A stretch of DNA of 36,433 nucleotides from Streptomyces benahoarensis (GTDB lineage Bacteria > Actinomycetota > Actinomycetes > Streptomycetales > Streptomycetaceae). Under the pieces are notes generated by a model. The model saw nothing but the letters and a program-made list of their open reading frames with translations, was not told where the DNA came from and did not search any database. Location of the stretch: positions 1 through 36,433 of the forward strand of contig NZ_VKJP01000025.1 of NCBI RefSeq assembly GCF_007280575.1, written 5' to 3'. Within the stretch, counting starts at the first letter, position 1; each line of letters opens with the position of its first letter. Position numbers and translations under genes: made by a program. This document shows, one piece after another, positions 1 through 36,433 of this stretch.

Positions 1-28
1 GGCGGCGTCAGATGTGGATAAGAGAGGG
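1..28. other. Nextera adapter remnant at left contig end
   Basis: The first 28 bases match, with a few substitutions, the end of the Nextera transposase adapter (GGCAGCGTCAGATGTG then TATAAGAGACAG). Here it reads GGCGGCGTCAGATGTG then GATAAGAGAGGG. The right end carries the other orientation. This is library sequence, not genome, and any reading frame starting in it is artificial. Confidence 0.8.
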
Positions 29-245
29 GGTGAGGGCGCCGCCCCGGGGCGGGCGCGAGGCCACCCCGCATGGGGCGGCGGCACGGGGAGAGGCAAGCCG
101 GACATGGGGCAGGCGCGAGGCCACCGCATGGGACGGGCACCGCATGGGGCGGACACTGCACGGGGCGGGCACGACCAACCCCGCATGGGGCGGGCGCGAG
201 CCCCCCGCACAGGGCGGGGCACCGCACCGCCTCACCGAACGGCTG
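29..245. repeat. GC-rich CATGGGGCGGGC-type degenerate repeat field
   Basis: About seven imperfect copies of a core close to CGCATGGGGCGGGC occur at irregular spacing. Some are followed by GCGAGGCCAC. Reading frames run through the region on both strands, but their products are Arg/Pro/Gly strings with no family resemblance, so no gene is called. Similar cores lie at 4215-4256 and near 33815, so this looks like a dispersed intergenic repeat. The contig probably breaks here because of it. Confidence 0.5.
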
Positions 246-250
246 CCCCC

Positions 251-1054
251 TCACGCTCCCTCATGCCACCGCCACCCATGATCCACCGGCCCGATCCCGC
301 TCCCCAGCCGGAAGCCCGCCGCGAGTGCGCCCGTGACGTACTCCTTCGCGGCGGTGACGGCCTGCGGGACGGTGTCACCGTGGGCGAGCCGGGCGGCGAC
401 GGCGGAGGCGAGGGTGCAACCGGTGCCGTGGGTGTGGCGGTTGTCGTGGCGCGGGGCGCGCAGCCAGTGCTCCTCGGTGCCGTCGGTGAGCAGGTCGACG
501 GCGTCGGCGGCGCCGGGCAGATGGCCGCCCTTGATGAGCGCCCAGCGCGGCCCGAAGGCGAGGACCGCGTCGGCGGCGCGGCGCATCCCGGTCTCGTCCG
601 TGGTGCGCACGCCGGTCAGCTGCGCCACCTCGTCGAGGTTGGGCGTGGCGACGGTGGCGGTCGGCAGGAGCTTGGTGCGGACCGCGTCGAGGGCGGTCGT
701 GGCAAGCAGCGCATCGCCGTGCTTGGAGACGCCGACGGGGTCGACGACGACGGGCACGGCCAGCTCCGCGAGGAGCGCGGCGACGGTCTCCACCAGCTCC
801 GGCGAGGCGAGCATCCCGGTCTTCACCGCCTGAACGCCGATGTCGTCGACGACGCTGCGGAACTGCGCCCGCACCGCCTCGGCGGGCAGCTCCCAGGCGC
901 CCTGGACGCCCCGGGAGTTCTGCGCGGTGACGGCGGTGACCACGCTCATGCCGTGGGTGCCCAGCGCCAGCATCGTCTTGAGGTCGGCCTGGAGGCCCGC
1001 GCCGCCGCCGGAGTCGGAGCCGGCGACGGTCAGTACGCGTGGTGGGGTCTGCAC
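251..1054 (-). CDS. thiD: Hydroxymethylpyrimidine/phosphomethylpyrimidine kinase
   Basis: This 267-residue protein is a ribokinase-fold kinase that phosphorylates 4-amino-5-hydroxymethyl-2-methylpyrimidine and then its monophosphate, giving the pyrimidine half of thiamine in the cytoplasm. The N-terminus [19 protein letters not shown] is the ThiD signature. [16 protein letters not shown] follows, and the C-terminal [13 protein letters not shown] carries the anion hole and catalytic base of the family. The length is normal. The start is GTG at 1052-1054. It lies 10 bp downstream of thiL on the same strand, so the two are probably cotranscribed as a thiamine salvage/activation pair. No TPP riboswitch was seen upstream of thiL. 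Confidence 0.95.
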
Positions 1055-1064
1055 GGCGCCGAAT

Positions 1065-2075
1065 CTACCGGCCGCCGCCGGGCGCCACGGAGCCGCCCCG
1101 GGGCGGGGATTCGGCGTCGCCGTTGTCCCCGAAGTGGTCCCAGCCGGCCCGGGCCCAGGGCGCCCCGTCCACCGTCACCTGCGGCAGCGCGGAGGGGTGC
1201 AGAACCTCGCCGATGACCTTCCAGCGGGCGGGCAGCTTCACATCGGGCGGGAACGTCGCGACGATCGCGTGGTCCTCGCCGCCGTTGAGCACCCACTGCA
1301 TGGGGTCGACGCCGACGGCGGTGCCGATGTCGGACATCTGCGTGGGGATGTCGATCTTGGTGGAGGCGAGGTCGATGCGGACCTTGCTGGCCTCCGCGAT
1401 GTGCCCGAGGTCGGCGACGAGGCCGTCGCTGACGTCCGTCATGGCGGTGGCGCCCAGTCCGGCCGCCGCCGGGCCCGCGTGGTACGGCGGTTCGGGCCGC
1501 CGGTGCGCCTCGACGAAGGCGCGCGGCGAGCGGAACCCGCGGGTCAGCACGGCGTACCCGGCGGCCGACCAGCCCAGCCAGCCGGTCACCGCGACGACAT
1601 CGCCGGGCTGCGCGCCGCCGCGGGTCACCGGCTCGGCGTTGCGCAGATCGCCGAGGGCGGTGATGGCGACGGTGATGGTGTCGCCGCGTACGACGTCGCC
1701 GCCGACCACCGCGGCACCGGCGACCTGGCATTCGTCGCGCAGCCCGTCCATCAGCTCGGTCGGCCAGGTGGCGGGGAGTTCCGCGGGCACGACGAGGCCG
1801 AGGAGGATGGCGGTGGGCACGGCGCCCATGGCGGCGATGTCCGCGAGGTTCTGGGCCGCGGCCTTCCGGCCGACGTCGTACGCGGTGGACCAGTCGCGGC
1901 GGAAGTGCCGGCCCTCCAGGAGGATGTCGGTGCTGGCGACGACCCTCCGGTCGGGCGCGGTGACCACCGCGGCGTCGTCGCCCGGACCGATGCGTACCGC
2001 CGGGGTGGGGGTGATGCGGGAGGTCAACTCCCGGATCAGCCCGAATTCCCCCAGCTCGCCCACGGTGCCCTTCAT
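1065..2075 (-). CDS. thiL: Thiamine-monophosphate kinase
   Basis: ThiL phosphorylates thiamine monophosphate to thiamine diphosphate, the active cofactor. The 336-residue product has the PurM/AIR-synthase-like fold signatures: GPGDDAAVV near residue 30, [11 protein letters not shown], the [16 protein letters not shown] motif, and [12 protein letters not shown] in the C-terminal half. The frame is open further upstream to 2303, but ATG at 2073-2075 is preceded by AGGAG at a good distance and begins [14 protein letters not shown], the usual family N-terminus. It is the first gene of a thiL-thiD unit and is transcribed away from the Lrp-type gene. Confidence 0.95.
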
Positions 2076-2233
2076 GCTGTCGCCCTTCTCCTGCGTACGG
2101 CCCGTCCGTACTTCGCTGGTCTGGGCGCCGCACCGGCCGCCGTCACCGCGCGGATCTCCCCGCTCCGCTCGGTGACGCGGTACCGTGGCGTCCCTTCTTC
2201 CCCCATGATCCTCGAAGCCGCCCTGGAGGTCCC

Positions 2234-2467
2234 GTGGTACAGGCGTACATCCTGATCCAGACCGAGGTCGGCCGGGCCTCGGCGGTGGCGGAGGTGATCG
2301 CACAGATCCCCGGTGTGCTGACGGCCGAGGATGTGACCGGTCCCTACGACGTCGTGGTGCGCGCGCAGGCGGAGACCGTCGACGAGCTGGGCCGGCTGGT
2401 CGTCGCCAACGTGCAGCGGGTGGAGGGGATCACCCGCACCCTGACCTGTCCGGTCGTCCATATCTAG
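2234..2467 (+). CDS. Stand-alone Lrp/AsnC ligand-binding domain protein
   Basis: The 77-residue protein is only the effector-binding (RAM, ferredoxin-like) half of an Lrp/AsnC regulator, with no helix-turn-helix. The N-terminus [19 protein letters not shown] and the central [19 protein letters not shown] fit the family, including the turn that contacts amino acids in full-length Lrp. Such proteins form ring oligomers and may act as amino-acid sensors or partners of full-length regulators; the exact role here is unknown. The start is GTG with GGAGG six bases upstream. It ends 8 bp before the DUF3515 gene and may be cotranscribed with it. Confidence 0.88.
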
Positions 2468-2475
2468 CTCCCCGT

Positions 2476-2967
2476 ATGCTCGGCCGGGTGATCTCGTCTC
2501 GTCGCTGGTTGCCGGTCCTGCCGTCGCTCGCCGTGCTGTGCTGCACGGCGGGCTGTTCCTCCGCGGACGAGGTCACGCCGCCCGCGCCCGAGGGCGCGTC
2601 GGCCCAGCACTGCCGGGCCCTCCACAAGGAGTTGCCGGACACCGTCGACGGGCTGGCGCGCAGGAGCACCGAGCCCGCGTCGGATTTCACGGCCGCCTGG
2701 GGCGACCCCGCCGTACAGGTGCGCTGCGGGGTGCCGAAGCCGGGCGCGTTGACGTCCGGGGGTGAACATTACAACCCCGGCGCCGACGCGGCGGACGTCA
2801 ACGGCGTCTCATGGTTCCTGGAGAAGCGCGACGACGGCTACCGCTTCACAACGGTACTGCGCAGGACCTACGTCGAGGTGACGGTGCCGGGGAAGTACGC
2901 CCCCGAGGTCAACGCGCTCACCGATCTCGCCACCGCGGTGAAGAAGACCGTGCCCGAGGGCGTCTGA
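2476..2967 (+). CDS. DUF3515 family lipoprotein
   Basis: The 163-residue product has a lipoprotein signal peptide: a basic N-region, the hydrophobic stretch LPVLPSLAVLCC, and the lipobox TAGC with the acylated Cys near residue 27. The mature part matches the actinobacterial DUF3515 family as I recall it, with PAPEGASAQHCRALHKELP and a conserved WGDPAVQVRCGVPKPG. It should sit on the outer face of the membrane. Function is unknown. A GTG at 2488 is an alternative start and would still leave a complete signal peptide. It converges on ddl, as I remember it doing in other Streptomyces. Confidence 0.85.
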   Translation: MLGRVISSRRWLPVLPSLAVLCCTAGCSSADEVTPPAPEGASAQHCRALHKELPDTVDGLARRSTEPASDFTAAWGDPAVQVRCGVPKPGALTSGGEHYNPGADAADVNGVSWFLEKRDDGYRFTTVLRRTYVEVTVPGKYAPEVNALTDLATAVKKTVPEGV

Positions 2968-2994
2968 GCCGGACCCGCGGCGGGCGGGCCCGGC
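2968..2994. terminator. Hairpin between convergent lipoprotein and ddl genes
   Basis: GCCGGACCCGC and GCGGGCCCGGC form an 11-bp stem with one mismatch. It starts right after the lipoprotein stop codon and 10 bp before the ddl stop. There is no U-tract, which is usual for Streptomyces. Confidence 0.55.
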
Positions 2995-3004
2995 ACCGGA
3001 CGGG

Positions 3005-4141
3005 TCAGCGCAGGCCGGTGGAGCGGTTCAGCGCCGCCTGCAGGAGCCGGTCGATCAGCTCCGGGTAGCTCACACCGCTCTCCTGCCACATCCGCGGGTA
3101 CATCGAGATGGGCGTGAAGCCGGGGAGCGTGTTGATCTCGTTGATCACGAACTCGCCGTTCTCCTGGAGGAAGAAGTCCGCACGGACCAGGCCCTCGCAG
3201 GACGCCGCCTCGAACGCCGCGACGGCCAGTTCCTGGACGCGGACGGTCTCCTCGGCGGTGAGCGGCGCGGGCACCAGGCCCGCCGCCGAGTCGATGTACT
3301 TCGCCTCGAAGTCGTAGAAGTCGTGGGCGGTGACCGGCGGGATCTCCGCCGGGACGCTGGCGCGCGGGCCGTCCTCGAACTCCAGGACCCCGCACTCGAT
3401 CTCGCGGCCGCGCAGCAGCGACTCGACGACGACCTTCGGGTCGTGGCGCCGCGCCTCCTCGATCGCGTCGTTGAGCCCGTCGACGTCGTCGACCTTGGTG
3501 ATGCCCATGGACGAACCGGCGCGGGCGGGCTTCACGAAGAGCGGCCAGCCGTGGTCGGCGGCGAAGTCCACGATCTTCTTGCGGGCGGCCTCGGGGCTGC
3601 GCTCCCACTCCCGGGGCCGGATGACCTCGTACGGGCCGACCGGCAGCCCGAAGGAGGTGAACACCCGCTTCATGTAGTCCTTGTCCTGGCCGACGGCGGA
3701 GGCGAGGACGCCGCAGCCGACGTAGGGGACGCCGGAGAGTTCCAGCAGGCCCTGGAGGGTGCCGTCCTCGCCGTAGGGGCCGTGCAGCACGGGGAAGACG
3801 ACGTCGACCTCGCCCAGCGCCTTGGGGACGGAGCCTGGTTCGCTGTAGACCAGCTCACGGTTGGTCGGGTCGACCGGCAGGACGACGCCGCCCTCGCCGG
3901 ATTCGGCGAGCTCGGCGACGCTCGGCAGGCGGCGGTCCGCGATGGCCATCCGCTCCGGGTCGTCGGCGGTCAGGGCCCAGCGTCCGTCGGTGGTGATCCC
4001 GATCGGCAGCACGTCGTACTTCTCGCGGTCGATGGCACGCAGGACGGCTCCCGCGGTGACCACGGAGATGGCGTGTTCGGAGCTGCGGCCACCGAACACG
4101 ACGGCGACACGGGGCTTGTGGGGAGGGGTCTGGCTGCTCAT
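3005..4141 (-). CDS. ddl: D-alanine--D-alanine ligase
   Basis: Ddl joins two D-Ala with ATP hydrolysis to give the dipeptide used by MurF in peptidoglycan synthesis. The 378-residue protein has the family layout. The N-terminal domain begins VAVVFGGRSSEHAISVVTAG. The ATP-grasp domain includes the glycine-rich loop PARAGSSMGITKV. The metal/substrate segment ends in FVINEINTLPGFTPISMYP, with the conserved E-x-N pair and the region that binds the second alanine. The lack of vanH or vanX neighbours argues for housekeeping Ddl rather than a VanA-type ligase. ATG at 4139-4141 has only a weak ribosome binding site. gpsA and plsC lie upstream on the same strand. Confidence 0.95.
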   Translation of the reverse strand: MSSQTPPHKPRVAVVFGGRSSEHAISVVTAGAVLRAIDREKYDVLPIGITTDGRWALTADDPERMAIADRRLPSVAELAESGEGGVVLPVDPTNRELVYSEPGSVPKALGEVDVVFPVLHGPYGEDGTLQGLLELSGVPYVGCGVLASAVGQDKDYMKRVFTSFGLPVGPYEVIRPREWERSPEAARKKIVDFAADHGWPLFVKPARAGSSMGITKVDDVDGLNDAIEEARRHDPKVVVESLLRGREIECGVLEFEDGPRASVPAEIPPVTAHDFYDFEAKYIDSAAGLVPAPLTAEETVRVQELAVAAFEAASCEGLVRADFFLQENGEFVINEINTLPGFTPISMYPRMWQESGVSYPELIDRLLQAALNRSTGLR

Positions 4142-4214
4142 ATCGGCTTGAGGGTACCTGCTGGTGGATACGGAGTCGGCGCGGCGGCGGCCGTGCGCGG
4201 CGCCGTGTCCGCGC

Positions 4215-4256
4215 GCCGCACGGGACGGGCCGGGCGCCGCACGGGGCGGGCCGGGC
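4215..4256. repeat. Two tandem 21-bp GC-rich units
   Basis: Two adjacent 21-bp units, GCCGCACGGGACGGGCCGGGC and its one-base variant with GGGGC, lie between ddl and gpsA, followed by a partial third unit. The core resembles the repeats at the left end of the window. Confidence 0.6.
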
Positions 4257-4271
4257 GCCGCGCGCGGGCGG

Positions 4272-5273
4272 TCAGTGGCGTTCGGACTTGGCGCTGCGCG
4301 ACATCAGCTCCTTGAGAGCGACCATCGGCGGCTTGCCCTCGTGGACGATGTCGAAGACCGTCTCGGTGATCGGCATGTCGACGCCGTGGCGGCGGGCCAG
4401 ATCCCGTACGGATTCGCAGGACTTGACGCCCTCGGCGGTCTGCTTGGTCACCGCGATGGTCTCGGCGAGGCTCATACCGCGGCCGAGGTTGGTGCCGAAG
4501 GTGTTGTTGCGCGAGAGCGGCGAGGAGCAGGTGGCGACGAGGTCGCCCATGCCCGCCAGGCCCGCGAAGGTGTGCGCGTCGGCGCCCATGGCGAGGCCCA
4601 GGCGGGTGGTCTCGGCGAGACCGCGGGTGATCAGCGACGCCTTGGCGTTGTCGCCCAGGCCCATGCCGCCCGCGATGCCGACGGCGAGCGCGATGACGTT
4701 CTTGACGGCGCCGCCCAGCTCGCAGCCGACGACGTCGGTGTGGGTGTACGGGCGGAAGTACGGGGTGTGGCAGGCGGTCTGCAGCCGCCGGGCGACGGAC
4801 TCGTCGGTGCAGGCGACGACCGCGGCGGCGGGCTGCCGGGCGGCGATCTCCTTGGCGAGGTTGGGGCCGGTGAGGACCGCGACGCGCTCGGCGGGGACCT
4901 TCGCGACCTCCTCGATGACCTCGCTCATCCGCTTGGCGGTGCCCAGTTCGACGCCCTTCATCAGGGAGACCAGGACGGTGTCGGCGGGCAGCAGCGGCGC
5001 CCAGGCGGCGAGGTTGTCGCGCAACGTCTGCGAGGGGACGGCGAGGACGGTGAAGTCGGCCCCCGCGGCTGCCTCTGCGGGGTCGGTGGTGGCCCGCACG
5101 GACGCGGGCAGCTCCACCCCCGGCAGGTAGTCGGGGTTGGTCCGGTCCTTGTTGATCGCGTCGGCGACGGCGGCGCGGCGGCCCCAAAGGGTCACCTCGC
5201 AGCCCGCGTCGCCGAGGATCATCGCGAATGCGGTGCCCCAGGACCCCGTGCCGTAGACGGCGCAGCGCGTCAC
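4272..5273 (-). CDS. gpsA: NAD(P)-dependent glycerol-3-phosphate dehydrogenase
   Basis: GpsA reduces dihydroxyacetone phosphate to sn-glycerol 3-phosphate, the backbone for phospholipids. The 333-residue protein starts with the Rossmann signature AVYGTGSWGTAFA. The C-terminal domain has the catalytic lysine region GGAVKNVIALAVGIAGGMG and GDNAKASLITRGLAE, both diagnostic. The GTG start at 5271-5273 overlaps the plsC stop by 4 bp and follows GAAGG, so translation is probably coupled. The pairing makes sense: GpsA supplies glycerol 3-phosphate and PlsC acts two steps later in phosphatidic acid synthesis. Confidence 0.96.
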   Translation of the reverse strand: MTRCAVYGTGSWGTAFAMILGDAGCEVTLWGRRAAVADAINKDRTNPDYLPGVELPASVRATTDPAEAAAGADFTVLAVPSQTLRDNLAAWAPLLPADTVLVSLMKGVELGTAKRMSEVIEEVAKVPAERVAVLTGPNLAKEIAARQPAAAVVACTDESVARRLQTACHTPYFRPYTHTDVVGCELGGAVKNVIALAVGIAGGMGLGDNAKASLITRGLAETTRLGLAMGADAHTFAGLAGMGDLVATCSSPLSRNNTFGTNLGRGMSLAETIAVTKQTAEGVKSCESVRDLARRHGVDMPITETVFDIVHEGKPPMVALKELMSRSAKSERH

Positions 5274-6079
5274 TTGCCTTCATCCTCCTGTGCCTGCTGG
5301 GTGCTTCGGACCGGCTCGGCGGCGGCCGCCGCCCGGGCCGCCTCGCGGGCCGCGCGCCGCTCGTGGGCGAGCGCCCGGCGCGGGTCGAACGGTACGGCGG
5401 GCGGGTTCTCGCCCCGAACGTCCGCCAGCTGCGCGGTGATCGCCGCCATGATCGTCTCGGTGACCTCGCGCAACACCTCGGCGGTGGGCTCCTTGCCGTG
5501 GTACGCGCTGAGGTCGACCGGCGGCCCGGCCTGCACCCGCAGCGTCTTGCGCGGCAGCAGACGGAGCTTCTTCTCCTTGGCGTACGGCGGCATCGCCTCG
5601 TTGGCGCCCCACTGCGCGACGGGGATGACCGGCGCCTTGGTGAGCAGGGCCACGCGCGCGGCGCCGGTCTTGCCCTGCATCGGCCAGAGCGCCGGATCAC
5701 GGGTGAGCGTCGCCTCGGGATAGAAGGCGACGCATTCGCCCTTCTCGATGGCGGTGACGGCGGCACGGAACGCGTTGGCGGCGTCGGTGGTTTCCCGGTA
5801 GACGGGGATCTGTCCCGTGCCGCGCATCATCAGGCCGACAAAGCCGCTGCGAAAGAGCCCGGACTTGGCGAGGAATCGGGGAACCCGCCCGGTGTTGTAC
5901 TGATAGTGCGCGTACGACAGCGGATCGAGATACGAGTTGTGGTTGACGGCGGTGATAAATCCGCCGTCGGCCGGAATGTTCTCCATTCCGCGCCAGTCCC
6001 GCTTGAACAGAACCAGGAGCGGCGGTTTGCAGATGACCGCGGCCAAGCGGTACCAGAAGCCGATTCTGCGGCGGGACAC
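5270..6079 (-). CDS. plsC: 1-acyl-sn-glycerol-3-phosphate acyltransferase (PlsC family)
   Basis: This 269-residue membrane-associated acyltransferase should transfer an acyl group to lysophosphatidic acid. Motif I is NHNSYLDP at residues 46-53 (the HxxxxD catalytic pair). Motif III is FYPEATLTRD near residue 120, in which the usual EGT is EAT. The hydrophobic N-terminal stretch LAAVICKPPLLVLF could anchor it. The last 30 residues are Ala/Arg/Glu-rich and probably disordered. The start is GTG at 6077-6079 with a strong AAGGAGGG. It is the first gene of plsC-gpsA-ddl and is divergent from cofC. Assignment to PlsC rather than a related lysophospholipid acyltransferase rests on context. Confidence 0.9.
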   Translation of the reverse strand: MSRRRIGFWYRLAAVICKPPLLVLFKRDWRGMENIPADGGFITAVNHNSYLDPLSYAHYQYNTGRVPRFLAKSGLFRSGFVGLMMRGTGQIPVYRETTDAANAFRAAVTAIEKGECVAFYPEATLTRDPALWPMQGKTGAARVALLTKAPVIPVAQWGANEAMPPYAKEKKLRLLPRKTLRVQAGPPVDLSAYHGKEPTAEVLREVTETIMAAITAQLADVRGENPPAVPFDPRRALAHERRAAREAARAAAAAEPVRSTQQAQEDEGK

Positions 6080-6240
6080 GTGGACACCCTCCTTGTGGGA
6101 CCTGCTGAGCTGCTGCGAGCCGGCAGCCGCACAAGTGTCGCCCCAGGTACCCGCTATGTCGAGAACACCGTAACCCCGCGGTCCCCGACGGGCTGCGGCA
6201 GCAGGGAAAATCGAATCCTATGCGAGGAGACGGAGTGGAT

Positions 6241-7128
6241 GTGGGCTGGAGCCTGGTCGTGCCGTTGAAGCCGCTGGTGCGGGCCAAGAGCAGGCTTTCC
6301 CCGGCGGTCGGTGAGGAGTTCCGCCCGCGACTGGCGCTCGCATTCGCCCTGGACACCGTCGGCGCGGCACTGGCCTGCGGCGACGTCGCGGATGTGGCGG
6401 TTGTCACGGACGATCCGGCGGCCGCCGGGCCCCTTTCGGCGCTCGGCGCGCGGATCGTGCCCGACACCCCGGCACACGGCCTCAATGCGGCGCTGGCCCA
6501 CGGAGCGGCCGCGGTCCGGGCGCGCCGCCCGGGCGCGGCGGTCGCGGCCCTCAACGCCGATCTGCCCGCACTGCGCACCGCCGAACTGGAATCCGTCCTG
6601 CAAAGGGCCGCGCTATTTCCGCGGGCTTTTCTCGCCGATGCGGCAGATATCGGAACAACGCTTCTCACCGCACGTTCCGGTACGGAATTGGCACCGGCAT
6701 TCGGCGGCCGTTCGCGGGAGCGGCACCGAGCGTCGGGCGCACGGGAGATTTCCGGGCGGGCGGCGGCTTCGGTGCGCCGGGACGTGGACACCGGCGAGGA
6801 CCTGCACGAGGCGCTGGCGCTCGGAGTGGGAGCGCACACGGCGCGGGTGGCCGCGGCGCTGGCCCGGACGGCGGGCGCCGCGGGGCTCTCAGAGGGTCTG
6901 AAGCGTGAGGAGCGTGATCCGGAGGGCGTCGCCCTCGCCGGTGGTCTCGATCCGTACCCGCTGGCCGGGACGCAGCAGACGCAGACCCCCCGCGTCGAAG
7001 GCGGCGGCGTCGAAGGGCACGGGGGTGCCGTCGTCCAGCAGCACGCTGCCGGAACGGGAGTCCGAGTCGTAGGTGTACGCGGTGGCCTGCATGGTGCAGA
7101 GCCTAAAGGAGCCGGCCGCCCCCGGTGA
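6241..7128 (+). CDS. cofC: 2-phospho-L-lactate / PEP guanylyltransferase, C-terminally extended
   Basis: CofC (FbiD in mycobacteria) activates phospholactate or phosphoenolpyruvate with GTP in coenzyme F420 synthesis. The nucleotidyltransferase core is clear: WSLVVPLKPLVRAKSRLSP at the N-terminus, VVTDDP, LNADLPAL, and FGGRSRERHRASGA near the C-terminus, ending in RRDVDTGEDLHEALALGVG. GTG at 6241 is chosen because GAGGAGA lies 10 bases before it and the family begins close to GWSLVVP; ATG at 6220 is the longest alternative. Homologues of about 210 residues should end near 6880. Here no stop occurs until 7126, so about 80 low-complexity residues run antisense through the next gene. This may be a frameshift, a lost stop or a sequencing error. 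Confidence 0.85.
   Translation: MGWSLVVPLKPLVRAKSRLSPAVGEEFRPRLALAFALDTVGAALACGDVADVAVVTDDPAAAGPLSALGARIVPDTPAHGLNAALAHGAAAVRARRPGAAVAALNADLPALRTAELESVLQRAALFPRAFLADAADIGTTLLTARSGTELAPAFGGRSRERHRASGAREISGRAAASVRRDVDTGEDLHEALALGVGAHTARVAAALARTAGAAGLSEGLKREERDPEGVALAGGLDPYPLAGTQQTQTPRVEGGGVEGHGGAVVQQHAAGTGVRVVGVRGGLHGAEPKGAGRPR
6889..7092 (-). CDS. Small conserved protein, cold-shock-like beta fold
   Basis: This 67-residue protein begins MQATAYTYDSDSRSGSVLLDDG. It has alternating short strands (GTPVPFDAAAFDAGGLRLL, GQRVRIETTGEG) that recall a small OB/cold-shock-like barrel, but it lacks the aromatic RNA-binding motifs of Csp proteins. I recall similar small proteins beside cofC in other Streptomyces. 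ATG at 7090-7092 is preferred over the upstream in-frame ATG at 7141 because the upstream residues look like noncoding translation. It lies wholly antisense to the C-terminal extension of cofC, which argues that the extension is the anomaly. Function is unknown. Confidence 0.75.
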   Translation of the reverse strand: MQATAYTYDSDSRSGSVLLDDGTPVPFDAAAFDAGGLRLLRPGQRVRIETTGEGDALRITLLTLQTL

Positions 7129-7150
7129 ACGCGCGGTCGCCACGCACCGC

Positions 7151-7180
7151 GGGCCGGGCTCCCCGGAGGGAGACCGGCCC
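7151..7180 (-). terminator. Terminator downstream of hupS
   Basis: GGGCCGG-G-CTCCC and GGGAG-A-CCGGCCC pair as a 12-bp stem with one mismatch around a CGGA tetraloop, 26 bases after the hupS stop codon. Confidence 0.65.
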
Positions 7181-7206
7181 GGCGCGAGGCGTCACCGCTG
7201 CGGGAA

Positions 7207-7890
7207 TTACCGCTTGCGGGCGGTGGTCTTCTTCGCGGCGGTCTTGCGTGTCGTGGTCTTCTTCGCGGGAGCCTTCTTCGCGGTGGTCTTCTTCGCGGGC
7301 GCCGTCTTCGCCGTGGTCTTCTTGGCGGCGGGGGCGGTCTTCTTCGCCGGGGCGGCCTTCTTCGCAGTGGTCGTCTTCGCCGCCGTGGTCTTCTTCGCGG
7401 CGGCCGTGGTCTTCTTCGCCGGCGTCGCCTTCTTGGCGGTGGTCTTTGCGGCCGTGGCCTTCTTCGCCGCGGCGGTCGTCTTCTTCGCCGTGACCTTCTT
7501 GGCGGTGGTGGCCTTCTTGGCGGCCGCCTTCTTCACGGTCGTACGCGTGGAAGCGCCGCCCGAGAGGCTGCCCTTGGGCGCCTTCTTGACGGCCACGTCG
7601 TGCTTGGGGAGCTTCTTGGAACCGCTCACCAGGTCCTTGAATCCCTGACCCGCGCGGAATCGCGGCACCGAGGTCTTCTTGACCCGCACGCGCTCTCCGG
7701 TCTGCGGGTTCCGGGCGTAGCGGGCCGGGCGGTCGACCTTCTCGAACGACCCGAATCCGGTGACCGAAACGCGGTCGCCGGCGACAACTGCACGGACGAT
7801 TGCGTCCAGTACGGCGTCCACCGCGTCCGCGGCGTTCTGACGGCCACCGAGCTTGTCGGCAATGGCTTCTACGAGCTGCGCCTTGTTCAC
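7207..7890 (-). CDS. hupS: HU-family nucleoid protein with Lys/Ala-rich tail (HupS)
   Basis: Residues 1-90 are a complete HU domain. MNKAQLVEAIADKLGG opens the dimerisation helices, VTGFGSFEKVDRPARYARNP carries the conserved GFGSF and the DNA-arm RNPQTG, and VPRFRAGQGFKDLV closes it. Residues from about 100 to 227 form a histone H1-like tail built of repeats such as AKKTTAAKK and PAKKTT. This is the HupS/HU2 form of actinobacteria, which binds DNA nonspecifically and compacts the nucleoid, especially in spores. The start is GTG with GAAGGGGA. The repetitive tail is prone to length variation and assembly error. The antisense hydrophobic reading frame is only a shadow of the Lys/Ala repeats. 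Confidence 0.95.
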   Translation of the reverse strand: MNKAQLVEAIADKLGGRQNAADAVDAVLDAIVRAVVAGDRVSVTGFGSFEKVDRPARYARNPQTGERVRVKKTSVPRFRAGQGFKDLVSGSKKLPKHDVAVKKAPKGSLSGGASTRTTVKKAAAKKATTAKKVTAKKTTAAAKKATAAKTTAKKATPAKKTTAAAKKTTAAKTTTAKKAAPAKKTAPAAKKTTAKTAPAKKTTAKKAPAKKTTTRKTAAKKTTARKR

Positions 7891-8014
7891 GTCTTCCCCT
7901 TCGGAGACATTGCTGGAACGATAGATTCCAAGCTTTTTCGCACGTTAGGCAGATATATACCGCAAATCAAACACGAAACGGGCTAATCACCCTTGTGCCG
8001 CAACGCACTCGACC

Positions 8015-8260
8015 TCACGCACTTCCGTCGGTGTGCACGTCTTCGGGATAACGACCTTCGTCGAGGTCGGCCATGAACCACTCCAGACGCCTTGCCGCGT
8101 TCGCAAGATCGTGTTGTGCCGCGGCCGTGATGACGAGCAGCTTCCGGGTCAGCGCCATCCGTACGCCCTCCGGGACTTGCAGTGTCCGCACCCTTGCGTG
8201 TGCGTCCTTGAGTTGGTCGGCGACGTAACCGTAGAGCTGGAGTTGGCCGTCGCGTTCCAT
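8015..8260 (-). CDS. Conserved 81-residue helical protein
   Basis: The product begins MERDGQLQLYGYVADQLKDAH and continues VRMALTRKLLVITAAAQHDLA and RLEWFMADLDEGRYPED. It looks mostly helical and soluble, with no signal peptide. I recall near-identical small proteins between leuD and hup genes in other Streptomyces, but know no function. ATG at 8258-8260 has no clear Shine-Dalgarno sequence. It is separated from leuD by a terminator, so it probably has its own promoter in the roughly 65 bp between. Confidence 0.8.
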   Translation of the reverse strand: MERDGQLQLYGYVADQLKDAHARVRTLQVPEGVRMALTRKLLVITAAAQHDLANAARRLEWFMADLDEGRYPEDVHTDGSA

Positions 8261-8325
8261 GCGCTAATTGTGCCATCTGCGGCGAGTTGTCGCTTCACGG
8301 GGCCTCAACAGGCGTCCGAACACGC

Positions 8326-8360
8326 CGATGCGCCCCCTGCCAACTGCACAGGGGGCGCAT
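8326..8360 (-). terminator. Terminator of the leuC-leuD operon
   Basis: GATGCGCCCCCTG and CAGGGGGCGCATC form a perfect 13-bp stem with a 9-base loop, 35 bases after the leuD stop codon. Confidence 0.85.
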
Positions 8361-8395
8361 CGTACGCAATATGTCTTTGAGCCAAAAGTCCGAGG

Positions 8396-8989
8396 TCAGG
8401 CCACCACGGTCCGCGGCTTGAACGCGGGCCTTTTTGCCTCGTACGCGGTGATGGCCGACTCCTCCCGGAGGGTGAGGCTGATGTCGTCCAGCCCCTCCAG
8501 CAGTCGCCACCGCGCATTCTCGTCCAGCTCGAAGTCGGCCTCCACACCTGGGGCGAGCACCTTGCGCGCGACCAGGTCGACGGTGACCTCGGCTGCCGGG
8601 TCCTCCTCGGCCAGCTGCTGCAGCCGCTCGACGGTCTCCTGCGGCAGGACCACCGTCAGCAGGCCGTTCTTGAGGGAGTTGCCGCGGAAGATGTCCGCGA
8701 ACCGCGAGGAGATCACGGCCTTGAAGCCGTAGTTCTGCAGCGCCCAGACGGCGTGCTCACGGGAGGAGCCGGTGCCGAAGTCGGGGCCCGCGACGAGCAC
8801 CGTGGCGCCCCGGTGCGCCTCCTGGTTGAGGACGAACTGCGGGTCCTTGCGCCACGCCTCGAAGAGCCCGTCCTCGAAGCCGTCGCGGGTGACCTTCTTC
8901 AGCCAGTGGGCCGGGATGATCTGGTCGGTGTCGACGTTGCTGCGGCGCAGCGGCACGGCCCGGCCGGTGTGGGTGGTGAAAGCTTCCAT
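8396..8989 (-). CDS. leuD: 3-isopropylmalate dehydratase small subunit
   Basis: LeuD with LeuC interconverts 2- and 3-isopropylmalate in leucine synthesis. The 197-residue protein has the swivel-domain signatures: [20 protein letters not shown] at the N-terminus, [20 protein letters not shown] with the substrate-binding GSSREHA, and [19 protein letters not shown]. The length is normal. ATG is preceded by GAGGAA, and the gene starts 6 bp after the leuC stop codon, so the two are one operon. Confidence 0.97.
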
Positions 8990-8995
8990 GGTTCC

Positions 8996-10426
8996 TCAGA
9001 CTCCCGCGGGCGTACGAACGTCGGCGTCGGACAGGTCGGCGGGCGAGGCCAGATGCCCGAGCACCGCGGTGGCGGCGGCGACCTGCGGCGAGACCAGGTG
9101 GGTGCGGCCGCCCTTGCCCTGCCGCCCCTCGAAGTTGCGGTTGGAGGTGGAGGCGGAGCGCTCGCCCGGCGCCAGCTGGTCGGGGTTCATTCCCAGGCAC
9201 ATCGAGCAACCGGCGTGCCGCCATTCGGCCCCCGCCGCGGTGAAGACCTTGTCCAGCCCCTCCTCGACCGCCTGGAGGGCGACCCGCACCGAGCCCGGCA
9301 CGACGAGCATCCGCACGCCGTCGGCGACCGAACGCCCCTCCAGAACGGAGGCGGCGGCGCGCAGGTCCTCGATGCGGCCGTTGGTGCAGGAACCTACGAA
9401 GACGGTGTCCACACCGATCTCACGCAGCGGCTGACCCGCCGTCAACCCCATGTATTCCAGGGCCTTTTCGGCGGCCTGCCGCTCCGAGGCGTCCTCGTAC
9501 GAAGCGGGGTCGGGGACGCGGGCGGAGAGCGGCGCGCCCTGACCCGGGTTGGTGCCCCAGGTGACGAACGGGGCCAGCTCGGCGGCGTCGATGACGACCT
9601 CCGCGTCAAAGGCCGCGTCGTCGTCGGTGCGCAGCGTGCGCCAGTAGGCGACGGCGTCGTCCCAGTCGGTGCCCTCGGGGGCGTGGGCCCGCCCGCGCAG
9701 ATAGGCGAAGGTGGTGTCGTCCGGGGCGATCATCCCGGCCCGGGCGCCCGCCTCGATCGACATGTTGCAGACGGTCATCCGGGCTTCCATCGACAGCTTC
9801 TCGATGGCGGGGCCGCGGTACTCCAGGACGTAGCCCTGGCCGCCGCCGGTGCCGATCTTGGCGATGATCGCCAGGATCAGATCCTTGGCGGTGACGCCGT
9901 CGGGCAGCTCGCCCTCGACGGTGATCGCCATGGTCTTGAAGGGGGCCAGCGGCAGCGTCTGGGTGGCGAGGACGTGCTCGACCTGGCTGGTGCCGATGCC
10001 GAACGCCAGGGCGCCGAACGCACCGTGCGTGGAGGTGTGACTGTCACCGCAGACCACGGTGGTGCCCGGCTGGGTCAGTCCCAACTGCGGTCCCACCACG
10101 TGAACAACGCCCTGTTCGACATCGCCCAGCGGGTGCAGCCGCACGCCGAACTCCGCGCAGTTCTTGCGCAGCGTCTCCAGCTGGGTGCGCGAGACCGGGT
10201 CGGCGATCGGCTTGTCGATGTCGAGGGTCGGGGTGTTGTGGTCCTCGGTGGCGATGGTCAGGTCCGTACGGCGCACCTGCCGTCCGGCCTTGCGGAGGCC
10301 GTCGAACGCCTGCGGGCTGGTGACCTCGTGCAGCAGGTGGAGATCGATGAAGAGGAGGTCGGGCTCGCCTTCCGCGCGCCGGACGACGTGGTCGTCCCAG
10401 ACCTTCTCCGCGAGTGTCCGTCCCAT
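8996..10426 (-). CDS. leuC: 3-isopropylmalate dehydratase large subunit
   Basis: This 476-residue aconitase-superfamily subunit carries the 4Fe-4S cluster that abstracts the substrate hydroxyl. The three cluster cysteines are visible: Cys347 in [11 protein letters not shown], and Cys407 and Cys410 in [28 protein letters not shown] and [20 protein letters not shown] are family signatures. ATG at 10424-10426, preceded by CCGGAGGGAAAGCG, gives the canonical N-terminus [15 protein letters not shown]; an upstream ATG at 10475 is unlikely. It is divergent from ndgR across a palindromic operator, and NdgR is known to activate leuCD in Streptomyces. Confidence 0.97.
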
Positions 10427-10563
10427 CGCTTTCCCTCCGGCCGGCCGCATCGCCGGCCCAACTCGTACTGTGCGCACGGTCCCCGCACCCCCGTGCCGGG
10501 CCCCGCACCGGGCCCTGGTCGAGGGCCATGGCTACAGAGTGACGACTTCCACGGAAAATTGAA

Positions 10564-10590
10564 CTTGCGTTTCACACTGTGAGACGCAAG
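10564..10590. promoter_or_regulatory. 27-bp palindrome, probable NdgR operator
   Basis: The half sites CTTGCGTnTCACA and TGTGAnACGCAAG are inverted around base 10577. Only the centre and one symmetric pair break the dyad. It ends 9 bp before the ndgR ATG and lies about 140 bp upstream of leuC. The position fits a single site governing both divergent genes. Confidence 0.8.
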
Positions 10591-10599
10591 TATCGTTGC

Positions 10600-11316
10600 A
10601 TGGACAACTCTAGCGGCGTCGGCGTTCTCGACAAGGCGGCTCTCGTATTGAGCGCTCTGGAGTCCGGTCCGGCCACCCTCGCCGGGCTGGTCGCGGTGAC
10701 CGGGCTCGCACGACCCACGGCCCATCGGCTGGCCGTGGCCCTGGAACACCACCGGATGGTGGCGAGGGACATGCAGGGCCGGTTCATCCTCGGCCCCCGG
10801 CTGTCCGAACTGGCCGCCGCGGCCGGTGAGGACCGCCTGCTGGCGACGGCCGGGCCGGTGCTCACACATCTGCGCGATGTGACGGGCGAGAGCGCCCAGC
10901 TCTACCGTCGCCAGGGCGACATGCGGATCTGTGTGGCGGCGGCGGAACGGCTGTCCGGACTGCGGGACACCGTCCCGGTCGGCTCCACGCTCCCGATGAA
11001 GGCCGGTTCCGCGGCGCAGATCCTCATGGCCTGGGAGGAGCCCGAGCGGCTCCACCGTGGACTCCAGGGCGCCCGCTTCACCGCCACCGCGCTCTCCGGC
11101 GTACGCCGCCGCGGCTGGGCCCAGTCGATCGGCGAGCGGGAGCCGGGCGTGGCCTCCGTCTCGGCGCCGGTCCGCGGCCCCTCGAACCGCGTGGTGGCCG
11201 CCGTCTCCGTCTCCGGCCCGATCGAGCGGCTGACCCGCCACCCGGGCCGGATGCACGCCCAGGCCGTCATCGACGCCGCCGCCCGCCTCTCCGAGGGCCT
11301 GCGCCGCACCGGCTGA
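10600..11316 (+). CDS. ndgR: IclR-family regulator NdgR
   Basis: The 238-residue protein begins MDNSSGVGVLDKAALVLSAL. It has an N-terminal winged helix (GPATLAGLVAVTGLARPTAH, about residues 23-42) and the IclR effector-binding domain (GDMRICVAAAERLSGLRD, VPVGSTLPMKAGSAAQILMA). The sequence is very close to what I recall of NdgR, the regulator of nitrogen-dependent growth and of leucine, methionine and other amino-acid genes in Streptomyces. ATG at 10600 is used; the frame extends 7 codons upstream into the operator, so the longer start is unlikely. No strong ribosome binding site is seen, so the mRNA may have a very short or absent leader. Confidence 0.95.
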   Translation: MDNSSGVGVLDKAALVLSALESGPATLAGLVAVTGLARPTAHRLAVALEHHRMVARDMQGRFILGPRLSELAAAAGEDRLLATAGPVLTHLRDVTGESAQLYRRQGDMRICVAAAERLSGLRDTVPVGSTLPMKAGSAAQILMAWEEPERLHRGLQGARFTATALSGVRRRGWAQSIGEREPGVASVSAPVRGPSNRVVAAVSVSGPIERLTRHPGRMHAQAVIDAAARLSEGLRRTG

Positions 11317-11336
11317 GAGGCCCCCCACTCCCCTAC

Positions 11337-11388
11337 GGGCCGTGGCCCGGGGTACCGTCCTTCATGGGGGCTCCCCGGGCCACGGCCC
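11337..11388. terminator. Bidirectional terminator after ndgR
   Basis: GGGCCGTGGCCCGGGG and CCCCGGGCCACGGCCC form a perfect 16-bp stem with a 20-base loop. It lies between convergent ndgR and the DUF4188 gene. Confidence 0.8.
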
Positions 11389-11411
11389 GCCTGCTGCACG
11401 CGACGGGGCGG

Positions 11412-11891
11412 TCAGACGCCCAGCCGCTCCGGGGCCTGCACCCTGTCGCGCAGCGACCGCACCCCGTACGCCGCACCGAGGCCGCGCGCCGGCATGTCCC
11501 CGTAGATCGTCTCGTAGCTCCCCGCCGGGACCACATACGTCTCATGCCAGATGCCGACATGCCCCGCACCCTGGCGCGCACGGCGGTTGAACGTGGCCCA
11601 CGCCGGGCGGTGCTCCCGGTCCGGCGCCACCGCGTACGCCAGCAGCTTCTCCTTGGACTCCCAGTACTGCACGACCTCGAACGTGCGGGGCGGCCCGCCC
11701 ACCAGCCGGTGGTGGAGCAGTCCGGCCGTACGGTCGCGGCCCAGCTCCTTCAGCATCCTCGGCATCGCGAGGAACACCGGCAGCCAGCGGTGGACCGCCC
11801 AGAGGTGGTGAATCCGCATGCCGATGAGAAAGATCACGACATCCCCGTCGGCATCCGCCGTGACCCGGCCGGGATGCATGTCACCGCTCAC
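11412..11891 (-). CDS. DUF4188 family protein (putative monooxygenase-like)
   Basis: The 159-residue protein begins with GTG at 11889-11891, after GAGGGGGCGAC; an in-frame ATG at 11879 is an alternative. Core segments DVVIFLIGMRIHHLWAVHRW, RMLKELGRD and FEVVQYWESKEKLLAYA fit the DUF4188 family, small proteins of the dimeric alpha-beta barrel type sometimes labelled monooxygenase. The catalytic role is unproven. A divergent MerR gene shares the 72-bp intergenic region, which holds two dyads, so this protein is the likely regulatory target. Expression probably responds to whatever small molecule MerR senses. Confidence 0.82.
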   Translation of the reverse strand: MSGDMHPGRVTADADGDVVIFLIGMRIHHLWAVHRWLPVFLAMPRMLKELGRDRTAGLLHHRLVGGPPRTFEVVQYWESKEKLLAYAVAPDREHRPAWATFNRRARQGAGHVGIWHETYVVPAGSYETIYGDMPARGLGAAYGVRSLRDRVQAPERLGV

Positions 11892-11903
11892 GTCGCCCCC
11901 TCG

Positions 11904-11948
11904 TTGGATAGCACCACTGCCCAATGATTGGATAGTGGCGCTACCCAA
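11904..11948. promoter_or_regulatory. Two tandem 21-bp dyads, probable MerR operators
   Basis: Two 21-bp elements, TTGGATAG-CACCA-CTGCCCAA (11904-11924) and TTGGATAG-TGGCG-CTACCCAA (11928-11948), are direct repeats of each other and each is an inverted repeat with TTGG/CCAA ends. Their starts are 24 bp apart. The second ends just before the AGGAG of the MerR gene. Confidence 0.75.
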
Positions 11949-11963
11949 GAAGGAGCACAAGGG

Positions 11964-12605
11964 ATGCGTCTCTCCGAACTGAGCGAGCACAGCGGGGTTT
12001 CCACCGCCACGATCAAGTACTACCTGCGCGAACAGCTCCTGTCGCAGGGCCGGCGGATCACCGCGACGCGCTCCGAGTACGACGCGTCCCATCTGCGGCG
12101 CCTGCGCCTGATCCGCGCGCTGATCCAGGTGGGCAAGGTGCCGGTGGCAACGGTCCGCGAGGTACTGGCGGCGGTCGACGACGAGAGCCTGGGCCGCACC
12201 ACCCGGCTCGGCGCCGCCCTGTGGGCGCTACCCCGCGCCGAGGAGGCCGATCCGCAGGCCCCGGCGACGCGCGAGGCCCAGGCGCTGGTGGAGGACCTGC
12301 TGACGGAGCTGGGCTGGGACTTCGCCCGCGCCAACGGCGCCCTCTCCCCCGCCTACCGCTCCCTGGTGACTCCTCTGACCCGTCTGCTGGAGCTGGGCCA
12401 CCCCGTGACCGTGACCGAACTCACGCCGTACGCACGGCAGATGGCGTCCGTGGCCGGTCATGACTTCGACGTCCTGGAGACACTGCCGGACGACGCGGAG
12501 CGGGCGGAGACCGCCGTGGCCGCCGCGATCCTCCGGGAGCCGGTGCTGCTCGCTCTGCGCCGGGTGGCCCAGGAGGAGGAGTCGGCCCGGCGCTACGGGC
12601 CGTGA
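11964..12605 (+). CDS. MerR-family transcriptional regulator
   Basis: The 213-residue protein has an N-terminal MerR helix-turn-helix and wing: MRLSELSEHSGVSTATIKYY (residues 1-20), LREQLLSQGRRITATRSEYD, HLRRLRLIRALIQVGKVPVA. It is followed by a helical C-terminal region of about 130 residues, longer than in metal-sensing MerR proteins and without a Cys cluster, so an organic ligand is more likely. ATG at 11964 follows AGGAG by 8 bases; the upstream in-frame start at 11928 would lie inside the operator. The gene is divergent from the DUF4188 gene and probably autoregulated through the tandem dyads. Confidence 0.88.
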   Translation: MRLSELSEHSGVSTATIKYYLREQLLSQGRRITATRSEYDASHLRRLRLIRALIQVGKVPVATVREVLAAVDDESLGRTTRLGAALWALPRAEEADPQAPATREAQALVEDLLTELGWDFARANGALSPAYRSLVTPLTRLLELGHPVTVTELTPYARQMASVAGHDFDVLETLPDDAERAETAVAAAILREPVLLALRRVAQEEESARRYGP

Positions 12606-12607
12606 GA

Positions 12608-12642
12608 CGGGAGGCCGTGCGCGAAGGCCGCACGGATTCCGT
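12608..12642 (+). terminator. Probable terminator of the MerR gene
   Basis: CCGTGCG and CGCACGG pair around a 7-base loop, with an outer GACGG/CCGTC pairing, immediately after the MerR stop codon. Confidence 0.5.
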
Positions 12643-12661
12643 CCCGAATTCCGCATACGAC

Positions 12662-12691
12662 AAAGGCCCCTGCCGAAGCAGGGACCTTTTT
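12662..12691 (-). terminator. Terminator of the tRNA operon
   Basis: On the minus strand GGTCCCTGC and GCAGGGGCC pair around a TTCG loop with a single mismatch, followed by TTTG. It begins 10 bases after the last tRNA. Confidence 0.8.
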
Positions 12692-12700
12692 CTCTTCGCG

Positions 12701-12773
12701 TACCCCCGACCGGATTCGAACCGGCGCTACCGCCTTGAGAGGGCGGCGTGCTAGGCCGCTACACAACGGGGGC
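12701..12773 (-). tRNA. tRNA-Glu (CTC)
   Basis: The 73-nt cloverleaf has acceptor GCCCCCG, anticodon stem CCGCC/GGCGG and loop CTCTCAA with anticodon CTC. The T arm is CCGGTTCGAATCCGG. CCA is not encoded. It is identical to the copies at 12905 and 13041 and is last in the transcription order. Confidence 0.96.
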
Positions 12774-12816
12774 CTGCTTTTTTGCAGTTGAGTTCGCATG
12801 ACGCGAATTCTCTGCG

Positions 12817-12888
12817 CTGGGCTACCAGGACTCGAACCTAGACTAAATGAACCAGAATCACTCGTGCTGCCAATTACACCATAGCCCA
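12817..12888 (-). tRNA. tRNA-Gln (CTG)
   Basis: The 72-nt cloverleaf has acceptor TGGGCTA/TAGCCCA. The anticodon stem AGTGA/TCATT encloses loop TTCTGGT, giving anticodon CTG. CCA is not encoded. The anticodon stem differs from the second tRNA-Gln copy at 13165. Confidence 0.95.
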
Positions 12889-12904
12889 TGGTGGTTTAGA
12901 CCAG

Positions 12905-12977
12905 TACCCCCGACCGGATTCGAACCGGCGCTACCGCCTTGAGAGGGCGGCGTGCTAGGCCGCTACACAACGGGGGC
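12905..12977 (-). tRNA. tRNA-Glu (CTC)
   Basis: A second identical 73-nt tRNA-Glu copy with anticodon CTC and no encoded CCA. Confidence 0.96.
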
Positions 12978-13040
12978 CCTAGCGATCCTCACATCGACAC
13001 ATCCGGGAGCGACCCGAAGATGACGGAAAGAAAGGATCTG

Positions 13041-13113
13041 TACCCCCGACCGGATTCGAACCGGCGCTACCGCCTTGAGAGGGCGGCGTGCTAGGCCGCT
13101 ACACAACGGGGGC
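13041..13113 (-). tRNA. tRNA-Glu (CTC)
   Basis: A third identical 73-nt tRNA-Glu copy with anticodon CTC and no encoded CCA. Confidence 0.96.
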
Positions 13114-13164
13114 CTGATACTGCACTCAAGAGACCATGGCTTTCTCGAAGAGAAAGATCTCTTG

Positions 13165-13236
13165 CTGGGCTACCAGGACTCGAACCTAGACTAACGGAAC
13201 CAGAAACCGTCGTGCTGCCAATTACACCATAGCCCA
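13165..13236 (-). tRNA. tRNA-Gln (CTG)
   Basis: The 72-nt tRNA has acceptor TGGGCTA/TAGCCCA and anticodon CTG. The anticodon stem ACGGT/TCCGT leaves a T-T mismatch next to the loop. It is the first tRNA of the array, so the operon promoter lies upstream, at coordinates above 13236. Confidence 0.95.
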
Positions 13237-13639
13237 CCAAAACGCAACCCCCAGTGGGGATTTTGTTCGGCTTGCGCTTTCCGGCCGGACCTCTCGGCCC
13301 TCCCGGGCGGCGCAGAAAGAACATTACCCGAAGGTGCACGGGGCTCCAAAACCGATAGGGCGCGGAGCAGGGCGGGAACGCCGTAAGGCCCGGTGAGGCG
13401 GAGGACGACGGACGGTCCGGAACGGCGGCACCGGGCCGGGGCGCCGCTCCGGCAGCGCTGATCGGCTCCCCGGCGTACGCGGGCGCCCCTGCGGCCATGA
13501 GGGCGGCGGCGGGGCCACCTCCCTGCCCCTGTCAAGGTTCCCGGCGGGGCGAGCGACGGATCCGGCCGTACGCGGCCCTCGCGGCGCCTCTGGGCGCGCT
13601 CCTGGGCCCTCACGCCGTCGCCCGCCCCGCATACGCCAA
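13237..13639. other. Intergenic region with the tRNA operon promoter
   Basis: No gene is supported here. Reading frames in several phases give Arg/Pro/Gly-rich products without family resemblance. The region should hold the minus-strand tRNA promoter. A small CCCCAGTGGGG hairpin lies just before the first tRNA and might guide processing. Confidence 0.5.
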
Positions 13640-13670
13640 GGGCCCGGAAGCCATCTCGACTTCCGGGCCC
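13640..13670 (-). terminator. Terminator of gltX
   Basis: GGGCCCGGAAG and CTTCCGGGCCC form a perfect 11-bp stem with a 9-base loop, 17 bases after the gltX stop codon. Confidence 0.82.
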
Positions 13671-13687
13671 CCAGGGCTCGTACGAGG

Positions 13688-15158
13688 TCAGGCTGCGAGC
13701 TTGGCCAGGGCCGCGTCGATGCGGGACAGGGTCCGCTCCTTGCCCAGGATTTCCAGGGACTCGAAGAGGGGCAGGCCGACGGTGCGGCCGGTGACCGCGA
13801 CGCGGACGGGGGCCTGGGCCTTGCCGAGCTTGAGGCCGTGCTCCTCACCAGCGGCGAGGACAGCGTTCTTCAGCGACTCGGGGCTGCTCCAGTCGGCGTC
13901 CAGCAGCTTGGCGCGGGCGGTGGTGAGCAGCGCCACCGGCTCGCCCTTCATCGCCTTCGTCCAGGACACCTCGTCCTCGACCGGCTCCTTGCGGAACAGG
14001 AAGTCGACGTTGGCGGTGATGTCCGAGAGGACCGTCAGCCGGGTCTGGGCGTGCGGGGCGATGGCCTCCCACGCCGCTTGGTCGAAGTCCTCGGGCCCCC
14101 AGTTGGCGTGCGGGGCCGTCAGCCAGGGCTCACAGGCGGCGATGAAGGACGGGAGGTCCAGCTGCCGGATGTGGTCGGCGTTGATCGCCTCGGCCTTCTT
14201 GAGGTCGAAGCGGGCCGGGTTGGCGTTGACGTCCGCGATGTCGAACTTCTCGACCAGTTCGGCGACGGAGAAGAGGTCACGGTCGGCGGAGAACGACCAG
14301 CCGAGCAGCGCGAGGTAGTTGAGCAGGCCCTCGGGGAGGAAGCCGCGCTCGCGGTAGAGGTTGAGGGACGCCTGCGGGTCGCGCTTGGAGAGCTTCTTGT
14401 TGCCCTCGCCCATGACGTACGGCAGGTGGCCGAAGGCCGGGATCCCCTTGGCGTAGCCCAGCTCGATGAGCGCCTTGTAGAGGGCGACCTGGCGGGGGGT
14501 GGAGGAGAGCAGGTCCTCGCCGCGCAGGACGTGGGTGATGTCCATCAGCGCGTCGTCGACGGGGTTGACGAGCGTGTAGAGGGGCGCGCCGTTGGCCCGG
14601 ACGATGCCGTAGTCCGGAACGTTGTCCGGAGTGAAGGTCAGCTCGCCGCGGACCAGGTCGGTGAAGGTGATCGGCTCGTCGGGCATCCGGAAGCGGATGA
14701 TCGAGGAGCGGCCCTCGGCCTCGTAGGCGGCTTTCTGCTCGTCGCTCAGGGAGCGGCAGGTGCCGTCGTAGCCGGAGGGCTTGCCGGCCTTGCGGGCGGC
14801 CTCGCGGCGGGCGTCCAGCTCCTCGGTGGTGCAGTAGCAGGGGTAGGCGTAGCCGCCGGCGAGCAGCTTGTCGGCGACCTCCTTGTAGAGGTCCATGCGC
14901 TGCGACTGGCGGTAGGGCGCGTGCGGGCCGCCGACCTCGGGGCCTTCGTCCCAGTCGAAGCCCAGCCACCGCATGGAGTCCAGCAGCTGGTTGTAGGACT
15001 CCTCGGAGTCGCGGGCCGCGTCGGTGTCCTCGATGCGGAAGACCAGGGTGCCCTGGTGGTGGCGCGCGAACGCCCAGTTGAACAGGGCGGTGCGGACCAG
15101 TCCCACATGGGGGTTGCCGGTCGGTGAGGGACAGAAACGGACGCGGACGGGGGTCGCG

Positions 15159-15166
<8 letters not shown>
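13688..15166 (-). CDS. gltX: Glutamyl-tRNA synthetase
   Basis: This class I synthetase charges tRNA-Glu. In bacteria lacking GlnRS it also mischarges tRNA-Gln for GatCAB, which is expected in Streptomyces. The 492-residue protein has the HIGH-type motif PSPTGNPHVG at residues 13-22, RIEDTDAARDSEES, and the KMSKS-type motif KLSKR at 258-262. The C-terminal helical anticodon-binding region follows. The start is GTG at 15164-15166 with AAGGTGA inside the upstream FAH gene; the two genes overlap by 8 bp. Its cognate and non-cognate substrates, tRNA-Glu and tRNA-Gln, are encoded just downstream. Confidence 0.97.
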
Positions 15167-15920
<754 letters not shown>

Positions 15921-16001
15921 GGGTGCCGCTGCCCCTCATTGATCACTGGCCGGAGTGGACACTCCAGGCTAACGCGGGGGCGCGGCTCGCCCGCTGCGGA
16001 A

Positions 16002-16190
16002 TTACACCGCGGTGTCCTGGCCGGGGGCGTCCATCAGGACGGTACGGCGCGGGTTGGCGGTCTGCGTGGGCAGCTCGGCGACGTGCTCCGGGGCCGGGGT
16101 GGCGGCGGTCAGCTCGTCGGCGTCCTTGAGGTGCGCCAGCGTGGTGCGCCGCGGGTTGGCTATGTTGCGGAACATCATCGTGGTCTTCAC
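16002..16190 (-). CDS. Small peptide with duplicated ANPRRT motif
   Basis: The 62-residue product starts at GTG 16188-16190, with GAGG 9 bases before, and runs (M)KTTMMFRNIANPRRTTLAHL ... to the C-terminus GQDTAV. The hexapeptide ANPRRT occurs twice, followed by TLAHL and VLMDA, about 35 residues apart. There are no Cys residues, no signal peptide and no membrane segment. The middle is Ala/Pro/Thr-rich. It is not a family I can name. A peptide precursor with repeated cores or a protein with two binding motifs are both possible. It lies between the FAH gene and the conservon, with no processing enzyme adjacent. Its strong internal duplication argues that it is real. Confidence 0.6.
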   Translation of the reverse strand: MKTTMMFRNIANPRRTTLAHLKDADELTAATPAPEHVAELPTQTANPRRTVLMDAPGQDTAV

Positions 16191-16866
16191 TGCTTCACGC
16201 CTCGCGTAGATCGGGATGCATCGGAAGGGACGGCCGGCCCGGTGGGGCGGTGCGGACCGGGCCCGCCGCATCCGTGGCGCCGCGGGAGCGCGGAATCACG
16301 ACAACGGGCGAGGTCGCGCGGGGTGTCCTTGTCGCGCCGGCTGCCTTTGTAAAGCATCAGACTAAGCGGGCCATTCCCTGCGATGCGGGGGGAAAGTCAC
16401 CGACCCCCCTGTGAGTTTCCTCACTGAGTACGTGACAAATGCCGCAATTCCCACGATCAGCATCAAGGGATGAACAGGACATCGATCACCAGAAGGCTCC
16501 ATTTCGCCTCCGATCACCGCACCTGGGACAACAGAGCGACCGAAGCGGTTAGAGGTCAAAAGTCCGTTATCGACCATGGATCCCTCTACGTGTCGTGACA
16601 CGATCCGCACCGTGTGTCACCCATGTCGCACCGCACGGTTCCGCTCTTGTTGGAGATCCGGCACTGTGCTGGAATTCCACGGACCGCCGCATGTATCAAC
16701 CGGCGCGCAGGGCGCGATGTGGCGCAGCGCGGTGGAGTTGCTCTCTCGGCCAGAGGGGGAAGCCCGCCGGTCATTCACGGCCGCACGGGGGCTTGCGGTC
16801 CCCCACGACTCGACACCGTCCCGCCGCTCACGCGGGGGGACGCCTGGTCCAGAGGTTGCGACGCTA
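16191..16866. other. Long leader and promoter region before cvnA1
   Basis: No convincing gene is seen in these 676 bases. The cvnA1 frame stays open from 16576, but its product before residue V at 16867 looks noncoding. The region must hold the minus-strand promoter of the ANPRRT peptide and the plus-strand conservon promoter. Visible elements are GTGAG-TTTC-CTCAC at 16411-16424 and the GTGTC/GACAC palindrome at 16589-16602. Confidence 0.5.
16589..16602. promoter_or_regulatory. GTGTC/GACAC palindrome upstream of cvnA1
   Basis: CGTGTCGTGACACG is an inverted repeat broken only at the two central bases. A further GTGTGTCAC follows at 16612-16620. Related elements precede cvnA2. It is a candidate operator shared by both conservons; the binding protein is unknown. 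Confidence 0.5.
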
Positions 16867-19800
16867 GTGCAGGGACGTTTCAAGAGGGATGGCACGGAGC
16901 CTTCCCAGGCCCGTAAGGGCCGGGAAGCTGCGGCGGAGCCGGAGCCGCGCGGCGGGACCGACCGCGCCTCCTCTCCCCAGCGTGCCCAGGGGGGCGGTCC
17001 GGCGAACGCCCCGGCGCCGTCCGACCGGAGCGACCGGAGCGGCGGCGACGCCGACCGGGGAACGGCCAAGGAGCAGTCGGGCCCGGGCGGTCCCGGCTCC
17101 CGGGTCGCGTTGCGCAACTGGCGCATCAGCACCCGTCTGATCTCCCTGCTCGCGCTGCCCGTGGTCGCCGCGACCTCGCTGGGCGCCATCCGTATCCAGG
17201 ACTCGATGGAGAACATCGAGCAGCTGGACAAGATGAAGATGCTCACCGACATGACGCGGCAGGCCACCGAGCTGGCCGACGCGCTCCAGGTCGAGCGGGA
17301 CAAGTCGGCGGGCCCGCTGGCGGGTTCGGGCAACGCCAAGGACGACGCCAACGTCGTCGCACCGCGGGAGGCCACCGACCGCGCCCGCATCGCGTTCAAC
17401 CAGGGCACCGGCGACATCCAGGGCGTCGACGCCACGATGACCGGTGTGCGGGCGACCGTCCTGGAGATCGGCCGCCAGCTCAACACCCTCAACGAGATCC
17501 GCGGCAGCGCGTACAAGGACGACGGCAACGCCGCGCGCACCATCAGCAACTACAACCAGCTGATCGACTCGCTGCTCTCCCTCTCCCAGGACATGGCGCA
17601 GGCCACCAGCAATCCGGAGATGATCCGGTCCACCCGTGCACTGGCGGCGTTCTCCTCGGCCAAGGAGTACGCGTCGATGCAGCGCGCCCTGGTCAGCGCC
17701 GGTCTCGCCCACAAGGGCGGCCCCCAGCTCTCCGCCAACGACCGGTTGGCCGGACGTACCGCCGAGGACGACGAGAAGGCGGCCCGCGACCGCTTCTCGC
17801 AGATCTACGCGGGCAATGCCGGCTCCCTCACCCGCGGTCTGGACGGCAACAACGACGAGATCAAGGCGGCGGTCGCCTTCGCGCACCGCGCCTTCGCCAG
17901 CAACAGCGGCATCCGCAGCCAGGAGTACAAGTACCTGGACTGGTACGACTCCGACACCGTCAAGGTCGAAGAGATGTCTCGGATCGAGACCTCGCTGCTG
18001 ACCGAGATGGAGCAGAAGTCCCGCGAGCTGCGCAACGCGGCGACGCAGGAAGCGATCATCAACGGTGCGCTGATCTTCCTCGTCCTCGGTGTCTCGCTGG
18101 TCGGCGCGTTCGTCGTGGCGCGGTCCATGGTCCGCTCGCTGCGCCGTCTCCAGGACACCGCCCAGAAGGTGGCCCAGGAGCGGCTGCCGGAGCTGGTCAA
18201 GCACCTGTCCGACACCGACCCGCAGGACATCGACACCTCCGTCGAGTCGGTCGGTGTGCACAGCCGGGACGAGATCGGCCGGGTGGCCGCGGCCTTCGAC
18301 GACGTGCACCGCGAGGCGGTCCGGCTGGCGTCCGAGCAGGCGCTGCTGCGGGGCAACGTCAACGCGATGTTCACCAACCTCTCGCGCCGCTCCCAGGGCC
18401 TGATTCAGCGTCAGCTCTCGCTCATCTCCGAGCTGGAGTCCCGCGAGGCCGACCCGGACCAGCTGTCCTCCCTCTTCAAGCTCGACCACCTCGCGACGCG
18501 TATGCGCCGTAACGGTGAGAACCTCCTCGTTCTCGCGGGTGAGGAGCCCGGCCGTCGCTGGACGCGTCCGGTGCCGCTGGTCGACGTGCTCCGCGCCGCC
18601 GCCTCCGAGGTGGAGCAGTACGAGCGCATCGAGCTGACCGCCGTACCGCAGACCGAGGTCGCCGGGCGCGTCGTCAACGACCTCGTGCACCTGCTCGCGG
18701 AGCTGCTGGAGAACGCCACGTCGTTCTCCTCGCCGCAGACCAAGGTGAAGGTGACCGGTCACGCGCTGCCCGACGGGCGGGTGCTGGTCGAGATCCACGA
18801 CACCGGTATCGGCCTCTCCCCCGAGGACCTGTCGTCCATCAACGAGCGGCTGGCCAGCCCGCCGACCGTGGACGTCTCGGTCTCCCGCAGGATGGGTCTG
18901 TTCGTGGTCGGCCGCCTGTCGCTGCGTCACGGCATCCGCATCCAGCTGCGGCCGTCCGACTCCGGTGGCACGACCGCGCTGGTCATGCTGCCCGTCGATG
19001 TGGCGCAGGGCGGCAAGAAGCCGGCGCCGTCCACCGCGAAGGGCCAGTCGCCCGAGGGCGGTACGGGTTCCGGCTCCGGCTCCGGCCCCGGTACGGGTTC
19101 CGGCTCCGGCGGGACGAGCCGTCTCGCGGGGCTGCAGCCGCGCGGCCAGGTCGGTTCGGGCCCCGGCGGCACCGGGCGGCCCGCGCTGCCGGGCCGTGGC
19201 GGTCCGGGTGGTCCCGGGCGTACGGCCTCCGGTGGTCTCGGCGGTCCGGGCGGCTTCGGCGGTCCGGTGCCCTCCGGCGGCCCCGTGCCGCAGGCGCCCG
19301 CGGCACCGGACGCGTCCGCGCGCCCGGCGAACGCCCCGGCCGACGGCGGCCGTCCCGCGCTCCCCACCCGTCACGTGCAGCGCGGCGAGGCGCCCGCCGA
19401 AACCTCCGGCGCGACGCCGACGGTGGCGCCGCCCACCGGTGCGCCGGGCCGTGACGAGCGGCCGCAACTGCCGCCCCGCGGCCCGGCCGCGGAGCTGACC
19501 GGCTCCCCCGCCGCGGAGGCCGCTCCGGCCGTCGACTCCCCGCAGCCGGGCACCAGTTGGGGCGTACGCCGCGACCGCGGCGCGACCGACGACTGGCCGC
19601 TGGCACCCCGCGAGCCCCAGGACACACCGCGCGGCCACGAGGAGCCGGAGACCACCGGCACCTTCGCGCGTCCGACGGCGCCGGAGACCACGGGCGCCTT
19701 CGCGCTCCCGACCCCGCCCGAGACGACCGGCACCTTCGCGCGCCCCACGCCGCCCGAGACGACCGGCACCTTCGAACGTCCGGCGCCGCCGGAGACCACG

Positions 19801-20682
19801 GGCACCTTCGCGCGCCCGGCGCCGCCCGAGGCGACCGGTGGCCCCGGTGACACCACGGCCTTCGCCCGGCCCGACTTCAACGGGCCGCCGCCCGGCGCTC
19901 CCCGGGGCGACGCGCAGGCGCCCGATGACACCGGCCGGTTCCCGCTGCCCGGCGGCCCCGCCCCCGCGGCTCCGGAGCACTTCGGGCAGACCGCGTCCGG
20001 TCTCCCGCTGCGGGACGCCGGGCGGCCCGACGCGTCGCGCCGGGCGGCGCAGGAGAGCGGCGACGCCCCGTCGGAGGCGGCCAGCCTCTTCGGCGTCGCC
20101 CCCGAGGCGCCGCACGCCACCGGCCAGGTCCCGGCGCAGCCGTCGCCGGACGTCGCGCCGGAGCCCGCCCCGTCGGCGGACTGGCTCGGCGACACGTCGG
20201 CCGGTGCCGGTGACGGGCGGACGCCGATCTTCGACACCATCGAGTCGAACTGGTTCCACACGCCGGAGGCGGCCGCCGCCGGTGTGGAGCCGCCGCCCTC
20301 CACCCACACCGAGGCGCCGCAGCCGCAGCAGGCTCCGCGGCCCGCGGACGGTCCGGACGACACGCCCGCCGGGGGCTTCGACACCACCGGCTGGCGCAGT
20401 TCACCGAACGACGAGACCTGGCGGCAGGCGGAACAGATCCGTCAGCCGGCCGCGGGCGGGGTGACCACGTCGGGACTGCCCCGCCGGGTGCCGCGCGCCA
20501 ATCTCGTCGCCGGTACGGCACAGCAGCAGCCCACCCAGAGCGGTCCGCAGGTCTCGCGCGCGCCCAGCGACGTACGCGGCCGGCTGACCAGTCTTCGCCG
20601 GGGTATCCAGCAGGGCCGGCAGGCCGGTGGCGACACCGGGCAGCACGGCGTGGTGGACCCCACTCACCAGCAGGAGCGTTAG
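16867..20682 (+). CDS. cvnA1: Conservon sensor kinase CvnA (first copy)
   Basis: The 1271-residue protein has a disordered N-terminus (1-78), TM1 at about 90-108 (LISLLALPVVAATSLGA), a nitrate/nitrite-sensor-like helical extracytoplasmic region, TM2 at about 398-418, and a HAMP region. A DHLATRMRRN segment follows with His541, then a HATPase domain with N box LLENAT (about 613-618) and G1 box DTGIGL (645-650). The last 560 residues are Pro/Gly-rich with a 12-residue repeat, ending in a conserved GLPRRVPRANLV block. GTG at 16867 is chosen because VQGRFKRDG matches my memory of CvnA starts. It heads cvnA-B-C-D, a membrane complex likened to eukaryotic G-protein signalling. Kinase activity of CvnA proteins is uncertain. 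Confidence 0.92.
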   Translation: MQGRFKRDGTEPSQARKGREAAAEPEPRGGTDRASSPQRAQGGGPANAPAPSDRSDRSGGDADRGTAKEQSGPGGPGSRVALRNWRISTRLISLLALPVVAATSLGAIRIQDSMENIEQLDKMKMLTDMTRQATELADALQVERDKSAGPLAGSGNAKDDANVVAPREATDRARIAFNQGTGDIQGVDATMTGVRATVLEIGRQLNTLNEIRGSAYKDDGNAARTISNYNQLIDSLLSLSQDMAQATSNPEMIRSTRALAAFSSAKEYASMQRALVSAGLAHKGGPQLSANDRLAGRTAEDDEKAARDRFSQIYAGNAGSLTRGLDGNNDEIKAAVAFAHRAFASNSGIRSQEYKYLDWYDSDTVKVEEMSRIETSLLTEMEQKSRELRNAATQEAIINGALIFLVLGVSLVGAFVVARSMVRSLRRLQDTAQKVAQERLPELVKHLSDTDPQDIDTSVESVGVHSRDEIGRVAAAFDDVHREAVRLASEQALLRGNVNAMFTNLSRRSQGLIQRQLSLISELESREADPDQLSSLFKLDHLATRMRRNGENLLVLAGEEPGRRWTRPVPLVDVLRAAASEVEQYERIELTAVPQTEVAGRVVNDLVHLLAELLENATSFSSPQTKVKVTGHALPDGRVLVEIHDTGIGLSPEDLSSINERLASPPTVDVSVSRRMGLFVVGRLSLRHGIRIQLRPSDSGGTTALVMLPVDVAQGGKKPAPSTAKGQSPEGGTGSGSGSGPGTGSGSGGTSRLAGLQPRGQVGSGPGGTGRPALPGRGGPGGPGRTASGGLGGPGGFGGPVPSGGPVPQAPAAPDASARPANAPADGGRPALPTRHVQRGEAPAETSGATPTVAPPTGAPGRDERPQLPPRGPAAELTGSPAAEAAPAVDSPQPGTSWGVRRDRGATDDWPLAPREPQDTPRGHEEPETTGTFARPTAPETTGAFALPTPPETTGTFARPTPPETTGTFERPAPPETTGTFARPAPPEATGGPGDTTAFARPDFNGPPPGAPRGDAQAPDDTGRFPLPGGPAPAAPEHFGQTASGLPLRDAGRPDASRRAAQESGDAPSEAASLFGVAPEAPHATGQVPAQPSPDVAPEPAPSADWLGDTSAGAGDGRTPIFDTIESNWFHTPEAAAAGVEPPPSTHTEAPQPQQAPRPADGPDDTPAGGFDTTGWRSSPNDETWRQAEQIRQPAAGGVTTSGLPRRVPRANLVAGTAQQQPTQSGPQVSRAPSDVRGRLTSLRRGIQQGRQAGGDTGQHGVVDPTHQQER
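19645..19824 (+). repeat. Five tandem 36-bp units in the cvnA1 tail
   Basis: The codons specify five 12-residue units of the form PETTGTFARPTP (residues about 927-986 of CvnA1), with small substitutions, followed by a degenerate sixth unit beginning PEATGG. Unit number may vary between strains, and short reads may misassemble it. Confidence 0.85.
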
Positions 20683-21105
20683 TTGAGTCCGATGAGCCAG
20701 GCGGCGCAGAACCTGAACTGGTTGATCACCAACTTCGTGGACAACACCCCCGGTGTCTCCCACACGGTCGTGGTCTCCGCGGACGGTCTCCTCCTCGCCA
20801 TGTCCGAAGGCTTCCCACGGGACCGAGCCGACCAACTGGCAGCAGTGGCCTCCGGCCTCACCTCGCTGACCTCCGGCGCCTCCCGCATCTTCGAAGGCGG
20901 AAGCGTCAACCAAACCGTGGTGGAAATGGAACGCGGCTTCCTCTTCATCATGTCCGTCTCCGACGGATCCTCCCTGGCCGTCCTCGCACACCCCGAGTGC
21001 GACATCGGCCTCGTCGGCTACGAAATGGCCCTCCTGGTCGACCGCGCAGGCAACGTCCTCACCCCCGACCTACGCGCCGAACTCCAGGGCAGCCTGTTGC
21101 ACTGA
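20683..21105 (+). CDS. cvnB1: Roadblock/LC7 protein CvnB (first copy)
   Basis: The 140-residue protein is a Roadblock/LC7 fold, with LNWLITNFVDNTPGVSHTVV, SADGLLLAMSEGF and DIGLVGYEMALLVDRAG. Such proteins dimerise and bind small GTPases; MglB is the GTPase-activating relative. CvnB links the CvnA tail to CvnD in the conservon complex. The TTG start at 20683 follows AGGAG and directly abuts the cvnA1 stop; ATG at 20692 is an alternative. Bases 20689-21095 are identical to the second copy. Its codon use is richer in A-ending codons (GGA, CCA, GAA, CAA) than the neighbouring genes. Confidence 0.93.
   Translation: MSPMSQAAQNLNWLITNFVDNTPGVSHTVVVSADGLLLAMSEGFPRDRADQLAAVASGLTSLTSGASRIFEGGSVNQTVVEMERGFLFIMSVSDGSSLAVLAHPECDIGLVGYEMALLVDRAGNVLTPDLRAELQGSLLH
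20689..21095 (+). repeat. 407-bp block identical to 25670-26076
   Basis: Line-by-line comparison shows no difference over 407 bases between the two cvnB genes. Both flanks diverge immediately. Confidence 0.93.
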
Positions 21106-21199
21106 AGCGCCGCAGCACATGTCCCGTACACCGCCGAACAGCCACCGGCCCAACCCGACGGCAGTCCCGCACAAGACAGTTGTCACGCCCGGAGGATCC

Positions 21200-21607
21200 A
21201 TGACCCCGCCACCCACGTCGGACCCCTACGATGCCTACAGTCAGGCGTCGTACGGCGGCGAAGGCGACCAGCCCCTGGTGCGTCCCTACGCCATGACGGG
21301 CGGCCGCACCCGGCCGCGCTACCAGCTCGCCATCGAGGCGCTGGTCAGCACCACGGCAGACCCGTCCCAGGTGCCCGGTCTGCTGCCGGAGCACCAGCGG
21401 ATCTGCCACCTGTGCCGTGAGGTCAAGTCGGTCGCCGAGGTCTCCGCGCTGCTGCACATACCGCTGGGGGTGGCGCGCATTCTCGTCGCCGACCTGGCGG
21501 AGGCCGGGATGGTGGCGATCCATCAGCCGGGTGGCAGCGGTGAGGCCGGCGGTACGCCGGACGTGACGCTGCTGGAGAGGGTGCTCAGTGGACTTCGCAA
21601 GCTCTGA
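21200..21607 (+). CDS. cvnC1: DUF742 protein CvnC (first copy)
   Basis: The 135-residue protein has a short disordered N-terminus and a DUF742 domain: VRPYAMTGGRTRPRYQLAIE, HQRICHLCREVKSVAEVSAL, LGVARILVADLAEAGMVAIH. The domain is predicted to be winged-helix-like, with a CHLC motif, and is known only as part of conservons and related clusters. ATG at 21200 is preceded by GGAGGATCC; the frame is open upstream to 21119, but that part looks noncoding. The stop codon overlaps the start of cvnD1 by 20 bp, suggesting coupled translation. Confidence 0.93.
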   Translation: MTPPPTSDPYDAYSQASYGGEGDQPLVRPYAMTGGRTRPRYQLAIEALVSTTADPSQVPGLLPEHQRICHLCREVKSVAEVSALLHIPLGVARILVADLAEAGMVAIHQPGGSGEAGGTPDVTLLERVLSGLRKL

Positions 21608-22184
21608 CGCCGCGTTCGGGGACGGCGCCCCCGCCCGTTCGACCACCTCGGCGAAGATCGTGGTGGCCGGCGGTTTCGGTGTGGGCAAGACGACCTTCGT
21701 CGGCGCCGTCTCGGAGATCAACCCGCTGCGTACGGAGGCCGTGATGACCTCCGCGTCGGCGGGCATCGACGATCTCAGCCACGTCCGGGACAAGACGACG
21801 ACGACCGTGGCGATGGACTTCGGCCGCATCACCCTGGACCAGGACCTGATCCTGTACCTCTTCGGTACACCCGGACAGGACCGCTTCTGGTTCATGTGGG
21901 ACGACCTGGTGCGCGGTGCCATCGGCGCCGTCGTCCTCGTCGACACCCGCCGCCTCGCCGACTGCTTCCCCGCCGTCGACTACTTCGAGAACAGCGGCCT
22001 CCCCTTCGTCATCGCCCTCAACGGCTTCGAGGGGCATCAGCCGCACACGCCCGAAGAGGTGCGCGAGGCCCTGCAGATCGGGCCCGGTACGCCGATCATC
22101 ACGACCGATGCCCGTCAGCGCGGTGAGGCGAAGAGCGCGCTGATCACGCTGGTCGAGCACGCGCTCATGGCCCGCCTGCGCTGA
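21588..22184 (+). CDS. cvnD1: Small Ras/MglA-like GTPase CvnD (first copy)
   Basis: The 198-residue GTPase has the P-loop GGFGVGKT at residues 28-35 and a switch II TPGQDR at 94-99. ALNGFEG at about 143-149 stands where Ras proteins have NKxD, so guanine specificity is set differently. CvnD is the signalling GTPase of the conservon and is thought to cycle on the membrane complex with CvnA, B and C. The GTG start at 21588 lies inside cvnC1. Bases 21789-22030 differ at one position from the second copy, while the first 200 bases are clearly diverged. Confidence 0.94.
   Translation: MDFASSDAAFGDGAPARSTTSAKIVVAGGFGVGKTTFVGAVSEINPLRTEAVMTSASAGIDDLSHVRDKTTTTVAMDFGRITLDQDLILYLFGTPGQDRFWFMWDDLVRGAIGAVVLVDTRRLADCFPAVDYFENSGLPFVIALNGFEGHQPHTPEEVREALQIGPGTPIITTDARQRGEAKSALITLVEHALMARLR
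21789..22030 (+). repeat. 242-bp block matching 26935-27176 with one difference
   Basis: The only difference is C at 21920 against G at 27066. The block covers the central part of cvnD, including switch II. Confidence 0.9.
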
Positions 22185-22185
22185 T

Positions 22186-22222
22186 GGCGGGTCCGTCCGG
22201 AGCTGTTCCGGGCGGACCCGCC
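22186..22222 (+). terminator. Terminator of the first conservon operon
   Basis: GGCGGGTCCG and CGGACCCGCC form a perfect 10-bp stem with an inner CCGG/CCGG pairing, starting 2 bases after the cvnD1 stop codon. Confidence 0.75.
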
Positions 22223-22242
22223 GTACGGCGCCGTCCCCAGGT

Positions 22243-22280
22243 GTGTCACCGGCTGTGTCACACGCTGTGTCGTTGGACAC
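22243..22280. promoter_or_regulatory. GTGTC repeats upstream of cvnA2
   Basis: GTGTCAC occurs at 22243 and 22255 and GTGTC at 22267, exactly 12 bp apart. The last forms an inverted pair, GTGTC-GTTG-GACAC (22267-22280). The pattern matches the GTGTC/GACAC element before cvnA1. Confidence 0.55.
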
Positions 22281-22554
22281 GCCGTCGATTGTGTTCATAA
22301 CGTTTCGGCAGGCAATTGCCCCGCCACAGACACACCTTGCGCACATTTGGCTCCACTGTGCACACGCTTCCCCCGTATTTTGCCGCGGCTCGCCCTTAAC
22401 GCCCCTTTTATATGAGGTCTCTCCTGCCTTCGCCAGGCTTTGCTCAGTGTTTGGAACGCGTGCGTCCGACGTGCTGAAATTCGCTGAACTCCGAAGGAGA
22501 CGCCCAGAAGAAACGGCACAGCACGACGTGTCGCGCCGAGAGGTTGTTGGTCGA
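22281..22554. other. Leader region before cvnA2
   Basis: No separate gene is seen. The cvnA2 frame is open throughout, but the codons are less GC-biased and the product looks noncoding. The AT-richer stretch around 22285-22440 is the likely promoter and 5' leader. Confidence 0.45.
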
Positions 22555-25500
22555 GTGAGGCGAAGCAAGGCGAGCCCCGAGCCGCGGGAGGCCCGGCGGG
22601 GCAACTTCACCCCGCCGTCGCGCAGTACCGGCCCGGCTCCCGGGACGCCCGAGCCCACGCCCGCCCCGCCCTTTTCCGGTGGGAAGCCGTACTCCCCCCG
22701 CAACTGGCGGGTGGCGACCCGTCTCAACGCCATCCTGCTGATCCCGGTCCTGCTCGCGCTGGTCTTCGGCGGGCTGCGGGTCAACTCCTCCCTCGACACC
22801 TGGCAGGACGCGCAGGACGCGGAGAGCACCGCGAAGCTCGTCCGCGCCGCCCTCACCTACGGCAACGCGCTCATCGACGAGCGGGACCGCACCGCCGACC
22901 CCCTGCTGAACGGCAAGAAGAACGACCCGGCCGTCGGGGACGCGCGCGCCGCCACCGACCGGGCCGCCGCCGACTTCCGCACGGCCGCGGAGTCGATGCC
23001 GGACAAGCCGGGCCTCAAGCGCCGTCTCGCCTCGTTCACCACCGCCGAGAACGGCCTCGGCGCGCTGCGCGACTCCGCGTACACCTCGGCGCTGCCCGGC
23101 GTGCGCACCGAAGAGGGTTACGTCGCCATCCAGCACCCGCTGATGGAGTTCGCCAACGAACTCGGCCTGGGGACCGGCAACATCACCTCCTACGGCCGCA
23201 CCGTCTACGCCCTTTCGCTCGCCAAGGCCGCCGCCTCGCTGGAGCGCTCGATCGGCGTCCACCTCCTCGTCGACCCGGCCACCGGCACCACATACAAACG
23301 CCAGTTGACCGCCTTCGCGTCGTACCGCTATCTGGAGAACATCGCCATCGGCGAGTACACCTCCGGCGGCACCCCCGAGGACGTCGAGCGGCTGAAGAAG
23401 GACACCGCCGCGCTCAAGGCGACCGCAAAGACGAAGAACGCGCAGGCCCGGCGGCAGGCCGAGACGGCCGGGCGGCCGTTCCGTGCTCCCCCCTCCATCG
23501 ACGCCATGGCCACCGCGATCGGTTCCGGCGCATCGCCGCAGGATCTGGCGGACCGGGGCATCACGCCCGAGGTCTGGTTCACGGCGGCGACCGGCAGCTT
23601 CGACATGTACCGGTCCATCGAGAAGGACCTCGCGGACAAGGCCGTCGCCGAGGCCGCGCAGATCTCGGCGGACGCCGAGCGGACCACCTTCACGGACACG
23701 GCCATCGTGCTCGCCGCCCTGATCGCCGCCTTCCTGGTGGCCGGTCTGATGGCGCGGCGGATGAGCCGCAACATGCGGACGCTGCGGACCGCGGCGTTCG
23801 GCATCGCCGAGCAGAAGCTGCCGATGCTCGTCGACCAGCTCTCGCGGGCCGAGCCGGGCCGGGTCGACACCCGGGTGCGGCCGATCCCGATCGGGACGAC
23901 GGACGAGATCGGCGAGGTCGCCCGCGCCTTCGACCAGGTGCACCGCGAGGCGGTGCGGCTGGCGTCCGAGCAGGCGATGCTGCGCGGCAACGTCAACGCG
24001 ATCTTCACCAACCTCTCGCGCCGCAACCAGGGCCTCATCGAGCGGCAGTTGACGCTCATCACCGACCTGGAGAACAACGAGGCGGACCCGGACCAGCTGG
24101 AGAACCTCTTCCGGATGGACCACCTCGCCACGCGCATGCGGCGCAACGGCGAGAACCTCCTCATCCTCGCGGGCGAGGAGCCGGGCCGCCGCTGGGACCA
24201 GCCGGTCCCCCTCGTCGACGTCCTGCGGGCCGCCACCTCCGAGGTCGAGTCGTACGAGCGCATCGAGCTGGCCGGGGTCACGGAGAGCGAGATCCACGGT
24301 CAGGCCGTCACCGACCTGGTGCATCTGCTGTCGGAGCTGCTGGAGAACGCGACGACGTTCTCCTCTCCGCAGACCAAGGTGCGGGTCGCCGCGACCCGGA
24401 TGTCCGACGGCCGCATCATGGTCGAGATCCACGACAAGGGCATCGGGCTGGCCGCCGAGGACTTCGCGGACATCAACCACAAGCTGGCGAACCCGCCGAG
24501 CGTGGACGTCGCGGTCTCCCAGCGCATGGGCCTGTTCGTGGTCGGCCGCCTCGCCGACCGGCACGGCATCCGCGTCCAGCTGCGCCCCTCGGGCGAGCAG
24601 GCGGGCACCACCTCGCTGGTGATGCTGCCCGACGCGATCACCCACGGCGGTGGCGGCAACGTCCGGTTCGAGGAGGACTTCACCGTCCCCCGGACCGCGC
24701 CCGACCAGCCCCGCCCACCGCGTCCGGACGCACCGGCCACCGCGCCCGGAGCGGCCCCCGGCCACCCCGGGTTCGCCGCCGACGCGGCCGGGGCCGGTCA
24801 CGACGGCATGAGCCGGTCACTGCTGCGCGAGGAGCGCCGCGCGGCCCTGGAGGAGACGCAGGGCGCCCAACAGGCCGACGGGGGACCGCTGTTGGGCGGT
24901 GTGGCGCCGGACCTTGCCGGGTACGGTGCGCAGTCCGGGCCGCAGGCATATGCGGAAGCCGATCAACCGCGGTATGGCGACGGCACGTTCGGCACCGAAG
25001 GTTTCCGGCCTGCGGCCGATCCGCACGCCACGGACCAGCATCCGTACGCCGCGCCCGAAGCACCCGCCACCGGCGGCGGCTTCGAACCCGCCGCGTACGA
25101 TGGGCACTTCGGAGCCGAAGCGGAATCTGACCGGAATACACCCGCCGCTCACGTTGACGCGTCCGAGCGCGTACCATTCGACCGTCCGGGCTCGTCCCCG
25201 AGCGACTCCCACTCGCTGACCGATGCCGGCCTTCCGCGCCGCGGAGGCCACACGGAGCAGGCGCAGCCTGCTGCGCAGGAGTGGGCGCAGCCCGGGGAAG
25301 CGGCGGTGCCCCCACAGCGGTGGGAGGCGTCGGATCAGGTCCTGGACGGCTCCGAATGGCGCAGCTCCAACGACGAACGGTGGGAGCGGGCGGAGCGGCT
25401 GCGTGAGCCGAAGGCTGGCGGGGTCACCCCGTCCGGTCTGCCGCGACGGGTGCCCAAGGCCAATTTGGTCGAGGGTTCGGCGGAGCAGAGCCCGCAGGGT

Positions 25501-25662
25501 GGCCCCCAGGTCTCCCGTGCCCCGGAGGACATCCGCGGCAGGCTGAGCAATTTGCGTCGCGGCGTCCAGCAGGGCCGCAGCGCGGGGGTGGACCGCTCGG
25601 AGTTCCCCCACAATGACCAACAGGGCTTCGGCCCCGGCAGCACCTACGATCAGGAGCGTTAG
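22555..25662 (+). CDS. cvnA2: Conservon sensor kinase CvnA (second copy)
   Basis: The 1035-residue protein has TM1 near 57-76 (RLNAILLIPVLLALVFGGL), an extracytoplasmic helical sensor region, and TM2 near 380-400 (AIVLAALIAAFLVAGLMA). HAMP is followed by DHLATRMRRN with His near 522, and a HATPase domain with LLENAT near 594 and DKGIGL. A Pro/Gly/Ala-rich tail ends in GLPRRVPKANLV. The kinase core is close to that of the first copy, whereas the sensor and tail have diverged, so the inputs probably differ. GTG at 22555, preceded by GAGAGG, is preferred because upstream residues look noncoding; GTG at 22528 is possible. The tail lacks the 12-residue repeat found in CvnA1. Confidence 0.9.
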   Translation: MRRSKASPEPREARRGNFTPPSRSTGPAPGTPEPTPAPPFSGGKPYSPRNWRVATRLNAILLIPVLLALVFGGLRVNSSLDTWQDAQDAESTAKLVRAALTYGNALIDERDRTADPLLNGKKNDPAVGDARAATDRAAADFRTAAESMPDKPGLKRRLASFTTAENGLGALRDSAYTSALPGVRTEEGYVAIQHPLMEFANELGLGTGNITSYGRTVYALSLAKAAASLERSIGVHLLVDPATGTTYKRQLTAFASYRYLENIAIGEYTSGGTPEDVERLKKDTAALKATAKTKNAQARRQAETAGRPFRAPPSIDAMATAIGSGASPQDLADRGITPEVWFTAATGSFDMYRSIEKDLADKAVAEAAQISADAERTTFTDTAIVLAALIAAFLVAGLMARRMSRNMRTLRTAAFGIAEQKLPMLVDQLSRAEPGRVDTRVRPIPIGTTDEIGEVARAFDQVHREAVRLASEQAMLRGNVNAIFTNLSRRNQGLIERQLTLITDLENNEADPDQLENLFRMDHLATRMRRNGENLLILAGEEPGRRWDQPVPLVDVLRAATSEVESYERIELAGVTESEIHGQAVTDLVHLLSELLENATTFSSPQTKVRVAATRMSDGRIMVEIHDKGIGLAAEDFADINHKLANPPSVDVAVSQRMGLFVVGRLADRHGIRVQLRPSGEQAGTTSLVMLPDAITHGGGGNVRFEEDFTVPRTAPDQPRPPRPDAPATAPGAAPGHPGFAADAAGAGHDGMSRSLLREERRAALEETQGAQQADGGPLLGGVAPDLAGYGAQSGPQAYAEADQPRYGDGTFGTEGFRPAADPHATDQHPYAAPEAPATGGGFEPAAYDGHFGAEAESDRNTPAAHVDASERVPFDRPGSSPSDSHSLTDAGLPRRGGHTEQAQPAAQEWAQPGEAAVPPQRWEASDQVLDGSEWRSSNDERWERAERLREPKAGGVTPSGLPRRVPKANLVEGSAEQSPQGGPQVSRAPEDIRGRLSNLRRGVQQGRSAGVDRSEFPHNDQQGFGPGSTYDQER

Positions 25663-25663
25663 T

Positions 25664-26086
25664 GTGAGCCCGATGAGCCAGGCGGCGCAGAACCTGAACT
25701 GGTTGATCACCAACTTCGTGGACAACACCCCCGGTGTCTCCCACACGGTCGTGGTCTCCGCGGACGGTCTCCTCCTCGCCATGTCCGAAGGCTTCCCACG
25801 GGACCGAGCCGACCAACTGGCAGCAGTGGCCTCCGGCCTCACCTCGCTGACCTCCGGCGCCTCCCGCATCTTCGAAGGCGGAAGCGTCAACCAAACCGTG
25901 GTGGAAATGGAACGCGGCTTCCTCTTCATCATGTCCGTCTCCGACGGATCCTCCCTGGCCGTCCTCGCACACCCCGAGTGCGACATCGGCCTCGTCGGCT
26001 ACGAAATGGCCCTCCTGGTCGACCGCGCAGGCAACGTCCTCACCCCCGACCTACGCGCCGAACTCCAGGGCAGCCTCCTGAACTAG
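25664..26086 (+). CDS. cvnB2: Roadblock/LC7 protein CvnB (second copy)
   Basis: The 140-residue Roadblock/LC7 protein differs from the first copy only at the last residue (Asn for His). Nucleotides 25670-26076 are identical to 20689-21095. GTG at 25664 follows AGGAG and starts 1 bp after the cvnA2 stop. Because the two CvnB proteins are practically the same, each could enter either complex, making cross-talk between the conservons likely unless the CvnA tails confer specificity. Confidence 0.93.
   Translation: MSPMSQAAQNLNWLITNFVDNTPGVSHTVVVSADGLLLAMSEGFPRDRADQLAAVASGLTSLTSGASRIFEGGSVNQTVVEMERGFLFIMSVSDGSSLAVLAHPECDIGLVGYEMALLVDRAGNVLTPDLRAELQGSLLN
25670..26076 (+). repeat. 407-bp block identical to 20689-21095
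   Basis: This is the second member of the identical cvnB pair. Its flanks, cvnA2 and cvnC2, do not share the identity. Confidence 0.93.
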
Positions 26087-26171
26087 CAGACAAGCAGTGC
26101 GTTTCCCGCCATCGGCCCATTAGGGTTCGAGGGCGCGACCGGCATCAGACAGGCAAGTTGGAGGAGGAGAC

Positions 26172-26771
26172 GTGGCAACGCCCCCTGGCGGATACCCGTA
26201 CGGCCCCGGACAGCAGTCCGGGTCCCAGGGCGAGACCTCTCACAACCGCTTCAACTTCCCGTCCTCGCCGAGCCGCCGGCCGCAGCGGTCCCAGCCGCCG
26301 CGGCAGCAGCAGCAGCCCCAGCAGACCCCGCCCGGCCCGTACGACTCCCAGCCGTACGAGCCGTCGGCGTACGAACCGCCTCGGACGCCCGGCATCCGCC
26401 CGGCGCCCCAGGCGCCCACGGGCGGCGCGCACAATCCGTTGGTGCGCCCGTACGCCATGACCGGGGGCCGGACGCGGCCGCGCTACCAGCTCGCCATCGA
26501 GGCACTGGTCAGCACCACGGCCGATCCCTCCCAGCTACAGGGCCAGCTGCCGGAGCACCAACGCATCTGCCACCTCTGCCGCGAGATCAAATCAGTTGCC
26601 GAGATCTCCGCACTTCTCTCCATCCCCCTCGGCGTCGCCCGGATCCTCGTCGCCGACCTGGCGGAGGCCGGACTCGTCGCCATCCATCAGCCCGGCGGGG
26701 ACGAGACCGCCGGCGGACAGCCAGATGTGACACTGCTCGAAAGGGTGCTCAGTGGACTTCGCAAGCTCTAG
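26172..26771 (+). CDS. cvnC2: DUF742 protein CvnC (second copy)
   Basis: The 199-residue protein has the same DUF742 domain as CvnC1 (HQRICHLCREIKSVAEISAL, LGVARILVADLAEAGLVAIH). Its N-terminal extension is about 65 residues longer, rich in Gln, Pro and Tyr, with PPRQQQQPQQTPPGPYDSQP and YEPSAYEPP. The extension is probably disordered and may be a docking or spacing element specific to this conservon. GTG at 26172 is preceded by GGAGGAGA. The end overlaps cvnD2 by 20 bp. Confidence 0.92.
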   Translation: MATPPGGYPYGPGQQSGSQGETSHNRFNFPSSPSRRPQRSQPPRQQQQPQQTPPGPYDSQPYEPSAYEPPRTPGIRPAPQAPTGGAHNPLVRPYAMTGGRTRPRYQLAIEALVSTTADPSQLQGQLPEHQRICHLCREIKSVAEISALLSIPLGVARILVADLAEAGLVAIHQPGGDETAGGQPDVTLLERVLSGLRKL

Positions 26772-27330
26772 CGGTGCAGCCCGCTCCACCACCTCCGCGA
26801 AAATCGTGGTGGCGGGCGGCTTCGGCGTGGGTAAGACCACGTTCGTCGGGGCCGTCTCAGAGATCAACCCGCTGCGCACCGAAGCCGTCATGACCTCAGC
26901 GTCTGCGGGGATCGACGATCTCACGCACGCGCCGGACAAGACGACGACGACCGTGGCGATGGACTTCGGCCGCATCACCCTGGACCAGGACCTGATCCTG
27001 TACCTCTTCGGTACACCCGGACAGGACCGCTTCTGGTTCATGTGGGACGACCTGGTGCGCGGTGCGATCGGCGCCGTCGTCCTCGTCGACACCCGCCGCC
27101 TCGCCGACTGCTTCCCCGCCGTCGACTACTTCGAGAACAGCGGCCTCCCCTTCGTCATCGCCCTCAACGGCTTCGACGGCCACCAGCCGTACACGCCGGA
27201 CGAGGTCCGCGAGGCGTTGCAGATCGGACCGGACGCCCCGATCATCATCACCGACGCCCGCCACCGCAGCGAGGCGAAGAGCGCGCTCATCACGCTCGTG
27301 GAGCACGCGCTCATGGCGCGCCTGCGGTAG
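26752..27330 (+). CDS. cvnD2: Small Ras/MglA-like GTPase CvnD (second copy)
   Basis: The 192-residue GTPase matches CvnD1, with P-loop GGFGVGKT, switch II TPGQDR, and ALNGFDG replacing NKxD. It is 6 residues shorter at the variable N-terminus. Bases 26935-27176 are nearly identical to the first copy, and the C-terminal part again diverges. It is the last gene of the second conservon; no P450 (cvnE) follows, unlike some conservons. A very long hairpin terminates the operon. Confidence 0.94.
   Translation: MDFASSSGAARSTTSAKIVVAGGFGVGKTTFVGAVSEINPLRTEAVMTSASAGIDDLTHAPDKTTTTVAMDFGRITLDQDLILYLFGTPGQDRFWFMWDDLVRGAIGAVVLVDTRRLADCFPAVDYFENSGLPFVIALNGFDGHQPYTPDEVREALQIGPDAPIIITDARHRSEAKSALITLVEHALMARLR
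26935..27176 (+). repeat. 242-bp block matching 21789-22030
   Basis: The match has one mismatch (G at 27066). Together with the cvnB identity it makes a patchy identity pattern between tandem operons. Confidence 0.9.
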
Positions 27331-27357
27331 CCGCCTGACGGCGCGGTTTTCCGACGT

Positions 27358-27410
27358 ACGGCGAAGGCCCCCGCTCACCTGACTGTCAGGTGAGCGGGGG
27401 CCTTCGCCGT
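27358..27410. terminator. Perfect 26-bp-arm inverted repeat after cvnD2
   Basis: The arms, starting ACGGCGAAGGCCCCCGCTCA and ending with its complement, are perfectly complementary over 26 bp with a single central base. It lies between convergent cvnD2 and the DUF397 gene, so it is probably a bidirectional terminator. Confidence 0.85.
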
Positions 27411-27424
27411 GTCGGCCGGCCGCG

Positions 27425-27625
27425 TCAGCCGTCGACGAAGTGGTCGAACTCCCCGGCCTTGACGCCGAGGATGAACGCCTTGAGGTTGGCGCGGGACGTG
27501 GTGAGGATGACGTCCGGGGCGTCGCTCTCGCACACCTTGATGGTGTCGCTGTCGGGAGCCGCGACGTGAAGACACTGGGCGCCCTCGCCACTGAACGAAG
27601 ACTTCTGCCACTCATGCGGGGGCAT
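27425..27625 (-). CDS. DUF397 domain protein
   Basis: The 66-residue protein shows the DUF397 pattern: WQKSSFSGEGAQCLHVA near the N-terminus (residues 6-22), a middle strand segment, and a final LKAFILGVKAGEFDHFV. These small proteins accompany XRE/DUF5753 regulators in Streptomyces (WhiJ- and AbaA-type loci), where they modulate the DNA-binding partner. ATG at 27625 follows GAGAGG. Its partner gene ends 10 bp upstream but is broken, leaving this member apparently intact but orphaned. Other paralogous regulators in the genome could still use it. Confidence 0.88.
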   Translation of the reverse strand: MPPHEWQKSSFSGEGAQCLHVAAPDSDTIKVCESDAPDVILTTSRANLKAFILGVKAGEFDHFVDG

Positions 27626-27635
27626 GGCGTTCCTC

Positions 27636-28111
27636 TCAGACGTTCTTTGCCATCCGGTGGATCAGATCGCGGGACTTCGCCGGTGCCAGGGCTCGGGATT
27701 CCAAGCAGTCCAGCACAACCCGGGACTTCTCCAACTGAGCCTCGGCGTGCATGAAATCACATCCGTACTCGGTGTCGACTTCGACAGTGTCCAGTGCGGG
27801 AACTGGGCCGGAGGCATAGACGTACGGCTGACCGGCAGGTGTTCGCGGTACTCCTCCCACCAGCCGCGCGCCCGCCCTCCCGTCATCCCGGCGAGCGCCT
27901 CGACGTAGTCCGGGTCGGCGCAGCCATAGGCCGCGGCGAACGCCCGTACCCGATCGGCACTCACTGCGTGACGGGCCGCTTCGATGGTGCTGATCTGCGC
28001 CTGTCGGATGCCAAGGCGGTTGGCTGCCTCACCCGACGAGAGCCCTGCCCGTTCCCGTGGCTTCCGCAGCTCAAGGGCAAGTCGCTGCTGCCGCAGGGTG
28101 ACCTTTCGACG
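27636..28111 (-). pseudogene. XRE/DUF5753 regulator remnant
   Basis: The minus strand encodes, from about 28108 down, RRKVTLRQQRLALELRK, a helix-turn-helix (SSGEAANRLGIRQAQISTIE) and VSADRVRAFAAAYG, up to GWWEEYREHLP near 27840. The last 70 residues of the family (PYVYASGPVPALDTVEVD ... SRDLIHRMAKNV) follow in another frame. Intact relatives are about 280 residues, so roughly 130 central residues are deleted with a frameshift at the junction. No in-frame start is seen at the 5' end, which runs into a fragment of another gene. The DUF397 gene follows the stop by 10 bp, the normal arrangement. Confidence 0.78.
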
Positions 28112-28299
28112 GGCACATCGCCGCCTGGGGACTGGCGTACGAGGACGGGGAGGCGGACGTGGTCAGCCCCGGCGGGCGGACGTATCTCAGTCTGCGTTCG
28201 CCGGAGAGTGCGCTGCGGTGGTTCGGGCGGCCGACGGATACGCAGGCGTGGCTCATCCGGCCGGGGGCGGGGCAGTTCCCGGAGAAGCGGCCCGTCTGA
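28102..28299 (+). pseudogene. 3' fragment of a small conserved protein
   Basis: A plus-strand frame without a start codon reads PFDGHIAAWGLAYEDGEADV, SPGGRTYLSLRSPESALRWF and ends GQFPEKRPV. The composition is that of a real protein and resembles, from memory, hypothetical Streptomyces proteins with DGT..AWGL and SPE.ALRWF patterns. A stop codon at 28099-28101 in the same frame closes it off upstream. It meets the truncated 5' end of the XRE remnant at 28100-28111, so both genes were cut at the same junction. Confidence 0.6.
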
Positions 28300-28328
28300 C
28301 GGTGGCGGACAGACCCGGTAGGCACGAA

Positions 28329-28368
28329 GGGCCTGTGGAGGAGAGGCGGCGCTCTCCTCCACAGGCCC
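28329..28368. terminator. 17-bp-stem hairpin after the DhaK-DhaL gene
   Basis: GGGCCTGTGGAGGAGAG and CTCTCCTCCACAGGCCC form a perfect 17-bp stem with a 6-base loop, about 20 bases after the kinase stop codon. Confidence 0.82.
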
Positions 28369-28389
28369 TCAGCGGTCATGGGGCGGCGA

Positions 28390-30159
28390 TCAGTCGTGCA
28401 GCGTCTCCCCGACGGCGGTGAGCAGGAGCGCGAGGGAGGTGGCCCCGGCGTCGGGGTGGCCGAGGCCGAGGTCGCCCATGCGGGCGGCGCGGCCGCGGGC
28501 CGGGACGAGGTCGGCGGTCGCGGCGGCGGCGCGGGTCGCGGCCCCGGCGGCGGCGCGCCACGCCGTGGCGGGGCCGTTGGCGGTGCGGGCGCGCAGTGCG
28601 TGGCGGAACGGTTCGAGGGCGTCGAGCAGGGTCTTCTCGCCGACGCGGGCACCGCCGAGTTCGGCGACGGCGCGGTGGGCGGCGTCGGCGGCGTCGGCGA
28701 GGAGCGCGGTGGTGCAGGCGTCGTCGGGGGCCTTGGCGAGGACGGCGCCGGTCTCGGCGAGGAGGGCGCCGTAGAGCGCGCCGGACGCGCCGCCCGAGGC
28801 GTCGGCGAGGGCGAGTCCGGCGCCGAGCAGGGCGGCTCCGGCGGAGCGGGGCCCGGCGGGGCCGGTCTCGGTGGCGCGGGCGGCGGCGACGGCGGCGCGC
28901 AGTCCGCGGACGATGCCGATGCCGTGGTCGCCGTCCCCGGCGACGGCGTCGAGGCGGCCGAGTTCGTCCTCGTGGGCGGCGACGGCGTCGAGGGCGGCCT
29001 GGAGGGCAGCGGTGGCGGGAAGGTCGGCGGCGCCGGGCGCGGTGCGGGCGGCCGGGACCTGCGCGGTGTCCGTGGCGTCGCCGTCCTCCGTGCGGTCGTC
29101 GGCGGCGGGGGTGTGGCCGCCGGGCAGGCTGCGGAAGGCGGGGGTGTCGCAGGGGGCGTCGTAGAGGGCGGTGAGTTCGTCGTCGAGGACCATCAGGGAG
29201 AGCGAGACGCCGGCCATGTCGAAGGAGGTGACGAACTCCCCCACCTCGGGCCGGTACGGCTGGAGTCCGGCGGCCCGCAGGCGGCGGTTGACCTGGCGGT
29301 AGACGACGAACATCTCCTCGTACTTGGTGCGGCCGAGGCCGTTGAGGAGGACGGCGACGCGGCCGGTGGCGGTGGCGGGCCGGGGCAGTTCGGCGAGGAG
29401 GTTGTCGACGAGCGCGTCGGCGAGTCCGGCGGCGGTCAGGCCGTGGGCGGTGCGCAGTCCGGGCTCGCCGTGGATGCCCATGCCGAGCTCGGTGGTGCCG
29501 GGCTCGACGGTGAACAGCGGTGCGGCGGCGCCGGGCAGGGTGCACCCGGCGAAGGCGGCGCCGAAGGTGCGGGTCATGGCGTTGGCGTGGGCGGCGAGGC
29601 GGGCGACGGTGCCGAGGTCGTCGCCGCGGTCGGCCGAGGCACCGGCGATCTTGAAGACGAAGAAGTCGCCGGCGACGCCGCGGCGGTCGCGGGACGGGTC
29701 GATCTCCTGGCCGTCGACGGGCGGCGGGCCGCTGGCGACATCGTCGGTGACGAGGACGGTGCGGACGTCGGTGCCCTCGGCGGCGAGGCGGCGGGCGGCG
29801 AGGCCGAAGTGCATGACGTCGCCCGCGTAGTTGCCGTAGGTCATGAGGACTCCGGCGCCGCCGTCGGCGGCGCGTGCGGTGCGGTAGACCTGCTCGGCGC
29901 TGGGGCTGGCGAAGACGTCGCCGATGGCGGCGGCGTCGGCGAGACCGGGGCCGACGAGTCCGGCGAAGGCGGGGTAGTGGCCGGAGCCGCCTCCGATCAC
30001 GACGGCCACCTTGCCGGGGCGGGGCACGTGCCGCCCGACGACGCCGAAGGCACCCGGGACCCGGCGGACGGTGCGTGCGTAGGCGTCGGCCAATCCTTCC
30101 AGCCAGTCCTCACGGAAGGTCTCGGCGTGGTGTACCGATCCGGCGGGGGTGGTGGTCAT
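28390..30159 (-). CDS. DhaK-DhaL fusion kinase (dihydroxyacetone/ketotetrose kinase)
   Basis: The 589-residue protein fuses a DhaK domain (about 1-345) and a DhaL domain (about 381-589) through an Asp/Thr-rich linker. GGGSGHYPAF (residues 56-65) and GMGIHGEPG with His230, the residue that holds the substrate carbonyl as a hemiaminal, mark DhaK. GDGDHGIGI (408-416) supplies the Mg-ATP Asp residues of DhaL. The fusion implies ATP, not PTS phosphoryl transfer. Substrates may be dihydroxyacetone, glyceraldehyde or an erythrulose. ATG at 30157-30159 with GGAG upstream is used; 14 extra codons are open before it. It is divergent from a polyol permease, suggesting uptake and phosphorylation of a polyol-derived ketose. 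No dehydrogenase is nearby. Confidence 0.92.
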   Translation of the reverse strand: MTTTPAGSVHHAETFREDWLEGLADAYARTVRRVPGAFGVVGRHVPRPGKVAVVIGGGSGHYPAFAGLVGPGLADAAAIGDVFASPSAEQVYRTARAADGGAGVLMTYGNYAGDVMHFGLAARRLAAEGTDVRTVLVTDDVASGPPPVDGQEIDPSRDRRGVAGDFFVFKIAGASADRGDDLGTVARLAAHANAMTRTFGAAFAGCTLPGAAAPLFTVEPGTTELGMGIHGEPGLRTAHGLTAAGLADALVDNLLAELPRPATATGRVAVLLNGLGRTKYEEMFVVYRQVNRRLRAAGLQPYRPEVGEFVTSFDMAGVSLSLMVLDDELTALYDAPCDTPAFRSLPGGHTPAADDRTEDGDATDTAQVPAARTAPGAADLPATAALQAALDAVAAHEDELGRLDAVAGDGDHGIGIVRGLRAAVAAARATETGPAGPRSAGAALLGAGLALADASGGASGALYGALLAETGAVLAKAPDDACTTALLADAADAAHRAVAELGGARVGEKTLLDALEPFRHALRARTANGPATAWRAAAGAATRAAAATADLVPARGRAARMGDLGLGHPDAGATSLALLLTAVGETLHD

Positions 30160-30309
30160 CAGGGGCACACTCCTTTGTTTCGTCCCTGTTTGATTTAACA
30201 CCTACATCACAGACTCGTCACCCCTCACCCCAGAAATCACCTGGCCACCTGGGAGAACGGCTGCCCAAAATCCCCCGCATCACATCTTGCGTGTGAAGAT
30301 CTCAGGATT

Positions 30310-30327
30310 CATGATGCTCGCATCGTG
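30310..30327. promoter_or_regulatory. 18-bp palindrome between kinase and transporter genes
   Basis: CATGATGC-TC-GCATCGTG is an inverted repeat with one broken pair outside the centre. It sits in the 266-bp divergent region, about 100 bp before the transporter start. A second weaker dyad, ATCTT-N7-AAGAT, lies at 30284-30300. No regulator gene is in the window. Confidence 0.55.
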
Positions 30328-30425
30328 CGCGCCGCCCGGCGGCGCCCGAGCCGGACGACCCGGCTCCCCTGCCCCGACCCGCCGTCCGCCGTCCCGCGGC
30401 GGCACCCGCCCCACGGAGGCGTGAC

Positions 30426-31721
30426 ATGGCACCACCCACCCTGTTCGACCGGATCGGCATCCCGAGGCCGCTGGTCTTCGGCTACCTCGGCGTCCTGCTG
30501 TTCATGGTGGGCGACGGCGTCGAATCCGGTTTCATCGCGCCGTTCATGGCGGACCACGGCGCCGGGACCGAGGTGCACGCCTCGTATGTGATCACGGCGT
30601 ACGGCGTGACCGTCATGCTCGCCTCCTGGCTCTCCGGGGCGCTGTCGGATCTGTGGGGACCGCGCCGGGTGATGCAGCTGGGGCTCGTGGTGTGGATCGT
30701 CTTCGACCTCCTCTTCCTCACCCTCGCCATCGGCCCGCAGAACTACCCGCTGATGCTGGTCTTCTACGGTCTGCGCGGCTTCGGCTACCCGCTCTTCGCC
30801 TTCGGATTCCTCGTCTGGATCACCGCGACCGCCCCGAAGGCGCGGATGGGCACCGCCGTCGGCTGGTTCTACGTCGCCTTCACCGGCGGTCTGCCGACGC
30901 TCGGTTCACTCGTCGCGGGCGTGACCAACCCGCTCTTCGGTCACCTGGGCACGCTGTGGGTGGCGCTGGCGATCATCACGGTCGGCGGGGCGTTCTGCCT
31001 GCTCGGGGTCCGCGAGCGCACCGGATTCGCGCGGCTGGCGCCGCCGGAGGTGCGTCCGGTGCAGTCGCTGCTCTCCAGCCTCTCCATCGCCTGGACGCAT
31101 CCGAAGGTCGCCGTGGGCTGTGTGGTGCGCGTCATCAACACCGCGCCGGAGTTCGGCTTCCTGGTGTTCCTGCCGACGTTCTTCGCCAAGGAACTGCACT
31201 TCGGCGAGGGCCGCTGGCTGACACTGCTCGCCGTCATCTACGGCACCAACGTCTTCTGCAACCTGCTGTTCGGTGTGATCGGCGACCGGATCGGGTGGCG
31301 GAAGACCATCGCGTCGTTCGGCGGCCTCGGCTGCGCCATCACCACGCTCGCGCTGTACTTCGTCCCCAAGGCGGTCGGCAGCCACTACTGGGTCGCGATC
31401 GTCGTCGGCATGCTCTACGGCGTGACGCTCGCCGGATTCGTCTCCATCTCGGCGCTGATCCCGGCGCTCGCCCCCGACAACAAGGGCGGCGCGATGGCGC
31501 TGCTCAACCTCGGTGCGGGCGGCGCCGCGTTCGTCGGCCCGGCGATCGTCAGCATCTTCCTGGAGCCGCTGGGCCCGTCCGGCATCGTCATCATCTTCGC
31601 CGCGCTGTACGTCGTCTCGGCGCTGCTGACGCTCTATCTCAAGACGCCGGAGGAGGAACGGGGCGCGGCGGAGCCGGTGCCCGGTGGGCCGGACGCCACC
31701 CCGGAGCCGGTCCGCGCCTGA
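30426..31721 (+). CDS. MFS transporter, polyol permease (RbtT/CsbX) family
   Basis: The 431-residue protein has about 12 membrane segments and the MFS A-like motif GALSDLWGPRRVMQLG between helices 2 and 3, with a symmetric GVIGDRIGWRKTIA in the second half. The N-terminal MVGDGVESGFIAPFMADHG and LRGFGYPLFAFGFLVWI match what I recall of ribitol/arabinitol permeases (RbtT, DalT, CsbX). It should import a sugar alcohol by proton symport. ATG follows GGAGG. It shares a divergent promoter region with the DhaK-DhaL kinase; the enzyme oxidising the polyol must be encoded elsewhere. The charged tail after residue 410 is cytoplasmic. Confidence 0.9.
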   Translation: MAPPTLFDRIGIPRPLVFGYLGVLLFMVGDGVESGFIAPFMADHGAGTEVHASYVITAYGVTVMLASWLSGALSDLWGPRRVMQLGLVVWIVFDLLFLTLAIGPQNYPLMLVFYGLRGFGYPLFAFGFLVWITATAPKARMGTAVGWFYVAFTGGLPTLGSLVAGVTNPLFGHLGTLWVALAIITVGGAFCLLGVRERTGFARLAPPEVRPVQSLLSSLSIAWTHPKVAVGCVVRVINTAPEFGFLVFLPTFFAKELHFGEGRWLTLLAVIYGTNVFCNLLFGVIGDRIGWRKTIASFGGLGCAITTLALYFVPKAVGSHYWVAIVVGMLYGVTLAGFVSISALIPALAPDNKGGAMALLNLGAGGAAFVGPAIVSIFLEPLGPSGIVIIFAALYVVSALLTLYLKTPEEERGAAEPVPGGPDATPEPVRA

Positions 31722-31723
31722 TC

Positions 31724-31780
31724 CCGGATACGCCTCGGGCCCCGCACCATGCACAGGTGCGGGGCCCGAGGCGTATCCGG
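31724..31780. terminator. Perfect 25-bp-stem bidirectional terminator
   Basis: The arms, beginning CCGGATACGCCTCGGGCCCC, are perfectly complementary over 25 bp around a 7-base loop. It lies between the convergent transporter and accE genes. Confidence 0.88.
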
Positions 31781-31787
31781 CGGTGGG

Positions 31788-31991
31788 TCAGCGCTGCCAG
31801 CTGGTCGCGCCGTGGAAGCCGTACTGGCGCTCCAGGCGGCGCCAGCGCGCGGCGGTGGCGCGGGGGCGGGCCGGTGCGGCGGGCCGGTGCGCGGCGCGGG
31901 CCAGGAGCACGGCCGTCAGGGCCGCCAGCTCCTCCTCGCTGGCCTCGCCCTTCTCCACACGGATGGGGGTGGCGGGGGCTGCGGAATTCAT
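31788..31991 (-). CDS. accE: Acyl-CoA carboxylase epsilon subunit
   Basis: The 67-residue protein has the epsilon pattern: IRVEKGEASEEELAALTAVL near the N-terminus, a Pro/Ala/Arg linker, and the final W-R-R-L-E segment. Epsilon subunits are found in actinobacteria and strengthen the complex between the biotinylated alpha subunit and the carboxyltransferase beta subunit. ATG at 31991 has GGAG upstream; the in-frame ATG at 32012, also with GGAG, would add 7 residues. It lies 71 bp after accB on the same strand. The alpha subunit is not in the window. Confidence 0.88.
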   Translation of the reverse strand: MNSAAPATPIRVEKGEASEEELAALTAVLLARAAHRPAAPARPRATAARWRRLERQYGFHGATSWQR

Positions 31992-32062
31992 GCGGGTCTC
32001 CGTCGTCTTCATCGTCTTCGTCTCCGCGGTCGCCTGCGTCGCCGGTCGGCCCGGCGCGGGGG

Positions 32063-33646
32063 CTACTGCGGCGGGTTGCCGTGCTTGCGGGCGGGCAGGT
32101 CCGCGTGCTTGGTGCGGAGCATCTCCAGCGAGCGGATGAGGGTGTGGCGGGTCTCGGCCGGGTCGATGACGTCGTCCACCAGACCGCGCTCGGCGGCGTA
32201 GTAGGGGTGCATCAGCTCGGACTTGTACTCCTTGACCATGCGCCCGCGCATCGCTTCGGGGTCCTCGGCGTCGGCGATCTGACGGCGGAAGATGACGCCG
32301 GCGGCGCCTTCCGCGCCCATGACGGCGATCTCGTTCGTGGGCCAGGCGTAGGTGAGGTCCGCGCCGATGGACTGCGAGTCCATGACGATGTACGCGCCGC
32401 CGTACGCCTTGCGCAGCACGATCGAGATGCGCGGGACCGTGGCGTTGCAGTACGCGTACAGCAGCTTGGCGCCGTGGCGGATGATGCCGCCGTGCTCCTG
32501 GTCGACGCCGGGCAGGAAGCCGGGAACGTCCAGCAGCGTGACGATCGGGATGTTGAAGGCGTCACACATCTGCACGAAGCGGGCGGCCTTCTCGGACGCC
32601 TCGATGTCGAGCACACCGGCGAGCGACTGCGGCTGGTTGGCGATGAGGCCGACGACCCGGCCGTCGAACCGCGCCAGCGCGCAGATGATGTTGGTCGCCC
32701 AGCGCTCGTGGACCTCCAGGTACTCGCCGTCGTCGACGATCTCCTCGATGACCTTGCGCATGTCGTACGGGCGGTTGCCGTCCGCGGGGACCAGGTCGAG
32801 CAGGGCGTCGCCGCTGCGGTCCGCGGGGTCCTCGCACTCGACGGCCGGCGGGTTCTCGCGGTTGTTGGCCGGGAGCAGCGAGAGCAGGTAGCGGACCTCT
32901 TCGAGACAGGTGGTCTCGTCGTCGTAGGCGAAGTGCGCCACACCGGAGGTCTCGGCGTGGACATCGGCGCCGCCCAGGCCGTTCTGGGTGATCTCCTCGC
33001 CGGTCACCGCGCGGACGACGTCCGGGCCGGTGATGAACATCTGCGAGGTGTCGCGGACCATGAAGACGAAGTCGGTGAGCGCCGGACTGTAGGCGGCGCC
33101 GCCCGCGCAGGGGCCGAGCATCACGGAGATCTGCGGGATGACGCCGGACGCCTTGGTGTTGCGCTGGAAGATGCCGCCGTATCCCGCGAGCGCGGAGACG
33201 CCCTCCTGGATACGGGCGCCCGCGCCGTCGTTCAGCGAGACCAGCGGCGCACCCGCCTGGATGGCCATGTCCATGATCTTGTGGATCTTGGTGGCGTGCG
33301 CCTCACCGAGGGCGCCGCCGAAGATCCGGAAGTCGTGCGCGTAGACGAAGACCGTCCGGCCGTGGACCGTGCCCCAGCCCGTGATCACACCATCGGTGTA
33401 AGGCTTCTTCGCCTCCAGGCCGAACCCGGTCGCCCGGTGCCGGCGCAGCGGCTCCACCTCGTTGAACGAACCCTCGTCGAGCAGCAGCTCGATCCGCTCT
33501 CGGGCGGTCAGCTTGCCCTTCGCACGCTGGGCTTCGGTCGCCCGCTCGCTGGGGCCTCGGTACGCCTGCTCGCGGATCGCGTGCAACTCGGCGACGCGCC
33601 CACGGGCGTCGGTCGCGCCCGCGGGCACCTCTTCGACAGTGGTCAT
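32063..33646 (-). CDS. accB: Acyl-CoA carboxylase carboxyltransferase (beta) subunit
   Basis: The 527-residue protein is a biotin-dependent carboxyltransferase of the propionyl/acetyl-CoA type, transferring CO2 from carboxybiotin to acyl-CoA to make malonyl-CoA or methylmalonyl-CoA for fatty acids and polyketides. Both crotonase-like halves are visible: RERIELLLDEGSFNEVEPL, LNDGAGARIQEGVSALAGYG and LGPCAGGAAYSPALTDFVFM in the N-half; VVGLIANQPQSLAGVLD, FNIPIVTLLDVPGFLPGVDQ and RKAYGGAYIVMDSQSIGADL in the C-half. The Asp in the FLPGVDQ segment matches a known acyl-chain specificity position in PccB/AccB. ATG at 33644-33646 lacks a clear ribosome binding site and may be leaderless; the frame is open upstream but noncoding in look. 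Confidence 0.95.
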   Translation of the reverse strand: MTTVEEVPAGATDARGRVAELHAIREQAYRGPSERATEAQRAKGKLTARERIELLLDEGSFNEVEPLRRHRATGFGLEAKKPYTDGVITGWGTVHGRTVFVYAHDFRIFGGALGEAHATKIHKIMDMAIQAGAPLVSLNDGAGARIQEGVSALAGYGGIFQRNTKASGVIPQISVMLGPCAGGAAYSPALTDFVFMVRDTSQMFITGPDVVRAVTGEEITQNGLGGADVHAETSGVAHFAYDDETTCLEEVRYLLSLLPANNRENPPAVECEDPADRSGDALLDLVPADGNRPYDMRKVIEEIVDDGEYLEVHERWATNIICALARFDGRVVGLIANQPQSLAGVLDIEASEKAARFVQMCDAFNIPIVTLLDVPGFLPGVDQEHGGIIRHGAKLLYAYCNATVPRISIVLRKAYGGAYIVMDSQSIGADLTYAWPTNEIAVMGAEGAAGVIFRRQIADAEDPEAMRGRMVKEYKSELMHPYYAAERGLVDDVIDPAETRHTLIRSLEMLRTKHADLPARKHGNPPQ

Positions 33647-33853
33647 GCACCGACGGTACGTGGGCGAGGGCCCGGGCGCCGATGTCAGTTTCGTACAACG
33701 TCGGATGCGATTTGGTGGGCAAGCAGTACAGAAGCCTCCTGTACGTGAGGTCGGCGCGCTGCTCCGATCGAGTGAGGTGTGGGCCATGTGCTGTATGGGG
33801 CCGACAAAACCGGGGCGGGCGCGAGGTACCCCGTCAGACGGCGTCCGGGCCGG
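33647..33853. other. Promoter region of accB with a GC-rich repeat
   Basis: No gene is seen. The part near 33650-33750 should hold the minus-strand accB promoter. GGGGCGGGCGCGAGG near 33815 repeats a core of the left-end repeat field at about 46-60. Confidence 0.45.
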
Positions 33854-36277
33854 TCAGCGCAGTGTGAGGGTGGCGGTGTGGGTGGCGCAGACGGTGCCGG
33901 GGGTGAGCCTCAGGCGCAAGGTGCGGCCGGTGGCGAGGACCACGATGCCGGGGTCGTGGCGCGGGACCGCGGCGACCGGCCGGTCCCAGACGATCTCCAG
34001 CGGATCACCGGTCCGCTCGGGCGCGGCGGCGTGCAGGGTGGCGGTGCGCGGCCCGGTGCGCCGGACGAGGAGGCTGACCGGGCCGTCGGCGGTGAGCGGT
34101 CCGGCGGTGCCGGGGCGGAAGAAGTGGGCGGCGGTCAGGCCGAGCGCGTCGACGGCGACGGCCTGCTGACCGGCGGTGTGCGCGAGGACGGTGAGCCAAC
34201 GGGGGTCGGCGGCACGGGCGGCGACCGCGTGGACCGTGGCGCCGGGCATCAGGAGGTAGAGGTAACGGGCGTCGTCCGGGTCGGTGCCGTGGTCGTGCCA
34301 GAGGGTGAGGTAGCGGCGGGTGAGCTCGGTGGCATCGGAGCCGGTGTTGATGTCGCGCCAGGAGCCGGTGCGGTCCTCGCGGAGGGTGTGCAGCGCGGCG
34401 CCGCCAGGAAAACCGCCGGGAAAAACATAGCCGCCGTGTCCGGCGAGGTGGGCCCAGCGCGCGGCGGGGAAGGTGCGGACGGCGCCGGGGGCGGTGGGCT
34501 GCGGGCGGCCGTCGACGGTGAGGGCGGCGCGCCCGGCGGCGCCGAGGGCGCGGTTGTCGACGATCGTCTCGACGGGCACGCCGTCGTGGGCGGTGATCCC
34601 GGCGCCGAGGCAGACGACGGTGTCGTCGAGGAAGAACCACGACTTGTGGGCGGTGAGGGTGGAGCCGAGGCCGCGCAGATGCTGGCCGACGGCGGCGTAG
34701 GTGCCGTCGGTGGTGCCGCCGACCCCGCGGACGTCGGGGCGGGGCGCGCCGAAGGCGCCGCCCTCGTTGTCGGCGAGGCGCTTGGTGGAGACGGTGGTGC
34801 CGGGCAGCCGGTAGGGGTCGACGGTGGGCCAGTAGGCGTCGGTGTACTGCCCGCCGCCGGTCTCCCCCGCCCACCAGGAGAGCATGCCGGAGCCGGTGTG
34901 CCAGCCGTGCGGGTTCTCACCGTTGCCGTTCTCGTAGTGGGCGATGCGCGCGGAGGCCATGGCGAGCCCGGCGGTCCAGCCGGGGCGGCGGTGGACGGCG
35001 CGGTCCATGGCGGGGAAGAGGCGGTGGCCGTCCGGCTCCGGGGCGGGCGCGGCGGGGCCGTCGGCGACGGCGGCGAGTCGGGCGAGGTCGGCGACGGTGT
35101 ACTGGCGGTCGGTACGGACCGGCAGCACCCGGTCCCGGGCGATATGGCCCTTGACCAGGGCGTGCCAGCGGGTGCGTGCGGTCGGGTCCGCGCTCTCGGC
35201 GAGCAGCGCGACGGCGGCGAGGAGGGCGTGCCCGTGGTAGTGGTCGCTGCGCGGGACGCGGCGGTCGTCGGTGAGCAGATCGCCGCGGCTGACGGCCCGT
35301 CCGCTGACCATGTCCATCATCAGGCCGTCGTGGAGCAGCGGCGCGTAGGCGTGGGTGACGCTGTCGAGGACGGTGCGGCGGACCGGGTCGGTGACGGCCC
35401 ATTCGGTGCCGGTCAGGAGAGCGAGGAGTCTGCCGATGCCGTCGAGGAGGACGTAGCCGTAGGTGCCGGAGTAGGCGACGGCGGTGTGCTGGATGAAGGA
35501 GCCGTCGGCGTAGAGCCCGTCGCCGTGGGTGACGTAGGGAAAGACCGGGGAGAGGGCGTCGCGGGCGAGGGCGATCTTGGCCGGGGTACGGCCGAGGACG
35601 CCGCGGAGCACGACGACGCGGCACAGGTCGACGCGGTTGGCCCCGGTGCTGGTGCCGGTGTACGCGCCGAGGGCCGAGTCGGGGACGAAGTGGTCGACGG
35701 CGGCGAGATGGCGGGCGCGGTGGTCGTCGGGGAGCGGGCCGCCGGGCAGGTGGGTGTCGAGGACGGCGAGGGTGTCGAGGAGCTGCTGCGGGCTGCCGAT
35801 CTGCCAGTCCCACCAGTTGCCGTAGCGGTCGGCCCCGGCGTGGTACACAGCGGCTTCGAGGTGGTCGAGGCCGGTCAGGACGGCGTCGGCGAGAGCGGCG
35901 TCACCGGTGAGTCCGGTGCCGGGCTGGGCGTACGCCTCGGCCATGGTGTGCAGCCGGGTGTAGCTGCGCGTGATCCCGGCCGACGGGTCGAAGGGCTGGT
36001 CGGGCCAGAGCGACGCGGCGGCGGGCCGCATGGCGGCGGCGAACCGTCCGGCCAGCTCCCCGGTCTCGCGCAGCGCGCGGGCGTACGGCTCGGCGGCCGG
36101 GTCGACGCCGGTGCCGAGGACGAGGTCCACCCAGCGGCGGCGCAGGGCGGCGAAGACGTCATCGGGGGCAGAGGGCCTTGGGGCGGACGCGGCGGGTGCG
36201 GCGGCGCCGAGGACGGCCGCGCCCCCGGCGGTGGCGGCGAGGAAGGCGCGGCGGGACCAGGCGGAGGGGTACGGCAC
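33854..36277 (-). CDS. Polysaccharide lyase family 8 (hyaluronate/chondroitin/xanthan lyase-like)
   Basis: The 807-residue protein begins with a Tat signal (SRRAFLAAT, then an Ala-rich hydrophobic stretch ending ASA), so it is exported folded. The alpha/alpha-toroid domain has the PL8 catalytic set: NWWDWQIGSP (aromatic patch, about 154-163), Asn214 in TGANRVDL, and His264 with Tyr273 in IQHTAVAYSGTYGY. ENGNGENPHGWHTGSGML and the beta-sandwich C-terminal domains follow. PL8 enzymes cleave uronic-acid polymers by beta-elimination; the polymer here is undetermined. GTG at 36275-36277 with GAAGGGA is used. The frame runs on to 36409, but that portion includes adapter sequence (reading MYKRQ). 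Confidence 0.92.
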   Translation of the reverse strand: MPYPSAWSRRAFLAATAGGAAVLGAAAPAASAPRPSAPDDVFAALRRRWVDLVLGTGVDPAAEPYARALRETGELAGRFAAAMRPAAASLWPDQPFDPSAGITRSYTRLHTMAEAYAQPGTGLTGDAALADAVLTGLDHLEAAVYHAGADRYGNWWDWQIGSPQQLLDTLAVLDTHLPGGPLPDDHRARHLAAVDHFVPDSALGAYTGTSTGANRVDLCRVVVLRGVLGRTPAKIALARDALSPVFPYVTHGDGLYADGSFIQHTAVAYSGTYGYVLLDGIGRLLALLTGTEWAVTDPVRRTVLDSVTHAYAPLLHDGLMMDMVSGRAVSRGDLLTDDRRVPRSDHYHGHALLAAVALLAESADPTARTRWHALVKGHIARDRVLPVRTDRQYTVADLARLAAVADGPAAPAPEPDGHRLFPAMDRAVHRRPGWTAGLAMASARIAHYENGNGENPHGWHTGSGMLSWWAGETGGGQYTDAYWPTVDPYRLPGTTVSTKRLADNEGGAFGAPRPDVRGVGGTTDGTYAAVGQHLRGLGSTLTAHKSWFFLDDTVVCLGAGITAHDGVPVETIVDNRALGAAGRAALTVDGRPQPTAPGAVRTFPAARWAHLAGHGGYVFPGGFPGGAALHTLREDRTGSWRDINTGSDATELTRRYLTLWHDHGTDPDDARYLYLLMPGATVHAVAARAADPRWLTVLAHTAGQQAVAVDALGLTAAHFFRPGTAGPLTADGPVSLLVRRTGPRTATLHAAAPERTGDPLEIVWDRPVAAVPRHDPGIVVLATGRTLRLRLTPGTVCATHTATLTLR

Positions 36278-36394
36278 GGTCGTTCCCTTCGGTGACGGCA
36301 CGGCGGCCGACGGCGTCCGCCCGATGGCGGGCCCGACCGGCCAACCGGCCTGCGGGGCGGCGGACTTGGCGGGCGGAGCGCCGGTGTAGCACGG

Positions 36395-36433
36395 CTGTCT
36401 CTTATACACCTCTGACGCTGCCGTCGGCTTAAT
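36395..36433. other. Nextera adapter at right contig end
   Basis: CTGTCTCTTATACAC, then TCTGACGCTGCCG, matches the Nextera mosaic end and read adapter with one or two substitutions. It continues to the window end and is not genomic. Confidence 0.92.

Follow-up and report, generated by a model that had tools for sequence, protein, structure and literature searches.

The conservon Cvn1 is reported to promote antibiotic production and aerial growth (excerpts of PMC9739842 and PMC6428758), and the excerpted text of PMC9739842 describes SCO5544, the S. coelicolor CvnA1, as acting positively, via SigU, on the production of actinorhodin and prodiginine and on aerial growth. Some conservons include a cytochrome P450, CvnE (excerpts of PMC9739842 and PMC13343842). 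CvnF8, a protein in its own right, binds CvnA8 and stimulates it (PMC13343842, in the part available), which sets a precedent for accessory control of a CvnA. According to the same part of that paper, the CvnE/CvnF accessories accompany CvnA proteins that have no sensory domain.

The window (the whole stretch of DNA that was analysed, 36,433 nucleotides) contains a small gene that can be set beside these accessories. Like CvnF8, its product is a separate protein that is encoded with a conservon and possibly modulates a CvnA kinase. Unlike CvnF, which carries a GAF domain in the available text of PMC13343842, it consists of 62 residues with no predicted fold, and its gene is divergent from the operon. 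Unlike the CvnA partners of CvnE and CvnF described there, the CvnA1 beside the small protein bears a NIT sensory domain. The gene is a conservon-associated extra gene, as is that of CvnE, but the protein has neither a GAF nor a P450 domain, nor any other domain of Pfam or NCBIfam (no family at E ≤ 1). Bivalent short-linear-motif adaptors, in which a fast-evolving linker joins two copies of a short motif, offer another comparison: the small protein has both the twin motif and the fast-evolving linker, but unlike in those adaptors, its motif matched no known class by any tool. Judging by the gene order in a table of PMC4595836, a paper available in part, the gene would be the counterpart of S. 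coelicolor SCO5545, also an uncharacterised gene paired with cvnA1 (SCO5544), the likeness being one of position. A near-universal small protein locked to Cvn1 is a candidate missing component of conservon signalling and a test case for signal transfer by conservons. The features of the locus are listed here by their positions in the window.

16002–16190, minus strand: small protein gene with twin ANPRRT, GTG start, TAA stop, 62 residues
16200–16203, minus strand: GAGG, a likely ribosome-binding site judged by sequence and position, 9 nt before the GTG
16161–16163, minus strand: Ile10 codon ATA, rare yet conserved
16143–16160, minus strand: motif 1, ANPRRT, residues 11–16, usually followed by TL
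16062–16142, minus strand: variable linker, residues 17–43, judged variable by pN/pS (residues 23–39) and motif spacing
16041–16061, minus strand: motif 2, TANPRRT, residues 44–50, usually followed by xLM
16191–16866, no strand: intergenic region shared by the divergent small gene and cvnA1; conserved blocks show in an alignment of 76 of the 174 distinct upstream regions
16410–16426, no strand: conserved palindrome TGTGAGTTTCCTCACTG, from the alignment of upstream regions
16867–20682, plus strand: cvnA1 (NIT, HAMP, HATPase_c), with a putative GTG start at 16867
20683–22184, plus strand: putative cvnB1, cvnC1 and cvnD1, names assigned from gene order and resemblance to the second conservon

The open reading frame runs on the minus strand from the GTG at 16190 to the TAA at 16002 and encodes the 62-residue product VKTTMMFRNIANPRRTTLAHLKDADELTAATPAPEHVAELPTQTANPRRTVLMDAPGQDTAV. 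Re-reading the frame confirmed the translation given in the original prediction, and the duplicated ANPRRT that had been claimed is found at residues 11–16 and 45–50 (16143–16160 and 16041–16058), the two copies lying 34 residues apart. Any exact six-residue repeat occurred in 68 of 200,000 shuffles of the protein, a frequency of about 0.0003 before conservation is considered. The six-residue pattern has four matches in the genome from which the window comes, two of which are those in the small gene; the other two were judged by eye to be spurious reading frames. The gene encodes a real, selected protein that is conserved as a protein throughout the family. Its overall pI is 6.7, not that of a basic protein. 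Inspection by eye revealed no signal peptide, and the protein is presumably cytoplasmic. It matched nothing in PHROGs or among solved structures at E ≤ 10, and nothing in plasmids or phages at E ≤ 0.01. Real and conserved as it is, no discussion of it was found in the literature searched: “SCO5545” at the start of a word, “ANPRRT”, and “NPRRT” together with Streptomyces are absent from the papers (supplements lay outside the search), and among the other locus tags sought, some of them guessed, only “sco5544-5545” occurs, in one paper. Reports of binding, expression or a phenotype were likewise not found there.

The original prediction had called the peptide an orphan, which is wrong: nearly every genome sampled from its genus and family encodes the protein. 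Used alone as the query, the protein found a match in 388 of 392 genomes of the genus, its own included (E ≤ 0.01), and in 146 of 150 genomes drawn from the family, of which 38 belong to the same genus (E ≤ 0.05). A profile search rescued two of the four family misses (G392 and G426), which brings the family count to 148 of 150 and leaves G405 and G507; the four misses in the genus (G001, G010, G276 and G373) remained without a match under the profile. Some family matches are weak with the single protein (E 0.002–0.04). In three of these genomes (G395, G408 and G410) the sequences were read and both motifs are present, two others (G418 and G454) score well with the profile, and a further one (G420) is counted by the single-protein search only. 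Outside the family, one of 15 genomes of the same order gave a partial match (E 0.015) and 40 of 268 other genomes of the class gave matches, all at E 0.0025 or weaker, which we read as chance level. As far as sampled, the small protein appears confined to one family. The 80 named loci taken from the genome collection, the best 80 of at least 546 confirmed, are all from Streptomyces.

Conservation is concentrated in the two motifs. A diverse alignment of 23 rows has no invariant columns other than A11, N12, P13, R14, R15 and T16 in the first copy and T44, A45, N46, P47, R49 and T50 in the second; R8, L18, R48, L52 and P56 are conserved at 90% or more. The two motifs read approximately TANPRRTxL. 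Both motifs are present at 77 of 77 loci (L001–L077) whose extraction required one loose motif only, and R48 alone varies inside them (71 R, 4 K, 1 L and 1 N). L001–L057 are the best-scoring matches of whole-protein searches, and L058–L077 were picked from such matches in other genera. A larger set of 190 copies was chosen for two ANP.[RK]T motifs, and motif patterns also served to find the 80 named loci; part of the invariance of the motifs in these sets is therefore built in. Of the 188 distinct proteins that passed a two-motif selection, one has a third copy and the other 187 no more than the two; the motifs are spaced 29–49 residues apart, most commonly 33 (94 proteins). G330 keeps both motifs with just 29 residues from one to the other. 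The two-motif filter found no such reading frame in 32 of 260 loci, most of which are other loci or regions without the gene, and the family loci that it dropped are L152, L165 and L168. In L152 (G479), ANPQRT and TANVRRT replace the two motifs, and cvnA and the gene of the FAA-hydrolase family (FAA) still adjoin. L165 (G454, a 76% complete assembly) contains one TANPRRI, the other part not having been read. L168 has overlapping CvnA loci, L253 and L260, in G375, an assembly 55% complete in which the small gene and cvnA both seem frameshifted. Extra copies also occur: in L065 (G400) the reading frame starts with TASPRRY directly before ANPRRT, a degenerate copy with Ser for Asn, and in L061 (G396) the 5′ leader contains a third in-frame TANPRRT, preceded by no ATG, GTG or TTG.

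The codons of the motifs, those of the second motif included, change synonymously. Compared with the window sequence, pN/pS (median pN over median pS) is 0.07 for the motifs and 1.20 for the linker; over 1500 random pairs (ratio of means) it is 0.16 and 0.93, the linker values in both cases being computed over residues 23–39. The linker evolves near neutrally and the motifs are constrained. The check proposed at the outset was whether homologues keep the motif and synteny with cvnA and whether conservation exceeds the synonymous expectation; the homologues keep both, and the motifs (pN/pS of about 0.07–0.16) do exceed it. AlphaFold2, run on 40 sequences, gave a pTM of 0.14, a mean pLDDT of 59.7 and one 7-residue helix. 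Such low confidence suggests disorder but is no proof of it; the protein is probably disordered, with no fold of its own. With the exception of G479, the family presents two conserved motifs on a variable linker, as bivalent short-linear-motif proteins do.

The position of the gene upstream of, and divergent from, a conservon was borne out as well. The divergent cvnA (NIT domain, E 3.9e-37) has its putative start 676 nt away, and its reading frame points to the GTG at 16867, as does a conserved GTGCAGGG.CG.TT that recurs in 174 distinct upstream regions. Downstream of the small gene, on the same strand, lie FAA and then gltX. A divergent upstream cvnA-like gene is present at 77 of 77 loci (L001–L077) and in 190 of 190 distinct two-motif copies, and also at L152 and L165, which the motif filter had dropped. 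FAA is in place in 181 of the 190 copies (absent in 6, without room in 3) and gltX in 176 (absent in 11, without room in 3). Since cvnA is kept in all copies while FAA and gltX can be displaced, the small gene stays with cvn1. Outside the family, a CvnA1 query of 403 residues matched two of four genomes, at 25–28% identity.

Five of the six loci without an adjacent FAA (L050, L146, L147, L149 and L151) share another neighbour on the opposite strand, which by eye looks like an acyl-CoA carboxylase beta subunit. In G482 and G088, FAA is on the far side of cvnA and on the opposite strand, at a distance of 11–12 kb from the small gene; the genes in between were read as cvnA1-B-C-D-cvnA2 in G088, and in G482 the reading covers cvnA1 alone. 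FAA is on another contig in the remaining three genomes with the carboxylase-like neighbour. The small gene and the conservons would thus have been inverted as one block relative to FAA and gltX, and a single inversion is the simplest account because the five loci share the same new neighbour. The block appears inverted relative to FAA and gltX at L272 and L273 as well as at these five loci. At the sixth locus (L137 in G222), FAA is 1.8 kb downstream, with extra sequence between.

The conservon, for its part, does not need the small gene, since G010 (L261) and G405 (L262) have no small gene yet keep gltX, FAA and the cvnA1-B-C-D operon. A CvnA1 match was not found in G001, G373 and G507 and was partial in G276; the genes missing from these four genomes may reflect assembly gaps.

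The best explanation of these data, and one that we hold tentatively, is that the small protein is a bivalent, disordered, cytoplasmic docking protein or adaptor that acts in the Cvn1 G-protein system and tunes its output during development. Two copies of one docking motif, TANPRRTxL, would be carried on a flexible linker with no fold of its own, and both would engage the same kind of surface. A homodimer, for instance the CvnA1 kinase or the CvnB1 roadblock protein, could plausibly offer this surface on each of its protomers, and docking there, perhaps as a bridge across the symmetric dimer, would tune the signal during development. CvnA1 and CvnB1 are natural candidates because histidine kinases and roadblock proteins are dimeric. 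Of the functions proposed originally, two docking sites fit best with two fixed motifs, a near-neutral linker and the lack of a predicted fold; the docking itself, the partner and the direction of the effect are what we infer. A role as a regulator of CvnA, also proposed, is still conceivable and its link to cvn1 has become much stronger, but G010 and G405 keep the whole cvn1 operon without the small gene. This persistence of cvn1 argues against docking in Cvn1, as does G479, which departs in both motifs. The NIT domain of CvnA1 is a further point against it, the CvnE/CvnF accessories described in PMC13343842 being partners of CvnA proteins with no sensory domain. Moreover, the constant pairing could stem from a shared control region rather than from shared function. 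Some resemblance between the motif and the conserved CvnA tail SGLPRRVPRANLV was considered and rejected as too weak, P-R-R alone being in common; the tail is also present in G010 and G405, both without the small gene.

The shared intergenic region contains two strongly conserved blocks in the 76 aligned regions, 16646–16690 and about 16805–16869, the latter ending where the intergenic regions were cut. Both exceed the small gene's own leader in conservation and may represent a promoter and a 5′ leader that carries control sites. Sigma-70-like promoters and terminator-like sites were sought in 15880–16900 and none were found. The palindrome TGTGAGTTTCCTCACTG at 16410–16426 presumably resembles the consensus of a BldD box; a similar palindrome was seen by eye in G010 and G405, both of which are without the small gene. 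In the available excerpts of PMC6428758 and PMC5859096, BldC binds and activates cvn1 in S. venezuelae, cvn1 is a BldD target too, and WhiAB bind its promoter. WhiB ChIP traces at cvnA1 are listed in the accessible part of PMC4850268, and WblC enriches the cvnA1 promoter, classed as repressed, in that of PMC7157823. Excerpts of three further papers include sco5544-5545 in a table of ScbR/ScbR2 targets (PMC4595836), report a fall of the SCO5544 transcript upon ppGpp induction (PMC2374992), and table SCO5546 as a widely conserved orphan (PMC3224560), an entry that fits the FAA gene. The ChIP sites assigned to cvnA1 sit in the region shared with the small gene and may act on both.

A second peculiarity of the gene is its codon for Ile10. 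Among 190 distinct sequences examined, 167 have Ile at this position and 133 of these encode it by ATA; among distinct sequences from the named loci, the proportion is 62 of 68. In FAA, gltX and cvnA of the named loci, ATA makes up 45 of 4981 Ile codons (about 1%) and is found in none of 53 conserved Ile columns. The departure of the Ile10 column from codon usage, 6.11 bits, is larger than that of all 1075 background columns, the highest of which reaches 5.75 bits, so such columns are not unique to the small gene. The 20 loci of other genera have ATA in 8 cases, ATC in 2 and another residue in 10. An antisense −10 box formed by the ATA codon was rejected because codon 9 varies while ATA stays. 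AUA is read by a lysidine-modified tRNA (PMC4932002, in the part available). An elaboration of the Cvn1 docking model strikes us as improbable: a dedicated bivalent ligand would clamp both halves of a CvnA1 or CvnB1 dimer, and the ATA codon would gate its synthesis, AUA being the counterpart of the UUA/bldA developmental switch.

Docking could also take place outside the conservon. A twin-motif docking protein whose partner lies elsewhere (e.g. a developmental regulator or a polar-growth protein), with its adjacency to cvnA1 due to a crowded divergent promoter, is nearly as good an explanation as docking in Cvn1, although we regard it as doubtful. The conserved blocks of the intergenic region, the persistence of cvn1 without the small gene and, in the excerpts cited above, the binding of BldC, BldD, WhiA/WhiB and WblC at the cvnA1 promoter and the sco5544-5545 entry of the ScbR/ScbR2 table all favour it, but by itself it leaves without explanation the occurrence of the family, as far as sampled, only alongside a close CvnA1 (four genomes outside the family were searched for CvnA1). 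The motifs might also contact nucleic acid, the two N-P-R-R copies forming a bivalent DNA or RNA clamp. The S/T-P-K/R-K/R motif sits in the DNA minor groove and N-P-R-R would make a similar Asx-Pro turn; each motif is locally basic, and the divergent L065, with its TASPRRY before ANPRRT, has S-P-R-R in place of N-P-R-R. This reading is nevertheless unlikely, given the pI of the whole protein and the conservation of Ala and Thr and of a nearly invariant Leu, which a groove on a protein suits better.

Two more explanations treat the peptide as something other than a docking protein. It could be inert in itself and part of a regulatory leader, in which translation through ATA and NPRR controls the downstream genes: the ATA before motif 1 is kept against a strong codon bias, and the gene is usually upstream of FAA and gltX on the same strand. 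We consider this very improbable. A gene controlled by attenuation would stay adjacent, yet the reading frame is kept while FAA and gltX are displaced, FAA being out of place in 6 of the 187 copies with room (five with another neighbour and one, G222, with extra sequence between). The second motif, 34 codons downstream, is fixed at the protein level with synonymous change. Nor is the RNA structure or terminator of an attenuator apparent: the RNA of 16100–16240 folds no better than shuffles (z +1.17), a terminator-like site is absent in 15880–16900, and Rfam gave no family at gathering score in 15000–17500, with one sub-threshold match. The suggestion of a two-core peptide, either a RiPP precursor or a secreted signal, which appeared in the original prediction as two cores of a processed peptide, draws on the small size and the exact repeats but is unsupported and scarcely credible. 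Motif 1 starts at residue 11, so that ten residues alone would be available for a leader peptide before the core. A near-neutral linker takes the place of a conserved cleavage site, the constant neighbours are cvnA, FAA and gltX, and secretion would call for a signal peptide, which was not seen by eye.

The window also holds a second conservon in tandem with cvn1. The cvnB genes of the two (20671–21095 and 25651–26076) are 99.5% identical over 426 nt, and identity falls to 86% over the next 910 nt, a contrast suggestive of recent gene conversion between the two cvnB genes.
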